Shown in pieces: positions 1-64,000 of a DNA stretch of 64,000 nt; position 1 is the stretch's first letter; each line of letters begins with the position of its first letter. The notes beneath the pieces are model-generated. The model was not told where the DNA came from. It made no database searches and saw only the letters and a program-made list of their open reading frames with translations. The stretch is from Candidatus Methylacidiphilales bacterium (GTDB lineage: Bacteria > Verrucomicrobiota > Verrucomicrobiia > Methylacidiphilales > JAAUTS01): positions 1 through 64,000 of the forward strand of contig JAQTNW010000008.1 of NCBI GenBank assembly GCA_028713655.1, given 5' to 3'. Made by a program: the position numbers and the translations under genes.

Positions 1-1950
1 AGCGCCGGGCTTCTGAATCTCTCGAATGCGCTCGCCCTCCAAAACAGCACATTGGCGGCCAACAGCGCCTTTACAAACAGCGGCATCATCTTTTCCTCCA
101 CTGTGTCCGGCAACGCCTTCACTCTCGGCGGGCTGACTGGCAGCGGCAACCTCGCCCTTCAAAACAATGCCTCCACTCCCGCAGCCATCACCCTGTCGGT
201 CGGGAATAACGGCAGCAGCACGACCTATTCCGGCGTGTTGAGCGGGCCCGGATCCCTGGTCAAAGTCGGTGCTGGAACGCTCATACTTACCGGTTTCAAC
301 ACCTATGCCGGCTCCACCACGATCAGCGGCGGTACGCTGCGCTTGAAAGCACCGCCGATTTTGCCCACAGGCCTGAAGATCATGCCCGTCGGGGACTCAA
401 TCACATTCGGCTACAACGGCACCAATGCCGGTTATCGCGGACCGCTTTACAACCTGCTCAAGAATATTGCGCCGGGCCTTCTCTATGTTGGAAGTTCCGT
501 CCAGGGGAATGTCACGGTGACCGGTCCGCAAATGTTGCCTCTGGACCAGCGCCATAACGAGGGGCACAGCTCCTATACCATTTCAGACATCAATAACAAC
601 CTGGACGGATTGGATCTCACCGAGTTTAACATATATGGCGGCGCGGAACGTGACCCCAATGGCGGGCACTGGCTCGACGGGGTCGCAGATACCAACAGCC
701 CGAACTATCGTCTTCCTCTCTATCCCGACATCATCACCCTGATGATCGGCACCAACAACACCAATGATACAGATCGGGCCGCGGTCCAAACCCAGTTGCA
801 CGCCCTCATCACGAAAATCACCACGATGCGCCCAAATACCAAACTCATCGTCGCTCAGATCACCCCGTCCACCCGGCCCAACGTCGTCAGCTACAACGCC
901 GCCGTGGCAAGCGAGGTCGCGAGCTTTCAGGCTGCCGGCAAACAAGTCAGCATGGTCGATCTGTACACCAATTTCCCGACGGGAGGGCTTACCGGCGACG
1001 GAATACACCCTAACGATACGGGCTTCAATTTTATGGCGAACCAATGGTATAACGGCATTCTCGCCGTCGTCACCCCCGTCGGCAAAGGTGTTTCCTCTTC
1101 CCTTCCCACGACTTCGCCCGTGGCCATCGCAGGTGGAGCCACCTTGGATCTGGATGGCGCTCAAGCCGCTGTCTGCCAGATTTCCGGAAGCGGCACCCTC
1201 ATGCTCGGAAGCGGTGGGATTCTCACCGCCGTCAATACGGCCGGAAATGACACGACCTTTTCCGGTCCAATCTCAGGTTCCGGAAATCTGATCAAAACGG
1301 GCACCGGGACCTGGACCCTCACCGGATCCTGCAATTATACCGGCACAACACAGATCTCAGGAGGCGTGCTCAATCTCAGTGGCACACTTGCAAACAACAG
1401 CACTTTCGATGTCTTCAGCGGTGCGACACTAAACCTGGCCGGCGGCACGATCACAACCAACTCGATTCACATCCACAGCGGCGGCGCCTTAAGCGGTACC
1501 GGCACCATCAATGCCACCATCATCAATGATAACAGCCCTTACAACGCCTGGAAGAATCTGAAGTTCTCATCGTCAGATCTTGCCGACCCGGCAATCAGCG
1601 GGGACACCGCAGATCCGAACCGCGACGGCATTCCAAACCTGCTGGCATACGCGCTCCATCTCGAGCCCAAGAACCCAAACACGGGCGGTTTCCCCGTCGC
1701 AGGGGAAACCAATGCAGGCGGGAACAATTACCTCACGCTCAATTACACCCAGCTCAACTGGGTGACCGAAATCAACTATCTCGTGGAAGTATCCAGTGAC
1801 TTGGCCACATGGAATTCCGGCCCCCCTTACACGGCTCTTGTCAGCTCATTAGACAACGGCGATGGCACCAGTACCGTCGTGGCACAAGACCTGACGCCGA
1901 TGAACGCCGCAACCAAACGGTTCATCCGCCTGAGAATAACAAAGCTTTAG
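1..1950 (+). CDS. Autotransporter-type beta-strand repeat protein with embedded SGNH/GDSL hydrolase domain (5' end outside window)
   Basis: The reading frame is open from base 1, so the N-terminus lies upstream. Counting codons from base 1, a Gly-rich repeat of the autotransporter-associated beta-strand type (KVGAGTLILTG, then YAGSTTISGGTLRL) precedes an SGNH-hydrolase domain with block I GDSIT (codons 131-135), block III GTN (250-252) and block V DGIHPN (Asp333, His336). A second beta-strand repeat follows (IKTGTGTWTLTG, then TQISGGVLNL), and the C-terminus carries a DPNRDGIPNLLAYAL motif common in secreted verrucomicrobial proteins. SGNH enzymes are usually esterases acting on acylated sugars or lipids, so a cell-surface carbohydrate esterase is inferred; the substrate cannot be read. 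No membrane barrel is visible at the C-terminus, so despite the repeat name this is probably a secreted or surface protein rather than a true autotransporter. Confidence 0.85.
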   Translation, partial: SAGLLNLSNALALQNSTLAANSAFTNSGIIFSSTVSGNAFTLGGLTGSGNLALQNNASTPAAITLSVGNNGSSTTYSGVLSGPGSLVKVGAGTLILTGFNTYAGSTTISGGTLRLKAPPILPTGLKIMPVGDSITFGYNGTNAGYRGPLYNLLKNIAPGLLYVGSSVQGNVTVTGPQMLPLDQRHNEGHSSYTISDINNNLDGLDLTEFNIYGGAERDPNGGHWLDGVADTNSPNYRLPLYPDIITLMIGTNNTNDTDRAAVQTQLHALITKITTMRPNTKLIVAQITPSTRPNVVSYNAAVASEVASFQAAGKQVSMVDLYTNFPTGGLTGDGIHPNDTGFNFMANQWYNGILAVVTPVGKGVSSSLPTTSPVAIAGGATLDLDGAQAAVCQISGSGTLMLGSGGILTAVNTAGNDTTFSGPISGSGNLIKTGTGTWTLTGSCNYTGTTQISGGVLNLSGTLANNSTFDVFSGATLNLAGGTITTNSIHIHSGGALSGTGTINATIINDNSPYNAWKNLKFSSSDLADPAISGDTADPNRDGIPNLLAYALHLEPKNPNTGGFPVAGETNAGGNNYLTLNYTQLNWVTEINYLVEVSSDLATWNSGPPYTALVSSLDNGDGTSTVVAQDLTPMNAATKRFIRLRITKL

Positions 1951-2197
1951 CAACCAAATTCGCAAAACACAACACATCCGGATTCAATATAAGCCTTCTT
2001 GCTCCTTGAGCTGCCGAACCCGGCAAATTTTGCAAACAAAGTTCAGGACTTTCTTGATTTGGAAAAGACAGAACATGGAAACAACCGCCGAAAAGTCAAA
2101 GATATCCATTGAGGAGTCACGAGAGGCCATTGTTTTTGAATAGGGCACCATTCATTCTTATGAGCTTGTTGAAAACCATGCCACTGAACGTATTTTT

Positions 2198-3220
2198 ATG
2201 ATCCGAGATCCTATCGCTATTGATCCTGCACGGCTTCCCTCGCGCCTTCTGGCCTCCGGTGCGCGGATGCCCGCCATCGGGTTGGGCACCTTCGGCTCCG
2301 ACTCGGTCAGCGGCGAGGTTATTGCCGAAGCGGTATTAGATGCCGGACACCTCGGTTACCGGCACTTCGATTGTGCCGCCGTTTACTCCAACGAGCATCT
2401 GATCGGCCCTGCTCTTAAAAAACTTATCGCCGACGGAGTGAAACGGGAGGAACTTTGGATCACCTCGAAATTGTGGAATGACAAACACGGCGAGAAGGAT
2501 GTCATTCCGGCATTCCACCAATCGCTGAAAGACCTTCAACTCGACTATCTGGATCTCTATCTGGTACATTGGCCCTTTCCGAATTTTCATCCGCCCGGCT
2601 GTGATGTGAATTTCCACGACCCCAACGCCAAACCTTACATTCATGAGAAATTCATGAGCACATGGCGACAGCTCGAAAAATTGGTGGATCGAGGCCTCGT
2701 CCGCCATATCGGCACTTCGAACATGACAATTCCCAAACTCAAACTCGTTTTGCGCGACGCCCGGATTCGTCCCGCATGCAACGAAATGGAACTTCATCCT
2801 CATTTTCAACAGCCCAGGCTTTTTGCCTATGTCAGGGAGCAGGGCGTCGAGCCCATCGGTTACTGTCCGCTCGGTTCACCGGGCCGACCTGAACGTGATC
2901 GCACGCCGGAAGACACTTCGCCCACGGAAGATCCTGTCATTCTAGATATTGCGAAGGCGCATGGCGTTCATCCTGCCGAGATTTGTTTGAAGTGGGCCGT
3001 GCAACGCGGCCAGACGCCCATTCCGTTCTCTGCCAAACGGCGCAACTACCTTGCCAACTTGCGTGCGGTGACGCAGGATCCGCTCACGGACATCGAAATG
3101 AAAGCAATTGCCAGGCTCGACCGCAACTGCCGCCTGATCAAAGGCCAGGTCTTCTGCTGGAAGGAAAACCAATCCTGGGAAGATCTCTGGGACGTCAACG
3201 ATGTCATTACTCCTGCTTAA
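2198..3220 (+). CDS. Aldo/keto reductase
   Basis: A 340-aa NAD(P)H-dependent oxidoreductase of the AKR superfamily, presumably cytosolic. The family's catalytic tetrad is visible: Asp58 and Tyr63 in FDCAAVYSNE, Lys91 in TSKLW and His124 in LVHWPF. The GLGTFGSD N-terminal strand and the late PIPFSAKR segment (cofactor phosphate-binding region) also fit. Length is normal. It starts the fucose-related gene run; its stop lies 14 nt before the zinc alcohol dehydrogenase. The context suggests a reaction on an aldose or aldehyde released from glycans (for example fucose or lactaldehyde), which is inference only. There is no clear Shine-Dalgarno before the ATG; the start was chosen because it is the first ATG and the homologous region begins shortly after. 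Confidence 0.9.
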   Translation: MIRDPIAIDPARLPSRLLASGARMPAIGLGTFGSDSVSGEVIAEAVLDAGHLGYRHFDCAAVYSNEHLIGPALKKLIADGVKREELWITSKLWNDKHGEKDVIPAFHQSLKDLQLDYLDLYLVHWPFPNFHPPGCDVNFHDPNAKPYIHEKFMSTWRQLEKLVDRGLVRHIGTSNMTIPKLKLVLRDARIRPACNEMELHPHFQQPRLFAYVREQGVEPIGYCPLGSPGRPERDRTPEDTSPTEDPVILDIAKAHGVHPAEICLKWAVQRGQTPIPFSAKRRNYLANLRAVTQDPLTDIEMKAIARLDRNCRLIKGQVFCWKENQSWEDLWDVNDVITPA

Positions 3221-3234
3221 CCCTAACCAAATTT

Positions 3235-4320
3235 ATGCCCACTCCAACCCTCCCCGATCAAATGCAAGGTGCCATTCTCCCCGGCAACAGCACCACCAAA
3301 CTTGAATGTTTTGCCGTCCCCACTCCCGGACATGGCGAAGTTCTGATCCGCATGAAAGCCTCCACGATATGCGGCTCCGACATCCGCTGCATTTACCATG
3401 AACACCTGGGCAAGGGGCCCGAAGGATATCAGGGAGTGATTGCAGGCCATGAACCCTGCGGCCAAATCGTCAAGGTCGGCCCCGGTTGCCGGGAATTCAG
3501 GGAAAAGGATCGCGTGATCGTTTATCACATTTCCGGCTGCGGTGTCTGCAATGATTGCCGCCGCGGCTACATGATCTCATGCACCAGCGAAAAGTATAGG
3601 CGCGCGTACGGCTGGCAGCGCGACGGCGGCATGGCACAATACCTTCTGGCCGAGGAAAAGGATCTGGTACATCTTCCTGACGAACTTTCCTATGCGGATG
3701 GCGCGCAGGTGGCCTGCGGCTTTGGCACCGTTTATGAAGGGTTGGAAAAAATCGGCATCAGCGGCAATGACGCGGTGCTTATCACCGGCCTTGGCCCGGT
3801 CGGCCTGGCCACGGCCGCACTCTGCCGCAAGCTGGGCGCATCGAAGATCATCGGCATCGATGTCGTTGAGGATCGGATGAAGCTCGCCCGCGATCTGAAC
3901 CTTTGCGATGAAACTTTGAAATCAGGCCCGGACAATGTTGAGGAAGTGCGAAAGCTGACCGGCGGCCACGGCGTCGAGCGGGCGGTTGATTGCTCCGCCC
4001 ATCCGGCGGCGCGGGCCACGGCCATTCGCGCCACGCGCAAGTGGGGCCGCATCGTTCTTCTTGGCGAAGGCGGCAAACTTGAGATCAATCCGTCCCCCGA
4101 CATGATTCACGACCAGAAAACGCTTTACGGCTCGTGGGTCACCTCCATCTGGCGGATGGAGGAACTCGTCGAGCGGCTCGTGCGCTGGAAGTTGTATCCC
4201 AGCGAACTCATCACGCACCGTTTTGCCATCGATCAGGTTTCCGAAGCCTATGCGCTCATGGCCTCGGGCAAATGCGGCAAGGTGGCGGTTTGTTTTGACG
4301 AGGAACTCTCGAAAGCCTGA
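3235..4320 (+). CDS. Zinc-dependent medium-chain alcohol dehydrogenase
   Basis: A 361-aa MDR-family dehydrogenase. The GroES-like domain holds the catalytic zinc ligands Cys46 (TICGSD) and His72/Glu73 (AGHEPCG) and the structural zinc loop Cys102, Cys105, Cys108 and Cys116. The Rossmann domain has GLGPVG at 185-190 followed by an acidic Asp near 209, typical of NAD preference. The frame is open further upstream, but that extension lies inside the aldo/keto reductase gene; the ATG 14 nt after the reductase stop gives the normal family length. The close spacing implies one transcript with the reductase. Probable role: oxidation of a sugar or polyol, perhaps fucose or a fucose-derived alcohol. 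Related dehydrogenases include sorbitol, threonine and galactitol dehydrogenases, so the substrate is open. Confidence 0.9.
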   Translation: MPTPTLPDQMQGAILPGNSTTKLECFAVPTPGHGEVLIRMKASTICGSDIRCIYHEHLGKGPEGYQGVIAGHEPCGQIVKVGPGCREFREKDRVIVYHISGCGVCNDCRRGYMISCTSEKYRRAYGWQRDGGMAQYLLAEEKDLVHLPDELSYADGAQVACGFGTVYEGLEKIGISGNDAVLITGLGPVGLATAALCRKLGASKIIGIDVVEDRMKLARDLNLCDETLKSGPDNVEEVRKLTGGHGVERAVDCSAHPAARATAIRATRKWGRIVLLGEGGKLEINPSPDMIHDQKTLYGSWVTSIWRMEELVERLVRWKLYPSELITHRFAIDQVSEAYALMASGKCGKVAVCFDEELSKA

Positions 4321-4509
4321 ACCAAGCCACCAGCAACGAGAGGCAGCCATTAACAGCGCGATGGCCATGCGCCCCTGCAAATTCGCCTACGGTTTAAAAA
4401 TCCAACCTGAAGCAGAAAAATTCAGTCCGACTCCCAGACTATAAAATACATGAGACATGATCCCCAAAGTCATTCTCGATGCCACAGAGCAATCCCGATT
4501 CATCGAAGG

Positions 4510-5658
4510 ATGTTTTTTCCAGCGCTGGCTTTGCCCGGGTTGGCCTGTGCCGCCTTGGTTTCGACAGGTTTCGCGCAGGGGACAAATTCCGGCACCGGCA
4601 AGACCCTTATCGATTATTTTCTTCCGATGCCCATCGAGGGCTCCCTGGTGTCTGATGTCTGGGGTGCTCCCGGTGTTTTCCCGCGCGATCCAAAGAACGG
4701 CCTTGAAGATGTAACCATGAAAAAGTGGTGCTATTGGGACGGGCAGATTATCAAGGGAACGGATGGCAAATATCACATGTTCGCCAGCCGCTGGAACCAG
4801 GCCCGGGGCCATTTCGGTTGGACCGGTTCCGTGGCTGTACACGCGGTCAGCGACAACGTCATTGGGCCTTATGTGGACAAAGGGCTTTGCTGGCCGGATA
4901 ATCTGAGTGGGAAAGGCCACAATGTGACGGCACTTGTCCTAACAGATGGCAGTTATGCCATTCTTGTCAGCGATACAAGGCCTGGTGATGTTTTTGTTTC
5001 CAAATCGCTGGATGGCCCCTGGAAGATGCTGGGCTCGATTCGGGTGGATGCAAACGGGTTCCGCAGGCCGTCCATGCAAAACCTGAGCATTATGGTTCGT
5101 CCGGATGGCGACTACATGATCGTACCCCGCTCAGGCGCCATTCTGATCAGCAAGGACGGCATCCTGGGACCCTACAAGGTCCAGGGACCCTCCATCTATC
5201 CACAAATTCCCGGTTTGCCGGGGAGCAACCTGGAGGACCCTGTTGTTTGGTACAGCGGCGGTTTGTATCATATTATTGTCAATTGCTGGAACCAGCGAAA
5301 GGCATTTCATCTGACGTCATCCGACGGCATTAACAACTGGACCAACAGGGGATCGGCTTACGATCCACTCAAGGATTTTCTCCGTTATACGGATGGCACG
5401 CTCAACCATTGGGATAAGATGGAACGTCCTGGGGTGCTCATTGAAGACGGACATGTGACTCATTTTACATTTGCCGTAGTGGATGTTCCAAAAAAGGAGG
5501 AATTGGGAAACGATATGCACGGCAGCAAGGTTATCGTTGTTCCATTCGACGGCGCAGCCCTCGATCGCGATCTGCAATCCGCCGCCGATCGTGCATTAAA
5601 AGCGCCGCAACCGGCTGTTTCCCTGGGCGTTGACTCCCAATGCCGCACAGGACTTTGA
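4510..5658 (+). CDS. Secreted GH43-like beta-propeller glycosidase
   Basis: About 382 aa. The chosen ATG opens directly onto a signal peptide ([20 protein letters not shown], then FAQ); an in-frame ATG at 4450 would add 20 polar residues ahead of it, so the inner start is preferred. The mature protein has the repeating blade pattern of five-bladed propeller glycosidases: [70 protein letters not shown]43-type enzymes cleave arabino-, xylo- or galactosides, and uncharacterised relatives are common beside fucosidases. The acidic residues of the three-residue catalytic set could not be assigned with certainty. It lies 41 nt before the GH95 gene, so a shared transcript and a joint role in degrading fucosylated polysaccharide are likely. 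Confidence 0.75.
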
Positions 5659-5699
5659 CTTTTAACCCTGCTTCAACCTATAAAATTACAGCAATAATA

Positions 5700-8003
5700 A
5701 TGAAAAAGAACCCAAGTGTCGCCCCGGAAGAATTCAAGCTCATCGGCGAAGCTCCACCTCCGCCTTCAGCATTGACGTTGTGGTATCGCCAACCCGCCGC
5801 TCGCTGGCTGGAGGCCTTGCCGGTCGGCAATGGGCGCCTGGGCCTGATGGTGTTTGGCGGCGTCGTGGAAGAACGGCTCGAACTCAACGAAGCCACATTC
5901 TGGTCCGGCGCACCCAGCGATAAGAACGACAATCCGCTGTCGTGCGACGCTTTCACCCGGATTCGCGAATTATTCAAGGCTGGGAAGTATGATGAGGCGG
6001 AACCCCTGATCCATAATATGTTGGGCCGCAAGCTCAACTTCGGCACAAACCTGCCGGCTGGACACCTCTTGCTGAGACAGTGCGGAACGAGCGGCGAAGT
6101 CCGCGATTACCGGCGGGAGCTTGACCTTGAGCAGGCCCTCGCACGAGTGTCCTTTACAGCCAACGGCGTACGGTTCCATCGTGAAGTTCTGGCGAGCCAT
6201 CCGGATGGCGTGGTGGTGCTGCGGTTGAGCGCAGATCGTCCGGGTGCCATCGGTTTCACACTGCACTACGGCAGCGAGCGGCTCCCTTGGACTGCAAGGG
6301 TTCAGGGCAACGATACACTGACGGTCACGGGTCATGCCTTTGAGGCGAAACACAGTGACGGCAAGAGTGGTGTGTCATTTCACGCGATGGTCCGGGTATT
6401 GACGGAAGGCGGAACCGTGACGTCCGGAGAGGACACTCTGTGTGTCGCCGGCGCCAATACGGCAACGGTGTTCATCGACTTGAACACAGATTTCCAAGGG
6501 CGCAATCCGGCGGAATCATGCGCCGGAAATATTGCTTCCGCAGTGCGCAAAAGCTGGACCAGTTTACATTACGCTCATGTGGCCGATCATCAGCGGTTGT
6601 TTCGCCGCGCTACGATGGATCTTGGAGGCGCGAATGCAACCAATCTTCCGACAGATGTGCGTTTGAAAGCCCTGCGCAATGGCAAAGCCGATCCGCAACT
6701 CGCCGTCCTTTTCTTTCAATACGGCCGTTATCTGACCATTGCGGGCTCGCGGGAGGATTCACCGTTGCCGATGCACCTGCAGGGAATCTGGAACGACGGT
6801 CTGGCAGCAGACATGGGTTGGACATGCGACTATCATCTGAATATCAATGAACAGCAGAATTACTGGGCAACCGAAATCTGCAACCTGAGCGAATGCGGCC
6901 AGCCACTGTTTCGTTTCATCGAGTCATTGCAGGCATCCGGGCACCTAACCGCGCAAAATACCTATGGCATCAAGCACGGATGGGTTTGCCATCACGTGAC
7001 CAATCCATGGGGTTTTACCGCTCCTGCCTGGGGATTGTGGTGGGGACTCCATGTAACCGGCGGAGTCTGGATTGCCACCCACCTCTGGGAACATTGGCTG
7101 TTCTCGCGCGACCGCGGATTTCTTGCCGGGTGTGCCTATCCAGTCCTCAAGGGCGCCGCCGAGTTCTTTCTCGATTATCTCTATACCGATCCTTCCACGG
7201 GGTACTTGCTGACCGGCCCATCCGTTTCCCCTGAATGCGGGGGTGAAACGACTCCCGGTGCAACACATGACCGGGCGTTGATCTTCGAACTTTTCAGCCA
7301 GTGTATCGAAGCCAGCCTGGCACTTGGAACGGATGCCGATTTCCGGGCACGGGTCGAGTCGGCACTGGCAAAACTCCCGCCCTACAAGGTCGGGCGCAAC
7401 GGCCAGTTGCAGGAATGGCTCACGAAGGATGACGGGGGCGAGACCAATCATCGCCACACCAGCCATCTGGTGGGGCTGTTTCCACTGGCGCAGATTACTC
7501 CCATTAACACTCCGGAACTGGCGAGTGCCGCGGAACAATCCCTGCAACTCCGCATGCAGCGGCCGGATTGGGAGGATGTCGAGTGGAGCGCCAGCAACAG
7601 CATCTGCTACTACGCCCGTCTCGGCAACGGCGAACTGGCCCATAAGAACCTGCTCCACCTGATGACCGAGGACACGGACATGGATTTGCTCACTTTTTCA
7701 CGCGCTGGCGTTGGTGGCGCGCAACACAATATCTTCGCCATTGATGGAAATACTTCCGGCACAGCCGGAATTGCCGAGATGTTGCTGCAATCTCATGCCG
7801 GTGAAATTAAACTTCTTCCCGCGTTGCCGAAAGCCTGGCCGAACGGTTCCATCAAAGGCCTGCGCGCGCGCGGCGGTTTTACCGTGGACATCGAATGGAA
7901 GGATGGCAGGGTCGCGAGCTACCGCATCGCTTCACCCAATCCCACCGAAGTGAAAGTCCGCATGAATGGTGAAACCAAGACCGTCAAAGCCGAAAAGCAA
8001 TGA
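5700..8003 (+). CDS. GH95 family alpha-L-fucosidase
   Basis: A 767-aa protein matching glycoside hydrolase family 95 throughout. N-terminal landmarks are [20 protein letters not shown] and [11 protein letters not shown]. In the (alpha/alpha)6 domain the catalytic Asn pair of the family falls at Asn381 and Asn383 ([12 protein letters not shown]), the general acid at Glu512 (GPSVSPE) and the partner Asp at Asp682 ([12 protein letters not shown]). Known GH95 enzymes release terminal alpha-1,2-fucose (or L-galactose) by inversion. No clear signal peptide follows the chosen ATG, so the protein may be cytoplasmic or use another route; an in-frame ATG at 5640 overlaps the previous gene and adds nothing signal-like. 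The FucP-type permease starts 37 nt downstream, which strongly supports fucose release as the role. Confidence 0.93.
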
Positions 8004-8040
8004 GACGGAATGGCCAACATTATGCAATCCATTAAATAAG

Positions 8041-9399
8041 ATGAATTCCTCCCAAAAGGGTATGTTCATCGCGAAGAATGGCCAGAATCTGTTCTTCACC
8101 TTCATTCTCGTCAGTTCGCTGTTCCTCCTCTGGGGATTTTGCAACGGAATGATCGACGTGATGGACAAGCATTTCCAGGAGGAACTGCACCTGACCCTGT
8201 CGCAATCGGCCTGGGTGCAATTTGCCCATTATCTAGGTTATTTCCTGATGGCATTGCCAGCGGGATGGCTGGCCACCAAGCTGGGTTACAAGGGCGGCAT
8301 CATCGCGGGCCTGCTGATGGTTGGCATTGGCGGGTTTTGGTTTATTCCGGCAACGTACATCGCGCAATTCTGGGCATTTTTGTTAGGCGTCTGTTTTATT
8401 GCGGCGGGCCTCACCTTCCTTGAAACGATCGCCAACCCTTATACCACCGTGCTCGGCCATCCGCACTACGCGGCAACCCGCATCAACCTTGCCCAGTCCT
8501 GCAACGGCATCGGCTGGATTTTCGGCCCGATTGCCGGCGGCATGTTTTTCTATTCAACTGACGCCGCAGGAAACAGCACCGGCAGCCAGACACTCTGGAT
8601 CCCCTATGCAGGCGTTGCGGTCGTGGTGGTGGTCCTCGCAGGCATCTTCTACTTTGCCAACGTTCCCGATATCAAAACAGAGGACGACTACCGTTTGGAC
8701 GATTCGGGGCCTGGAACCTCGCGCTCCATCTGGTCGCATCCGCACTTCGTACTGGCAGTCGCCGCGCAATTTTTTTATGTGGCCGCACAGGCCGGCATCT
8801 TCAGCTTTTTCATCAACTACATGACTTCCCAGGTCCCCGCCATTCCTGCGTCATGGAATACGGGTCTGCTGCGGGGCTGGTTTGAAGCCAATCAAGCCGG
8901 AATCTTCCACATCACCAACAAAGGAGCATCGAATCTCGCATCGCTCGGCTTTCTTTTCTTTCTGGCCGGTCGCTTTACCGGCGCCGGCATTCTCAGAAAA
9001 ATCGAGGCGCACAAGGTGCTGGGCCTTTATGGACTCCTTAATGTCATCGTCACTCTTCTGGTTTTCTGCAAACTCGGATGGCTATCAGTAGCCTGCGTCT
9101 TCCTGAGCTACTTTTTCATGTCGATTATGTTCCCCACGATCTTCGCGCTTGGCATTTTCGGCCTCGGTGTGCGGGCGAAACAGGCCTCTGCTTATATCGT
9201 TATGGCAATCATGGGCGGCGCCCTGCTTCCCAAGCTGATGGGCCATATCGCGGATGTCTATGACATGTCCCGCGGCTTCATCGTCCCAATGGCTTGCTTC
9301 GCATTTGTTGCGTTCTATGGCTTCAACTGGCCCCGCTTCAGCGGATTTAAGGGCATGGTTTCCATAAAACCGCCTTCCTCCGTGCGCTTGCCTCCGTGA
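8041..9399 (+). CDS. fucP: FucP-type MFS sugar/proton symporter (probable L-fucose permease)
   Basis: A 452-aa integral membrane protein with about 12 predicted hydrophobic segments, of the FHS (fucose-galactose-glucose:H+ symporter) branch of the major facilitator superfamily. The first segment reads SSLFLLWGFCNGMIDVMDKH, the second helix region holds the MFS loop PAGWLATKLGYKGG, and TFLETIANPYTTVLG matches the family's conserved acidic/NPY motif. The length is normal. It directly follows the GH95 fucosidase, so L-fucose import is the best guess, though glucose/galactose permeases share the fold. The ATG was chosen because the longer open frame (from 7966) overlaps the fucosidase gene and is hydrophilic. 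No Shine-Dalgarno is visible. Confidence 0.9.
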   Translation: MNSSQKGMFIAKNGQNLFFTFILVSSLFLLWGFCNGMIDVMDKHFQEELHLTLSQSAWVQFAHYLGYFLMALPAGWLATKLGYKGGIIAGLLMVGIGGFWFIPATYIAQFWAFLLGVCFIAAGLTFLETIANPYTTVLGHPHYAATRINLAQSCNGIGWIFGPIAGGMFFYSTDAAGNSTGSQTLWIPYAGVAVVVVVLAGIFYFANVPDIKTEDDYRLDDSGPGTSRSIWSHPHFVLAVAAQFFYVAAQAGIFSFFINYMTSQVPAIPASWNTGLLRGWFEANQAGIFHITNKGASNLASLGFLFFLAGRFTGAGILRKIEAHKVLGLYGLLNVIVTLLVFCKLGWLSVACVFLSYFFMSIMFPTIFALGIFGLGVRAKQASAYIVMAIMGGALLPKLMGHIADVYDMSRGFIVPMACFAFVAFYGFNWPRFSGFKGMVSIKPPSSVRLPP

Positions 9400-9412
9400 G
9401 GGAAAAGGCGGA

Positions 9413-9447
9413 ATGGCTGCCCTGTTGCCGCGGCCCAGGACAGCCAT
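9413..9447. terminator. Possible bidirectional terminator hairpin
   Basis: The arms ATGGCTGCCCTG and CAGGACAGCCAT are complementary except for one G/T-type mismatch, with a loop of about 11 nt. The position between two convergent genes fits a terminator. It lacks a good U-tract on the plus strand (CATTCTAATTATA follows), and on the minus strand only TCCGCCTTTT follows, so factor-independent termination is uncertain. Confidence 0.35.
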
Positions 9448-9690
9448 CATTCTAATTATAATTGGCATTGCCTTTCCAGCGATAAATCAGGAAATATCCA
9501 ACAATTCCGTCTATTCCAATTCGATGCGTTAAAATATTTTTAGCGCTTGCTTGCAATACGGTTTCCGTTCGGGAGGATGCCGAACGGTGCGGCCGGGACG
9601 GTCGCGCTCCTGTAAGTCAGAAGAGCCACTCCCCGCCGATTCCATTGCGGTCCAAATTTGTTATGTGACGAATACAGGCAACCTGGTTTT

Positions 9691-9720
9691 TATCTGTGTG
9701 AATCCGTGTTTATCCGCGGT
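9691..9720 (+). repeat. Three-unit 10-bp intergenic repeat
   Basis: Three consecutive decamers share the pattern TATCTGTGTG, AATCCGTGTT, TATCCGCGGT (consensus near WATCYGTGTK). Similar degenerate ATCCGTG runs occur between genes in many environmental bacterial genomes; here it lies just downstream of the fumarase stop. Confidence 0.5.
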
Positions 9721-9748
9721 TCAACCAAGCCTGCGCCGGTATTTGGCT

Positions 9749-11401
9749 CTAATGCAAGCCGGTGGCGCAGTCGTTGCAGCCGGAAATCTGCCTGAAAAAG
9801 TCGTTGCCTTTGTCATCAACCAAAATAAAGGCGGGAAAATTTTCCACTTCGATTTTCCAGACCGCTTCCATGCCAAGCTCGGGGTACTCGAGCACTTCGA
9901 CTTTTTTGATGTTCTCCCTGGCCAGGATGGCCGCCGGCCCGCCGATTGAACCCAGATAAAATCCGCCATGCTTCTTGCAGGCTTCTGCGACCTGGGGGCT
10001 GCGGTTGCCTTTTGCGATCATCACCATCGACCCCCCCTTGGCCTGGAACAAATCGACGTAGCTGTCCATCCGGCCCGCGGTGGTGGGGCCGAAGGAACCC
10101 GAAGGCAGGCCTTTGGGGGTTTTGGCGGGACCCGCGTAATAGACCGGATGATTTTTGAAATAATCCGGCAGCTCGCCGGTGCTGTCGAGGCGCTCCTTGA
10201 GTTTGGCGTGCGCGATGTCCCGGGCCACGACGATGGTTCCACTCAAGGACAATGGCGTGGTAACCGGGTGTTTGGACAGTTCGGCCAGTATCTCCTTCAT
10301 CGGCCTGTTCAGGTCGATCCGTATGGATTTTCCGCTGAGATCGAGCCGGCGGAATTTTTCGGGAATATAGCGGCCGGGATTGGTTTCCAAACGCTCCAGC
10401 CAGAGGCCGTCCTTGTTGATTTTGGCTTTGATGTTGCGGTCGGCCGAGCAGGAGACGCCGATGCCGATCGGACAGGATGCGCCGTGGCGCGGGAGCCGGA
10501 TGACCCTGACGTCCAAAGCAAAATATTTCCCTCCGAACTGGGCCCCGATGCCGCAGGCGCGGGCGGCCTCCAGCATTTTTTCTTCCATCTCCAGATCCCG
10601 GAAGGCCTGGCCGTGTTCGTTTCCCCGGGTCGGGAGCGCGTCGAGATATTTCGTGGAGGCGAGTTTGACGGTCTTGAGGCAGGTCTCGGCCGAGGTGCCT
10701 CCGATGACGAAAGTGAGGTGGTAGGGAGGGCAGGCCGCGGTGCCGAGGGTCTTCATTTTTTCCGTGAGAAATTTTTCAAGTCCCCCGGGAACGAGGGTCG
10801 CGCGGGTTTCCTGGTAGAAATAGGTTTTGTTGGCGGAACCGCCGCCTTTGGAGACAAACAGGAAGCTGTACTCGGAGCCTTCCGTGGCATAGATGTCGAT
10901 CTGGGCCGGGAGATTGGTTCCGGTATTTTTTTCCTCATACATGGTGAGCGGAGCGTTCTGGGAATAGCGCAGATTTTCCTCGGTGTAGGTTTTGTAAACC
11001 CCCTTGGAAAGTTCTTCCTCGTCGTTGCCGCCGGTCCAGACCTGCTGGCCTTTCTTGCCCATGATGATGGCGGTGCCGGTGTCCTGACAGAATGGAAGAA
11101 TTCCCTGGGCGGAGATTTCAGCGTTGCGAAGCAGCGTAAGCGCAACCGTGCGGTCGTTTTCCGAGGCGGCGGGATCGTCAAGAATCGCGGCCACCTGTTT
11201 CAAGTGCGCGGGGCGCAGCATGAACGCAATGTCCTTAAAAGCCTGATTGGCCAGATAGGACAACGCCCCGGGTTCAATTTTGAGGATGGGCTGGCCTTCA
11301 AATGACCCGGCTGAAACGAAGTCATTGGTGAGAAGCCGGTATTCAGTTTCGTCTTTGCCGAGTGGGAAGGGTTTTTGATAATGGAAGGGTGGAGTTGGCA
11401 T
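9749..11401 (-). CDS. fumA: Class I fumarate hydratase (4Fe-4S)
   Basis: A 550-aa iron-sulfur fumarase that interconverts fumarate and L-malate in the TCA cycle. The three cysteines that bind the 4Fe-4S cluster in this family fall at Cys105 (PFCQDTGT), Cys224 (AACPPYH) and Cys318 (IGVSCSADR), the same positions as in E. coli FumA/FumB as I recall them. The alpha domain (about 1-340) and the C-terminal beta domain (ending [11 protein letters not shown] and [10 protein letters not shown]) are both present in one chain, unlike the two-subunit form. It is a single-gene unit with its own upstream region of about 230 nt shared divergently with panD. A long frame on the opposite strand is a shadow of this gene. 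Confidence 0.95.
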
Positions 11402-11584
11402 GGAGAGGGGTTTCCGTATTAAAAAATTAAAATAAAGTTCGCAGCGATATTAGCCGACCGGATATAAAAAATCCAGCAGCATTAGTTTGGCTATCCGGAT
11501 TTTTACCTTAAGAAATCATTCTGCGCATTCCTAAGCCTTTAACACTTCCCGGTATAATCCATTTGAATTGGCAAAATCGCTGAT

Positions 11585-11614
11585 TTGAGTATCATCTTGC
11601 CTTTCTGCTATATT
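11585..11614 (+). promoter_or_regulatory. Candidate sigma-70-type promoter for panD
   Basis: TTGAGT (11585-11590) and TATATT (11609-11614) are separated by 18 nt and sit just before panD. Transcription would begin near 11621, leaving a leader of only about 10 nt. A second TATAAT lies at 11553-11558 but has no convincing -35. Confidence 0.45.
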
Positions 11615-11630
11615 GATTTGGACTAAAAAC

Positions 11631-11969
11631 ATGATCCGCCAAGTGCTCAAATCCAAGATTCACCGCGCCGTGGTGACGGACGCCAACGTCAACTACGAGG
11701 GGAGCATCACGATTCCTGAGGATTTGATGCAAGCCGCCGACCTCTGGGAAGGCGAAAAAGTGCTGGTGGCTTCCATTACGGGTGGTTCCCGGCTCGAAAC
11801 GTACGTGCAAAAAGGCCCCATCGGTTCCGGAGCCATTGTCATCAACGGAGGCGCCGCCCATCTCATCCACAAAGGGGAACTTGTTTCCATCATGGCGTTT
11901 GCCCTTTCGGAAAAGCCCCTTTCATCCAAGCGCATCCTGTGCGACAGCCACAATCGAATTGTAAAATAG
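11631..11969 (+). CDS. panD: Aspartate 1-decarboxylase
   Basis: A 112-aa pyruvoyl-dependent decarboxylase that makes beta-alanine from aspartate for pantothenate and CoA synthesis. The proenzyme self-cleaves between Gly24 and Ser25, and this NYEGSIT motif is present at exactly those positions. Also visible are the conserved VTDANV before the cleavage site, GSRLETYV and GAAHLIHKGE. Length is typical. No other pantothenate gene is nearby. The ATG is not preceded by a Shine-Dalgarno; the candidate promoter suggests a very short leader. The longer frame starting at a non-ATG codon upstream adds only six residues and is not needed. Confidence 0.95.
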   Translation: MIRQVLKSKIHRAVVTDANVNYEGSITIPEDLMQAADLWEGEKVLVASITGGSRLETYVQKGPIGSGAIVINGGAAHLIHKGELVSIMAFALSEKPLSSKRILCDSHNRIVK

Positions 11970-12040
11970 GAACGAAACAGGCTGCCTCCCGCGGGATTTG
12001 TGCGGCAGGAACAGCTTTTGAAAGAGGGAGCTAAGTGGGC

Positions 12041-12982
12041 ATGACAATATCCAAGGACAATTCCAGGATTTTCGTTGCAGGCCACATGGGCATGGTGGGA
12101 TCTGCCATTGTGAGAGCCCTCAAAAAGAAGGGAAACCGGGACATCCTTACCCGGACACGACAGGAACTGGATCTTGCCGACCCGGCAGCGACCCTGCGTT
12201 TCCTGGAAAAAGAAAAACCCGCAGCCGTCATCATTGCCGCCGCGCGCGTGGGCGGCATCAAGGCCAACTCAGACTTCCCGGTGGAATTCCTGCTGGATAA
12301 CCTGAAGATCCAGAACAGTCTGATCGAAGCCTCCTATAAAACGGGGGTAAAGAAGCTTCTTTTTCTCGGCAGCTCCTGCATTTACCCGAAGCTCGCCCCC
12401 CAGCCCATCAAAGAAGAATCGCTTCTCACGTCAGAGTTGGAACCCACGAACGAGGCCTACGCCATCGCAAAAATCACCGGTATCAAGCTTTGCCAGGCCT
12501 TTCGCCGGGAATACGGGTGCAATTTCGTATCGGCCATGCCCACCAATCTATACGGAACCGGCGACAATTATGATCCCGAGACCTCACATGTTCTGCCCGC
12601 AATGATAGGCAAATTCCACCGGGCCAAACAGGCCGGAGAAAGGGAAGTGGCGCTATGGGGCACGGGCAACCCGAAACGGGAATTTTTGCATTCTGACGAC
12701 CTGGCGCAAGCCTGTGTGCTTCTGCTTGAAAAATATAACGACGCGGCGCCGATCAATGTCGGCTGCGGCGAGGACGTCAGCATCCGCGAACTGGCGGAGC
12801 TGATACGTGAAATCGTGGGCTTCTCAGGCGCAATCCGTTGGGATACAAGCAAGCCGGACGGCACTCCGCGAAAACTCCTGGATATCTCGCGCATCAAAGC
12901 ATTGGGCTGGTCGCCCCGGATCGGCCTTGCAGACGGGGTACGAAAAACCTACGAGGAATTCAAGGCGTTGCAAAATCGTTAG
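12041..12982 (+). CDS. fcl: GDP-L-fucose synthase
   Basis: A 313-aa extended SDR that converts GDP-4-keto-6-deoxymannose to GDP-L-fucose (epimerase and reductase steps). The NADPH-binding motif GHMGMVGSA lies near residues 14-22, the SSCIYPK segment provides the catalytic Ser, and Tyr140/Lys144 (EAYAIAK) form the catalytic pair. [20 protein letters not shown] and [12 protein letters not shown] are signature stretches of the Fcl subfamily. The ATG is chosen with AGGGAG 10 nt upstream; a GTG at 12035 is only 4 nt from that site. The partner GMD (GDP-mannose dehydratase) is not in the window. It could supply GDP-fucose to the polysaccharide locus further downstream. Confidence 0.93.
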
Positions 12983-13071
12983 CCTGTATATTTCTTTTTA
13001 CTTTGCTTGGCAGATGCCATGAAATAACATGTCACCTTCATAACTGGCGATCGTTGCTGAGGGACGCCTGT

Positions 13072-16000
13072 TCATTGAAAGAATGGATTGATTATAGATG
13101 CCGGGCTTTTTAATTCGGGTTGTCCCAAGGTCTGTCTGGCCAGAAGAGCAATTTTCTCCTTCGACTCTGGGGGCCAGGCTGTGTCGTGGAGGGCGGCGTA
13201 AGCCGCCAGTTTATTGAAGACTGTATCACGGTTGTACGGATTGGAGATGGCGAGGGCCACCGTCAAGGCTTCGGCGGGGTGATCCATGCCAAGCAGCGTT
13301 TGCATCTGGCAGAGGGACGCCTCCTCTTTTACGTCGAGCGCCGTAGTCATATCAGGAGAGAGCGTCTGTCCCAATTGGTCGAGAAGTTCCTGGGATTCTT
13401 TCCAACGGCCAGCTTCGATCAATTTCCGTTCCACCGACAGCAGAAAATAGGCTTTATCGGAAGGCGTTTCCATTTTGGCCGCCAATCGATTGGCCAGATC
13501 GATGTGTAAATTTTCACAGATGGCATTTTGGAGATCCTCCAAGCGCGCGTCTCCGATGCCATTTTGCTCGATGACGGACATGGCGGCTTCCGCATAGGTC
13601 CTTGACGCAGCTTTGTTCGATTTGGCGTTGTCCTTTGCCACTCCGCCAAGCACCGCAATTTGCTTTGAGGGGGTGTCGCCAGCGCCAGCCAAGGCAGCGG
13701 GAAGTCCTTTTGGGGCCAGTTGATCATCGAGATCCATGGCCATATCCCACAAAGTCTGGCTTTGTGTCTGAAAAAAGGATTTTAATTTTTCAGGGGTGGC
13801 ATCCGGCGGTGGCGTAGCCAGGAGTTTGGAGTAGAGTTTGCGCGCCAGATCGTATTTTTTGTTCCCCCACTTTGCGCTATTCCACGCGGCCAGTATCAAT
13901 TCCTTTTCCAAAAAGAGGGTAAAGGCCTCCTTTTCAGCGTATTCCTCGGCCTTGCCGGCATGCACAATCGAACTCAGCATGGAACGCTCGGCGTCCTCCA
14001 AGCTTTTGGTGTCATCATCTCCCTTGATTTGGGAATAGGCATTTTCAGCGTCCTTGATCCATGTGACGGTCAACGGGTACGCCTCGGGGTCTTTGTTTGT
14101 GAGAGCGGCTTCAAGAATTTCACCGCGAATGAGGAGCGTTTTGAGCAGCCCCAAACCCGGCGGGATTTGAGGGAGCGTCTGTGTGATGCCGTTTTTTACT
14201 ACGGACTGGCCTAATTCCAATTTCAACGCCTCGTTATAGAGGAAGTCAAAAGTATGGGCCGGTATTTGTGCCCGGGAGCGTTCCAATTCCATGCTGGTGT
14301 AATGACTTCCCTTGGCTTTGATTTCACTCATAACGTTAAGTGCATCTGGATGCTTCTCCGCATATTTATGCATCAAGGTTTCATAGGTCAGGATGGCTGC
14401 ATCATAATAGCGGACGGCTTCCTCATTGCTTTGTTGCCGGGCTGTCTTTTGCAACCAATAGATCGCCTCCATTTCCATGCCGATATGGGACTCCGGCTGG
14501 TCCGGCTCCGAGCCTTCATCATCCTCGCCGCTTTCGGACTTGAATAAATCGGCGACGGATTCGTTGGCGAGGTTGGAGCGCATAACGGCATCGGCACAGG
14601 CATATTGATCCACATTGAGCAAATCTCTCACAATTGAATAGCGGTATTCCGAGCTTGGCCGGAACAGACTTTTCGGGGGATTTGCCTTGATGAACGTTGC
14701 GAGCTGTTCCACTGCGGCGGTGTTGCCATCCTTCCGGCATTGCTCAATTGCGCTGGTACAAGCTTGAATGCGGTCAATTCCGTCCCTTTCATATCCGGCA
14801 ATTTTTAGCGCGGCGGGGAGATCGCCCGTGTCGATCATCGTATGGAAACAGTAGAGATTGTCGTAGAGATAATACAGTGGTTTGGCTGCTTTGGAGACCA
14901 CGGCGAGCACTTTTTCATATTCGGCGGCGGCCTTGTCGTGTTTTTTTGCCTTGGCGTAAGCCGCACCTAAACGCCAGTGGATGGATATTTCCCCCGTGGG
15001 GGAGAGCGGGAGTTTCATGGATTCAAGTGCTGAAGCCGAAACGTCAGGATCGTCTTCCTTGATGAGCGGAAGTGAAACTTGCGTTGCAATGTCCTGAAAG
15101 TCATCCTCTGAAATTGGCACAAGGCGGGCCTTGTCCACCAAGCCCCTCTTTAACAGGTCTTCGATCAGGCTCGTTCTCGTCGCCAAGGCGGTTTCGGGTT
15201 GATTGGCGAGTGCGATGGCCCAATCGACCGTCGCGGCGGCGCTTTCGGGGATCTTTGAATCGGAGCCTGAAAGTTTGGAAACAATTTTTTCAGCCAGTCC
15301 CGCCTGTTGGGAAGGTGGGAGTAATTTGGCCAACGCGAGAGCCTTGTCCCATTTTCCATCCTTGGCCAATAAAAGCGCGGTATTCCCATGTTCCGAAAAG
15401 TCGTGCCGCACATCATTGGATTTGAGAGCAAGGAGGTTATTGAGGAGAAAGAGGTTCTCGGTCAGCACCCGCGTTTCCAAAGACAGGAGGGTGTCGCTGA
15501 GGAATTTGTCCGGCGGCATGCCTGCCACGGTCGCCCTATTCTGCAGCAAATCCGAGGCCAGTGGAGCCTGCGGGGATTTTTGGGTGATATCGACCAGCGC
15601 CTGCGTGGCGCTCAAATAAAGTTTGAGAGCTCCGACTGTGTCACCTGACTTGTCGGCCACGGCGGCATCCGCGCACAATTTTTGGCTGCGCGCGAAGGCT
15701 GCGTTTGCCAGTGTAACATGGATTGTGGCCGGATCGGGGAGTTTGGAATTGAGAAAGGCCGTCACCTCTGCGTCGCTTCTAATGGCAATGATGCGTCCGG
15801 TTTCCTTGCCTTGCTGGAGAACAAGCAAGGTTGGGATGGTCTCCACATGGAAACGTTCCGAGAGGGGGCCTGTTCCGGAAGCGGAAGCGTCCACCGCCAA
15901 AAATTGAAAACAGGGGTCGTAATACTCCCGAATATCTTTAAGAATGGGGCGATATCCTTGGGTAATTCCATCACCGTTGGAACCGGCTTTTGTCCAGCAG

Positions 16001-16167
16001 AAAAAAATGAGGACGGGCTTTTGTATATTTTGGGCTTTTGCATCAAGCTCGGCAGGCTTGAGAAATTCCCATCCGTCCGACTTGAGCAGATCCGCCGTGT
16101 CCGCCCGGAGAGACAGGTGAAGTGAGAGGAAGACAAGCAAAATGCAGGGAATCGATTTTTGCTTCAT
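13072..16167 (-). CDS. Secreted thioredoxin-fold/helical-repeat protein of unknown function
   Basis: 1031 aa. It begins with a signal peptide (MKQKSIPCILLVFLSLHL, then SLRADT). Residues of about 30-145 resemble a thioredoxin fold: a strand KPVLIFFCWTKAGS, FQFLAVDAS, and the cis-Pro loop ETIPTLLVLQQGKETGRI. The redox CXXC is absent (only one Cys at the usual place), so disulfide chemistry is unlikely. The remaining 850 residues are alpha-helical with repeated A/L/Y spacing suggestive of tetratricopeptide-like repeats, although individual repeats are too degenerate to count. The next gene upstream on this strand starts about 10 nt away, so they form a pair. The function is not recognised; a periplasmic scaffold is a guess. 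Confidence 0.7.
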   Translation of the reverse strand: MKQKSIPCILLVFLSLHLSLRADTADLLKSDGWEFLKPAELDAKAQNIQKPVLIFFCWTKAGSNGDGITQGYRPILKDIREYYDPCFQFLAVDASASGTGPLSERFHVETIPTLLVLQQGKETGRIIAIRSDAEVTAFLNSKLPDPATIHVTLANAAFARSQKLCADAAVADKSGDTVGALKLYLSATQALVDITQKSPQAPLASDLLQNRATVAGMPPDKFLSDTLLSLETRVLTENLFLLNNLLALKSNDVRHDFSEHGNTALLLAKDGKWDKALALAKLLPPSQQAGLAEKIVSKLSGSDSKIPESAAATVDWAIALANQPETALATRTSLIEDLLKRGLVDKARLVPISEDDFQDIATQVSLPLIKEDDPDVSASALESMKLPLSPTGEISIHWRLGAAYAKAKKHDKAAAEYEKVLAVVSKAAKPLYYLYDNLYCFHTMIDTGDLPAALKIAGYERDGIDRIQACTSAIEQCRKDGNTAAVEQLATFIKANPPKSLFRPSSEYRYSIVRDLLNVDQYACADAVMRSNLANESVADLFKSESGEDDEGSEPDQPESHIGMEMEAIYWLQKTARQQSNEEAVRYYDAAILTYETLMHKYAEKHPDALNVMSEIKAKGSHYTSMELERSRAQIPAHTFDFLYNEALKLELGQSVVKNGITQTLPQIPPGLGLLKTLLIRGEILEAALTNKDPEAYPLTVTWIKDAENAYSQIKGDDDTKSLEDAERSMLSSIVHAGKAEEYAEKEAFTLFLEKELILAAWNSAKWGNKKYDLARKLYSKLLATPPPDATPEKLKSFFQTQSQTLWDMAMDLDDQLAPKGLPAALAGAGDTPSKQIAVLGGVAKDNAKSNKAASRTYAEAAMSVIEQNGIGDARLEDLQNAICENLHIDLANRLAAKMETPSDKAYFLLSVERKLIEAGRWKESQELLDQLGQTLSPDMTTALDVKEEASLCQMQTLLGMDHPAEALTVALAISNPYNRDTVFNKLAAYAALHDTAWPPESKEKIALLARQTLGQPELKSPASIINPFFQ

Positions 16168-16177
16168 AAGGTTTAAT

Positions 16178-17425
16178 TCAGGGTAAGTTCACTACTGTAT
16201 CTGCCTGACAAGCCTGTCCGCTGATGACCGCTGTGGCATGAATGGAGATGCTTCCCGGTCCCTTGGAGTGTACGGTGATTTCACCGGAGGCACTGCCATC
16301 GGCGGCGATGTCGATGGCCCCGCCTCCAATGGCGTTTTGGTCAGTCGAGAACTGGCTTTTGTCGGCATCGTGGACGCTGAGGGCAATGGCTGCTTTGCCA
16401 AACCCGCCCGGCAATCCGGCGACCGTGGCGGTGATTTTCAATTTATATTCGGTGGCGCGGGCGTTTGGACCCAGGGTGGTGTTCACATTCTTATCAAGAA
16501 CCTCCGCTTCGAGCTTGCTGAGGTTGGCGTCCTGCTTTGAAGGGGCCCACTTTTCGGGAACAACGCCGGAGGCGATTGCCCTGAAAAGATCAATATCGTT
16601 GACGCCTTCGGGCACCCGGGTTCCGGTTTCATTCAAAAATTGGCCCCAGGCCGGAGTGGAGTCAGCGATGAACTTTTTATAGGCATCCAAATTTTGCCGG
16701 GCCGCCATTCTGAGCTCGTTCTGCGTGGCGACAAGCTGCTTGTATTCATCGGGCGGATAGCGATGGCCCACATGCTGTGCATCAAATGCTTTCAAGGCGT
16801 TGTTGGAATCTTCAAAGGTCTGGGCAAGAGCGAGCGCTTGCTGTGCCATCCGGACCAGTTCAGGGGAAAATTTGCCGTTGAATGCTGGCCTGGAAGGGGC
16901 CGCAGGCTTCTGTTCTGTTCTCCCGGTTGTGTTTTGCAGGGTGGAGGAGACCGGCTTGCTTTGTTCCTGTTTTTGCACTTCTTCTTCCCGCTTCTTTTTA
17001 GCCTCAAAATCCCTCAGGAGCTGTCGGCGCTCCTCGGCCAGAGCATTGACCTTGATTCGGGCGGTTTCGTAATCCTTGGGCAGAGCGTCAAGTTTGGCCT
17101 GGTCATCGATAATAAGCTGTTGCAGGTTGCTGATGACCTTGAGATTGGCGGCGCGAACCTTTTCATCGCTTGTAAAAGACTTGAGCTGTGAGCGGGCCAC
17201 CTTGATTTCCTGAGTCCAGAAGGCGGAATACTTGTCGTTCAAGTAACCCAGATATTCCAGCTTTTCCTTGATAATGGGGGCGTACTCGGCTTCGCTGCCG
17301 GCACCGGCGAACATTTGCGAGTCCAAGCTGAAAATTCCGTCCGGGCCGATGGGAATGGTATCTGCTCGGCAGAGCGCCATGGCAACCCAGAGGAATAGGG
17401 ATAGAGTGGTAGATTTGGCTTTCAT
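16178..17425 (-). CDS. Secreted coiled-coil protein of unknown function
   Basis: About 415 aa from the ATG at 17425, which opens on a signal peptide (MKAKSTTLSLFLWVAMALCR, then ADT). The frame is open to 17788, but that part would overlap the divergent gene and reads as non-protein-like sequence, so it is left out. Residues of about 50-170 are Lys/Glu/Gln-rich and probably coiled coil (for example LRDFEAKKKREEEVQKQEQ); the C-terminal 130 residues look like a beta-sandwich (KLKITATVAGLPGGFGKAAI, SISIHATAVISGQ). No family is recognised. The stop lies 10 nt from the start of the 1031-aa gene, so they are probably co-transcribed and may work together outside the cytoplasm. Confidence 0.7.
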   Translation of the reverse strand: MKAKSTTLSLFLWVAMALCRADTIPIGPDGIFSLDSQMFAGAGSEAEYAPIIKEKLEYLGYLNDKYSAFWTQEIKVARSQLKSFTSDEKVRAANLKVISNLQQLIIDDQAKLDALPKDYETARIKVNALAEERRQLLRDFEAKKKREEEVQKQEQSKPVSSTLQNTTGRTEQKPAAPSRPAFNGKFSPELVRMAQQALALAQTFEDSNNALKAFDAQHVGHRYPPDEYKQLVATQNELRMAARQNLDAYKKFIADSTPAWGQFLNETGTRVPEGVNDIDLFRAIASGVVPEKWAPSKQDANLSKLEAEVLDKNVNTTLGPNARATEYKLKITATVAGLPGGFGKAAIALSVHDADKSQFSTDQNAIGGGAIDIAADGSASGEITVHSKGPGSISIHATAVISGQACQADTVVNLP

Positions 17426-17647
17426 GGGTATGTCATGGATCGGGTGAGAGGAACAATAAATCGAGAAAGAGGCTTGCCGGAGCGCGACAGGCGAAGATGG
17501 AGGAAGGCCGCCGCGATTTTTTGGACGTAATATTCGCCCCATGAAGACTCCCCGTATGAAATTGAAAACATCCCCCTTCCCCTGGTGATAGATAATGGCG
17601 CCGTTTATATAAGCAGGCCTAATTTTTTCTATAAGTTCTCTGATTCG

Positions 17648-17676
17648 TTGACAAGATAAATAAGAGCTAAGATAGT
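17648..17676 (+). promoter_or_regulatory. Candidate sigma-70-type promoter for the Sel1-repeat gene
   Basis: A consensus TTGACA (17648-17653) and GATAGT (17671-17676) are separated by 17 nt. Transcription would start near 17683, only about 12 nt before the ATG at 17695, and no Shine-Dalgarno is visible, so the message would be nearly leaderless. The site lies in the gap between two divergent genes. Confidence 0.45.
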
Positions 17677-17694
17677 CCTTGAATTCCAACTTAT

Positions 17695-18984
17695 ATGAGA
17701 CAACTCCAAGGTTTGATCGTTTCAATTTTCTGTTTGCTTGGCACGGCCCATGTGCAGGCTGCCGAACCCGCTCCCACAACTGTAACATCGGCCAACCCAG
17801 CCGAAGGCAGCAACTGGGTGAATAGCATCGGGGTCGAAATGAAGTGGAATGAAAAAGGCTATTGGATGGCGGGTGACACGATGAAGCTGGAACAGGCCCG
17901 GAAAATCATCAACCTGCCGTCTGCGACAGAGTCTGCAAAAAGCCAAGGCAAGGATGCCGATTATTGGACTTCCCTCACATGTATCTCTGCTGAGCTGTTT
18001 TGTTCTTACCTGACCCTGTTGGAGCAAGCCAAAGGGCTGCCGACCGGCTTGGCCTATCATATCCCGAGCGGCGCGCAGTTGAATAACGTGGAACTAAATC
18101 TAAGCGAGTGGTCTGAGCCTGTACGCGAGGGGGGAGTCCATTTCGTGATATGCCCGCAGGGCAATTATACGGCAATACCTGCATTTGCATTTAGCGGGGG
18201 CCAGAATAGGGAAAGCACCGGAGAAGGTGTGGCCGCAGACTTTCTTGCCGGGGGCGGTACCGCCAAGGAGAGCCGCAAAGATGCGCATTTGGGATTTCGC
18301 CTTGTGCTGGAGAAAGCGGGGGCAGTTACATCTGGAGGCATGGGCACGTCTGGCAGTGACGCTGCTGCGGTGAAAATGGCGTTGGAAAAATCTTTTCTAC
18401 CGAACAGCGCTGAGGATTGCTTCGCTCAAGGTTTGGATGACATGTCGAAAAAACGTTTAGACGAGGCCTTTCTGAATTTCAAAAAAGCCGCGGAAATGGA
18501 CCCGAACAACGCCGACTATGCCAGCGCCGTGGGCGCCTGCTATGCGGACGGAACCGGCACCGCCAAAGATCCGGTGCAAATGGTGGTTTGGACTACAAAG
18601 GCGGCCTCGTTGGGGAAATCCAGCGCCCAATATTTTTTGAGCCGGATATATCGCGGCGGCTGGGGAATTCCTTCCAACCTACCCCTGGCAAACGAATGGC
18701 TGCAGAAAGCTGCGGATAAAGGCGACTCCGATGCCTTGAGCCATATGGCGAGCTTCTATATCGAGGGCATAAATGGCTTTCCCCAGGATTATGCCAAGGC
18801 CTACGAATGGGCCAAAAAGGGAGTCGGCTCGCGGCATTGCATCTATCTGTTGGGATTGCTCACCTGGAACGGCTGGGGTGTTACCAAAAATGAAGCAGAG
18901 GCACGACGCCTCTGGCAAAGCGCGGCAGATCTCGGAGACAACGCTGCCAAAAATGCGCTTGAAAAAAGTGCGGCCGCTCAATGA
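17695..18984 (+). CDS. Secreted protein: degenerate FGE/sulfatase-modifying-type domain plus Sel1-like repeats
   Basis: 429 aa with a signal peptide (MRQLQGLIVSIFCLLGTAHV, then QAAEP). Residues of about 38-215 resemble the formylglycine-generating-enzyme fold: NSIGVEMKWNEKGYWMAGDT at the start, a helix LFCSYLTLLEQAKGLPTGL and the closing HLGFRLVLEKAG. The usual ATEAQWEYACRAG core is missing, so catalytic activity is unlikely. From about residue 245 there are Sel1-type repeats of about 36 residues (DYASAVGACYADGTGTAKDP, AQYFLSRIYRGGWGIPSNLP, ALSHMASFYIEGINGFPQDY, LLGLLTWNGWGVTKNEAEA). Sel1 repeats mediate protein-protein contacts. It is followed 18 nt later by a gene of unknown function on the same strand. 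Confidence 0.75.
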   Translation: MRQLQGLIVSIFCLLGTAHVQAAEPAPTTVTSANPAEGSNWVNSIGVEMKWNEKGYWMAGDTMKLEQARKIINLPSATESAKSQGKDADYWTSLTCISAELFCSYLTLLEQAKGLPTGLAYHIPSGAQLNNVELNLSEWSEPVREGGVHFVICPQGNYTAIPAFAFSGGQNRESTGEGVAADFLAGGGTAKESRKDAHLGFRLVLEKAGAVTSGGMGTSGSDAAAVKMALEKSFLPNSAEDCFAQGLDDMSKKRLDEAFLNFKKAAEMDPNNADYASAVGACYADGTGTAKDPVQMVVWTTKAASLGKSSAQYFLSRIYRGGWGIPSNLPLANEWLQKAADKGDSDALSHMASFYIEGINGFPQDYAKAYEWAKKGVGSRHCIYLLGLLTWNGWGVTKNEAEARRLWQSAADLGDNAAKNALEKSAAAQ

Positions 18985-19002
18985 AACACGGCACAGGTCT
19001 AA

Positions 19003-19761
19003 ATGAATTATCAGCCGACCAGTAAACAAGCTGAAACTGGCCACTGCGTTCCGCTCGGAAAGTGGAACGCAAGGCTTCTGACCGACATCAAGGCAGCAGA
19101 CGGGCGGGAAGACTGCATCCGCTGCCACTATATATATGAGGTTTCCGACCCAGTTACCAAAAAAATTGTTTATGCGACTGCTTTGGAGGAGTCGCGCGCG
19201 ATTCCCGGCATGCTGTTTTTGTGCGCCTTCCTCGGAGACAAACATGTCAATTTCGGCCGGTTTGAACCCGGGGCAGATGCGGACGCGTTTGTCGCCAAAG
19301 CCCGGGAAATGGCCTGTGTGCACTTGGGCGTCAGTGGAAATAAGGAATCTTCCATACAATTCAAATTCAGGGTCTTTCTCTGCTATCTTGACCCCATGGT
19401 TGCGGAGATGCTCCAAGGGCTGCTTTCCAAGGACAGGCCCAAGGACGAAATCGGGTATGTGGTGCAGGAACCCGACACCATTAATGCTGATAGTTCCAAA
19501 AGGGCCCGGACTCTAATGATCAAGGCTGGCCAGGCGCACCGGGGAGGGGCGATTGATCTGATTGTTCTCGGAGTCAATAATGCGTTTGAGCAGCCAACGG
19601 TACAATTTTTAGCTGGTATGCTACGCTGTCCCATTTGGGCAATACTGACTACGGAAACCGAAAATTTGGAAGAAAACCTGCGTAAAAGCGGAGTGTCAGA
19701 AGTTTTTCGACCGACAGAAATGAAAGCTCTGGAAATGGCTTTCAAAGAAAGACTGAAATGA
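19003..19761 (+). CDS. Hypothetical protein, 252 aa
   Basis: I do not recognise a family. The product has no signal peptide or membrane segment and is probably cytoplasmic. The N-terminal half is rich in Cys/His near residues 35-45 (GREDCIRCHYIYEV), and the C-terminal 130 residues look like an alpha/beta domain (FLCYLDPMVAEMLQ, IDLIVLGVNNAFEQP, CPIWAILTTE, VSEVFRPTEMKALEMAF) with some resemblance to a receiver-like or Rossmann-type fold, but no phosphoacceptor pattern is evident. It sits 18 nt after the Sel1-repeat gene, and its stop codon overlaps a possible downstream ATG in an ATGA, which suggests coupling into the polysaccharide-export genes. Confidence 0.65.
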   Translation: MNYQPTSKQAETGHCVPLGKWNARLLTDIKAADGREDCIRCHYIYEVSDPVTKKIVYATALEESRAIPGMLFLCAFLGDKHVNFGRFEPGADADAFVAKAREMACVHLGVSGNKESSIQFKFRVFLCYLDPMVAEMLQGLLSKDRPKDEIGYVVQEPDTINADSSKRARTLMIKAGQAHRGGAIDLIVLGVNNAFEQPTVQFLAGMLRCPIWAILTTETENLEENLRKSGVSEVFRPTEMKALEMAFKERLK

Positions 19762-19776
19762 TACACATCGAAGCCC

Positions 19777-20241
19777 GTGCTTGTGACAACCGCCAAGGAC
19801 ACATTTGGGGAGGCCGCATGCCGTATTATTTTGAAAAATTGTTGTATTTGCAAATACCGCCTGATTTTGGTTTTGTTATTCATGCTGGTAGCGCCTACGG
19901 GCTGGCTTTACGCCCAAACAGAAACGGCAACTCCGAATCCACCCAAGTCCCTGCAAGCAACGACAACTGCGAGTCGCAAATTCAGTATTCTCGGACAGGT
20001 ACAAAAACCGGGGTGCTATGAGATTCCGGCCAATACACATGTAAGCATCATTGATGCAATCTCACTGGCTGGGGGATACACACGAACGGCGGCCCAGAAT
20101 TCCGTCACGGTCAAGCGAGTGGTCAATGGCAAGCCCACGATCTTAAAAGTCAGAGCAGGTGATATGGCTCACAGTCCCGATGCCGCGCCCTTCGAGGTTC
20201 TTCCCGGCGATATTATCAAGGTACCAGAGAGCTGGTACTAA
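19777..20241 (+). CDS. Single-SLBB-domain secreted protein (polysaccharide export related)
   Basis: Up to 154 aa. A hydrophobic segment (LILVLLFMLVAPTGWLYAQ) is a convincing signal peptide. The mature part contains one SLBB domain: FSILGQVQKPGCYEIPANTH, then IIDAISLAGGYTRTAAQNSV and EVLPGDIIKVPESWY. SLBB domains occur in Wza-type outer-membrane polysaccharide exporters; a lone SLBB protein may be an accessory part. The true start is uncertain: the GTG at 19777 lacks a Shine-Dalgarno, and a TTG at 19831 would give a tidier signal peptide. A well-placed GGGGAGG/ATG at 19818 belongs to a different frame. Confidence 0.7.
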   Translation: MLVTTAKDTFGEAACRIILKNCCICKYRLILVLLFMLVAPTGWLYAQTETATPNPPKSLQATTTASRKFSILGQVQKPGCYEIPANTHVSIIDAISLAGGYTRTAAQNSVTVKRVVNGKPTILKVRAGDMAHSPDAAPFEVLPGDIIKVPESWY

Positions 20242-20311
20242 CAGCCTTTTGAGAAACACAGGCCGATGTGGTTGGACACTCGTCCTTCCATTTCCGACTG
20301 CGCTAGGGGGC

Positions 20312-21778
20312 TTAAGGACTGGTGACCGGAATTTGGGGAGGGGGATCCGGCGGGATACCCAACTGATTGTTGACGGCATCGCTTAATCCCTGTGGAACCG
20401 GCGTCTCAGGAAGATAAAACTGCGTGACGGTGTTTCCAAAGGCGCTGATCTCGGAAGCAGTAAAAGGCGCCCCGCTGGGACCGCTGTCTGCCGCCAGTTG
20501 AACAATGGGAACTTCCTGGGTCAGCAGCGCGGCGGCGAATTTGCGGATGCTGAAGCCGCTCCCATTGCCCCAGGCAGAGGCAATGGCCTTTTTGGGAATA
20601 AAACGGAACATAATATAGCGGACCGGTGTCATGTCAAAGTTAACCGCCATCCGGCGTGGGCCACCGGACATTTCGATGGTCCGGTAAGGCTTTGTTTTGT
20701 CAAAAAATGCGGGGGGAATGGTCAGGCTGGGAGGCGCGCTCAGGCGGATCTGGGCCAGGAAGATTGGCAGCCCGCTGGTTCCGGAGGATGATCCGTACGG
20801 CAGAAAACCCGCGACATCGGAAGAATCTTCCCCCGGCAAACGGTAGAGCAGATAAATATTCAGATCACCGGGAGGGGAGGTAAATGTTCCCGAAATGCGC
20901 CGCAGCGGCGTGGTGCTGGACAAATCCAATATCAGGCAGGGATGCGGATCATCCGGGGCAAAACTGTAGCTTGTGCTGATATTATTATCGATCATGTAGT
21001 TCGCATCGGAAAGTTTGTTGCCCGGTCCTGTTGAACTCACATATGCGACCGAGGATTTGGCCGTGTACAATGCGGAATAGCTGTAGTTGACAATTTGCTC
21101 CACAGGCTGCTGGGCATCAACCACCTCCGGCTTGCCCCGAAGACCGTAGTTTTTGGCGGTGCCAAACAAACCGAACGCCCGGATTTCCCCGGGGATCGAA
21201 ACGTCAAAGGTCACTTTCACATATCGCGCATCCGCCATGGTAAAATGGCATTCGTACGCATGATCTTTGGCAAAAGTTATAATCTGGCCCGCAGGACGCC
21301 AATCGGGACTGTTAAAATCCAAGTCATTTTTCGAGAGAAAGACCGAAAATTTTCCGGCACACTTGTAATTTTGAAAATTAAAGAAATCGAGCGGGTAGGT
21401 TTGAGGTAATGATATAATATAAGAAGTTTTCCCGGACAGCAGCGGAGTGCTAATGCTTTGATCGTCGGAAATCAAAGTCATTCCGGTATTCGAACGGCTC
21501 TCGTCCTTCTCGTCATCAACAATTTTTTGTGTCGCCTGGGTTGGCCGGTCTGATTTGATATGCGCCCCCAGATTGATCCTCGCCAGATTCAGCGGGTACG
21601 TGGCGCGTTTGATTTCATTCAAGTCCGGCGTTTTTTTCAAAACATCTGCCGCCACTTGCTGGGCAAATGTTGTGAAGTAAAGCAAAGCCAAGGCATACAA
21701 CGAAAGACCAACACCGCGCGCAACCCTCGCCTTGGAATATCCGCTTTTTTGGAAAGTGTCCTTTTTTTGCGTAATCAT
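20312..21778 (-). CDS. Membrane-anchored discoidin-like (F5/8 type C-like) protein
   Basis: About 488 aa from the ATG at 21778; upstream codons of the same frame are Arg-rich and implausible. A single hydrophobic segment near residues 20-45 (GVGLSLYALALLYFTTFAQQ) acts as a signal or anchor. Residues of about 90-220 and 225-330 look like two beta-sandwich modules with coagulation-factor 5/8-type features: DFFNFQNYKCAG, DARYVKVTFD, and then LSDANYMIDNNISTSYSF followed by PCLILDLSSTTPLRRI. Such modules usually bind carbohydrate. It is transcribed opposite to the flanking export genes. The C-terminus is Pro-rich (PPDPPPQIPVTSP). A role in surface-polysaccharide binding is inferred from context. 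Confidence 0.65.
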   Translation of the reverse strand: MITQKKDTFQKSGYSKARVARGVGLSLYALALLYFTTFAQQVAADVLKKTPDLNEIKRATYPLNLARINLGAHIKSDRPTQATQKIVDDEKDESRSNTGMTLISDDQSISTPLLSGKTSYIISLPQTYPLDFFNFQNYKCAGKFSVFLSKNDLDFNSPDWRPAGQIITFAKDHAYECHFTMADARYVKVTFDVSIPGEIRAFGLFGTAKNYGLRGKPEVVDAQQPVEQIVNYSYSALYTAKSSVAYVSSTGPGNKLSDANYMIDNNISTSYSFAPDDPHPCLILDLSSTTPLRRISGTFTSPPGDLNIYLLYRLPGEDSSDVAGFLPYGSSSGTSGLPIFLAQIRLSAPPSLTIPPAFFDKTKPYRTIEMSGGPRRMAVNFDMTPVRYIMFRFIPKKAIASAWGNGSGFSIRKFAAALLTQEVPIVQLAADSGPSGAPFTASEISAFGNTVTQFYLPETPVPQGLSDAVNNQLGIPPDPPPQIPVTSP

Positions 21779-21979
21779 GCGTGTTCTCGTAGCTCTTTGT
21801 CTCCTTCCCCCTTTTAACCTATCCGAGGCTGTAGTATTTGACAATCCGTAAAAGAGAGGCCAGTACTATGGGGTCAGGGCATGTCTCAAAGGGAATTAAA
21901 GGGAGTTTTTACTGTAAACTTCGTATTTACATGATCTAAATGTTCTATAATGTGCTAATTAGTAGGAAAATCCATCTGC

Positions 21980-22003
21980 AAAAGGCGGATAAACCGCCGT
22001 TTT
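21980..22003. promoter_or_regulatory. Short symmetrical hairpin upstream of the export genes
   Basis: GGCGG (21984-21988) pairs with CCGCC (21994-21998) around a 5-nt A/T loop, flanked by AAAA on one side and TTTT (after one extra G) on the other. It would look like a small intrinsic terminator in either direction. It lies between two divergent genes, so it may act as an attenuator in the leader of the barrel gene rather than as an end-of-gene terminator. Confidence 0.35.
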
Positions 22004-22111
22004 GGGGAATTCCATATAAAATGGGCAAATAATAGTTTCGCGACCAATTCAATTGATGTGAATGCCGGGAGAACAGGAAGACGTCTTTCCCACGAAAACG
22101 GGGGGAAAGTA

Positions 22112-23404
22112 GTGAAGACTTGTGGACTGAAATACTTTTCAGGGCGCCTGTCATTTCTTTTTTATTTTCTTTATCTGCTTGCGCCTGCGTATGCCTATGA
22201 TGGGTCGTATAATGGGGCTTATAATGCAAGGGGGCCTGACATCGGTGTGCTGGGCGAAAGAACAACATTCCCCCATAGTGCCGACGATTCCTACAACATC
22301 AAAGCCGGCCCGATCGAGATGAAAGTATCGGCGGGTCTTCGTACGACCTACAGCGATAACATCGGTTTGTCGGAATTCAATCGGATGGAGGATGTCATTT
22401 TCAGCCCCTATGTGAACTTGTCCGCAACCTGGCCCATGACTGAATACAACACCCTGCGAATCGGCCTGGGGGTTGCCTACTATAAATATCTCATGCATTC
22501 CCAGTTTGACAGTAATGGCCCGATTCTAAGCCAGAATACCAACACCGACACCGGGGTTGATTTTACCATACTGGCGGGTGATTTCCGTTTCATTATATAT
22601 GACCACATTGCGTATGAACAGGATCCGCTGCAAAACGGCACCTTAAGCAACACTGTGAACTTCGGAGAACTGATCAATACCGCGGGTGTGCATGGAAATT
22701 GGGATCTGAACGATCTGCAGCTTTCCCTCGGCGTTGCGCAGCAAAACACAATTTCGACTGAAGGTTCATTCGATTACCTGAACCGATCTTCGCAGATTAT
22801 CGACGGGGCCGCCACCTTCCAACTCGGGCCTGCCACATTTGCCGGGATTCAAGCCTCGACTGCTCTTACCGCCTATGAGCAGGGCGTTCAAAACAACAAC
22901 ACGAGATTTTCGGTCGGACCGTTTTTCCGGACAAAAGTCACCAATTATCTCGATTTTGATGCCGGGGCGGCGTTTGAATTGGGCGAGTTCAGCAGGGGTG
23001 GAAGCAACGGAGATAACAGCGATCTGTCGAGTTACAGCGCTTATGCCGGGTTGCATCACCGCCTGAACCGGCACGTCAGCCATTCTCTGACAGCCACGCG
23101 ATTCATCGACCTTGGCACCATTTCCAACTATGTCGAGACTTGGAGGGTAGAACACAATGCCAGTTGGACGGTTTTGAACAATGTTTCATTGGGCACCAAT
23201 CTCTTTGTCGAGTTTTCTGATGAATCGGGAGGCATCCTGGCCGACAGCTACACCCGCTACGGCGGCGGACTTTCACTGGGATACCGCCTGACGGAGCAAA
23301 CTTTTTCAACGCTCAGTTACAATTATATCGAAAAAGAGTCCCGGATTCCGGGCTATAGCTATTATCAAAACTCCGTCACCCTGGATATTCAGTATAATTT
23401 CTAA
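22112..23404 (+). CDS. Outer-membrane beta-barrel protein of the polysaccharide export locus
   Basis: About 430 aa. The GTG at 22112 follows a GGGGGG stretch at 6 nt and opens on Lys/Arg residues and a hydrophobic signal (LSFLFYFLYLLAPAYA). A longer frame from 22058 would put a charged tail before it. The mature protein is a series of amphipathic beta strands with aromatic girdles (IEMKVSAGLRTTYSDNIGLS, YNTLRIGLGVAYYKYLMH, HSLTATRFIDLGT) and ends with the aromatic C-terminal signature SVTLDIQYNF typical of BAM substrates. Similar barrel proteins lie beside wza/wzc-type genes in exopolysaccharide loci, where they may serve as export channels. The Wza-like gene starts 37 nt downstream. Confidence 0.82.
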   Translation: MKTCGLKYFSGRLSFLFYFLYLLAPAYAYDGSYNGAYNARGPDIGVLGERTTFPHSADDSYNIKAGPIEMKVSAGLRTTYSDNIGLSEFNRMEDVIFSPYVNLSATWPMTEYNTLRIGLGVAYYKYLMHSQFDSNGPILSQNTNTDTGVDFTILAGDFRFIIYDHIAYEQDPLQNGTLSNTVNFGELINTAGVHGNWDLNDLQLSLGVAQQNTISTEGSFDYLNRSSQIIDGAATFQLGPATFAGIQASTALTAYEQGVQNNNTRFSVGPFFRTKVTNYLDFDAGAAFELGEFSRGGSNGDNSDLSSYSAYAGLHHRLNRHVSHSLTATRFIDLGTISNYVETWRVEHNASWTVLNNVSLGTNLFVEFSDESGGILADSYTRYGGGLSLGYRLTEQTFSTLSYNYIEKESRIPGYSYYQNSVTLDIQYNF

Positions 23405-23440
23405 GAGACTGCCGCGAGATTTTTCGCTACAGTCCGTGCT

Positions 23441-24373
23441 GTGAAGCCATCCTGTGCGATTCTATTGCTCGTGCTTGCGGCGACTTTTGCCAGGGCTCAA
23501 GCCCAGAACGTCAACACGTTGGCGACACCGCCAACCCGGCCTCCGGATCCGATGTCCCTTTTGGATGACACAACCAAATTGAATGTCGGCGATCAAATCA
23601 CGTTCCGCGTGGTGGAAGACCAGGATCCGGCGGTACCGTTGCAGGTCATGGATTCGGGCGAGGTCGAATTTCCCTATCTGGGGCGCTTTCCCGTTGCGGG
23701 AAAAACCTGCCACGCTCTTGCACTGGATCTCAAAAAGGCCCTGGAGAAAGACCTGTATTACCACGCCACCGTGATGATTGCGATCGATGCGCAAAGGAAA
23801 TCACGCGGTAAAATCTATTTGTTCGGCGGCATCGCCAGGCAGGGACCGCTTGACATTCCGGTGGATGAAATATTCACTCTGAGCAAGGCCGTGGTGCGGG
23901 CGGGCGGACTGGTGGCCGGGGCGGATCGAACCAGCGTCAGAATCGAGCGTAAAAAAGGCGACAAACCGGATGAAAAGCAGACCATTACAACCGATCTCAG
24001 CAAGGTCTTGGACCAGGGCAGGACCGACCTCGATCCGATTTTGGAGCCTAACGATGTGGTCATCGTTTCACAACTCGGATCCTTGGGCAAAATCACCGTG
24101 GTTGGAAAAGTTGGAAGGCCCGGCGTCCAGGAAATTCCGCCCGGCGAACCTTACACCGCAAGCAAGGCGATCATGGCTGCCGGAGGGTTTGCCGATTTTG
24201 CAAACAAGGGCAAAGTCAAAATTGTCCGCAAGACAGGGCCCAAGCCAGAGGACAAAACCGAGATCCTGGTGGATGTGGGGGCCGTTCTGGAAAAGGGCGA
24301 ATTCCAAAAGGATGCGGAGCTTAAAGACGGTGATTTTATCATAGTTCAGGAACGAATCTTCAATTTCAACTGA
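23441..24373 (+). CDS. Polysaccharide biosynthesis/export protein (Wza/GumB-like)
   Basis: 310 aa starting at GTG, with a signal peptide (MKPSCAILLLVLAATFARAQ). No lipobox Cys is evident after it, unlike E. coli Wza. The polysaccharide-export domain spans about residues 45-125 (LNVGDQITFRVVEDQDPAVP, VMDSGEVEFPYLGRFPVAGK) and is followed by two SLBB domains (IYLFGGIARQGPLDIP, about 128-205; ITVVGKVGRPGVQEIPPGE, about 217-300). The family forms the periplasm-spanning outer-membrane channel for capsule or exopolysaccharide. Its stop overlaps the start of the Wzc-like gene by one base (TGATG), so the two are translationally coupled, as expected for functional partners. Confidence 0.92.
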   Translation: MKPSCAILLLVLAATFARAQAQNVNTLATPPTRPPDPMSLLDDTTKLNVGDQITFRVVEDQDPAVPLQVMDSGEVEFPYLGRFPVAGKTCHALALDLKKALEKDLYYHATVMIAIDAQRKSRGKIYLFGGIARQGPLDIPVDEIFTLSKAVVRAGGLVAGADRTSVRIERKKGDKPDEKQTITTDLSKVLDQGRTDLDPILEPNDVVIVSQLGSLGKITVVGKVGRPGVQEIPPGEPYTASKAIMAAGGFADFANKGKVKIVRKTGPKPEDKTEILVDVGAVLEKGEFQKDAELKDGDFIIVQERIFNFN

Positions 24374-26487
24374 TGAACCAATTCGATCTCAACAAGCCGC
24401 AGGTCATGGCCACATGGTCTGCGTCTTTTTTTACAAAGCTGCACCGCTACCGGACGCTCCTCAAGAGGCGTTGGTGGGTGTTGTTGGCGAGCCTCGCCGT
24501 CTGCATTGCCTATCAGTCCGTCAAAATCGCCCAGACGGCGCCGATTTATATTTCAAGGTCAAAAATGATGGTAAGCCCGCGCATCAGCGTGATGGACAAA
24601 GTTTCGTACAGCGAAGAACTGAACAGCTTTATCGGCACCCAGATTGAACTCATGCGTGGGGCCGAAGTCCACACCCGCGCCATGAACCGCGTCAAGGCCG
24701 TCCAACCCGAATTGCCCCAGAGCGCCGTCGGCCTGGACGTCTATCAAACACCCCGGACCTCGATTTTTGAATTTACCGCCACGGGTTCGGAACCCCGGTT
24801 TACCCAGGCGTACCTGGACGCGGTCATGCGCGAATTCATCAAATACAAGGATGAAATGCGTTCTCAAACCTCGGACAAAACACTGTCCTCCCTGACGGAG
24901 CAACTGCTGCGCCTGGACAAGGAGCTCAAGGAATACCAGGAAAAGCTTTTTGACTTTCAAAAGCAAAACGATGTCATTTTCCTGCAGGAACAGGGAAACA
25001 CGGCGGCGCAATATCTCGCCAATCTGGACCGCGAAATGGCGGATATGAAAAAGGAGTACCAGTTGTTGGACCTGCTCAGTTTTGAAGACAACCTGCGCCG
25101 CGCAAATCTGGCGGCGCAGAAGGACCAGCAAGCGGCGGGAAAAACCCCGGCGCCCGGTAATCCCAACAATCCAGACTCCGACAACTCCTATATCCAGGAA
25201 GGGCCGGAAAGCGATTATCTGAAAACAAAAAAGGAACTCCAGATTCTCAATTCCAACCTTGATGAATTGTCGGTCAATCTAAAGCCGCTCCACCCCAAAA
25301 TCATCAAGATGAAGAGCGATATTGCGCGCCAGGAACGCTTGCTGGAAATTTACAAGACGCAGGGGATTGAACAGTTGAAGGCGCGCCAGAACACCCTCAA
25401 GGTCCGCCTGGAAAATGCCGCCAAAATCAGGAGCGAATATGAGCCCAAGGCGCTCGATTCCAGCCGTAAAATGGCTGACTATGCGCGGCTCAAGGCCGAT
25501 GTCGAGCGGGTCAAAGGCCTTTATAACCGGCTGCTGGATACAGTGCAGAATATCGATGTCAGCTCCAATATCAACCAGACTGAAATTGAGATTCTGGAGT
25601 TTGCAACCGCTCCACAATCCACCCGCCCCGACTTTATGAAGGGAGTCCTCACAGGCGCAATTGTGGGGTTTGTTATCGGGATCGGGATTCTGTTTCTACT
25701 CGACCGGATCGATGACCGCGTTAATTCCTTCACTGAATTGCGGGAGTATTTTGACGAGCAGGTGCTTGGCCAGATACCCTTGGAATCCGCCTCGGGCGGC
25801 AAACGCGTTGAGATACTCAAACGGGAAGATTCCCGGCAGGTTTATTCGGAGGCATTCCGCAATATCCGCTCTTCCCTGATGTACATGGCAGTCGAAGGAG
25901 AACGCCCTAAAACCATTTTGGTTACCAGCGCCATTCCCAATGAAGGGAAATCCACCGTGTCCTGCAACCTCGCGATCACCATGGCTTTTGCCGGGTCCCG
26001 CGTCCTGCTGATTGACGCCGACATGCGGAAGGGATTGCTTCACGCGGAGCTGAACATCCCTGCAACACCAGGACTTTCAGAGATTCTCGCACAGAAAATG
26101 AGCTGGCAGGAAGTGGTTTCCCAGACCCCTTATGAGAATCTTCACTTCATTCCACGCGGGCATGCGAGCGCCCAGGTGGGGGAACTGTTGCTCAACCCGG
26201 CAACCATTTTGTTTCTCCAGCACGTGCGGAATGAGTACGACTATGTGATCATCGACAGCGCGCCGATTCTTGCCACCGACGACACACCGAGCCTGGCGCC
26301 TAAAATTGACGGGACGCTCATGGTGCTGCGGGCCTCGCACACCTCCATGCGCCTGAGCCGGAACTCCCTGGACGCGCTGTACCAACGCCAGGTGAACGTG
26401 CTAGGCATTGTTTTCAATTGCATCGACACCAATCTGCCTGACTACTATCACTACCAGTATTACAAATATTATTATTCCTCAACCTAG
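24373..26487 (+). CDS. Wzc-like chain-length determinant/tyrosine autokinase
   Basis: 704 aa, an inner-membrane bacterial tyrosine kinase controlling polysaccharide chain length. A Wzz domain starts near residue 25, with a membrane segment at about 34-50 and a second at about 425-445 (GVLTGAIVGFVIGIGILFLL); long coiled coils fill the periplasmic part between them. The cytoplasmic kinase has Walker A at 519-528 (SAIPNEGKST), Walker A' near 544-552 (VLLIDADMR) and Walker B at 624-631 (YVIIDSAP). The C-terminal tail (691-701) holds eight tyrosines in a cluster, the usual autophosphorylation site. It is coupled to the Wza-like gene. Its last 9 nt overlap the convergent glycosyltransferase gene. 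Confidence 0.94.
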   Translation: MNQFDLNKPQVMATWSASFFTKLHRYRTLLKRRWWVLLASLAVCIAYQSVKIAQTAPIYISRSKMMVSPRISVMDKVSYSEELNSFIGTQIELMRGAEVHTRAMNRVKAVQPELPQSAVGLDVYQTPRTSIFEFTATGSEPRFTQAYLDAVMREFIKYKDEMRSQTSDKTLSSLTEQLLRLDKELKEYQEKLFDFQKQNDVIFLQEQGNTAAQYLANLDREMADMKKEYQLLDLLSFEDNLRRANLAAQKDQQAAGKTPAPGNPNNPDSDNSYIQEGPESDYLKTKKELQILNSNLDELSVNLKPLHPKIIKMKSDIARQERLLEIYKTQGIEQLKARQNTLKVRLENAAKIRSEYEPKALDSSRKMADYARLKADVERVKGLYNRLLDTVQNIDVSSNINQTEIEILEFATAPQSTRPDFMKGVLTGAIVGFVIGIGILFLLDRIDDRVNSFTELREYFDEQVLGQIPLESASGGKRVEILKREDSRQVYSEAFRNIRSSLMYMAVEGERPKTILVTSAIPNEGKSTVSCNLAITMAFAGSRVLLIDADMRKGLLHAELNIPATPGLSEILAQKMSWQEVVSQTPYENLHFIPRGHASAQVGELLLNPATILFLQHVRNEYDYVIIDSAPILATDDTPSLAPKIDGTLMVLRASHTSMRLSRNSLDALYQRQVNVLGIVFNCIDTNLPDYYHYQYYKYYYSST

Positions 26488-27531
26488 CGGCCCGTTCTTC
26501 GTGAGATGATGGGCCACTAGCAGCTCCTTGTAGAGCGCCAGATAGCGGGGCATCAAAACATCCCATCTGTATGCCTCATGAATTGAGGTGGCCAGAACAT
26601 CTCTGGCCCCCTCGTCCCATTCGGAAGACTGGAACCAATTCTCCAGGTTATGGCATAGCGACTTTACATCGGGCGAACAGATGTAACAACCTGCCTGCCC
26701 TTTGCAATCACCCCAAGGCGTTTGATCGGTAGTGAGGACCGGTGTTCCAACCTGCAAGGATTCCAGCACCGCCAGTCCGAAATTTTCGGAATACGAGGGC
26801 AGGCAAAACAGATCGGCCCCTTGAAAATAATCCCACCTGGCTTCCCCCCAGATTTCCCCGGTCCATTCGATTTCGGGAAGCGACCTCACATGGCTGCGGC
26901 AATAGGCTTGGAGTTGGGACAGATACCCGCTTTCTCCGCTTCCAACAATGACAAGTTTGTAGTCTCTAATTCCCTTTTTATGCAATTCCCTCAATGCTTG
27001 TAATAGCAAGTGCAGGCCCTTTTTGGGATGGACCCGGGACAAAAACAATATCACCTTGCGGTCCCACCCCAGTCTTTTGCGCGCCGCGCTGTAGTCCGGC
27101 CCCTTGATGGAAGGCAATCCCAGCGGAATCATTTCAACCTTCCGGCCTGGCAACAGCTTAAGAATATTGCCGGCTTCCATTCGGCTGGTGGCAAGAATGC
27201 AGGAAGCGTTACCCAAAAAATTCTTTTCGAATAGGTGGTAATACGGCCACTTCTTCCACGTTTTCTGCCTCAAAGACCAGGGTTCAAGCATGCCGTGGGG
27301 TGAAATCAGATAAGGCCTGCCCTCACTCCGGCATGATTTTGCCACCGCCCTCCACGCCGGCTGCCAAAGTCCATGAAAATGCACCAGATTGACGCCGGTC
27401 AAATCAACGCCCGGGCCGGCCACCCTCACATCCACACCGCTCAATTCCAGCCGCGTTTTCAGCCGGGATACGGCGGCATCCAATCCACCCTTGGATTTTT
27501 CGCCAAAAAGCTGGTAAAATGCAATTTTCAT
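26479..27531 (-). CDS. GT4-family glycosyltransferase
   Basis: 350 aa, a GT-B-fold enzyme transferring a sugar from a nucleotide donor to a growing lipid-linked or surface glycan. An N-terminal Rossmann start (MKIAFYQLFGEKSKGG), acceptor-site ISPHGMLEPW (about 76-85), donor-site LSRVHPKKG (164-172) and the EX7E motif Glu249/Glu257 (ENFGLAVLE) are all in place. The ATG overlaps the previous stop (ATGA). It is the last gene of the large minus-strand operon, and its 3' end overlaps the convergent Wzc-like gene by 9 nt. Sugar specificity cannot be read. Confidence 0.9.
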   Translation of the reverse strand: MKIAFYQLFGEKSKGGLDAAVSRLKTRLELSGVDVRVAGPGVDLTGVNLVHFHGLWQPAWRAVAKSCRSEGRPYLISPHGMLEPWSLRQKTWKKWPYYHLFEKNFLGNASCILATSRMEAGNILKLLPGRKVEMIPLGLPSIKGPDYSAARKRLGWDRKVILFLSRVHPKKGLHLLLQALRELHKKGIRDYKLVIVGSGESGYLSQLQAYCRSHVRSLPEIEWTGEIWGEARWDYFQGADLFCLPSYSENFGLAVLESLQVGTPVLTTDQTPWGDCKGQAGCYICSPDVKSLCHNLENWFQSSEWDEGARDVLATSIHEAYRWDVLMPRYLALYKELLVAHHLTKNGPLG

Positions 27532-28721
27532 CAATGTGCCGCGGCTTCCAGATATAGCTTTTCGTATTCGCCGGCCATTTTACGGATTGAATAGCGCTCT
27601 TGAATTGTCTCCCGCGCTTTGGAACCGATCCGCTGAAAAAGGCCGTCGGCGCCAGCCCAGTCCAAATCCGATGTAAGTTCTATTGAATTATGGGTATCAA
27701 GAAAATCCAGGTCTCTTCTGACTTCCGGGGAAACCGCAGGCGGGAGCCCCGCAGCCATGGCTTCCAAAAGTGAAAATGGCAACCCCTCATACTCAGCAGT
27801 GTGGAAATAAGCATCTGCGGCGGCCAGAAAGGGCCTCAACTCCTCCTGCCAGGGCTCTTGTCCCACGCAATCTTCCATCCGCAATTTCCGTACTTCATCC
27901 CGCCACCGCTCCATCAACGAGCCGGCGCCGAACCGGGTTCCCCGGCCCACCCACCCGAAGGACTTTTCATTCTCACCGCCCACCCACAAAAAGCGGGCGC
28001 GTGGGAAGGACTTTTTTAAACGCGCCGCCTGTTCAAGAAACAGCAATGGGCGCTTTTGTTCGACAAACCGCCCAACTCCAATTACGAGCAGATCATCGGC
28101 TTCGAGTTTCAATTCCACGCGCTTTAAATTTCGGAGTCGCAGGATTTCCTCCTGTGCCGGAACCTCCACGCCATTGGAAACCACTTTGACTGTGTTTTCA
28201 GGGCCGAGAAAGCGCCTGAGTTCCACCGCGCGGCTTTCGTGGACGGTAATATAATTCCCGGAAAAGCGCCGCAGCGCGCGCCGTGCATTCCAATCACGGA
28301 GCCTTCCGCACACAGCGCCCAATGCGGACGGGCTTTGCGTCAGATGAATCGTGCAGACGCCGGGCGTTTTCAAAGTTTTTGCCGCCGCTAATAAATCAAG
28401 CCCGTCCTCGAGGTTTTGTTTGTTGAAATGAATCACATCCGGCTTCCAATCTTCCCAAACCCGGGTAATGCGGCCCGGGATTTTCCTTCCCCATGGAAAT
28501 CCCAGACCCCGAAAACGGCGGTCATAGGTGTTACGGTAGGGACTTCTGAAAACCGTCCCGATTTTTGAGAAAACGGAACAAAGTTCATCCATCCTGGGGT
28601 GCTCCGAGGCCCAGAGCGCCACCTCATGGCCCATTCCCGCGAGGGCCGGACCCAGACGCGCCAGAAATATTTCACCTCCTCCTCTCGAACCTGAACTGCT
28701 GCTGATAAACAAAATTTTCAT
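27531..28721 (-). CDS. GT4-family glycosyltransferase
   Basis: 396 aa from the ATG at 28721, which sits in a 4-nt ATGA overlap with the upstream gene; the open frame beyond it is out of register with that coupling and lacks domain character. Features: MKILFISSSSGSRGGGE (donor-sugar glycine loop), CTIHLTQSPSALG, VGRFVEQKRPLLFLEQAARL and an EX7E motif in EGLPFSLLEAMAAGLP. It resembles group 1 glycosyltransferases of O-antigen and capsule loci. A basic, Trp/Arg-rich stretch after residue 75 may touch the membrane. Confidence 0.88.
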   Translation of the reverse strand: MKILFISSSSGSRGGGEIFLARLGPALAGMGHEVALWASEHPRMDELCSVFSKIGTVFRSPYRNTYDRRFRGLGFPWGRKIPGRITRVWEDWKPDVIHFNKQNLEDGLDLLAAAKTLKTPGVCTIHLTQSPSALGAVCGRLRDWNARRALRRFSGNYITVHESRAVELRRFLGPENTVKVVSNGVEVPAQEEILRLRNLKRVELKLEADDLLVIGVGRFVEQKRPLLFLEQAARLKKSFPRARFLWVGGENEKSFGWVGRGTRFGAGSLMERWRDEVRKLRMEDCVGQEPWQEELRPFLAAADAYFHTAEYEGLPFSLLEAMAAGLPPAVSPEVRRDLDFLDTHNSIELTSDLDWAGADGLFQRIGSKARETIQERYSIRKMAGEYEKLYLEAAAH

Positions 28722-29815
28722 CCGCTTGCCAGGGTTTCTCCCACCAGTTTTAACCATTTTTTTGCGCCTGCCTCCGCCGTCCACTCCCTGGATTTTTCCA
28801 GCGAATAATTTCCCATTTCCCCGCGCAACAACGGGTCGTCAGCCAGCTTTTTCATCGCATCAAACAACAAGGCGGCTTTCCCGGCCGGAACCCTCAGCCC
28901 GTTTTTCCCGGAATCAACCAGGTCCTGGCTTGCCCCGGCGGCCTCCGAGCAAATGATCGGGAGACCGGCTCCCAGCGCCTGATTAATGACGACACCCCAG
29001 CCATCATAGCGGCTTGACAGAACAAACACATCCGCCCGGGCAAAATATTCCGGCAATTCATGCGGTTCTTTGAAACCGGCGTATTCAATCCTGTTCCGCA
29101 CGGGAGCCGGGAGCGTCTCCAGCAATGCGGGCAACTCCCCCGGCCGCCCCGCCAGGAGCAGTCGGGCCAATGTATTGCCCTGGCAAAGCTGTGTGAAAGC
29201 CTCGAGCAGGATATCGATTCCCTTTCTGCGAATCATCTGGCCGCAGAAGAAAAATGTCACGTTTGCATCCGAGGCCCTTCTTTGATCAAGCGCTTGGTAC
29301 GGGTGCAAGTCGCAATGATACGGCATGTTCCATATCCTTTGGCCGGGAAAGCGGAGGGCATAATCCCGGGCGGCGCGCGAGCCGACGGCCGCTATCCCCG
29401 AAGCCTGCGCAAGGGGCCAGGATAAAAACCGCTGCAACCGTTGCTTTAGCAAGTTCGAGGTCGGACGGATTTGCTCGCCCCAGAAAATCCAGCGGGAGTT
29501 GCCGGGGTTTCTCCGCATCATCCATTGGGCCGATGGCGAGGTCAGGCTTCCGTTGATGACCCAAAGATCGGCCTCATCCGCGGCGGGCAATCCGCGGTTG
29601 AATTGCAACCGGACATTTAAAAATTCAACCCCCCGGCCCGAAAGAAGCCTTTCATAGCTGTTCAATTCCGCGCGCTTCCAGGGCGAGTCCTGCGCTCCGG
29701 GTTGTTGATAATATATTGTTAGTTTGATCTCATTTTCCTTCGCCAGCGCCTCAAACAAATCTCTCTGATAAGGAGAGGGCATGACGGTGAAAAACGCGAC
29801 TTTGGGAAGCTTCAT
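28718..29815 (-). CDS. GT4-family glycosyltransferase with altered EX7E motif
   Basis: 365 aa from the ATG at 29815, in ATGA overlap with the Wzy-like gene. The N-terminus KVAFFTVMPSPYQRDLFEAL is typical of GT4 enzymes acting on lipid-linked glycans. FFFCGQMIRRKGIDILLEAF marks the nucleotide-binding half. At the usual EX7E position the sequence reads DGWGVVINQ, so the first Glu is Asp and the second Gln; this variant is found in some GT4 subgroups. It is probably active but should not be assumed to use a retaining mechanism identical to that of EX7E enzymes. The acceptor and donor are unknown. Confidence 0.86.
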   Translation of the reverse strand: MKLPKVAFFTVMPSPYQRDLFEALAKENEIKLTIYYQQPGAQDSPWKRAELNSYERLLSGRGVEFLNVRLQFNRGLPAADEADLWVINGSLTSPSAQWMMRRNPGNSRWIFWGEQIRPTSNLLKQRLQRFLSWPLAQASGIAAVGSRAARDYALRFPGQRIWNMPYHCDLHPYQALDQRRASDANVTFFFCGQMIRRKGIDILLEAFTQLCQGNTLARLLLAGRPGELPALLETLPAPVRNRIEYAGFKEPHELPEYFARADVFVLSSRYDGWGVVINQALGAGLPIICSEAAGASQDLVDSGKNGLRVPAGKAALLFDAMKKLADDPLLRGEMGNYSLEKSREWTAEAGAKKWLKLVGETLASG

Positions 29816-31221
29816 TGGCGGGGAAATCTGGGCGGAGGGGGCGGACGATTTGCTTGTTGCGCCCGCAGTTTGGACACCAGGATGGAACCGCCCACAATGG
29901 CGGCCATGGTTGGCAGAATCGCCGTCGTAAAGACAAACAGGCTGCGCATGGAAATGACAGTGGCGAAAAAGCCGGAGGCATAAATCAGAATTCCAAAATC
30001 CGAATTCCTGGGTGACGCCAGGTGCGACCACCACCCCGCCATAATGCCAAAGAACAGCCCGGCCCAAAAGACGCCATAATAACCATTGGCAATATAAGCC
30101 TCCCCGACAAAACTTGACGCCAGGGTCAATCCCTCAACCCCAAGCGCATCCTCAATTGCCTCGCTGAGTCCTTCGGGCTTTCCCGGCCACATGGCCCGTG
30201 GAACCGGCCGGATCAGGGCAAGGTAGGGAACCTGCCAGCCGAGGTAGGGTACGCGGTCTGGAAACACCTGGGCCAAACCGCAAATGACATAAAGGTTGTA
30301 ATCCACAAAGAGAGTCTGTTCCGTGTCCAGTTCCTTGCTTTGGTTCCCTTCCAGATAGTTTCTTAGCCCCATATTCCTGAACTCCAGCATCACCTTGGTG
30401 GAAACCAGCATCAAGACGGCGCACGTTCCCGCTACAATCAAAAATTCCTTCGTCTTGTTTTTCGGTAGGGCAAAATTGTAAGCGATCATGAAAGTTACAA
30501 GAAAACAGGCGAAGACATTGCGTGTTCCGCCGGAAAAGCCAAAGAACATCGTCCATGCCAGTCCGAGGGACACGAGAGTCAGTTGGCCTCGCGTGTAAGC
30601 ATGGCGCTTGGCCAGCATAACCCCCGCCAGGGGCGGAATCAGGTAAATCAACAAACCCAGCTCGGTTATGAGGGCCTTCCAGTCTCCAAATTTTCCTCGC
30701 CCCCATGGAGCGGTAAATCGTGGTTCCAAATACCACATAAACACATCTGACGGGTTGAAATTTACAGCCAGAAATTGGTGGAAATAGCCCACAATCATGG
30801 CCAGCCAGAAAATGACCATCATGATTTTGGGTGAAAGCGGTGTGGTGAAGACCTCGTTGAATGGAGCTTTTTTAAGGTTCGGCAAATGCCGCCCCACTGC
30901 CAGTCCCGCAAAACCCATCAATACTGCCTGGACTCCTATCATCACTGTTCTGCGATCCACCATTGTATCAAAATCAGTCTGCTTGTAAAAAAATTCAAAA
31001 AGTGTCAGGAAAAACAAGGCAATGATCCCCATCAAATCGGCACGGATCAAATTCCGGACCCCACGTGTAATATCCACAAGAACGCTGGCCCCGATGCTGA
31101 TGGCCGTTCCATAAGCCGCATAACGCGCTATCGACGATGCACGGTCGCCTTCGAGCGTTGCCGAAGTAATGGCAAGACCCGCCAAAAGCAATGCTGTGCC
31201 CAGCAAGGTGGGTTTGGGCAT
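29812..31221 (-). CDS. Wzy-like O-antigen/exopolysaccharide polymerase (multi-pass membrane protein)
   Basis: About 469 aa from the ATG at 31221, preceded by AGGA 7 nt upstream. Start codons further up overlap the previous gene and add Arg-rich sequence. Roughly 11-12 hydrophobic segments (for example LGTALLLAGLAITSATLEG, IMMVIFWLAMIVGYFHQFLA, FLIVAGTCAVLMLVSTKVML) flank a large extracytoplasmic loop (about 310-400) holding ELDTEQTLFVDYNLYVICGL and RPVPRAMWPGKPEG, a pattern common in oligosaccharide repeat-unit polymerases of the O-antigen ligase/polymerase group. It would join repeat units at the periplasmic face. The C-terminal tail is Pro-rich. This polymerase type usually works with a Wzx flippase, which was not found here. 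Confidence 0.75.
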   Translation of the reverse strand: MPKPTLLGTALLLAGLAITSATLEGDRASSIARYAAYGTAISIGASVLVDITRGVRNLIRADLMGIIALFFLTLFEFFYKQTDFDTMVDRRTVMIGVQAVLMGFAGLAVGRHLPNLKKAPFNEVFTTPLSPKIMMVIFWLAMIVGYFHQFLAVNFNPSDVFMWYLEPRFTAPWGRGKFGDWKALITELGLLIYLIPPLAGVMLAKRHAYTRGQLTLVSLGLAWTMFFGFSGGTRNVFACFLVTFMIAYNFALPKNKTKEFLIVAGTCAVLMLVSTKVMLEFRNMGLRNYLEGNQSKELDTEQTLFVDYNLYVICGLAQVFPDRVPYLGWQVPYLALIRPVPRAMWPGKPEGLSEAIEDALGVEGLTLASSFVGEAYIANGYYGVFWAGLFFGIMAGWWSHLASPRNSDFGILIYASGFFATVISMRSLFVFTTAILPTMAAIVGGSILVSKLRAQQANRPPPPPRFPRQ

Positions 31222-31301
31222 TTCCGTTTCCTGTACGGCTTGCCTGACATTCCGCTGCATCGCTTGGCGACGGGGCAAACCGGCGGAATTGAATGCGGGC
31301 T

Positions 31302-32450
31302 TCAAACCAAAACTCCTTCGCTGATTTCCTTCATCTTCAAGCCCGGCGCCCGCCAACTCATGTCTTCTTTCACGCATTTCGGGTTTTCAGACCAAAAATG
31401 CAATTCCTCCAAAATCGCCCCCGCATCACACGCCGGGACTATCGATCCATTGTCCCGATGGCGGATAAGATCTTTTGCTCCCGTGCGGTCGCTTACGATG
31501 CAAGGAATGCCGCAAGCCAGAGCCTGGGGCACCACCAGTCCGAACCCTTCCTCCAGCGATGGCAAAACCAAAACCGAGCTTTTTCGGAAGGCCTTGCCCA
31601 ATTCAAACCTTGGAATTGCGCCGTGCCAGGTTGTTTGGCAAGCCGGTTGGTATTTAGGCAGGACACTTTCCATCTCACGCGAAATTACACCATAGCCCTC
31701 CAGTTTCCAGCCTTTCGCCTCTTCCGATTGCAGGGCTTCAAGCAGATATTGGATTCCCTTTCTCAGACAAATTTGCCCCGCAAAGGCGATGGTAAAGGGC
31801 GCTTGCACAGGTTTCTGTCCCGGATAAAAGAACGCAGGATCCGCGCCATAAGGAATAACCCAGATGCGATTTTTATCAACGCCCTCAGCCACGAGCTGTT
31901 CTTGCACGACCGAGGATGCGACACAATGATAGTCGGCCAGGGAATATTCCCGGGCCTCCCTGGAAAAATATGCGTCGTTGAAAAAATGGAATTTCTCCTG
32001 TTTCAAGCCGAAGCGCCGGTATTCTTCAGCAACGGCGGCCAATTGTTGCCGCACCGGGCCAGTTGCATGGTTCAATACCGTCCGGATTCCCAGTCCTTTG
32101 GCGGCGCGGAATGTTTCGTGGCATTGCCCGGGCATGGCATGGATAAAATCCGCAGGGCACAGCATGCGGGCCACGGCCCGGTCAAATGAATCATCCTGCC
32201 AGCGGAACATCCGCTGTGGCGAAAGCTTCTGGCATCGGGGCGCAAATCGAAGCGCTCCATAAACCGCCAGGGTTCGCCAACTGCTCGAAGCCATCGGGAA
32301 TTGGGGAGGCGGCTTGAGTTTCCAGCGCGGGTATCCGGAATAATAACGACTTAATACACCCAATTTTCTCAACTCCAGCGCCATCTCGTAAAGGTGGCAG
32401 GGATTGGTGGCTGAAACCGCTATCATGGGCCGGGTTGCTTTATGGCTCAT
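31302..32450 (-). CDS. GT4-family glycosyltransferase
   Basis: 382 aa. The start lies in a 4-nt ATGA overlap with the GT2 gene upstream. GT-B features: an N-terminal strand IAVSATNPCHLYEMALELRK, YGADPAFFYPG, FAGQICLRKGIQYLLEAL (donor site) and LEEGFGLVVPQALACGIPC, in which the second Glu of EX7E is Gln. It resembles glycosyltransferases of surface-glycan loci that carry an RYYSGYP motif after the first helix. The 80-nt gap to the Wzy-like gene is one of few gaps in this operon. Confidence 0.87.
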   Translation of the reverse strand: MSHKATRPMIAVSATNPCHLYEMALELRKLGVLSRYYSGYPRWKLKPPPQFPMASSSWRTLAVYGALRFAPRCQKLSPQRMFRWQDDSFDRAVARMLCPADFIHAMPGQCHETFRAAKGLGIRTVLNHATGPVRQQLAAVAEEYRRFGLKQEKFHFFNDAYFSREAREYSLADYHCVASSVVQEQLVAEGVDKNRIWVIPYGADPAFFYPGQKPVQAPFTIAFAGQICLRKGIQYLLEALQSEEAKGWKLEGYGVISREMESVLPKYQPACQTTWHGAIPRFELGKAFRKSSVLVLPSLEEGFGLVVPQALACGIPCIVSDRTGAKDLIRHRDNGSIVPACDAGAILEELHFWSENPKCVKEDMSWRAPGLKMKEISEGVLV

Positions 32451-33370
32451 TGAGGGCTGCGCCTTTGCAGATTCCGGAATTCCAGATATTTCCTGAAGCC
32501 CATGGCCTTGCGTTCCCGGCGATTTTTAATTCCTGTTCCAATACCGTCAATCCAACCTCGGAAATGACAGCCGGGCAATCCGGTGCGAAAGGAAAGTTTC
32601 CCATACTTGCACAGCAGCCGGAGCAATTCGAAGGGAAGCAAAACCGCAGGGGTGTGCAGGAAATGCATGAAAACCTGGTTGCGCGGACCGTAGTAACCCA
32701 TGCGCCGCCAGTCGCGCGAGGCGTCCGAGGACCAATGCTCCACCGGGCATTCGGGAAAATGCCTGATTTCATAGCCGGCTTGATAAATCCGCATCGCCAG
32801 TTCCAGTTCCTCCACCTGGTGGACAAAATCAACCCGGTAGCCGCCAAGCTTGAGAAAAACTTCCCTGCGTATCAGATGGCCGCATCCGATAAATGAGGCG
32901 CATGGGCCGGCTGGCATCGCGGGAGCGTGGCTCATTTGATGTGTTTCAATCACCGGAAAACTTAACACGGCAACACTTGGATTGTTTTCCAAATACCGCA
33001 CTGCATTGCGCGCCCCGCCGGCATCGATCAAGCAGGAATCATCATCCAGGCTGAAGATGAGATCAAAGGGCGCCTGGCGGTTTGCCTCATTACGCGCATA
33101 AATGTACCCGTACCTGTCCGTGGCGCGCAGAACTTTAACACAGGACGCTTCCAGGAAATGCCAATAGTCCTCCGGCGCCGAATCACTGGCATCATCATAA
33201 ACCAAAACTGGCAATCCTTTTAAATACGCGTCCAGTTGAAGCCGGGCAAATACAGTCTTCAGATCCTCAAAGCGGTTGCGGGTGATAATGACAATCCCCG
33301 CGGCGTGTCCTGATGCGCCGGATGCCGCTTCCGCTTCTGTGACTATTTTTGACGGGGTTCTATCACCCAT
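32447..33370 (-). CDS. GT2-family glycosyltransferase
   Basis: 307 aa with a GT-A fold. Features: GIVIITRNRFEDLKTVFARL (strand 1), VLVYDDASDS (donor-binding Asp), LIFSLDDDSCLI (DXD metal site) and GYRVDFVHQVEELELAMRIY (the ED-type base region). It resembles rhamnosyl/galactofuranosyl-transferase-like GT2 enzymes. Its start overlaps the membrane-protein gene upstream by 28 nt, while its stop overlaps the next ATG by 4 nt. Probably cytoplasmic, acting on a lipid-linked intermediate; donor sugar unknown. Confidence 0.88.
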   Translation of the reverse strand: MGDRTPSKIVTEAEAASGASGHAAGIVIITRNRFEDLKTVFARLQLDAYLKGLPVLVYDDASDSAPEDYWHFLEASCVKVLRATDRYGYIYARNEANRQAPFDLIFSLDDDSCLIDAGGARNAVRYLENNPSVAVLSFPVIETHQMSHAPAMPAGPCASFIGCGHLIRREVFLKLGGYRVDFVHQVEELELAMRIYQAGYEIRHFPECPVEHWSSDASRDWRRMGYYGPRNQVFMHFLHTPAVLLPFELLRLLCKYGKLSFRTGLPGCHFRGWIDGIGTGIKNRRERKAMGFRKYLEFRNLQRRSPQ

Positions 33371-34833
33371 AGCTGTTTGTCCTCCCGCCAGACTGCAAGA
33401 TGGGAGGCCGATTCCCTGTTTTGCGCTATCAGGATCGTGGAATCATATCCGTTGATAAAAAAAGATTCCGGATCATCGAAACCGGCCCACATCGTACGCA
33501 ATCGGGTCCAATCGACACCCGGCTGGGAATAGGCCTCGACGAATGTATGGTCCGGAATTTCACCCCGCTCCACCTGTGTGAGAAGAATTGTGCTTCTTTC
33601 GATTTGCCAGTTGCGTGCTGCGGTCAGCAACCACGCGGTGGGTACATCAAACACCGCCAATAATAGCAGCCCGCCGATGAGCCACGCTTGCATCCATTTG
33701 CGTTGAAACGTACGGAAGAGTGGCAGGAGAGAACCAAAACAAAATACTAGCAGAATGATAACGGAATAACGCTTTCTGGAATCCAGGGAGTATCCTCCTC
33801 CCACGGCATAAACAAATGAAACCCCTGAGAGCAAAGCAAGCAATGCTGCGGACCAAATCCATTTATCAGGCGCAAAGGTTTTCTGTTTTAAACGTGCGGT
33901 TGGGGCGCCGTCATTGTGCTGAAGAATAAAATATGCCGCTGCCGCAAGGCCGAGTGCGCCGAAGCAAAACGACACCAGCAGTATGGCCGGGCTCAATTGC
34001 GTGCAGAGCAGTTTTCTCAAAGGCCCATATCTCCAAACTTCATAGGCATAAATATTGGCGTGCTGGTAGTAATATGTGGATAGGATGGAGCCAAAATTAA
34101 AGTGCGGTTTTTTGATCGAATCCGGGGTGGAGGTCAGTTGAAAAAGCGCCACATAGATAATGGCGCCCAGAACCGCTCCGAAAGACGGCGCAATCCGCCT
34201 GACTGCACTGGAAAAGGCGGCACGAGATCCATCCCAGTTAAAACCTAACAATAGGATTGGGAGCGCCGCATAGGCAAAGGCAAGCTGCTCGCAAATGATA
34301 TTTCCAATGAACGAAATAAAGACTGAAATTAAAAAGACACGGCCCGGAAGCGCGCCTGCCGCGTTGCATTTCAACAGTACGGAAAGCAACAGCATGAAAC
34401 AGCAAGTGGACCATACATAGATATCACTCCATGCAATGGCTTCATGATAACCCGGAAATGAGGCGCAAACCAACGCAAGTGCCAGCGCGGTTTTCCCGGA
34501 AACCTGCAGCAGACACAAGGCGCGATAGAGCATCAGGCAATTCAAGGCATGCACAAAAATCGTAATGACCGTATCAAGAGTTGGAGACAGGTGCTTTAGA
34601 ATGGCGGAAACCTGCAGGCCGAGAATCCTCCAAATCCCTTGTGCGTGGAAAAAGCCCATATAATTACCATGCACAAACTTGAAGAGCACCAGGTCATCTG
34701 CAAACAGCCGGTAGTGCCAGGCAGTGGGCAGATAGGCAGCCAGGGCAAAACAGCATAGAATGGCATAAGCCATCCATGGCTTCAAACACAGGTCCGCCGC
34801 CCGCGCTTCGGTGTCATTCCCAAAATCATTCAT
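33343..34833 (-). CDS. Multi-pass membrane protein, GT-C-like
   Basis: About 496 aa from the ATG at 34833 (the outer codon at 34845 is TTG and adds only four residues). About ten hydrophobic segments, with an early extracytoplasmic loop carrying the acidic pair FADDLVLFKFVHG, similar to the DD/DE loop of GT-C glycosyltransferases that use lipid-phosphate sugars. A soluble C-terminal region of about 90 residues follows (FVEAYSQPGVDWTRLRTMWA). It may decorate the polysaccharide at the periplasmic side, but no family is recognised with certainty. Two short overlaps embed it in the operon between the GT2 and acyltransferase genes. Confidence 0.65.
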   Translation of the reverse strand: MNDFGNDTEARAADLCLKPWMAYAILCCFALAAYLPTAWHYRLFADDLVLFKFVHGNYMGFFHAQGIWRILGLQVSAILKHLSPTLDTVITIFVHALNCLMLYRALCLLQVSGKTALALALVCASFPGYHEAIAWSDIYVWSTCCFMLLLSVLLKCNAAGALPGRVFLISVFISFIGNIICEQLAFAYAALPILLLGFNWDGSRAAFSSAVRRIAPSFGAVLGAIIYVALFQLTSTPDSIKKPHFNFGSILSTYYYQHANIYAYEVWRYGPLRKLLCTQLSPAILLVSFCFGALGLAAAAYFILQHNDGAPTARLKQKTFAPDKWIWSAALLALLSGVSFVYAVGGGYSLDSRKRYSVIILLVFCFGSLLPLFRTFQRKWMQAWLIGGLLLLAVFDVPTAWLLTAARNWQIERSTILLTQVERGEIPDHTFVEAYSQPGVDWTRLRTMWAGFDDPESFFINGYDSTILIAQNRESASHLAVWREDKQLWVIEPRQK

Positions 34834-34847
34834 TTTTCTGCGCAAAG

Positions 34848-35405
34848 CTATTTGAGGTCCTCTGATGAGAAAGTCCGCTGTTTGATGACACGCGCCGGGT
34901 TTCCCGCCGCGACGCAGCCCGGAGGCAGGCTCCGGGTCACCACACTGCCCGCGCCCACGATTGAATTCTCGCCGATTTCCACCCCTTTTAGCACCGTTAC
35001 ATGCGCGCCGATCCAGCAGCCGTCGCGGATAATGACGGGACGGCTGACAAAATGCCCGGCGCCTTTCTCCAGATCATGGTCATGGTCTGTGATATAGCAA
35101 AATGGCCCGATAAGGCATTTTTCGCCAAGCTCGATTTTTTCCGTCGCATCCAGCATTGTGTAGCGGTTGATATAAGTGCCGGAATGTAAAATAATCCTCG
35201 GTGCTTCCCTTTTCTCGCCGGTGGAAAGCAGGGTTACCTTTTCATCCAACATGACACCCGCGCCAATTTGGATGTCCCATGGGTTCCGCGGCACAGCCAC
35301 ATCCTGAAACCAGCACTTCCCTTCAATGGCAACACCGCGGCTGTGGAGAATCCATTGATTATAACGCGAACGCAGTCCTGTAAGGCATCGTATTAGCAAC
35401 TCCAT
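34848..35405 (-). CDS. Hexapeptide-repeat (left-handed beta-helix) acyltransferase
   Basis: 185 aa of the WbbJ/maltose-acetyltransferase type. The hexapeptide pattern is clear: IQIGAGVMLDEKV, IELGEKCLIGPFCYI, VIIRDGCWIGAHVTVLKGV, EIGENSIVGAGSVVTRSLPP. The catalytic His of the family is probably one of those in TDHDHDLEKG. The C-terminal cap GCVAAGNPARVIKQR is characteristic. It should O-acetylate a sugar of the polysaccharide using acetyl-CoA. Its start overlaps the GT2 gene upstream by 13 nt. Confidence 0.92.
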   Translation of the reverse strand: MELLIRCLTGLRSRYNQWILHSRGVAIEGKCWFQDVAVPRNPWDIQIGAGVMLDEKVTLLSTGEKREAPRIILHSGTYINRYTMLDATEKIELGEKCLIGPFCYITDHDHDLEKGAGHFVSRPVIIRDGCWIGAHVTVLKGVEIGENSIVGAGSVVTRSLPPGCVAAGNPARVIKQRTFSSEDLK

Positions 35406-36283
35406 GTTCCCTCCAATTCTCGCGCCCAGCCCGGGTTCCTTTCTCGTATAATCACAAAGGATGTAAACAAACGGTGTAACAACAGCTTGGCTTGCGTTTC
35501 AACCCTGCCAAGACCCATTACCTCACGGGCGATTATTTTCTGGTTGTGCAGTCGCATACGCGCCAGGGCGCGCTTGTCGCTCTTTGCGGAACTTTCCGGG
35601 CTGAAATGTTCGTAGAACGCGTCGGCATGAAAATACAGACGGTGGGTTTTGGCAATTCTCGCCGAAAGATGCGCATCTTCCATGAAGCTGTAACCCTCAA
35701 ATTGCGGAAATTGCTGCTTCTCAAACAATTCCCTCCTATAAAGCACACAGGTGCTGTTTAGCCATTCGGCTTCGATCAATGGGCCCTTCTCTTCCGCATA
35801 ACACGGGAGACAGTTAATTGCGGGCCCGAACAACCGGCCACCATAATGCGGATGCCTGTAACCCGCCTGAATTTGATAATACCAGCGAAGCAGTCGTCCC
35901 GGCTTGGAATGCTCCAAGCCTCGAATCCGGCCGGCCACGCCCCCAATCCGTCCCTCAGCATCCGTTGCCAGTACGGAAAGCAATTTTTCATACAAGTCCG
36001 GAGGCAGCCACACATCATCGTCCAGGAAGGAAATCAACGGCGTACGAACTTCCCTTGCGCCCTGGTTTCGTTGCAGTGCACTGCTCGATGCGTCTGCGCG
36101 CAAGTAAACAACCCGGTCAAATGAATTTTTTTCCAGCAGGTCCCGTGTTTCATTCGACGGAGAAGCATCAACCACCACCACGCGTTCAGGCTGGAGGGTC
36201 TGGGCCTTCAGCGACTCAAGCGTCCGCATCAAATCCAAATGCCGGGAACGAGTTGCTATTACAATGCTATAATCAGGAAGCAT
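35393..36283 (-). CDS. GT2-family glycosyltransferase
   Basis: About 296 aa from the ATG at 36283 (MLPDYSIVIATRSRHLDLMR); the frame further upstream lacks GT sequence. Features: RVVVVDASPSNETRDLL, TPLISFLDDDVWLPPDLYEK (DXD region) and the later FMEDAHLSARIAKTHRLYF. GT-A fold, probably inverting. The ATG lies 11 nt inside the end of the preceding GT2 gene. The C-terminal region is basic and may associate with the membrane. Confidence 0.88.
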   Translation of the reverse strand: MLPDYSIVIATRSRHLDLMRTLESLKAQTLQPERVVVVDASPSNETRDLLEKNSFDRVVYLRADASSSALQRNQGAREVRTPLISFLDDDVWLPPDLYEKLLSVLATDAEGRIGGVAGRIRGLEHSKPGRLLRWYYQIQAGYRHPHYGGRLFGPAINCLPCYAEEKGPLIEAEWLNSTCVLYRRELFEKQQFPQFEGYSFMEDAHLSARIAKTHRLYFHADAFYEHFSPESSAKSDKRALARMRLHNQKIIAREVMGLGRVETQAKLLLHRLFTSFVIIRERNPGWARELEGTWSC

Positions 36284-37202
36284 GGCGGTAAAAGGCGGCC
36301 AATTGTTCAGCACGGCGGAACCCGAGCAGTCCAAGGGCAAGGCGATAATGCCAGGGCGCGGCAGGCCCAAGTAATTTTATCTCTTTTTGATGCGCGCAAT
36401 AATATTCTTCCGCCACATTCAGATCATAACGCGCCAGGGTGCGGCTCATTTCCAACAAGGAACGTCCCAGTGCGCTCTGAAGCTTGTCTGTAGCTCTCCC
36501 CCGCTCCGCCAGCCAATCGCGCATGGAGAAGCTCAGAGCCGTGCGCATTTCCAGTGTTTGAAGGACATTCTTCCGACTGAGTGTTTCTTCAGACCAGAGG
36601 CGGTAAATGGCGCCGGCATTTGAGGTCGGAACAAGTACCAATCCCTGCTGAATAGCGCGCATGACCACCTCATAATCCTGGCAGCAAGGCAGGTCCTCCT
36701 TCCAGCCACCAATCCTGATCAGTGCCTCTTTACGCCACAGCAGGCCGCCGGTTTGAGGAAACCTCCAAGCCAGCCATAATTCAATCAAATCACTGTTGGC
36801 ATCCACGGAACAGACTTCCCGGAATTGCGGTTTTCCGCATCTCCAAATTTCGCTGATAACGCCGCCCGCCAGAACATCCGCACGGGTATTCACACCCTCC
36901 TTGAGTTGAAGCGCAATTTTATCCGGAAGCAATTCGTCATCCGCGTCCAAAAATTGCACCCAGCCGCCTTGGGCCTGGGACAAAAGGCGGTTGCGCGCCT
37001 GGTTCGCCCCCGAACGTTCCTGCTCCAAAACACGGATTCGGCCGCCAAAGCGCCGAAGCAACTCGCGGCTGCAGTCGGTTGAACCATCGTCCATGACCAG
37101 CACCTCGGTATCCGGATGTGTTTGTGCAAGCGCACTTTCCACGCATCTGTCGATCCATGGCTCCGCGTTATGACAAGGTATTAAAATGGAAACTTCAGAC
37201 AC
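36273..37202 (-). CDS. GT2-family glycosyltransferase
   Basis: 309 aa starting at GTG with AAAGGAA about 8 nt upstream. Strong GT2 pattern: VSILIPCHNAEPWIDRCVES, LVMDDGSTDCSRELLRRFGG, WVQFLDADDELLPDKIALQL (DXD) and LPCCQDYEVVMRAIQQGLVL (acidic base region). It overlaps the downstream GT2 gene by 11 nt. The start lies within a possible 3' extension of the exostosin-like gene (see 37195-37317), in line with the overlapping style of this operon. Confidence 0.9.
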   Translation of the reverse strand: MSEVSILIPCHNAEPWIDRCVESALAQTHPDTEVLVMDDGSTDCSRELLRRFGGRIRVLEQERSGANQARNRLLSQAQGGWVQFLDADDELLPDKIALQLKEGVNTRADVLAGGVISEIWRCGKPQFREVCSVDANSDLIELWLAWRFPQTGGLLWRKEALIRIGGWKEDLPCCQDYEVVMRAIQQGLVLVPTSNAGAIYRLWSEETLSRKNVLQTLEMRTALSFSMRDWLAERGRATDKLQSALGRSLLEMSRTLARYDLNVAEEYYCAHQKEIKLLGPAAPWHYRLALGLLGFRRAEQLAAFYRHAS

Positions 37203-37317
37203 GCAGCATTTCCTTTGTTCTCTCTTCCAGTTTTACGGGATCAATATAATAGGCATCTTCACGGCCTGCCGCCGTCCCGCGAAAAAATTCATAATTTTGG
37301 CCCTGCAAATAGCTCAT
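37195..37317 (-). pseudogene. Small frame, probable displaced C-terminus of the exostosin-like gene
   Basis: A 40-codon frame (ATG at 37317) reads MSYLQGQNYEFFRGTAAGRE, then a strikingly protein-like AYYIDPVKLEERTKEMLRV, and stops 8 nt inside the next gene. It is one frame off from the last codons of the exostosin-like gene. A single extra base near the T-run at about 37305-37309 would explain it: removing it would make that gene about 40 residues longer and restore the usual overlap with its neighbour. It could also be a free small ORF; the displaced-tail reading is favoured by context, not proven. Confidence 0.4.
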
Positions 37318-38380
37318 GCAACGGTGCCGCCATCGATGACACGTTTAAATACTCAGATGCCATGCCAACCGCTTCTGAGCGCATGGTACGGCAGACCGAT
37401 TCCGGCGCGACAAGCGCTTTTCGAACCACATTTCCCCATCCATCCGCCCCGGCCAGCAGGCAATTACGATCATTCTCCAACGGTAAATTGTAAATCCATT
37501 CGTGCTCAAGAATCGGCACTGCTCCACACAGCAAACTCTCGGCAACGCGGTGAGTCCAATAATCCCAGCCCTGCGGACAAAGGCAAAAATCGGACTCGCG
37601 CAGCATTCCTGCATACTCCGCAGGACTCAAGCCCCTTGCAGCATCATGATCTCCGTATTCAATCCAAAGAACATGCCTTTTATCCGGCGCCAGCAACTCT
37701 CCGTGCCAGTTTTTATGAACCACAACATCCGGAAATGATTGAATGACTTTTTCCACATCTCTGAGAATCCGGCATCTGGCTTCGGGATTCTCATTGCCGA
37801 TGAAAGTCAGCCGGAATTTGCGCGATAATTCCGGCAGCACGGACTGAAACAGAAGCTCCATCAAACCCGTATCGCTCAGATATTGCGGATGTATATAAGG
37901 GCTGTGAAAGACCTTTGTCTTTAGGAAAAAATAAGGACTTCGAGTGGAGGCCCCGGCTTGGAATATTACGAAGTCCGCCTTAAGCCAATATGGGAAATTA
38001 TAAATCAGTTCTGCGGCACGAACTTTCAGGCCTTCTTTAAAGTAATAGTAGTCGCTTAAAAGGCCCAGCCGTCGGCTCCGGGCCGCCCAGGCATTCAAAT
38101 TCCCGTTCCACAGGAACCTACCCCTGGCCAGCCTGAGTATCAGGCAATCGGAATCTCTGGCGGGCGCATCTTCTGTAAGAATTTCCACAAAATCCAGTTT
38201 CTCCAGGCGCGCCAGGGCGCCCGGATGTTCCGAACCTGCAGGCGCTTTGTCTTTCCGGCAGGTAAGAATCAAAATGCGGCGGCCGGGCTTTTGGCCGATC
38301 AAAAAAACAAGATTTTCGATCACATGAGTAAGCCACGGGGTCTGAAAAACAAGGACTGTTTCCTTCCGTGCCGCCGTCAT
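37289..38380 (-). CDS. Exostosin-like (GT47-type) glycosyltransferase
   Basis: 363 aa. The GT-B C-terminal half carries the exostosin-type motif: YAGMLRESDFCLCPQGWDYW, then RVAESLLCGAVPILEHEWIY with the conserved E of the donor pocket. FIGNENPEARCRILRDVEK and KNWHGELLAPDKR precede it. The start ATG overlaps the AsnB-fusion stop (ATGA). The predicted protein ends abruptly (HELFAGPKL), and a protein-like continuation exists in another frame, so the 3' end is probably frameshifted. Assignment to GT47 rests on the pattern around the CPQG/VPI region and is moderately sure. Confidence 0.68.
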   Translation of the reverse strand: MTAARKETVLVFQTPWLTHVIENLVFLIGQKPGRRILILTCRKDKAPAGSEHPGALARLEKLDFVEILTEDAPARDSDCLILRLARGRFLWNGNLNAWAARSRRLGLLSDYYYFKEGLKVRAAELIYNFPYWLKADFVIFQAGASTRSPYFFLKTKVFHSPYIHPQYLSDTGLMELLFQSVLPELSRKFRLTFIGNENPEARCRILRDVEKVIQSFPDVVVHKNWHGELLAPDKRHVLWIEYGDHDAARGLSPAEYAGMLRESDFCLCPQGWDYWTHRVAESLLCGAVPILEHEWIYNLPLENDRNCLLAGADGWGNVVRKALVAPESVCRTMRSEAVGMASEYLNVSSMAAPLHELFAGPKL

Positions 38381-41300
38381 GTGTTTTCATCCCGTACAAT
38401 TTCATAGACCTGCCGGGTTTCGGCCCCCACGCGCTCCCAGGAGGTATATTGACGCCATTCTTTTGATAGCTCATAATCGCCCCCCAAAGAGACGGCCTTC
38501 GACAGAACAAGGTCAAAGTGCTCATCCATATCGTCATAGCGCAAAACCAGCGGATGCGGTTCCATCAAATCGACCGTATGGCAGCGGCTGGGCAGCAAGA
38601 CCGGAAGTCCCCAGGACCGCGCCAGGCATGCCGCGCCGGAAGTCAGAATCCTCCGGTAATTGCACAGCACGGCATCAGCGGCATCAAGCCATGTGGCTAC
38701 TTCAAGGTCATTCAAACGACCTTCCCGCAACAGAATGGATGGCGTATCGTCGGCCAGTTTTTTCAATTGCGCCAGGTAGGCTGGGTTTCCGCAAGCGCCA
38801 ACAATGGCCAGCGTCACGTCCGGCCGGTACTGCTTCCACCATTCGACCACTTCTTCTATTCCTTTGTAAGGCGCAACCGCCCCGAGCATCAGGCATAATT
38901 TCCCGTTGCCAAATCCGAGCGTACGGCGGGCCTCCCTTTGGCTTCCGGGCTGGCCATACGCAACGCTCAGATCCCCGTGCGGAATCACAAAAATCCGTTC
39001 GCCAGGCAATTCAAATTCATCTTTTACAAGGCCGGCTGCGGCAGGCGAATGCGCGATCACTGCGGATGCATTTTTATAGCAGAGCGTCATGTTTCTCAGG
39101 ACCATGGCATCCACTTCCGTGTCATGCGGCCATAGGTTGTGGGCCGTGAGAATGATCCGGCATTTTTGACCGGCCAACTTCAAATCGAGCGGAAAACGCA
39201 AGCGCCGTATGAACGTGTGAACTCCCCCGCGGGCGCTGTAGTAAGCTTCCGGCCAATGCAAATGAAGCAGGGCGCCGGGATAAAGCCGCACCATGCGGAA
39301 AAGGGGAAGTACCCGTCGATAATGTTTCAAATAAATCAAATCGGCCCCATCCTGTTCCATCGCATTCCCAAGCAGTTGTTGGTAGGGATTGGCCTCACGA
39401 TAATCTGGCGCGACAATCACCCGAATCCGCGCGGGTTTCTCCGCCGTTTTGCCTTGTGAGGGGGTTTCGGCGTCCGTTGACAAATGTGGAGAAAGACCTG
39501 AATGCGCTTGGAATCGCGGACGGATTTTGTTCCAACGTTCATACAACCAAAGGGAATAAAAAACATGCGAAAGCTCCTCACCCGCAAGAAAGCGGTTCCA
39601 AGCCTTGCGCACCCTTAGAGGATCCAGGTAGTCGCGATAGGCCGCATCCCTGCAGAAAAGATCATGTTCAACTGCGGGCCGGAGCTTGCCCCGCAACCAA
39701 TAAGCCAGCGCAAAAGCAAAGCCGTTTTTGGGAGTATCGGCGGCATGGGGCATGCGTCTTGCCAGGCATGAACGCAGCAGCAATTTGCCCGAGCCGTTTT
39801 TCACATCAATCAGCATTTCCGATGGAATTCGCGACGCAATCTCCGCCACTTCCATGTCCAAAAAGGGGCAGCGCAATTCTACGGATGCCGCCATGCTCAT
39901 CTTGTCCGCTTTCTGCAGCAGGAATTCCGGCAATTGCCAGGATATGTCAAACATCTGGGCATCCTGCACGGGATTCGGCTGTTGGCTGCAGATGGACCCG
40001 CCATACATATTACATCGCTCCAAAAACCATTCCTGCTGCTCTCTATTCCAGCAGGCTGGATGCAAAAAATTTCCAGGCAACCCTTCCGCCCTGAGGGACA
40101 CCAGTTCGGCCGCCCGGTTCAAGCTGATGCGCTTCCTCATTCTATCCCAGCGACTCGTTGGAAACGGCCTGCCCGGCGGCACGAGCAAACCAAGATATTT
40201 CCGGAGAAAATCGGAACGCTTCAATGTTGCGGAAATTCCGGCATAGCGCTGCCCGTAACCGGCGAGCAATTCATCGGAGCCCTCGCCTCCAAACAGCACG
40301 GTGACATGCCGAGAGGCCAACTGGCAGATGCGCAGGACGGCAAAGGCCGCGGGGTCCGCCACCGGTTCGTCCAAATGCCATGCAACCTCATCGATTGATT
40401 CCTCCAAATCCTTCGCTTTCAAAACTGTTTCAAAGTGCTGCATGCCCAGCATTTCAGAAACCTTTCTGGCGCCGCCCAGTTCCGAATCGCTGTCTTCAAA
40501 CCCCACAGTAAAGGAACTCAAATTCCGCTTGCCGCTGAGATAGGCGTAATTGGCAAGCGTGCAACTGTCCACACCGCTGCTTAGCAAGACGCCCACCGGC
40601 ACATCCGCCTGCATATGGCGGTGGGTGGAGTCCATGAGAGCCGAATCCAGCATTTCTATTGCTGTCTGGTAATCGATTCCACCAAAGGAGCCGCCAAACT
40701 CCATCCTCCAATAGCGTTGCGGCTTGCCAGCATAAAACGGAGCAAGAGACACGGCCAATATTTCACCCGGACCCAATTTTTGAATCTCCTTGAAATGCGT
40801 GGCCGGCGCAGGCAACGAATGCCACGTCAAATAATCAGGCAGGGCTTCGGGATTAAGCGTGGAACCGACAAACGGAAGTGCAAGAAGCGCCTTGATTTCC
40901 GAAGCAAAGGCAAAGTGCCCGGGAGAAACATGATAATAAAGCGGCTTTTGTCCAAAATGGTCCCGTGCGAGCAGCAAGCGTGATTTTTTCAGGTCCAAAA
41001 TGCAAAAAGCAAACATGCCGCGCAACTGGCCAACCAGTTTGTCTTCGGATTCTTCATACAGATGCACCAGGACTTCAGTGTCCGTTTGTGTTTTAAAATG
41101 ATGCCCGCGCCCCTCAAGCAGCACGCGCAATTCCTTGTAGTTGTAAATTTCACCGTTGAAAATCACCGCAACATCATGCCGCTCATTCCAAATGGGTTGG
41201 GTTCCCCCCGGAAGATCGATGATTCCAAGCCTGCGCATCCCAAATTGAACGGGGATGCGGGCATCCTGGTACAATCCTTCGCCATCCGGACCGCGGTGCC

Positions 41301-41385
41301 GCATCCGATCCAGCATGCCTTCCAGCAGGCTGCGCGATTCCACGCGCGTTAATCCGGCGTCAAAAAATCCGGCTATTCCACACAT
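38377..41385 (-). CDS. Natural fusion: glutamine-dependent asparagine synthetase-type amidotransferase + GT-B glycosyltransferase
   Basis: 1002 aa. Residues 1-625 form a complete AsnB-type protein: Cys2 nucleophile (MCGIAGFFD), RHRGPDGEG (30-37), NGEIYNYKEL (77-86) and the ATP-pyrophosphatase loop SSGVDS (269-274) with GGEGSDELLAGY (366-377). AsnB homologues in surface-glycan loci often amidate uronic acids or similar acids rather than make asparagine. After a Ser/Thr/Pro-rich linker (626-652), residues 653-1000 form a glycosyltransferase: RVIVAPDYREANPYQQLL, ALLHLHWPEAYY, ILTAHNLWPHDTEVDA, LMLGAVAPYKGIEEVV and TSGAACLARSWGLPVLLPS. No stop or frameshift separates the halves. Joining amidation and glycosyl transfer in one chain suggests coupled modification and addition of one sugar, which is inference. 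Confidence 0.88.
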   Translation of the reverse strand: MCGIAGFFDAGLTRVESRSLLEGMLDRMRHRGPDGEGLYQDARIPVQFGMRRLGIIDLPGGTQPIWNERHDVAVIFNGEIYNYKELRVLLEGRGHHFKTQTDTEVLVHLYEESEDKLVGQLRGMFAFCILDLKKSRLLLARDHFGQKPLYYHVSPGHFAFASEIKALLALPFVGSTLNPEALPDYLTWHSLPAPATHFKEIQKLGPGEILAVSLAPFYAGKPQRYWRMEFGGSFGGIDYQTAIEMLDSALMDSTHRHMQADVPVGVLLSSGVDSCTLANYAYLSGKRNLSSFTVGFEDSDSELGGARKVSEMLGMQHFETVLKAKDLEESIDEVAWHLDEPVADPAAFAVLRICQLASRHVTVLFGGEGSDELLAGYGQRYAGISATLKRSDFLRKYLGLLVPPGRPFPTSRWDRMRKRISLNRAAELVSLRAEGLPGNFLHPACWNREQQEWFLERCNMYGGSICSQQPNPVQDAQMFDISWQLPEFLLQKADKMSMAASVELRCPFLDMEVAEIASRIPSEMLIDVKNGSGKLLLRSCLARRMPHAADTPKNGFAFALAYWLRGKLRPAVEHDLFCRDAAYRDYLDPLRVRKAWNRFLAGEELSHVFYSLWLYERWNKIRPRFQAHSGLSPHLSTDAETPSQGKTAEKPARIRVIVAPDYREANPYQQLLGNAMEQDGADLIYLKHYRRVLPLFRMVRLYPGALLHLHWPEAYYSARGGVHTFIRRLRFPLDLKLAGQKCRIILTAHNLWPHDTEVDAMVLRNMTLCYKNASAVIAHSPAAAGLVKDEFELPGERIFVIPHGDLSVAYGQPGSQREARRTLGFGNGKLCLMLGAVAPYKGIEEVVEWWKQYRPDVTLAIVGACGNPAYLAQLKKLADDTPSILLREGRLNDLEVATWLDAADAVLCNYRRILTSGAACLARSWGLPVLLPSRCHTVDLMEPHPLVLRYDDMDEHFDLVLSKAVSLGGDYELSKEWRQYTSWERVGAETRQVYEIVRDENT

Positions 41386-41426
41386 AATCTTTTAAATTCC
41401 GATGACGGTGTTATAATTGGTTCAGG

Positions 41427-42176
41427 ATGGAACCCAATGAATACGAAGTCATGCGCTCCGTCGAGGACATCCATTGGTGGTACAGGGGCCTGCGCTTTTT
41501 GCTTCTCAACGCCCTTGCGCGCCATGCCGGCGCCGCCACCGGTGCGAAGCTGCTGGATGCCGGTTGCGGCACTGGCGCCAACTACGAGGCCATCAGACGT
41601 TTTTTCCCGCAAATAAAACCGGTGGGCATGGACATCAGTCCGCTTGCCTTGCAATATTCCGCCGCCCGTGTGCCCGGATTCTTCCTCCAGGCCTCGGTGG
41701 AATGCCTGCCGTTTCCGGAAGACACCTTTGAATTCATTGTTTCGATGGATGTCCTGTATCATGAAAGGGTGGATCCCGCGCTTGCACTGCGTGATTTTTT
41801 CCGCGTCCTTAAACCGGGAGGAGCCTTGCTGCTGAATCTGCCGGCTTTTTCCTGGCTCTCCGGCGAGCATGACCGCGCGGTCCACGCAGGCCGGCGCTTC
41901 CATCCGGACAGGCTTGCCGACTCCCTGCGTGAGGCCGGGTTTCAAGTTGAAACCATGACGTGTTGGAACAGCCTGCTGCTGCTCCCCATCTGGTTGTGGA
42001 GGCGTCTCGATGCATGGTCCAACCATGACAAACCCCATTCCGATTTGACTCCCGACAACTCCTGGGTCAATCAAATATTGGCATGGTGGATCCGGATCGA
42101 AGTTCGTTTGGCCTTGAAATTCGGCCTTCCGCTCGGAGTATCCGTCTTTACCGTGGCCAGAAAAATGCCAACTTGA
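41427..42176 (+). CDS. Class I SAM-dependent methyltransferase
   Basis: 249 aa. Motif I LLDAGCGTG (42-50), motif II-like KPVGMDISPLALQY and the post-III segment VLKPGGALLLNLPAF give a standard Methyltransf_11 domain; HWWYRGLRFLLLNALAR before it is typical of the group found beside DPM1-like glycosyltransferases. It probably methylates a sugar or a lipid-linked intermediate. It lies on the plus strand only 41 nt from the divergent AsnB-fusion start, so its promoter must overlap that gene's start. The next gene follows 45 nt later. Confidence 0.9.
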   Translation: MEPNEYEVMRSVEDIHWWYRGLRFLLLNALARHAGAATGAKLLDAGCGTGANYEAIRRFFPQIKPVGMDISPLALQYSAARVPGFFLQASVECLPFPEDTFEFIVSMDVLYHERVDPALALRDFFRVLKPGGALLLNLPAFSWLSGEHDRAVHAGRRFHPDRLADSLREAGFQVETMTCWNSLLLLPIWLWRRLDAWSNHDKPHSDLTPDNSWVNQILAWWIRIEVRLALKFGLPLGVSVFTVARKMPT

Positions 42177-42221
42177 CAGGGTCATGACAGCAACATCCTT
42201 ACCGGGAACGAATACTCCTTT

Positions 42222-43154
42222 ATGAAGCCAGCACTCAGCATTGTCATTCCCGTTTATAATAGTGAATCAACACTTCAACGCCTCGTGGACCAATTGGCCC
42301 GGCTGAAAATTCCGGGTGGCAAGGAGTTGATCCTTGTAAATGACGGAAGCCGGGATGCCTCCGCCGAAACTTGCATGCAACTGGCGAAAACTTCGATGTT
42401 TCCGATAACAGTGGTTGATCTTGCGCGAAACTACGGCGAGCACAATGCGGTTCTGGCGGGTTTGCATCAAGTCCGGGGGAAGCACACAATCATCATGGAT
42501 GACGATTTTCAAAATCCTCCCGCTGAAATCGCGCGCCTGCTGCAACATGCGCAAAAGACCAACTGCGATGTGGTGTACACCTACTATGACGGGAAAAAAC
42601 ATTCGCTTTGGCGCAATTTCGGCAGTTGGCTGACGAATCGCATGGCAGACTTTGTTCTGGATAAACCCAAAGGGCTTTACCTCTCAAGTTTCAAATGCCT
42701 CAATGCCCTTGTCGTGCAGGAAATCATCAAATACCGCGGCCCTTTTCCGTACATCGACGGCCTGATCCTGCAGGTCAGTCGAAAAATAAACAGCATTCTG
42801 GTTGCGCACTCGCCCCGGATGGAAGGCAAAAGCGGATACACCTTGCGAAAATTGCTCCGGCTTTGGATGAGCATGTTGGTCAATTTTTCCATCATGCCGC
42901 TGCGCGTTTCCACCCTGTTGGGCATCGGCCTGGCCATTGTCGGCTTTCTCGATGTGTTGGAGGTGGTCTGGGAAACGCTGACTTATCATACACCGGCTGG
43001 ATGGGCGTCGTTGATGGCAGTCTTTTTGGTTTTTTCCGGAATCCAACTCATCATGCTCGGGCTCGTGGGCGAATATCTGGGCCGCATTTATCTTACCGTC
43101 AATTCCAAGCCCCAGTTTACGGTGCGGCGTCTTTGTCATTCTAAGAAGCGCTAA
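42222..43154 (+). CDS. DPM1/GtrB-like GT2 glycosyltransferase with C-terminal membrane helices
   Basis: 310 aa. GT-A domain: LSIVIPVYNSESTLQRLVDQ, LILVNDGSRDAS (Asp41), the triad DDD at 93-95 (IIMDDDFQNPP) and the RNYGEHNAVLAGL segment characteristic of the polyprenyl-phosphate-sugar synthases (ArnC, GtrB, Ppm1). Two C-terminal transmembrane segments follow (VSTLLGIGLAIVGFLDVLEV and SLMAVFLVFSGIQLIMLGLV). The enzyme should load a sugar onto undecaprenyl phosphate for later use by a GT-C transferase; the GT-C-like proteins of this locus would be natural partners. Its last 14 nt overlap the convergent DegT gene. Confidence 0.9.
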   Translation: MKPALSIVIPVYNSESTLQRLVDQLARLKIPGGKELILVNDGSRDASAETCMQLAKTSMFPITVVDLARNYGEHNAVLAGLHQVRGKHTIIMDDDFQNPPAEIARLLQHAQKTNCDVVYTYYDGKKHSLWRNFGSWLTNRMADFVLDKPKGLYLSSFKCLNALVVQEIIKYRGPFPYIDGLILQVSRKINSILVAHSPRMEGKSGYTLRKLLRLWMSMLVNFSIMPLRVSTLLGIGLAIVGFLDVLEVVWETLTYHTPAGWASLMAVFLVFSGIQLIMLGLVGEYLGRIYLTVNSKPQFTVRRLCHSKKR

Positions 43155-44259
43155 AACATTTGAGTGCGGCCGTCACCTGCGCGACCTCGCCTTCTCTGAG
43201 TTCCGGGTAAACCGGCAGACTGAGAATTCTTCCGGCTGCTGCTTCCGTATGCGGCAAGCCCGCCGGGTCGCAGGCATAACGGTGCAGGTAGGCAGGCTGG
43301 AGATGCACGGGGACGGGATATAAGATTGCCGTGGCAACCTCATTGGCATTTAGATGCGCTTTCAGGGCGTCGCGCCGGGCGCAACTCACCACGTACTGAT
43401 GATAGACATGCCGAAGGGTTGCCGGAGAAACTGCGGGCGGGATAATTGAAGTCCCCCTTAGCGCATCATCATAACGGGCGGCAATTTCCGCGCGGCGTTG
43501 GTTGTCGGCATCCAAATCCCGCAAGCGCACCCGTAACAGGGCGGCCTGAAGCTCGTCCAGGCGGGAATTGACCCCCCGGGAAACACTGACATATCGTTCA
43601 ATCCATCCATATTGCCGTATTTCACGGAACAATTCAGCCCTGTGTGCATCGCGGGTGAAAACCGCTCCTCCGTCGCCAAAAGCGCCCAGGTTTTTGGTCG
43701 GATAAAAGCTGAAGGCTGCAGCGTCACCGAAAGTTCCCGCTTTGCCGCTCCGGTCCGCCGCGCCATGCGCCTGTGCGCAGTCTTCGACCAAAAGCAATCC
43801 GCGTTTTTGGGTGATTTCCAGAATGCGTTCCATGTTTGCGGGCTGCCCGTACAGGTGGACGGCCACCACGGCTTTTGGCTTTTTGGACACAAAGGCACCG
43901 GCCACACGTTCCAATGATTCGGGACAAAGCGTGTAAGAAGCAGGCTCGATGTCCGCAAACACCGGCTCCGCGCCACAGCGCTCAATTGCGGCAATCGTGG
44001 CAACCGCCGTATGTGAAACCGTGATGACCGAATCCCCGGGACCGACACCGAGTGAACGCAAGGCAATCTCGATTGCATCCGTGCCCGATCCCACGCCAAC
44101 CGTATGGCCACCTCCCATGTATGCCGAAAACTCCCGTTCGAAAGCCTCCACTTCCTGTCCCAGGATAAACCATCCGGAATCAAGAACCCTCCTGAAGGCA
44201 AGGTCAAAGGCCTCTTTGTTTCCGGCATAGATCCGTTTGAAATCGGCGGTTGGAATCAT
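43141..44259 (-). CDS. DegT/DnrJ/EryC1/StrS-family aminotransferase
   Basis: 372 aa, a PLP-dependent enzyme making amino-sugar nucleotides. The PLP lysine is Lys189 (FYPTKNLGAFGDGGA); the cofactor-binding acid and Gln are Asp160/Gln163 (VEDCAQAHGAA), and GSGTDAIEIALRSLGVGPGD fits the phosphate-binding helix. The closing PVPVHLQPAYLHRYACDPAG is the usual substrate-loop sequence. Together with the SDR gene 6 nt upstream it should produce a 3- or 4-amino sugar nucleotide; the acyltransferases or methyltransferases of the locus could then modify it. Confidence 0.93.
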   Translation of the reverse strand: MIPTADFKRIYAGNKEAFDLAFRRVLDSGWFILGQEVEAFEREFSAYMGGGHTVGVGSGTDAIEIALRSLGVGPGDSVITVSHTAVATIAAIERCGAEPVFADIEPASYTLCPESLERVAGAFVSKKPKAVVAVHLYGQPANMERILEITQKRGLLLVEDCAQAHGAADRSGKAGTFGDAAAFSFYPTKNLGAFGDGGAVFTRDAHRAELFREIRQYGWIERYVSVSRGVNSRLDELQAALLRVRLRDLDADNQRRAEIAARYDDALRGTSIIPPAVSPATLRHVYHQYVVSCARRDALKAHLNANEVATAILYPVPVHLQPAYLHRYACDPAGLPHTEAAAGRILSLPVYPELREGEVAQVTAALKCFSAS

Positions 44260-44265
44260 TATGAA

Positions 44266-45312
44266 TTACAAGTAATGCTCCATGTTCCTGCGGTAATAAT
44301 CCAATGTACAACTGAGCGAATCCGCAAGCGTCGTGCGAGGCTCCCAGCCAAGCGTCTCTTTAATATGCCCGTAATTTCCATAGTAATCTCCGATATCGAT
44401 CCGTTTCCGGTCATCAGGATATTTTTTGATCTCATAGTGACCCGATCCGTGAATTTTTATCAGGAGTTCCGCAACATGCCTTAAGGAGACCGGCGGAGCT
44501 GAGCCCAAATTGAAGATTTCGCCGTGGGCTTTTTCGTTGGTAGCGGCCAGTAAAAAGGCGTCCACCACATCACCGACATGATTAAAATCACGAAGCTGTT
44601 CCCCACCCCACACTTCAAAATCCCGTCCTTCAAGCAGCCGACGGATCCAGATGCCGACAAATGTCTGACGCGCATCCTTGATGCGCATCCCTGGGCCGAT
44701 GGTATTTGTGAGCCGCAACGAACTGGAGCGGATGTCGTACACGTTGTTGTAAAGAATGTGATACCACTCACCCGCCATTTTGTTGATCCCGTTGACATCG
44801 ACCGGCCGCAATAGATGCTTTTCATCAACGGGCAGATAGTCCGGGCGTCCATAAAGCTGGCGCGTACTGGCAAAGACAATTTTTATCGAGGGGTTCACTT
44901 TGCGGCAAACTTCCAGAATGGAAAGCTGGGCCTGGCAATTGATTTCCAAGTCAGTGAACGGATCTTCCATCGAGTCGAGGTGACTGGTCTGGCCGGCAAG
45001 ATTAAACAGATAATCCTTGCCTTGGACAAGTTGTTCGAGGCTTGCGGCATCCCGCACATCGGAAATGTTAACGTGGACTTCCTTTTCAATGTCGTGAATG
45101 TTAAACCTGTTTCCGCCGTAAGCGGGGATCAGGCTGTCAACCAGCGTGACATCCGCCCCAAGCGCGACAAGGCGCCTGGCGAGGTTGGATCCGATGAATC
45201 CCAACCCACCGGTGATAATGATCTTGCTGTTGAAATAATCGGATTCCACAAGCGCTATTCTTTCCAATGCCGGGTTCCTGTCACGCCCGTCCATGATGTG
45301 AATTCGTGCCAT
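44266..45312 (-). CDS. Extended SDR, NAD-dependent epimerase/dehydratase lacking the canonical Tyr
   Basis: 348 aa from the first ATG; an ATG at 45294 or a GTG at 45249 would remove a polar leader and the overlap with the upstream gene, so the true start is open. The NAD motif is KIIITGGLGFIGSN. IVFASTRQLYGRPDYLPVDE is the UDP-sugar epimerase-type substrate strand. At the position of the YxxxK motif the protein reads NGINKMAGE, with Asn in place of the catalytic Tyr while the Lys is kept. I recall this motif being shared by a group of SDR proteins in glycan loci, so it may be a distinct subfamily rather than damage. The SDR probably acts on a nucleotide sugar ahead of the aminotransferase. 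Confidence 0.85.
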   Translation of the reverse strand: MARIHIMDGRDRNPALERIALVESDYFNSKIIITGGLGFIGSNLARRLVALGADVTLVDSLIPAYGGNRFNIHDIEKEVHVNISDVRDAASLEQLVQGKDYLFNLAGQTSHLDSMEDPFTDLEINCQAQLSILEVCRKVNPSIKIVFASTRQLYGRPDYLPVDEKHLLRPVDVNGINKMAGEWYHILYNNVYDIRSSSLRLTNTIGPGMRIKDARQTFVGIWIRRLLEGRDFEVWGGEQLRDFNHVGDVVDAFLLAATNEKAHGEIFNLGSAPPVSLRHVAELLIKIHGSGHYEIKKYPDDRKRIDIGDYYGNYGHIKETLGWEPRTTLADSLSCTLDYYRRNMEHYL

Positions 45313-46213
45313 TGCCTGGCAACAAGATTTTTTTCAGCCTGCGCATGCCTTCGCCATAAAATCGGTCCCGAACCGCTCCGACATAGTGGCGGGCAATGGC
45401 TCCGGGTCGGGCATTCCAAGCCAGCGAAACTTCGTATTCCGCAGGCAGCAGCCCTCCTCGCCCGTAACGAGAAGCGCAGAGAGCAAAGAGCGTTTGTTCC
45501 ACCCGCCACAGGTTGTCCTGCAACATCGGCGTGCGCGCGAGGCATTCTTCGCAAAATGCAAGATCAATAGCATGTCGGTAGATCAAGCAGACGCCGCTGT
45601 TGACTTTCGGCCAGAGTTTTATTCCCCACACTGCTTCCGCTTCCTTTGGATCAACCAACGAGGCTTCCTCCACATCCTGGTTAAACCAGCACCCCTCGGA
45701 TCCTTCATCCACCCAACGCAGCATCTCGGCCGGTTTTGAAAAAAAGAGCACGTCTGCATCCAGCAGGATAATTCGCTCCTGCTCCGCAAGGACAGGAACA
45801 TCAAAAATTTTCCGCCCCAAGGGATGGCGCGTGCGGTATTGGCGGCATAATGGAAACTGGGCCAGAACCGTTGCCATCCGATCGTCCGCTTCCGCTCTTT
45901 CAACCAAACGCGACTTGGTAAAAGCCTGCAAATAACGGGTGGTCTCGCTGCGGTCCAAAGTCCCATCATCGTGCAGTACCACTTCCCAATTGCGTCCGGT
46001 CCAGGCAAACCAACTGGCCAGCATCCAGCGGGCCAGGCGAAACTGTTCCCGCCCGGTAAAAACATGGACGGCCACCGGCTGTAGCGGATGCTTCGCATTG
46101 TGATTTTTCCAGCCCTTCATGCGGCCGCAAACCTGATAGTCGTGCCAGGTCGCGCTCCATCCGCGGGCCCAGTCCCTCCGGAACAACCACCAAAGCCGTC
46201 CGGGACGAATCAT
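45281..46213 (-). CDS. GT8-like/nucleotide-diphospho-sugar transferase
   Basis: 310 aa from the ATG at 46213, in ATGA overlap with the GT-C-like gene. A GT-A-type fold is suggested by WEVVLHDDGTLDRSET, ERIILLDADVLFFSKPAEML (DXD in a DADVLF strand) and the acceptor-side segment PKVNSGVCLIYRHAIDLAFC. The N-terminal MIRPGRLWWLFRRDWARG is shared with the gene at 48979-49629, so the two are paralogues. The family is not recognised with certainty; a GT8-like retaining transferase is the best label. Cytoplasmic, no membrane segment. Confidence 0.7.
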   Translation of the reverse strand: MIRPGRLWWLFRRDWARGWSATWHDYQVCGRMKGWKNHNAKHPLQPVAVHVFTGREQFRLARWMLASWFAWTGRNWEVVLHDDGTLDRSETTRYLQAFTKSRLVERAEADDRMATVLAQFPLCRQYRTRHPLGRKIFDVPVLAEQERIILLDADVLFFSKPAEMLRWVDEGSEGCWFNQDVEEASLVDPKEAEAVWGIKLWPKVNSGVCLIYRHAIDLAFCEECLARTPMLQDNLWRVEQTLFALCASRYGRGGLLPAEYEVSLAWNARPGAIARHYVGAVRDRFYGEGMRRLKKILLPGNGTNSHHGRA

Positions 46214-47688
46214 GGATGCCCGGACCCGTCTTTTTTGGCAAACACCAGATAACAACTGTTCTCGTAGCTCAATTGGAGGCGGTTCGCAAACAAGTCTTTC
46301 AAATACGCATCCAATTTCGGGTCTGATGGCTTTGCTTTCGCAGCTCCCTTTCTTACCACGATCAGGTCCGGGATTTTTCCGGTATAATATCCATAGAAAA
46401 AGTCGTCCTTTAGATTGGACCGGAATCCGTTGCTGAAACCAAATTCCGGGCCGGCACTGATAATCCTGCCCTCATCCTGGGCATCCACCATGCGCGATAC
46501 CGGCAAATAGAGATTGCTGTAATAATCTGCTCGCACTTTGTGCGCAACAATGGATAACTGACATATCAAAAGAGCCGCAACCAGCCCGCAGGCCGCAATC
46601 CTTCCACCCTTCCAATTCCAAAGTTCCACTGCAAAACCCGCCAAAAGCAGGGCATACAGCGGCAGGATTTGCGGCATGTGGTAGTCGGATTTCAGCGTGA
46701 TAAGAAAGGCCATCCCTGCAAATTCAATCGCCCACAATCCGGGTAACAGCCCCTCGGCGAGCCTGCGTCGGTGTAAAAAGATCCACCAAGCTCCGGCAAC
46801 GCCGCCCGAGTAAACCAGGAAAATTATCAGTCCGGAAAGAGCCTTTACATGACCTGAAATATCTACCCCGTAAAGCGGCAAATAACGCACTGCGATTTCA
46901 CCGGCCAATGCCGTCAATGGGTTGAGGTCCGGTGCCGACGTTTTTTCACCGAATTGTTCCAGGAAAACAGGTACATTTTTTGAAATGTAAATCCCCCACA
47001 ACACTCCTCCCGCAAGATATGGAGCAATTGCCGGCAACAACAGGCCGGGGCGCAGTCGCTTCCAATCCAGAATCAACACAAGATACAGCATCCCCAACCA
47101 GCCGATGATTCCAATCGGATTTGTCAATCCCGCCAGTACGATCAGGGTCTGTGACGCAAGCACTGCGTAAGCCAGGTTTCTTTCCCGCAGCAGCAAATAA
47201 ATGGCATAAGCTGAAAAGGAGCAAGCTGCGACCATCATGTCCATTCGGCCGTCCGCAGCATGGTTTAAAAACAGAAAATCGGAAGCCAGCAGAGCGGAAG
47301 CCAGCAAACCAACGGCGCGGCGTCCGCTCACCTTCCAACCAATCATGTAGGTAGCAATCAAACATACCGCTCCCCAGATTACGGACAGGCATCTTTGTTG
47401 CATGAGGCCGAATCCAAGCATTTTGAACCACGCGGCCAAAACGAGGAACCAAACTGGCGGCATCCAATACGTGTACCGGGCAAAGGTTTCATTCGTATGG
47501 TCAGCGGGTTCATAAAAGTCAGTCACGAGGCCGTGCCCATGCAGCAAATTGTAGGCAGGATTGGCTACAAAAGCCTCATCGATCCAGGGCAGCTTGGTTC
47601 GCGCCATCGCACCTGCGGCTATTGCATAATAAGCCAGCACCAGCAGGAGAGGCCAAGTTCGCCGGAACTTGTGAAACAGTTTAATCAT
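46210..47688 (-). CDS. GT-C-like membrane glycosyltransferase (PMT/ArnT type)
   Basis: 492 aa from the ATG at 47688, coupled by ATGA to the preceding GT2 gene. About ten transmembrane segments; the first extracytoplasmic loop carries the Asp37-Glu38 pair (LPWIDEAFVANPAYNLLHGH) typical of the GT39/GT83 clan, where an acidic residue binds the lipid-phosphate sugar donor. The C-terminal soluble part (about 400-492) is short. It may add a sugar from a polyprenyl-phosphate donor at the periplasmic face; the DPM1-like gene at 42222 could supply that donor. Confidence 0.82.
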   Translation of the reverse strand: MIKLFHKFRRTWPLLLVLAYYAIAAGAMARTKLPWIDEAFVANPAYNLLHGHGLVTDFYEPADHTNETFARYTYWMPPVWFLVLAAWFKMLGFGLMQQRCLSVIWGAVCLIATYMIGWKVSGRRAVGLLASALLASDFLFLNHAADGRMDMMVAACSFSAYAIYLLLRERNLAYAVLASQTLIVLAGLTNPIGIIGWLGMLYLVLILDWKRLRPGLLLPAIAPYLAGGVLWGIYISKNVPVFLEQFGEKTSAPDLNPLTALAGEIAVRYLPLYGVDISGHVKALSGLIIFLVYSGGVAGAWWIFLHRRRLAEGLLPGLWAIEFAGMAFLITLKSDYHMPQILPLYALLLAGFAVELWNWKGGRIAACGLVAALLICQLSIVAHKVRADYYSNLYLPVSRMVDAQDEGRIISAGPEFGFSNGFRSNLKDDFFYGYYTGKIPDLIVVRKGAAKAKPSDPKLDAYLKDLFANRLQLSYENSCYLVFAKKDGSGHP

Positions 47689-48617
47689 ACAGGTGTGCCC
47701 AATGCTTGTTTTCGTGGAATGAAACAACGGCGCATGGCCCCAAGCCAGGGTCGGAACCAAAGTTGGGAAGGGTTACTGAAGGCCGAACGCAGCAATAAGT
47801 CAAGGGCCTTGCCGGAAACCCCTTGTTGATGGAGATAAACCGCTTTGCGGGCAATGATTTGTTTCTTTTCAAATCGCAACTCCTGTTTCAGCCGGGCTTG
47901 TTCTTCTATTGTTAGAAGCGACAGGTAGGTTTCGGCAATCTGAATTTCGTCCTCCCGGAATCCATACGCCATGCCGGCCCCTGAGGTTTTGCTGGTATCA
48001 TGCCAGCGCCAACGCCCCAGAATTTCGGGTATAAGCCGTGGGGTTATGTTTTTTTGGAAAACACAGCGGGCGTAGTACTCGATGTCCATGGAATAATGCA
48101 GGTGCTCATTCAGATCGCCAATCTCTTCAAATAGGCCACGACGCATAAAGGATGCCACCGAGCATGGAAAGACATAGGGATACGGGCGATTCCAGGGGGT
48201 TAAAAAGTCCGATTTATGGTCCGGTAAATGGGCGTCAATCCGGCCTATAATTTCTTCCCCGCAAAATATTTCTGCCACGCCACCCAGCCAGCACAACGAG
48301 GGATCGGACATCAAATCAACAACGGTACGCAGGGCCCCGGGACTCAGCAAATCATCGCTGTTCAAATAGCTCCATACTTCGCCGCTCATGCGGTGGAGGC
48401 CTTTGTTGATGGCATGCGCCTGGCCACGGTCGGGTTCGCTGCACCAGAAAGCCAGATGCCTTTCATATTTCCTTAGAATATCAATACTTCCGTCCGTGCT
48501 GCCACCGTCAATGACCAACAATTCCAAATCGGCATGGCCCTGCTCCAGAACGGACAGCAATGTCTGCTCCAGATACGCCGCTGTTTGATAGCTTGGAATG
48601 ATGACGCTGATGCGCAT
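47685..48617 (-). CDS. GT2-family glycosyltransferase (intact member of a duplicated pair)
   Basis: 310 aa. MRISVIIPSYQTAAYLEQTL, VIDGGSTDG (Asp37-Gly43) and the NSDD site at 86-89 are typical of GT2 enzymes of O-antigen loci; RGLFEEIGDLNEHLHYSMDI provides the acceptor/base region. The first 60 residues are nearly identical to those of the frameshifted gene at 50797-51718, and the DNA is also highly similar there, so the two derive from a recent duplication or gene conversion. The stop overlaps the next ATG. Confidence 0.92.
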   Translation of the reverse strand: MRISVIIPSYQTAAYLEQTLLSVLEQGHADLELLVIDGGSTDGSIDILRKYERHLAFWCSEPDRGQAHAINKGLHRMSGEVWSYLNSDDLLSPGALRTVVDLMSDPSLCWLGGVAEIFCGEEIIGRIDAHLPDHKSDFLTPWNRPYPYVFPCSVASFMRRGLFEEIGDLNEHLHYSMDIEYYARCVFQKNITPRLIPEILGRWRWHDTSKTSGAGMAYGFREDEIQIAETYLSLLTIEEQARLKQELRFEKKQIIARKAVYLHQQGVSGKALDLLLRSAFSNPSQLWFRPWLGAMRRCFIPRKQALGTPV

Positions 48618-48626
48618 GCCGCTCTT

Positions 48627-49001
48627 TCAAATGCCGCTCATATGATCCGCCAATTGCAGAAGCTGCTCCGTGTCGATACTGTAATCAAACTCATGAGGAT
48701 CCGTATGCGGAGCCGCCACCTGGCTTCCGATCAAATATCCGTAATGCACCTGCGCCAGGTTGGCGATGGCCCATTGACAGACATTGACGGATGACTCGGA
48801 AAAAAGTTCGATGGCTCGCGCACCTTTGGGGCAAAAAACCAGGTTGAACATGCTGGAACCGTTTGGCCCAATCACCCAGTCCGCCTCGGCAAAAACACCC
48901 ACTTGTTCTTCAAGCTTCAAATCTTCCAGCGCCACTGTCTTAAAACCAAGCCCTTCCAGGGTTCGGGCAATTTCGTCCTCATTGACAATCCAGCGCCGGG
49001 C
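48627..49001 (-). pseudogene. GT61-type glycosyltransferase remnant (C-terminal part)
   Basis: The last 125 codons of a GT61/capsule-biosynthesis-type protein: RRWIVNEDEIARTLEGLGF, VFAEADWVIGPNGSSMFNLV (the conserved PHG/PNG loop) and KGARAIELFSE. There is no start and no N-terminal domain. Upstream the frame runs into the 3' end of a GT8-like gene that is itself cut short, so a deletion between two glycosyltransferase genes created the junction near 48980-49010. An in-frame GTG at 48935 could initiate a 102-aa fragment, but such a fragment would lack the donor-binding half. Confidence 0.7.
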
Positions 49002-49629
49002 GATACAGCAGGCAGATGCCGCTGTTGGCTTGGGGCCAGAGTTTCACGCTGAACTTTGCTTCAGCCTCTGCCGGGCTGACCAACAAGGCATCCTGGGCGT
49101 CCCGGTTGAACCGGCATTCCTCCGAGCCACTATCCACCCACTGTAGAATTTCCACCGGCTTCTGGAAAAACAAAACGTCGCTGTCCAAAAGAATGAAGCG
49201 CTGCTCCTTGCAATAAAAGGGGACATCAAAAATCTTCCTGGCAAGGGGATGTTGCTTCCGGTACGTGGCGCAATGCGGATACGTCCGCAGGACAGGCTCC
49301 ATGCCCGCATCTGACTCAAGCAAGGGTACCACGCTAAAATGCGGAAACATCGCATGAAGCCGGCTGATGATTTCCGGTGTGAGCGTGCCATCATCGTGCA
49401 ACACGATCTTCCAACTCCTTTCTGTAAAGTGAGTCCAGCTTGCCAGCATCCAGCAGGTCAGCAGCCAGGTTTCCCTGCCTGTCAGTACGCAAACCGGTAC
49501 CTCCGCGAGGGGATAACCGGGATGTTTCCAAAGGAGGATTTTTTTGCTGGTGACATGGTCATGCCATGCCGCCCGCCCTCCGCGTTTGCAATCCCGCTGA
49601 ATCCACCACCATAACCGGCCTGGCCTCAT
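48979..49629 (-). CDS. Truncated GT8-like glycosyltransferase
   Basis: 216 aa from the ATG at 49629 (MRPGRLWWWIQRDCKRGGRA). It parallels the 310-aa paralogue at 45281-46213: WKIVLHDDGTLTPEIIS, QRFILLDSDVLFFQKPVEIL (DXD) and QANSGICLLYRPALDCQ. It stops at the residue corresponding to about position 205 of the paralogue, losing roughly a third of the domain. The DXD site remains, but the acceptor half is gone, so activity is doubtful. The GT61 remnant follows directly in another frame. Confidence 0.65.
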   Translation of the reverse strand: MRPGRLWWWIQRDCKRGGRAAWHDHVTSKKILLWKHPGYPLAEVPVCVLTGRETWLLTCWMLASWTHFTERSWKIVLHDDGTLTPEIISRLHAMFPHFSVVPLLESDAGMEPVLRTYPHCATYRKQHPLARKIFDVPFYCKEQRFILLDSDVLFFQKPVEILQWVDSGSEECRFNRDAQDALLVSPAEAEAKFSVKLWPQANSGICLLYRPALDCQ

Positions 49630-49657
49630 GTTCCTAACTATGTAATCATGCGGTTTG

Positions 49658-50800
49658 CTATCGGCGAATCCCCAAAGCTGCCAGCGTCTCGGCCAATCTT
49701 GCCGGATCGATATTAAAATCAGCATGCTTGGGGTCGCCTTCTACAGCGGGGAAGGCAAGACACGCATAGGCCAAATCCAAACGGCTGGCGATTCCCCAAT
49801 AAGCCATGTCCGAGTACCCGCTAGGAAAGCACTCGACAACCGTGGTTCCGGTCTTGCAAAAGGCCAGATTGGCCAGCGCGGCGCCATGCGAAGCCACGAT
49901 GGCCCCAGCCTCGGCAAAGAGCGCGGCTTGTTCCCTGACGCTGAGGCCGTTCATAAGAATCTTTTCAAATCCAAGCGGTTTTAGTGCCGTAAAAACCTCC
50001 GCATCGTTCAAGACCCTGCGGGTTGGCGCGTCGCCCCGGCTGATATAGAGGCGTTTTTTTCGTGTTTCTGAAACCGGGCGCGTAAAGGCCTTTTGCAAAA
50101 ATTCAAAGATCCAGCGCGGCCGAAATGCCGAGGTCAGTGGGGATAAGGCGACAAACTTTTCCAAACTCAAATACTCCCCCGTCTGTTCCAGTGAGATTAT
50201 CCGATCCGGACTGATATTAAATACCTCAAGAGTGTCCGTCACAAACGGTGTCAGTGCGTTGACCAAAAATTTGTCGATGCTGCTGAAAAGGCCCGCCTCC
50301 CGGAGTACATGTATTTTGGGCAGGCAATCCAGGAGCCAGTGGCAGTAGTTTTTTCCGTCGCCCAGGCATGTGAGATCGGCGATCGTTCCGCGCAAATGCA
50401 ATGGTTTGGGCAGGCGCCACTTGCCCGCCTTTCCATCCCTGTAGAATTCATCCGCGTTGTAGAGTCGAAAAATCAGGTCGCTGACCGGATTGCCGTCGGC
50501 TGCAAAGACGGCATTGGGTTGCCAGGGCCTGAACCAAAGGCGCGCACCGGGCATGACGGCGGCAAAAACCGCCGGGAATATTTCTCGCTCCCATTGCATA
50601 ACATTGTAATTATAACCAAAATCTGGGTAGTTCATCCGATTGACCACTTCCTCAGGTTCCCGAAGCCGCACATAGGCCGCGCCAATTTGGGAGCTGTTCC
50701 TTTGGAACCAGTCTGCAGTTGTATTGTAAGCTGTAAAATCCAGGGGTTGCGGTTTCCTGCGAAATAATCCGGCGCCGGTCTGCAGTAGCTTCACAATCAT
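49658..50800 (-). CDS. GT61-family glycosyltransferase (capsular polysaccharide type, DUF563)
   Basis: 380 aa from the ATG at 50800, coupled by ATGA to the GT2 gene; residues further up overlap it and are not GT-like. GT61 landmarks: NYCHWLLDCLPKIHVLREAG (the HW(L)LD motif), KKRLYISRGDAPTRRVLNDA, ALFAEAGAIVASHGAALANL (conserved HGA loop) and TVVECFPSGYS. This family includes beta-1,2-xylosyl- and O-GlcNAc-transferases in eukaryotes and many capsule enzymes in bacteria. Intact here, in contrast to the remnant copy downstream. Confidence 0.9.
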   Translation of the reverse strand: MIVKLLQTGAGLFRRKPQPLDFTAYNTTADWFQRNSSQIGAAYVRLREPEEVVNRMNYPDFGYNYNVMQWEREIFPAVFAAVMPGARLWFRPWQPNAVFAADGNPVSDLIFRLYNADEFYRDGKAGKWRLPKPLHLRGTIADLTCLGDGKNYCHWLLDCLPKIHVLREAGLFSSIDKFLVNALTPFVTDTLEVFNISPDRIISLEQTGEYLSLEKFVALSPLTSAFRPRWIFEFLQKAFTRPVSETRKKRLYISRGDAPTRRVLNDAEVFTALKPLGFEKILMNGLSVREQAALFAEAGAIVASHGAALANLAFCKTGTTVVECFPSGYSDMAYWGIASRLDLAYACLAFPAVEGDPKHADFNIDPARLAETLAALGIRR

Positions 50801-51718
50801 AGTCCGCCTTTTTGCAGGCTCATTGTTCGGCGCAGAGCGCCCAACCACGGCCGGTTGCAAGCCAGATCGGGATAGCGCAGCAAGCCTTTCGCCAATTTGC
50901 CGAAGGCTTTCAATTTTTGCCGGCATTGCAGCAAATACATGGCTTCGCGCGGCACAAGCATGCGGCGCTCCCTCTGCAGTTCCTTTTCCAGTTGGCTGCG
51001 TTCCGCGTCAGGCAGGCGTGGCGCATACCTTTCCGCAATCCGTATTTCATCCTGTCGAAACCCCCAGGCGATGCCTGATTTGATGGTCTTGGAATCCGCA
51101 TGGAAGCGCCAGGCGGCCAGCTTTTCCGGAACCAACGTCTGTACCAGTCCGCATGCGAGCACAGCCCGCGCGTAGTACTCCATGTCCATCGAATAATGAT
51201 ACGTTTCATCCAAGCCGCCCGAGCTTTTCGTAAACCGAGCGCCGCATAAAGCAGGCGTCGGAAAAGGGGAAAAGATAGGAATGTGAGCGGCCCCACGGGC
51301 GCAGGTACTCGGATGCTGTCCTTGCCGGAACGGGTACAATTTCACCACACACCCCATTGGAGGCAAAAGTGTCGGCAGTACCGGAGATCCAGACTATAGA
51401 GGGATCTTTGAAATAATGTTCCACCGTTTGCAGGAAGCCAGGCAGCAGGATGTCATCACTGTTCAGATACATCCATGCGTCCCCGGTCATTTTTTGAAGG
51501 CCCTTGTTGATGGCATGTGTCTGGCCCCGATCCGGTTCGCTGACCCAGAAGGCCAGATGCTTTTCATATTTTCTCAGGATATCAATACTCCCGTCCGTGC
51601 TCCCGCCATCAATGACCAGCAATTCCAAATCCGGATATTTCTGTTCCAAAACGGACAGCAGGGTTTCCTCCAGATAAGCGGCTGTTTGATAGCTGGGAAT
51701 GATGACGCTGATGCGCAT
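50797..51718 (-). pseudogene. GT2-family glycosyltransferase with single-base frameshift
   Basis: The 5' frame (51718 to 51206) encodes MRISVIIPSYQTAAYLEETL, VIDGGSTDG, NSDD and ends ...YEKLGRLG. The continuation lies one frame away (GLDETYHYSMDMEYYARAVL, to 50797) and matches the intact paralogue at 47685-48617 (DLNEHLHYSMDIEYYARCVF). The shift falls at the CCC run near 51218-51220 (plus strand): removing one base restores a protein of about 306 aa. Either a recent inactivating indel or a sequencing error in a short homopolymer. The 3' half still ends in an ATGA overlap with the GT61 gene. Confidence 0.85.
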
Positions 51719-51774
51719 GGCGTTTGAAAATGCGGATTACAGCCCCGCTGCTGCCTGGAAGATCCGGGTTGTTG

Positions 51775-52869
51775 TCATATCAGTTCCCGATACACAGCCA
51801 AGGTTGCGGCGATTGACTTTTCCAGTTGAAACTCCGGCGAGCGCATTCTTCCCAGAGTTTTCAACTCCTCGCGTAATTCGTTTTCTTCAGCTAGCTTTCG
51901 CAGGGAAAGATACAATGACTCTTCGTTATTTTCCGCAAAGAACAAGGCGGCATTGCCGGCGACCTCCCTGAAGGGCGCGATGTCCGACGCAAGTACTGGC
52001 GTTCCACAGGCAAATGCCTCGAGGATGGGGAAGCCGAAACCTTCCCAGCGAGAAGTTAGAACAAGGGCCAGCGCATCGCTATAAAGCTGTGCAAGATCCT
52101 GTTCGGATAAAAAACCAAGATGCTCCATTCCTTCCAGCAGTCCGGCTTGTGCGAGTTCGGCCTGTTCTTCCGTGGAAAACGGCTGGCCCGCGAGTTTAAG
52201 GATTGTTTCCGGATAAGCGGCGTGGAAGCGGGCAAAGGCGCGGGCAAGCAGTTTGAAATTTTTGTATCCTTTCCTGTACCCGACGTACAAAAAATAGGGC
52301 CGGGATTTTACACCGTCTGTTTTCCGCAATGGAGGCAGTTGGGGCGTGCCATGCAGAACAACCCGGGTTTTGCATTCCAACCCAGGATAATAGTTTGACA
52401 GGTCCTGCCGGGTTGACTGGGAAATGCAGATGATGGCGTCCGCGCTGTCCAAAGCCGCCCGTTTCGCCTTTTGCAAACGCCCGTCAGGATCTGTTTCCGG
52501 AAACCGCTCATGAATACAATCATGCACGGTAACAACCCGACACCCGTGGAATTCCTTGAAAGGGACATTCCGGAGTGTTTGGTAATAGGTAAAATGGACG
52601 ATCTGATTTATTTCGGCCTGTGCCAATCCTGTGAGAAACCGTTTTTCGCGCCACATTTGCAAGCGTCCGGGCATCCAGCGATTCCACCGGTACGAACAGG
52701 GTTTGGCATTCGGCCAGCGAAGCGCAGCGTCCCTGCAGTTTGCATTGTCGAGCAGTGTCACGCGAGCTTCCGCTTTTAAACTGATGCCGGAAATCAACTG
52801 ATGAAAATACCTGGAGACGCCGCCCCGGGGCGAATGGTCAAAAACATACCCTTCATAAAGGACGTTCAT
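51775..52869 (-). CDS. GT4-family glycosyltransferase
   Basis: 364 aa from the ATG at 52869, in ATGA overlap with the FkbM gene. Features: VLYEGYVFDHSPRGGVSRYF (glycine loop), VVTVHDCIHERFPE, YVGYRKGYKNFKLLARAFAR (donor site) and TSRWEGFGFPILEAFACGTP with an intact EX7E. This resembles mannosyl- or rhamnosyl-transferases of O-antigen loci. Sugar unknown. Confidence 0.91.
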   Translation of the reverse strand: MNVLYEGYVFDHSPRGGVSRYFHQLISGISLKAEARVTLLDNANCRDAALRWPNAKPCSYRWNRWMPGRLQMWREKRFLTGLAQAEINQIVHFTYYQTLRNVPFKEFHGCRVVTVHDCIHERFPETDPDGRLQKAKRAALDSADAIICISQSTRQDLSNYYPGLECKTRVVLHGTPQLPPLRKTDGVKSRPYFLYVGYRKGYKNFKLLARAFARFHAAYPETILKLAGQPFSTEEQAELAQAGLLEGMEHLGFLSEQDLAQLYSDALALVLTSRWEGFGFPILEAFACGTPVLASDIAPFREVAGNAALFFAENNEESLYLSLRKLAEENELREELKTLGRMRSPEFQLEKSIAATLAVYRELI

Positions 52870-53687
52870 AGGTTTTTGCGTTCTGCGAAGATGTTCAAAG
52901 CCATTTCGATTCCATCCCAATCGGGACGTTTGACAAAGGGTTGTGAGACAATGCAGTTGGATTGGATAAAGGCGTCAAAACCAGCCGTTTCCAGAATATC
53001 CAATAATTCGCGCAGCCGGGTCGGCTGGTCTTTGAACCGGTGATATTCCACAAAAAGCCGTTCCACACGGTTGAGCTGGCCGCGGCATTCCTGCAACACA
53101 TCGATTTCTTTCCCCTCGATATCCAGCTTTAACAGGTCAATGGGCTCATTCAGGCGGGAGGAAAGCAAAACCTGTTGGACTTCAACCTGTCCGGCAGTTT
53201 TACTGTCTGACAATCTGCCGGCCGCGCCGCCGCGCGGATCGAAACGCCCGGAGCCTTTTTCATCCGACAGGGCGGCGGCCACCACTTCCACATCCGTCAA
53301 ATCGAAGCTTTGGAGATTTTCCTCCAATACAAGGAGCAGTCCAGGGTCGGGTTCAAAAGCCGTGATCCTGGCATCCGGGTAAAGCTTTTTCCAATAGATG
53401 CAAGCCAGGCCTATGTTCGCCCCTGCGTCAAGAATCCGGGGACAAGGAGAGGGGCTTGAAAAGCGGTAGTATTCGTTTTCGAATATTTCCTCGTACATTG
53501 TCAAAAAAGATGCGGGATCCGTGATTTGGAGGGGCTTCCCCAGCAAGCCTGTAGTCATTTGAAGATTTCGCGGGCTGCGGCGCAAGCGCTCCACTTCACG
53601 GACACGGCGGCGATAGGGCGGATTGCGCAACCGTTTCCACCACTCATGCGCGCGAAGAAATTCTTTCAAACTGTATTTAAGTTCCAT
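52866..53687 (-). CDS. FkbM-family methyltransferase
   Basis: 273 aa. SAM-binding motif I ILDAGANIGL at 85-94, the acidic AFEPDPGLLLVLEENL, and the family signature LLKLDIEGKEIDVLQE (185-200) are all present. FkbM-type enzymes O-methylate sugars and polyketides; in glycan loci they often methylate a terminal residue and thereby cap the chain. The start lies 11 nt inside the end of the previous gene. Confidence 0.92.
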   Translation of the reverse strand: MELKYSLKEFLRAHEWWKRLRNPPYRRRVREVERLRRSPRNLQMTTGLLGKPLQITDPASFLTMYEEIFENEYYRFSSPSPCPRILDAGANIGLACIYWKKLYPDARITAFEPDPGLLLVLEENLQSFDLTDVEVVAAALSDEKGSGRFDPRGGAAGRLSDSKTAGQVEVQQVLLSSRLNEPIDLLKLDIEGKEIDVLQECRGQLNRVERLFVEYHRFKDQPTRLRELLDILETAGFDAFIQSNCIVSQPFVKRPDWDGIEMALNIFAERKNL

Positions 53688-54654
53688 GTGTATTCTTATT
53701 TTTTGGAGGCGGGAAAAGACCGTATTTTACCAGCAGATATTTCAATCCTCTTTTCAGTTTGCGCAGAGCGCGGATCGGGAGAGCTTGGGGCTTCCGATAC
53801 CCTGTACCCCAGTGCGTATGAAAAGTATATTCATCCGCTTCGCAATCCACTGTCAGGTTAGGCGGATGGCAAAGTGCCGGGATTTGTCCGGTTTCGAGAT
53901 TTGCAAGCAGTGATTCCGCGCGCGTGTGGGATCCATCCGCCCGGAATCCGAGATTCGTGATCAAATTTTTATCCGGTATGGCGGCAATTCCCTTATGAGA
54001 CCAGCACGCATATTGCCATTGTCCGTCCCAGGTGCAATCGCGCCCCGCATGCAAGCCGTCCAGAATGCGGGTCCAGAATTCTGATTCCGCCGGATTTGGG
54101 CATATTTTTTTCAAATAGCCTCTCTCACGGAGGTCCGGCCAGCTTTTCATTTCGATATCGTAGTGGCGCCAGGCGCGCCGCCATGTCGCCCAACCCCAGA
54201 CATGGGCATATTTCGAAAAATAATAGGAGCCCGTGGAACGGCTGATTCCATTTTGAAAGTTCGAGCCGCCGATATGCATGACTTTTGGCTCATCCCGATA
54301 ATACGCCAGAAGGTCCCGGCAATAACCGAAGAAGGAGGAAGACGGCAGGCAGTCGTCCTCCAGGATAATGGCTTCCTCAACCTGTTCGAAGACCCAGTTG
54401 ATTGCGCCGGAAGGTCCGTATTTGACGCCCAGATTAATATCCGAATACCGTTTCAGAACCCGGCACGGCCAGTCCACTTCCTCAATTATCGCCCTCGACT
54501 CGCGGCATTTGTCCATATCCCCGGGTTTGCCGTCCCGCGGCCCATCGGCAATGACGAGCAAAATTTCAGGGCGCGCTTCGCGAATGCGCTGGAATACCCG
54601 GCGAGTCAAATCCGGGCGGTTAAAAATTATAAAGGCGACTGGAACCGCTCTCAT
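53677..54654 (-). CDS. GT-A-fold glycosyltransferase (GNT-I/GT2-like)
   Basis: About 325 aa from the ATG at 54654 (MRAVPVAFIIFNRPDLTRRV); a TTG seven codons earlier is the only alternative. DXD-like EEAIILEDDCLPSSSFFGYC, KYAHVWGWATWRRAWRHYD and DGQWQYACWSHKGIAAIPD identify the group of sugar-nucleotide-dependent transferases in O-antigen loci that share the WGWATWRRAW motif. Probably cytoplasmic. The C-terminus is strongly basic (LRKLKRGLKYLLVKYG), a possible membrane contact. Confidence 0.82.
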   Translation of the reverse strand: MRAVPVAFIIFNRPDLTRRVFQRIREARPEILLVIADGPRDGKPGDMDKCRESRAIIEEVDWPCRVLKRYSDINLGVKYGPSGAINWVFEQVEEAIILEDDCLPSSSFFGYCRDLLAYYRDEPKVMHIGGSNFQNGISRSTGSYYFSKYAHVWGWATWRRAWRHYDIEMKSWPDLRERGYLKKICPNPAESEFWTRILDGLHAGRDCTWDGQWQYACWSHKGIAAIPDKNLITNLGFRADGSHTRAESLLANLETGQIPALCHPPNLTVDCEADEYTFHTHWGTGYRKPQALPIRALRKLKRGLKYLLVKYGLFPPPKNKNTHGT

Positions 54655-54687
54655 GGAGTGGGAATCATTTCCCAAGGTGACCGTTCA

Positions 54688-55836
54688 CTAGAATGTGGCC
54701 ACATTCAGCAAGTCTTCGGCCAAAACGGAGCCCGGGTTTTTTGGAATCATGCTTCTGGATCTCTGGTATGCCAAACTCCCCATTCCCCGCCAGCGGTGCC
54801 GTTCCTGCCATGCTTTTTCCATGGCCGAGTCCAAAAGCGCGACTGTGGGGGCGGCGGCTAGAAAACCATTTTTGCCTTCGAGGATATGTTCCGCATGGCC
54901 GGCCACATCCGTCAGCACACAAGGGCGTCCGCATAAAAGGGCTTCCAATACCACCATGGGCATTCCTTCATAGCGGGAGCCTGACAATAGCATGTGATGT
55001 CGGGCCCAAAATTGGTCTATATCTTCGATTTGTCCGGCAAAGGTAACCTGTGAAATCCCTAACCTAGCAGCCAATTTTTTAAGGCTTTTTGCGTGCGATC
55101 CAGAGCCGGCAAAGGTCACACTGAGTGGGCGCGCTTTCCATTTTTCCAGGGCCAACATGTGCAAAATCAAATCCTGTCCTTTGGCAGGCGGATACAGGCG
55201 TGCGACGCACCCCACCCGCCAGATGCCTTCTTCTGCGGGCCATGCAAAAGGAGCGTCATAATTTACTCTGAACGGGTTGCAAATAACACGCGCGTTAGCC
55301 AAAGACTCAGCCAAAACGGTTTCGACCCATTCGCGATTTCGTTGTGAAACGAAATAATTTCGCTTTGCATGTTGAAAGCCTTCCCGTAACTGCCTGATCT
55401 GGTCGTCGGGAGGCCATATGTGTTCCGCAGCGCATTGCGAAATGCTCACATAGGGCCATTTTCGGCGCAAACAGGGCTCTCCCCAATAATCCACCCCTAT
55501 AAAAGCTGACTGGCAAATCACCACCAAATCCGGTTGAAAGCGATCAAGCCAGGCGAAAGTTTGCTCTTCTGCCGTATTTTCATGCCATATCCCCGTGAAC
55601 CTCAACAAACGTCGCGCCAAGCCGCCTTTTGGTGACTTGGGCACATGGATGGGAACGCCCAGATCCTGCAGTCGGCGGAATTCAAACATATCCATGGCAG
55701 CGCCGGGCGCGCAACAAACACCCACATGCGCCGCCTGGGTTTCGGACAAATGGCAGGCGGCGTTTGCCCATAGCAGTTGGCAACCGGACGCGCGAGCACC
55801 ACTGATGTCATGGACAAATGCAATGTGCGGTTTCAC
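54688..55836 (-). CDS. GT4-family glycosyltransferase
   Basis: 382 aa starting at the GTG at 55836, which overlaps the preceding stop (GTGA). The coupling and the KPHIAFVHDISGARASG strand decide this start over the upstream ATG. VGCVARLYPPAKGQDLILHM (donor site), FAGQIEDIDQFWARHHMLLS and SRYEGMPMVVLEALLCGRPC with EX7E follow. It resembles GT4 enzymes acting on mannose- or glucose-containing chains. The sugar is not readable. Confidence 0.9.
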   Translation of the reverse strand: MKPHIAFVHDISGARASGCQLLWANAACHLSETQAAHVGVCCAPGAAMDMFEFRRLQDLGVPIHVPKSPKGGLARRLLRFTGIWHENTAEEQTFAWLDRFQPDLVVICQSAFIGVDYWGEPCLRRKWPYVSISQCAAEHIWPPDDQIRQLREGFQHAKRNYFVSQRNREWVETVLAESLANARVICNPFRVNYDAPFAWPAEEGIWRVGCVARLYPPAKGQDLILHMLALEKWKARPLSVTFAGSGSHAKSLKKLAARLGISQVTFAGQIEDIDQFWARHHMLLSGSRYEGMPMVVLEALLCGRPCVLTDVAGHAEHILEGKNGFLAAAPTVALLDSAMEKAWQERHRWRGMGSLAYQRSRSMIPKNPGSVLAEDLLNVATF

Positions 55837-56594
55837 TTTTTTGTTAGAATCCAAAAGTTGGAAAGATACAGTGTGCTCTCCAACTGAACCAGATTTTGCA
55901 ATCGATTGGTGGACAGCAGTACCCAGAGCGCATTGCGGAACAGGGCAGCGGTTTTTGCCGCCAACCGGCTTGTCCATGTGGGTTTGGCGCTTAGTACAAA
56001 ACTGGCACCTAGAAGGGTGCCGATAATGTCCCAGGCATTTCCAAGAGCTTCATATGTGTGGATCGTCAATCCGTGCCTTTGAGTGAAAAATTCAACGGCA
56101 TGGCGTGTGGGACGCCAGTAATCATGGGGTTCTTCATGCAACGGATAAAAATGAGGACAAGTGAGGAGCAGGGTCCCTCCACATTTCAAAAGAATCGCGA
56201 GATTGGCAAAAGCATTCTCCCAATCCGCTACATGTTCCAAAACCTCGGTGCATAAAATAAAATCAAAAGGACCTTGCGCAAGCAAGGCGGGCGGCAACCC
56301 GTCCGCATCCAGGGTTGTCAGCCAATGGACGGTGTTAGTGCTGTTTTGTCCAACATCTAGGCTATAGTAAGCAGCGCCGTATTCTTCAAGATTGTTGCGC
56401 CAAGGCTGTTCACCACATCCTGCGTCTAAAATATCGGCATGATCCGGCGCTGTCTTCATCCATTCGTCAATCGCGGCCTGGATCCTTTTTTGCAAGAGCG
56501 GAACGATAAATAACTCTTGAGAACCGGAGGGGATATAACTTTTGCGCCGGGAGAGGTTTTCAGGATGATTGGACTGGATTAAAGCCGAGTTCAT
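55833..56594 (-). CDS. Class I SAM-dependent methyltransferase
   Basis: 253 aa. Motif I ILDAGCGEQPW, YYSLDVGQNSTNTVHWLTTL, DFILCTEVLEHVADWENAFA and LKCGGTLLLTCPHFYPLHEE form a Methyltransf_11 domain. HEEPHDYWRPTRHAVEFF is typical of methyltransferases in glycan loci. Its start overlaps the GT2 stop (ATGA) and its stop overlaps the next GTG, so it is coupled on both sides. Substrate unknown; probably a sugar or a polysaccharide. Confidence 0.9.
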   Translation of the reverse strand: MNSALIQSNHPENLSRRKSYIPSGSQELFIVPLLQKRIQAAIDEWMKTAPDHADILDAGCGEQPWRNNLEEYGAAYYSLDVGQNSTNTVHWLTTLDADGLPPALLAQGPFDFILCTEVLEHVADWENAFANLAILLKCGGTLLLTCPHFYPLHEEPHDYWRPTRHAVEFFTQRHGLTIHTYEALGNAWDIIGTLLGASFVLSAKPTWTSRLAAKTAALFRNALWVLLSTNRLQNLVQLESTLYLSNFWILTKK

Positions 56595-57562
56595 ACATTG
56601 TTGGGAGACGCCGAAAGATCATGCATGGCTCTCACAATGCCGGCCAAAAGAGCCTCGCTCATCTTCTCTTGGAATAATGAATCTGCGTCCAGAGATCCGG
56701 AAAGTTTGGCCCTGATCCGTTTGTAAATCCGCAGCAAGCGGTCGCTTCTGTCCTGGGTTGGCAGGGATGGGCGGTAACCTTCCCGGATATAGCGCAGTAG
56801 ATGATGCGAGTAGGACATGGCTTCCTGGAGTTGAAGCAAATAGGCGTCCTGCAGGCGGGATTTTGGAATGAGGTGGGTAAGTTTCAACTCGCGGAACAAC
56901 CCAATGCCCATATTGCAATCGCATGCCGTCAACGCCATGTCCACATCTCCAAACGAGCTCAGTTGGGCGCCGCATCTGTCAAGGGATGTTCTGAGCTTTG
57001 ATTCAACTGTTAGCCTGCTGTATTCCCTTGCAACTGATTCGCGCAGGCACAGGCCCGTGCCAAATGGGCATGATGCCAGACTCTGCAGGCCCGGAAGAAG
57101 ACACCAGGATGGGCGGTTGATTTCCCGAATCGCCAGTAGTTTTAGATAGGGTTGATGCCGGGTCTCTGGTTTTATTTCAAACTCCGGAAAGGTGCTGCCT
57201 CCAAATGCACCGAGATATGGGTAATTCTTTGCGATCTGCAGCGAGGCTTCCAAATAATCTGCCGCCAAAATATTGTCATCATCGACAAACACCAGCAGAG
57301 GGGCGCGTGCGTGGGCGATTCCGCAAAGCCGCGCGGGTGTAAGCCCCAGTTTTGGCTCCGATATTTTTTTTGCTGACGGGTGCCAGCTTAAATCGACAGA
57401 AGACAGAACAGTATTGCTGGACGCATTGTCGATAATCAGCAGCTCCCACGTGCGTTTAGGCAGGGATTGCTGCCGCAGGGCTTCAAGAGTCTTCGCCAAA
57501 AAATCATGGCGGGGGTTATGCGTGCAAAGTATGATGCTGATATCAGGCATGCTCATTTCCAT
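56591..57562 (-). CDS. GT2-family glycosyltransferase
   Basis: 323 aa; three Met codons lie close together at the start (57562, 57556, 57550), and the last gives the cleanest MPDISIILCTHNPRHDFLAK. LLIIDNASSNTVLSSVD and PLLVFVDDDNILAADYLEAS (DXD) are clear. Acceptor half includes SFGDVDMALTACDCNMGIGL, a D-containing variant of the usual ED base. It overlaps both neighbours (4 nt downstream, 8-20 nt upstream). Confidence 0.88.
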   Translation of the reverse strand: MEMSMPDISIILCTHNPRHDFLAKTLEALRQQSLPKRTWELLIIDNASSNTVLSSVDLSWHPSAKKISEPKLGLTPARLCGIAHARAPLLVFVDDDNILAADYLEASLQIAKNYPYLGAFGGSTFPEFEIKPETRHQPYLKLLAIREINRPSWCLLPGLQSLASCPFGTGLCLRESVAREYSRLTVESKLRTSLDRCGAQLSSFGDVDMALTACDCNMGIGLFRELKLTHLIPKSRLQDAYLLQLQEAMSYSHHLLRYIREGYRPSLPTQDRSDRLLRIYKRIRAKLSGSLDADSLFQEKMSEALLAGIVRAMHDLSASPNNV

Positions 57563-58571
57563 CGTTTGTTATTGTCGCCATATCGGCAGGCGGTGGCGTC
57601 TTTCTGTTTCCTAGCAATCTTTCAAGGGCATCACAAACTTCATCCACGCGGATGTCCTTCATGCAAATGCGGTCATGCTCGCAGTCATTCCAAAGCCAGC
57701 AGGGCGAGCATTCTGGACGGCGGCAGAGATTTTCATTGCATGAATATCCGCTTTGAGAGGGGAGTTCCCGCCCACCGTAGACAATAACAGACGGACATTC
57801 AACCGCCCGGGCCAAATGCATCAGAAAGCCGACCTGGCCGACAAAGGCAACGGAATTTGCAAGAATTGCGGCACTTTGGCGTATCGAGGTTTTGCCCCTC
57901 AGATCCAGGCAGCCGGTTAAGGGAGGATCCTGCATGGAACCGATCTGGACAAAGGGAATCCGACCCAAGAAGTGGTTAACCACCTGCTGAAACCTCTCTG
58001 GAAACCATTCTTTGTTGAGCATATAATATTGGGCGCCACGTCCGGAGGATTGAATGGCGACCTGATTTTGGAAAAAGCGTCCGAACTGCAGTTCATCCTG
58101 CGCAAGAAAAAAATAAGGCTTAAGGGCGATGCTTCCACGAATTCCGGCGATGCGGCACATTGCGGCAATAATATGTTCGGAGGGGTTGGCAGAGCGTGTA
58201 TGCCCTGGGTCAACTGATGCGTATTCAAGCTCCTTTTCCAGGCCGTATTTTCTCAAAATCGTCATGCGAGGATCATCCCGTCTTATGACTTTATCAACAT
58301 CCTGATTTCCATCAAATAGCTCTGGATAATTGCTTGATACGACCATACATCGTTTACCGCGCCTTTTCATTTCATGCGCTACTGCAGAGCATAAAAGGTT
58401 GTCTCCAGGCGCCGCCCCATAAGTTAAAATCGAACGGGGAAATCCAAGCTTGGCGGAGACCCAAAGGAAGAAAAGCCTGTCATATATTCTCCAATAACAG
58501 GAGCGGACTCTAACATAGATTTTTGCCGTGCTTGAATGCGTGCGTAAAAGGGCCTTTAGCGCGTCAATCAT
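57543..58571 (-). CDS. GT9-like (heptosyltransferase-type) glycosyltransferase
   Basis: 342 aa from the ATG at 58571, two bases after the upstream stop. LTYGAAPGDNLLCSAVAHEM is the GT9-type glycine loop, and GQVGFLMHLARAVECPSVIV is the donor-site half of the family, followed by a Cys-rich segment (NENLCRRPECSPCWLWNDC) of unclear role that recurs in related proteins. GT9 enzymes add heptose or other sugars to LPS core and surface glycans. An early hydrophobic or aromatic stretch (IYDRLFFLWVSAKLG) may touch the membrane. Confidence 0.8.
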   Translation of the reverse strand: MIDALKALLRTHSSTAKIYVRVRSCYWRIYDRLFFLWVSAKLGFPRSILTYGAAPGDNLLCSAVAHEMKRRGKRCMVVSSNYPELFDGNQDVDKVIRRDDPRMTILRKYGLEKELEYASVDPGHTRSANPSEHIIAAMCRIAGIRGSIALKPYFFLAQDELQFGRFFQNQVAIQSSGRGAQYYMLNKEWFPERFQQVVNHFLGRIPFVQIGSMQDPPLTGCLDLRGKTSIRQSAAILANSVAFVGQVGFLMHLARAVECPSVIVYGGRELPSQSGYSCNENLCRRPECSPCWLWNDCEHDRICMKDIRVDEVCDALERLLGNRKTPPPADMATITNDGNEHA

Positions 58572-58573
58572 TT

Positions 58574-59227
58574 TCAAACAATTTTTTGCGCAACGAGATC
58601 CCACGAGTAAATATCCACAAGAGGTGTTTCATGAATAAATTTTACACCGCCTATTTCACTAAGAAGGGCCTTCGCTTTTTCCAGCGAGAAATCAGGGTGC
58701 TTGTGGTTCTCGTTGTAAACCTGCCCGGTTGCTTTGCAATGCTGGCGGTAAACCTGTTCATCAGGGCAAAAGAGCACAAGGTTTCCGCCCGGCTTGAGGA
58801 CCCGCACCCATTCGCGCAAAACAGCTTTGGTATCTTCGAAGTCTTCCAACAAGTGGGAGGAATAAACGTAATCCAGAACGCCGTCACGGAACCAATGAAG
58901 CCTGGTTGCGTCGCCACCCAGTTGGACGGATGCCGTCCCCGTATTTGCGTAAGGCATCGGACTGTCCACCCGAATCGCTTGCGAAGTGATTGGATCTCCG
59001 CCAAATCCAAGATCCACCCCGTAGCCCGTACAAAACCGGGCCAATCGCAAGCGGCATTTGGATGTCTCACTTTGGTAGGATCCGCGCTGCATTTGGTTGA
59101 AAAAATCGCGTATGTTGATTCTGCCTTCTTTTGAAAAGAGGCGCCTGGTGAGGCACATGCAAGATCCCGAGTAAGCCTCTAAAAGGCACAGTACGCTGAT
59201 AAGACGCTGCTTGAGTTTGATGATCAT
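58574..59227 (-). CDS. Class I SAM-dependent methyltransferase
   Basis: 217 aa. The glycine motif reads GVDLGFGGDPI; Methyltransf_11 features continue in DYVYSSHLLEDFEDTKAVLR and VLKPGGNLVLFCPDEQVYRQ. The last sequence, HETPLVDIYSWDLVAQK, is a usual end for these proteins. The N-terminal 40 residues are basic with a hydrophobic patch (ISVLCLLEAYSG). Coupled to the upstream gene by ATGA; 2 nt separate it from the GT9-like gene. Confidence 0.86.
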   Translation of the reverse strand: MIIKLKQRLISVLCLLEAYSGSCMCLTRRLFSKEGRINIRDFFNQMQRGSYQSETSKCRLRLARFCTGYGVDLGFGGDPITSQAIRVDSPMPYANTGTASVQLGGDATRLHWFRDGVLDYVYSSHLLEDFEDTKAVLREWVRVLKPGGNLVLFCPDEQVYRQHCKATGQVYNENHKHPDFSLEKAKALLSEIGGVKFIHETPLVDIYSWDLVAQKIV

Positions 59228-59952
59228 GGTTGGGGTAAATCCATTTTTGGAAAGATAACAACAAACCCACGGCCGAGACGGTGTTCAAAACAACCTCCTG
59301 CGTCGGATGCAAGTTCACGCAGCCTTTTGATATAGCGGATGTGCAGTTCTTCTGATGGATAATCGCGCATGGAGCGGGTACGAAGCGGAGAAGTATCATG
59401 AAAGGCAGCGGGTCCTTTAAGCAGGGATCTCTTCAAACAAAGCTCATATTCTTGGGCGCGTATCTCACAGATCGAATCGAAAAACCCGAAATCAAAGATA
59501 ATATCTGTTGAAGACAGAAAATCCATCGAAGATGCGCAATGGACACAAACATGCTTTTCCAAACCGTTCTTGAGGACAGTTTCCTGAAGACTCTCGGCAG
59601 TTTCCGGATCAATTTCCACACTGTGTACGCATCCAAATCCATTGTCGCGGCAGGCTGAAGCCAGCGCCAACGTGCCCAGTCCATTGGCGGCCCCTGTTTC
59701 AAGAATATGCGTCGGCTTGATCAGGCACACCATGGAATACAGCCAATTCAGGGTTTCAATCTCGGTGCTGCCTGTATTGTATGCAAGAAACAGCTCGGCA
59801 CGCTCTTCAGGAACGTGCGGATGCACTTGCGCCTCTGAGACAAGACGAAGTTTGGAAGGCAGCCACACGGGCCGCCAGGCTCGGGGGGCACTCGATTCCG
59901 GAAAATTCGGCTTGAAATAATGCTGAAGTGCCAATTTTAATCGGTTGATCAT
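59224..59952 (-). CDS. Class I SAM-dependent methyltransferase (Methyltransf_24-like)
   Basis: 242 aa. HILETGAANGLGTLALASAC is motif I; VHSVEIDPETAESLQETVLK is motif II; DFGFFDSICEIRAQEYELCL and GPAAFHDTSPLRTRSM follow as in the O-methyltransferase group (catechol-type and related) that often keeps an HDT/HD acid. A sugar or small molecule in the locus is the likely target. The gene starts 5 nt after the Wzt-like stop, so it may be the first methyltransferase translated after the exporter genes. Confidence 0.83.
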   Translation of the reverse strand: MINRLKLALQHYFKPNFPESSAPRAWRPVWLPSKLRLVSEAQVHPHVPEERAELFLAYNTGSTEIETLNWLYSMVCLIKPTHILETGAANGLGTLALASACRDNGFGCVHSVEIDPETAESLQETVLKNGLEKHVCVHCASSMDFLSSTDIIFDFGFFDSICEIRAQEYELCLKRSLLKGPAAFHDTSPLRTRSMRDYPSEELHIRYIKRLRELASDAGGCFEHRLGRGFVVIFPKMDLPQP

Positions 59953-59957
59953 AAGGT

Positions 59958-61235
59958 TTATAAAAGTTCAAATTTAGACTGCTGTGCAATAATGCCGTGT
60001 ATGGTATTCATGCCCGAATGCCTTTCCGTCCCGGTTTCCAAAATCTCAATTTCAAGCGCTTCTGGCAAATAGTCTTCCAGACCGCGGTCCCGACGGACCC
60101 CCAGTCCAATGTGATAGATGCCAGGCGTGAGGTTCAATTTCGGAAAGCTTACGACTACCGCAAAGACGCCCGGATCAATATTGCCGAAAGAGGTGTTCCA
60201 TGAACTCAATGTTGAGATGATTTCAGTGCCCTCTAAAGTTTTGAGGGACAATCCGAGTTCCATGCCACGAATTTGTTCCTTGGCCTTCATGGTCAACTTC
60301 AAGCTTATGATCGCCCCAAACGACAATTGCCAGGGTTGCGCGCACAGAGATTCGCATAACTCCGCGGATATATACTTTACGGCCCCCGAAAACTCCGAAA
60401 CCCTTTCAAGCTTATCCAGATCAATAATTTTGGAGGCTTTTGTTTTGGCTGCCAAGTAGCGATTCGCGACACTGTGGGGTTCCCCCAGATTTTCAATTTG
60501 CCCATTGTTCATAAGGGCAAGGCGTGAGCAAATTTGCAGCATCACTGTGATATTATGTGAAACAAATAATACGGTGCGCCCATGGCCTCGCGCCAATTCG
60601 CCCATTTTACCCAGGCACTTTTTTTGAAATGCAGAATCACCTACTGCGAGCACTTCATCGACGATCAGGATTTCCGATTCCAAATGCGCCGCAACAGCAA
60701 AGGCCAGACGCACATACATTCCGCTGGAGTAATGTTTTACGGGCGTATCAATAAATTTTTCAACTTCGGAAAAGGCGACAATTTCGTCGAGTTTTTTGTC
60801 CATCTCCCTCTTTTTCATCCCCAGGATCGCCCCGTTCAAATAAATGTTCTCCCGTCCGCTCAAGTCGGGATGAAACCCCGTGCCTACTTCCAACAGCGAG
60901 GCCACACGGCCGCGCAGAATGGCCTCACCGGAGCTCGGCTCGGTGATACGGGACAGGATCTTGAGAAGCGTGGATTTGCCAGCCCCATTCTTCCCGATAA
61001 TGCCCAGCACCTCCCCAGGCTGAACATCAAACGACACGTCGCGAAGCGCCCAGAAGGAAGCTTCGCTGTTCTTGGTTCTTGGTTCTTGGTTCGTAGTTAA
61101 CAAGGAACGAGGAACAAGGAACGAGGAACATTTGTCGAGAAAGCGTTCCACTTCATCGCGCAGGGTGGTCACGCCGATGCTTCCAAGGTTGTAACGCTTG
61201 GAGAGGCCGCGAACTTGAATAATGGGGGAGGTCAC
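59958..61235 (-). CDS. wzt: ABC transporter ATP-binding protein, Wzt-like, with in-frame repeat insertion
   Basis: 425 aa starting at GTG. Walker A GKNGAGKST (81-89), signature YSSGMYVRLAFA (169-180) and Walker B ILIVDEVLAVGD (189-200) are all present. Residues of about 280-425 form the C-terminal Wzt-type carbohydrate-binding domain (SFGAIISLKLTMKAKEQIRG). Partner of the permease upstream, together exporting an undecaprenyl-linked polysaccharide. Residues 36-56 are encoded exactly by a 63-nt inverted heptamer array (61068-61130), giving a sequence that includes TTNQEPRTKN, foreign to the family and lying between the N-terminal strand and Walker A. The frame is kept. A repeat-bounded element sits right before its start and leaves no Shine-Dalgarno. 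Confidence 0.92.
   Translation of the reverse strand: MTSPIIQVRGLSKRYNLGSIGVTTLRDEVERFLDKCSSFLVPRSLLTTNQEPRTKNSEASFWALRDVSFDVQPGEVLGIIGKNGAGKSTLLKILSRITEPSSGEAILRGRVASLLEVGTGFHPDLSGRENIYLNGAILGMKKREMDKKLDEIVAFSEVEKFIDTPVKHYSSGMYVRLAFAVAAHLESEILIVDEVLAVGDSAFQKKCLGKMGELARGHGRTVLFVSHNITVMLQICSRLALMNNGQIENLGEPHSVANRYLAAKTKASKIIDLDKLERVSEFSGAVKYISAELCESLCAQPWQLSFGAIISLKLTMKAKEQIRGMELGLSLKTLEGTEIISTLSSWNTSFGNIDPGVFAVVVSFPKLNLTPGIYHIGLGVRRDRGLEDYLPEALEIEILETGTERHSGMNTIHGIIAQQSKFELL
61068..61130. repeat. Inverted heptamer array inside wzt, no gene
   Basis: GTT plus three CTTGGTT and one CGTAGTT heptamers (61068-61098) are followed at once by the opposite-orientation series AACAAGG, AACGAGG, AACAAGG, AACGAGG, AACA (61099-61130). 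The whole is 63 nt, a multiple of three, and is read through by wzt as 21 codons. Confidence 0.85.
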
Positions 61236-61238
61236 GGG

Positions 61239-61657
61239 GTTCTTAGTTCTTAGTTCTTGGTTCTTGGTTGTTGAGAAAATAGTGAATGAAGCCTCCGATC
61301 TTTAAGGCAGTCTGGTCTGCCAAAGTATAAAGAGCTTCAAACTGCTGTTTCGTGACATAGCCTTGGTCAAGGGCGATATAAAGCTGGCTCTGGACTTCGC
61401 GGCAAGAACGCTGGGCATAGCGCAGGAATTTAACGAACTCCGCGTTGCTGCCGCCGTCAAATCCCTCGGCGATGTTATGCATAACCGAGCCCGCGGCGCG
61501 TTGGATTTGATCCCTGAGTCCAAAATCCTTCGCAAACGCGCTCGTTTTGCCCACGGCATAAATCTGATTTGCAAGCTACCGCCCGAGCTTCCGGCCTTCA
61601 ATTTCCTCAAAACACGTTATTTTCATAGCCAGTAACCAAGAACCACGAACTAAGAAC
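61239..61657. mobile_element. Compact repeat-bounded element carrying a four-helix-bundle gene
   Basis: The left end (61239-61269) is GTT followed by CTTAGTT, CTTAGTT, CTTGGTT, CTTGGTT. The right end (61634-61657) is the inverse: AACCAAG, AACCACG, AACTAAG, AAC. Read inward from each end, both begin with GTTCTTAGTTC and end with GGTTCTTGGTT, so they behave like terminal inverted repeats of about 24-31 nt. Between them lies one gene of the S23/four-helix-bundle family on the minus strand. The unit fills the gap between wzm and wzt: the right end is 6 nt from the wzm stop and the left end is 3 nt from the wzt start. Mobility is inferred from the structure and from the second array copy inside wzt. 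Confidence 0.6.
61243..61626 (-). pseudogene. Four-helix-bundle protein gene (S23/Avd-like) with internal stop
   Basis: From the ATG at 61626 the frame reads MKITCFEEIEGRKLGR, then a TAG, then LANQIYAVGKTSAFAKDFGL and RDQIQRAAGSVMHNIAEGF, EFVKFLRYAQRSCREVQSQL. This is the four-helix-bundle family related to the 23S rRNA intervening-sequence protein and to Avd of diversity-generating retroelements. The expected codon at the stop is probably GAG (ELANQI), so one G-to-T change explains it. A GTG at 61554 would still allow a 103-aa product lacking helix 1. The last eight residues (NQEPRTKN) and the TAA stop are supplied by the heptamer array. Confidence 0.7.
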
Positions 61658-61663
61658 TCCGAA

Positions 61664-62500
61664 TCAGACCGTATCAATAAAATCCCGTTCCACATGCCTG
61701 AACAACAAAAATCCCCCGGCCAAAATCAGCAGCGTCAGTGCCAGCGAAACCACCACCCCTTGCGGTTCGACCGTTCCTGCCCCAAGGAGGATGCGCTTGA
61801 ATCCTTCCACCACCGGTACCATCGGGTTGAACAGCGCCACCCAGCGCCAGCGCTGCGGGATCTGCGACAACGGGTAAATCACCGGCGTGGCATACATCCA
61901 CAATTGCATGAGCAGCCCCAGAGCGTGCATTAAGTCGCGATACCGTGTTGTCAGTGAAGAAACGCACAGCCCGAATCCCAGAGCCAGCGCCGCCGACTGC
62001 AGCAACAGCAACGGCAGAAGAAAAAGGCTTTCATCCCATGCAGACGCCATGCCCTGCATTCGGTAATAGGCGTAAAACACCAGAAACGTCGCCGCTTGGA
62101 TGACAAAGGCGAACAGATTGGATATCAGCACCGAAAGCGGTAAGACCAGCCGGGGGAAATACACCTTGCCGAATATATGTGCGTTGGCTGTAAATGTCCC
62201 CGAAATGCTTCCGGCGCATTGCGAAAAATAGGTCCAGCCCAGCAAACCGCACAGATAAAATAATAGGGGAGGCTGACCGTCCGTGGGTATTTTTGCCACG
62301 TTGCCGAAGACCACCGTGAACATCAACGTCATCAACAAGGGCTGCAGAATGAACCAGAGCGGGCCGAGGATGGTTTGTTTGTATTTGGCTATAAAATCCC
62401 TCCGCACAAGCAGCCACAACAGATCGCGGTATTCCCAAAGCTCGCGCCAGTTGGGAAAGGACCATGAACGCGTCGGGCGGATCAGAATGTTTTGTTCCAT
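61664..62500 (-). CDS. wzm: ABC-2-type polysaccharide export permease (Wzm-like)
   Basis: 278 aa with about six hydrophobic segments. RELWEYRDLLWLLVRRDFIA and KYKQTILGPLWFILQPLLMT are the amphipathic start and first helix of the Wzm/TagG/KpsM permease family; NPMVPVVEGFKRILLGAG lies in the characteristic loop before the last helix, and RHVERDFIDTV closes the protein. It should form the inner-membrane pore for an undecaprenyl-PP-linked polysaccharide, with the Wzt-like ATPase. It lies 4 nt after the upstream membrane-protein gene. The repeat-bounded element begins 6 nt after its stop. Confidence 0.93.
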   Translation of the reverse strand: MEQNILIRPTRSWSFPNWRELWEYRDLLWLLVRRDFIAKYKQTILGPLWFILQPLLMTLMFTVVFGNVAKIPTDGQPPLLFYLCGLLGWTYFSQCAGSISGTFTANAHIFGKVYFPRLVLPLSVLISNLFAFVIQAATFLVFYAYYRMQGMASAWDESLFLLPLLLLQSAALALGFGLCVSSLTTRYRDLMHALGLLMQLWMYATPVIYPLSQIPQRWRWVALFNPMVPVVEGFKRILLGAGTVEPQGVVVSLALTLLILAGGFLLFRHVERDFIDTV

Positions 62501-62504
62501 CGTT

Positions 62505-63899
62505 TTATCGCCCTTCTTGCGCCCTTGGCTCGAATTGTTTCAAAAGTTTTACCACATCCGGTTTGATCCTGGCCGCATCAGCCGCCTGCCCCCAGGCCGC
62601 CTTGTAACTTTCACGGTAGCTTCCATCGCCGTAACGGATGGGAAATGATTCAGCGGAAAAGGACAGCCAGCAGCTGTAGGCCAGCGCAATCAAGCCAGTA
62701 GCGATAAAATATGCGAATCCGCCCTTTAGCAGGAGATCGCGGTATTTGCCTGGAACCCATTCCCGAATCCCGAGGTAAGCCAGCCAAATTAATGACGGCA
62801 AAACTGGAATAAAAAAGCGCGCGTCGGCAAACGGCCAGACGCTCAGGATCAATGCGTATATTGCCAGATATGCCGCCAGTTCGATGTTATCACCGATCTT
62901 CCGGAAGCAGGCGCCAAGGACTGGAATGCAGAGGAAGAGCCCTGCCACCTGCAGAAACAGGGAAGGAAAATGGATCTTGGAGCCCGGTAGATTTAAAAAC
63001 AGTCCGGCTATTTCCGAGCAGCGAAGCTGGATTATCAAGCCCATGTTTTCAGGCACAGGCCCCTTGTGGAACTGCCGGATCAAAATATCGAGATAACTGC
63101 GTTCTCCTTCAACCCGGTGTTTCAAAATAAATGCCCAACAAAGGAACAGAGCGGTGACGGCAAGCCCCGCCGCCGTAAAGAACATGAGAGGCGGCACGCT
63201 CTTGCCTGTCGTTGCAGTCCGCATCCGCATCCAAAAAATCGCCTGTGCGAAAATGCCCGCAAGTATCAGGCTTAACCCTGCTGTCCGGACCCAGGGTGAC
63301 AGGCATGCCAATAACAACGCGCCACCGTACCCCAATGCCCTGCCGGCGCCGGTTGACGTACGTCCGAGTCCCGCCAACAGAAGGCATGCCTGGACGAGCA
63401 GGAAATATAAAAGATCCGACAATGGAATCGCTTCATGTTTGATGATCACCCAGGAGGAAAGAACCAGCGCCATCATCGCAAGCGATTCCGACGTGGATGC
63501 GCGCGCAATTTTTCTCAAGTAAAGCGCAAAGCAGGCTGTTCCCGCCGCCATGCAAAACCAATTCAGGGCATTAAGCCAGACGGCATGGCCAAGACCCGCC
63601 TTCATCAGGCACACAACAACAAACGGATACCCAGAAGGGAGCTGTGCCGCCTTGCCATTTAACAAAAACCCATTCCCCTCGGATGCCGAGACAGCCATTG
63701 AAAGCAGCTTGACGGCGTCGGTATTCAACCTGAGTGGCGAAAAGAGCTGGGTGAGATGAAGCGCCAATAGGAGCACCACCAGAATCCCCGGAACCCATCC
63801 GGAAATGCCGGACCTCTGAGCATCGTTAGAAACTGCTGGCATGGATGGGTTGGCACACTCCGTGCCGGTCAATTCGGAACTTTCGAATCTACAAAACAT
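62505..63899 (-). CDS. Multi-pass membrane protein, GT-C-like
   Basis: 464 aa from the ATG at 63899; an ATG at 63842 would remove 19 polar residues and is equally possible. About ten hydrophobic segments. The first outer loop contains an acidic residue in PLRLNTDAVKLLSMAVSASE and then NGFLLNGKAAQLPSGYPFVV, a layout seen in GT39/DUF2029-type enzymes and their relatives. A long extracytoplasmic loop precedes the last helices, and the soluble C-terminus is about 60 residues. It is the first gene of the minus-strand operon in this window and stops 4 nt before wzm. The exact role is open: a periplasmic glycosyltransferase is a fair guess. Confidence 0.65.
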   Translation of the reverse strand: MFCRFESSELTGTECANPSMPAVSNDAQRSGISGWVPGILVVLLLALHLTQLFSPLRLNTDAVKLLSMAVSASEGNGFLLNGKAAQLPSGYPFVVVCLMKAGLGHAVWLNALNWFCMAAGTACFALYLRKIARASTSESLAMMALVLSSWVIIKHEAIPLSDLLYFLLVQACLLLAGLGRTSTGAGRALGYGGALLLACLSPWVRTAGLSLILAGIFAQAIFWMRMRTATTGKSVPPLMFFTAAGLAVTALFLCWAFILKHRVEGERSYLDILIRQFHKGPVPENMGLIIQLRCSEIAGLFLNLPGSKIHFPSLFLQVAGLFLCIPVLGACFRKIGDNIELAAYLAIYALILSVWPFADARFFIPVLPSLIWLAYLGIREWVPGKYRDLLLKGGFAYFIATGLIALAYSCWLSFSAESFPIRYGDGSYRESYKAAWGQAADAARIKPDVVKLLKQFEPRAQEGR

Positions 63900-64000
63900 T
63901 CACTTTCAATATGTTAGAAATATAATTCGCCGCTAAAATGCCGGACTCAGAAGCCGCGAATCAATTTCCACCGCTACGGAACGCTGTAAAAAATCCACTG

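Follow-up and report, generated by a model that had tools for sequence, protein, structure and literature searches.

A probable small mobile element, an S23 gene between inverted heptamer arrays, at a wzm-wzt junction

What is a gene for a small four-helix-bundle protein, enclosed by two oppositely oriented heptamer arrays, doing between wzm and wzt? This arrangement lies in the window, the whole 64,000-nucleotide stretch of DNA from a Candidatus Methylacidiphilales bacterium that we analysed. The protein belongs to the S23/IVP family (PF05635), common proteins that have for decades been listed as having no known function. Published accounts also find heptameric repeats in excess in bacteria, with no accepted cause. 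Our data connect PF05635 proteins, heptameric repeats and rRNA intervening sequences (IVSs).

The element between wzm and wzt

The element, its host genes and a second array nearby occupy these positions in the window:

59958-61235, minus strand: wzt, the host gene downstream of the element (profile matches to ABC_tran and Wzt_C)
61068-61130, no strand assigned: gene-less palindromic heptamer array, in frame inside wzt, encoding SFLVPRSLLTTNQEPRTKN (repeat search, TRF, translation)
61239-61269, plus strand: downstream arm GTTCTTAGTTCTTAGTTCTTGGTTCTTGGTT, the source of the gene's last codons and stop (repeat search, TRF)
61243-61626, minus strand: S23/IVP four-helix-bundle gene (PF05635), with a TAG at 61576-61578 (profile match, translation)
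61634-61663, minus strand: upstream arm in the sense of the gene, inverted heptamer array GAGTTCTTAGTTCGTGGTTCTTGGTT, 30 nt, 90% complementary to 61240-61269 (TRF period 7)
61664-62500, minus strand: wzm, the host gene upstream of the element (profile match to ABC2_membrane)

The element consists of one S23/IVP gene between inverted arrays of about four to five copies of a 7-bp unit (8-bp elsewhere). TRF resolved the array at 61239-61269 (plus strand) into 4.4 copies of GTTCTTA/GTTCTTG units with period 7 and the array at 61634-61657 (minus strand) into 3.4 heptamer copies; as an arm pair, 61240-61269 and 61634-61663 are 30 nt each and 90% complementary. The whole gene matched the PF05635 profile with 102 bits and its open part (61243-61554) with 92.8 bits, where the curated cut-off is 33.8. 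The terminal residues, NNQEPRTKN, and the stop codon are encoded by the array itself. In each of these respects, and in placing the gene between wzm and wzt, the first-pass annotation of this DNA was borne out. Its assignment of the gene to the S23 family also stood, but the gene is not intact: the full reading frame starts with ATG at 61626 and is broken by the TAG, at codon 17, leaving only a 103-amino-acid ORF that starts with GTG and lacks the first helix. Since the TAG is internal, this copy is probably defective or dead.

The natural comparison, as judged by anatomy, is with the rRNA IVSs. The Coxiella 23S-rRNA IVS carries GACAGAT tandem heptamers just before its S23 ORF and has a 28-bp terminal inverted repeat, with excision by RNase III (PMC4990558). 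Like the IVSs of Coxiella and Leptospira, the window element has an S23/IVP ORF in the loop between terminal inverted repeats (with a stem of ~28 bp in the IVSs), and the likeness extends to tandem heptamers beside the ORF, a length of ~430 nt and decaying ORFs (PMC4990558). Its arms are complementary and its transcript is predicted to fold arm to arm (z = -3.8); inverted repeats of this kind bound PF05635 genes generally. Unlike the IVSs, the present elements lie between protein genes, occur many to a genome and have dispersed array families. The window element does not lie in 23S rRNA, as an Rfam search of the window gave no rRNA match, and an rRNA match was found near 0 of 80 sampled S23 elements; an rRNA location was thus rejected. 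As a control on similar DNA, the RNA search found 6 tRNAs in 120 kb. The window element is probably a small mobile element of the rRNA-IVS type that has decayed and is situated outside rRNA.

An inserted element should be missing from related junctions, as the first-pass annotation had anticipated. In the order, wzt adjoins wzm at 10 other loci (L042-L046, L048, L050-L052 and the second wzm-wzt pair of the same genome, L059), and at all of them the two genes were 0-25 nt apart, which makes an empty junction the norm. The count leaves out L055, which has a longer gap. The closest relative, G001, has a different gene after wzm.

Arms and units at PF05635 genes

The expectation that S23 genes are regularly flanked by inverted arrays was tested with a change of method. 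A single fixed heptamer proved too narrow as a search key: the other S23 genes of the same genome have other units, and because the repeat sequence is element-specific, a one-heptamer search would miss the pattern. The revised test looked for inverted arms and periodicity irrespective of sequence, aligning the 200 bp on the upstream side of each gene to the reverse-complemented 200 bp on its downstream side at scores of at least 22 and at least 30. These thresholds are heuristic and were calibrated on swapped-flank, shifted-position and other-gene controls. Genes were sampled as PF05635 hits by best profile score, with one genome per species, mostly MAGs.

A first survey took in 108 PF05635 genes, at 103 loci from the order and the phylum. 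Arms were present at 83% of the genes at the lower score (compared with 6% for swapped flanks and 11% for shifted positions) and at 61% at the higher score (1.3% and 1.7%, respectively). Autocorrelation peaked at lags of 7, 14 and 21 in both close flanks, while farther out codon periodicity alone remained. A genome scan contributed 65 named loci and plasmids another 9, enlarging the set to 184 genes, of which 89% and 73% had arms at the two thresholds, with swapped-flank nulls of 1-2% for strong arms; clear arms were missing at 11-27% of PF05635 genes, depending on the threshold. Among 148 arm pairs the best period was 7 in 112 and 8 in 26, and the median arm length was 33 nt, or 4.4 units. 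Strong arms flanked 70% of PF05635 genes but 5% of other ORFs at the same loci. They were found at none of the toxin-antitoxin (TA) control genes of the same phylum (0/28 HepT and 0/30 PhdYefM), which led us to reject the idea that small mobile genes in general have such arrays. Regular flanking of S23 genes was thus upheld, with strong arms at 70-73% against 0 of 58 control genes, and since the arrangement recurs at most PF05635 genes, the layout in the window is not due to chance.

Flank alignment showed this anatomy around most PF05635 genes in many phyla, with flanked S23 genes in Verrucomicrobiota, Planctomycetota, Chloroflexota, Nitrospirota, Pseudomonadota, Cyanobacteriota, Bacteroidota, Deinococcota and Gemmatimonadota. 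Within the phylum of the window, PF05635 is present in 298 of 388 sampled genomes. Phage records contained no S23 profile match, and carriage by phages was rejected on these grounds. Two annotated plasmid elements with long heptamer arms lie inside operons, one between cas6 and cas4 (Pseudanabaena galeata pPg_01, L314) and one between nrdB and nrdA, the ribonucleotide reductase subunits (Nostoc edaphicum pNe_5, L309). S23 genes were also frequently found in pairs, 2-3 kb apart on one contig (G111:C59, G329:C2, G248:C2, G185:C65, G207:C5 and G075:C8).

Units vary widely among elements (GTTCTTG, AGCTTAA, AGTGGCT, AGGCAAT, GGGGTTAA and others), with a common degenerate rule on the strand of the upstream arm, [T][A/G]G[T][G]N[T/A], that is poor in C and whose G is present in ~90%. 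Comparison of units with proteins showed that the unit sequence tracks the protein subfamily. Nearly the same unit was shared by ~0.5% of pairs below 50% protein identity, by 14% at 60-65% and by 41% at 65-75%, and unit similarity correlated with protein identity (Mantel r 0.35, a value that none of 2000 permutations reached). Relatives of the window protein at 65% identity or more all bear GTTCTTN arms and are spread over several verrucomicrobial orders and Planctomycetes. The two arms of an element were also shown by alignment to agree in unit order: in 86% of 115 elements the match exceeded that of most shuffled unit orders. This agreement implies that the arms were copied from each other and not expanded independently.

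Arrays without a gene and sites that differ between species

Comparison within and between genomes showed that arrays also occur without a gene, in forms that include MITE-like palindromes. The nearest example is the palindrome inside wzt (61068-61130), which the first-pass annotation did not contain: its 63 bp make up 9 heptamers, or 21 codons, in a variable linker before the ABC domain that ranges from ~19 to 28 amino acids among relatives. Its fold is not exceptional (z = -1.0). Elsewhere in the same genome, GTTCTTG-type arrays occur at ~14 other places. The first-pass annotation had proposed to search the genome for an association of this heptamer with other four-helix-bundle genes; none of the other PF05635 genes uses the window heptamer. 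One of these genes has CCCGTAA on one side (L006), one has a different inverted arm pair (L008) and two have no clear arms (L007 and L009). The genome contains further heptamer array families, CCCGTAA, CATGTCA, GCTGAAG and ATCGCCA (L346, L347 and L353), among which CCCGTAA alone was examined for an S23 neighbour. At L076, arrays of the GTTCTTG/CCAAGAA family (739-768, 1287-1369, 1445-1554 and 1885-1911) fall within one glycosyltransferase-like reading frame directly after the S23 element.

In 359 kb of G203, arrays of period 7 numbered 25, compared with between 0 and 8 for most of the other periods and 19 for period 14, a harmonic. Three palindromes of ~108 bp, at 287121, 333911 and 346909 of G203:C10, have heptamer arms, a conserved inner hairpin and unrelated flanks, and by these features are a MITE-like family. 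Copies of the kind expected of MITEs and REPINs, dispersed, gene-less and inverted at their ends amid unrelated flanks, are represented by the three G203 palindromes and the wzt palindrome, with the ~14 arrays of the window's own genome as candidates. Solitary arrays at 28710, 190963 and 213875 of the same contig (L317, L325 and L326) adjoin GCGTTCCCG...CGGGAACGC hairpins that resemble terminators.

Cross-species alignment showed that sites vary: they may be filled, gene-less, empty apart from a scar or occupied by another element, although the comparison is unpolarised. At the atpA-atpG junction of genus g40, five species carry the element; in G442 the junction holds a short stretch in which remnants of the outer units can be recognised. 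Between G445 and G229 the flanks of this junction are 94-95% identical, but identity falls to 67% in the element gene and the arms are not the same, pointing to a different element at the same place. In genus g5, three species have the element at one intergenic site; in G040 it is reduced to AAGGGATTAATCCCTT, and the versions of G025 and G441 lack the gene or are shorter. At this site in G043 (L222 400-1728, G043:C45), a toxin-antitoxin pair, MntA and HepT, lies between the same inverted octamer arrays, and G016 has the same pair (L223, G016:C19). Thus, the S23 gene is not the sole possible content of such arrays. No target-site duplication was recognised at the examined junctions.

How such elements might spread

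A mechanism that accommodates these results would begin with pairing of the arms, within a transcript or within one strand of DNA, so that the gene lies in the loop of a long stem. In RNA, the stem may be cut by RNase III, as in rRNA IVSs; such cutting would make an insertion between co-transcribed genes tolerable. The S23 protein, a pentamer in its Xanthomonas homologue, could recognise its own arms of ~33 nt, perhaps with one unit per subunit. XCC0516 of Xanthomonas (PDB 2GSC) forms a ring of five four-helix bundles (cited in PMC4990558), and the intact homologue L076 matched this structure with E 2.5e-11. The putative match between five 7-nt units per arm and a five-bundle ring is attractive. 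The hairpin might be copied or excised by host enzymes or by a trans-acting nuclease, and solitary arrays and gene-less palindromes would then be non-autonomous derivatives or scars.

On the best reading of the shared anatomy, rRNA IVSs would be one niche of a broader element class. We tentatively extend this to a joint proposal, which we hold to be slightly short of an even bet: that there is a bacteria-wide class of mobile elements lacking a transposase, that at each end of the hairpin the S23 pentamer recognises its own units (about five of 7 or 8 nt, or some one for each subunit) and drives the spread of the element, that rRNA IVSs are one special niche of the class and that many dispersed bacterial heptamers are its non-autonomous offspring. 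The proposal predicts that each S23 protein should recognise the repeat beside its own gene. If true, very small elements that encode no transposase would have a new way of spreading.

As first noted from the letters alone, the element has no transposase and no visible means of movement, and this still holds, with no helper identified and no dedicated nuclease linked to it. Avd of the diversity-generating retroelements has a related four-helix-bundle pentamer fold. Unlike in Avd systems, no reverse transcriptase was detected in the window's own genome and no TR/VR pair is known. Because the RVT_1 profile found no match in this 95% complete genome, a reverse-transcriptase route within it is unsupported, and we rejected such a helper there; the adjacent reverse transcriptase that, with template and variable repeats, marks these retroelements was likewise not detected.

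A different way of moving would be classical transposition, with a trans-acting transposase of the Y1/HUH or RAYT type recognising the hairpins and the S23 gene as cargo or accessory. The genome encodes four Y1_Tnp proteins (although none of their genes is linked to the element), REPIN-like gene-less palindromes exist, and one and the same set of octamer arrays can bound an MntA-HepT pair. As with REPIN/RAYT systems and MITEs, short dispersed palindromes go with a cognate protein family and have gene-less derivatives. Unlike in REPIN/RAYT systems, the S23 protein is no transposase and the arms are tandem 7- or 8-mers, not GTAG-tagged REPs. Moreover, the specificity of the arms for PF05635 genes, set against their absence from the TA controls, together with a unit that follows the S23 subfamily, suggests that it is the S23 protein, and not an unrelated transposase, that matches the arms. 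We regard the passenger explanation as unlikely.

Less likely again is that nothing moves, and that the arrays are a structural or regulatory stem (a terminator, mRNA stabiliser or insulator) of a vertically inherited S23 gene, with complementarity kept by selection. Such a stem would account for arms that are complementary and in register, for the good predicted fold of the window transcript and for orthologous elements that persist in five species at atpA-atpG. It is at odds with empty or scarred sites, gene-less versions and varied contents at one site, with the exchange of an element between nearly identical flanks, with the same pairs of protein and heptamer in different orders and phyla, and with gene-less copies in unrelated flanks.

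Dispersed heptamers have been described before, as 70-75 inverted array pairs in Xanthomonas and as GGGNATC arrays of Xanthomonas and Nostoc that form G-quadruplexes in vitro and were attributed to them (PMC4692102). The present arrays resemble these simple sequence repeats (SSRs) and the cyanobacterial STRRs, being dispersed 7-bp arrays of ~4 units, often in convergent inverted pairs; unlike the SSRs, their units vary with the S23 subfamily and mostly do not form G-quadruplexes. The searched text on the Xanthomonas and Nostoc arrays mentions no S23 or four-helix-bundle link, and among open-access full texts, with few subscription journals or preprints, we found no literature linking heptamer arrays to S23/PF05635 genes in general. 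At least four G3 tracts in an arm were counted in 12 of 125 elements, and G-quadruplexes were rejected as a general cause. That the arrays are ordinary SSRs, made by slippage or kept for G-quadruplexes and next to S23 genes by coincidence, is very improbable: heptameric SSRs are overrepresented in many bacteria and GGGNATC arrays do form G-quadruplexes, but few arms have the G3 tracts, the association is 70% against 0%, both arms share a unit order, and unit identity follows protein identity.
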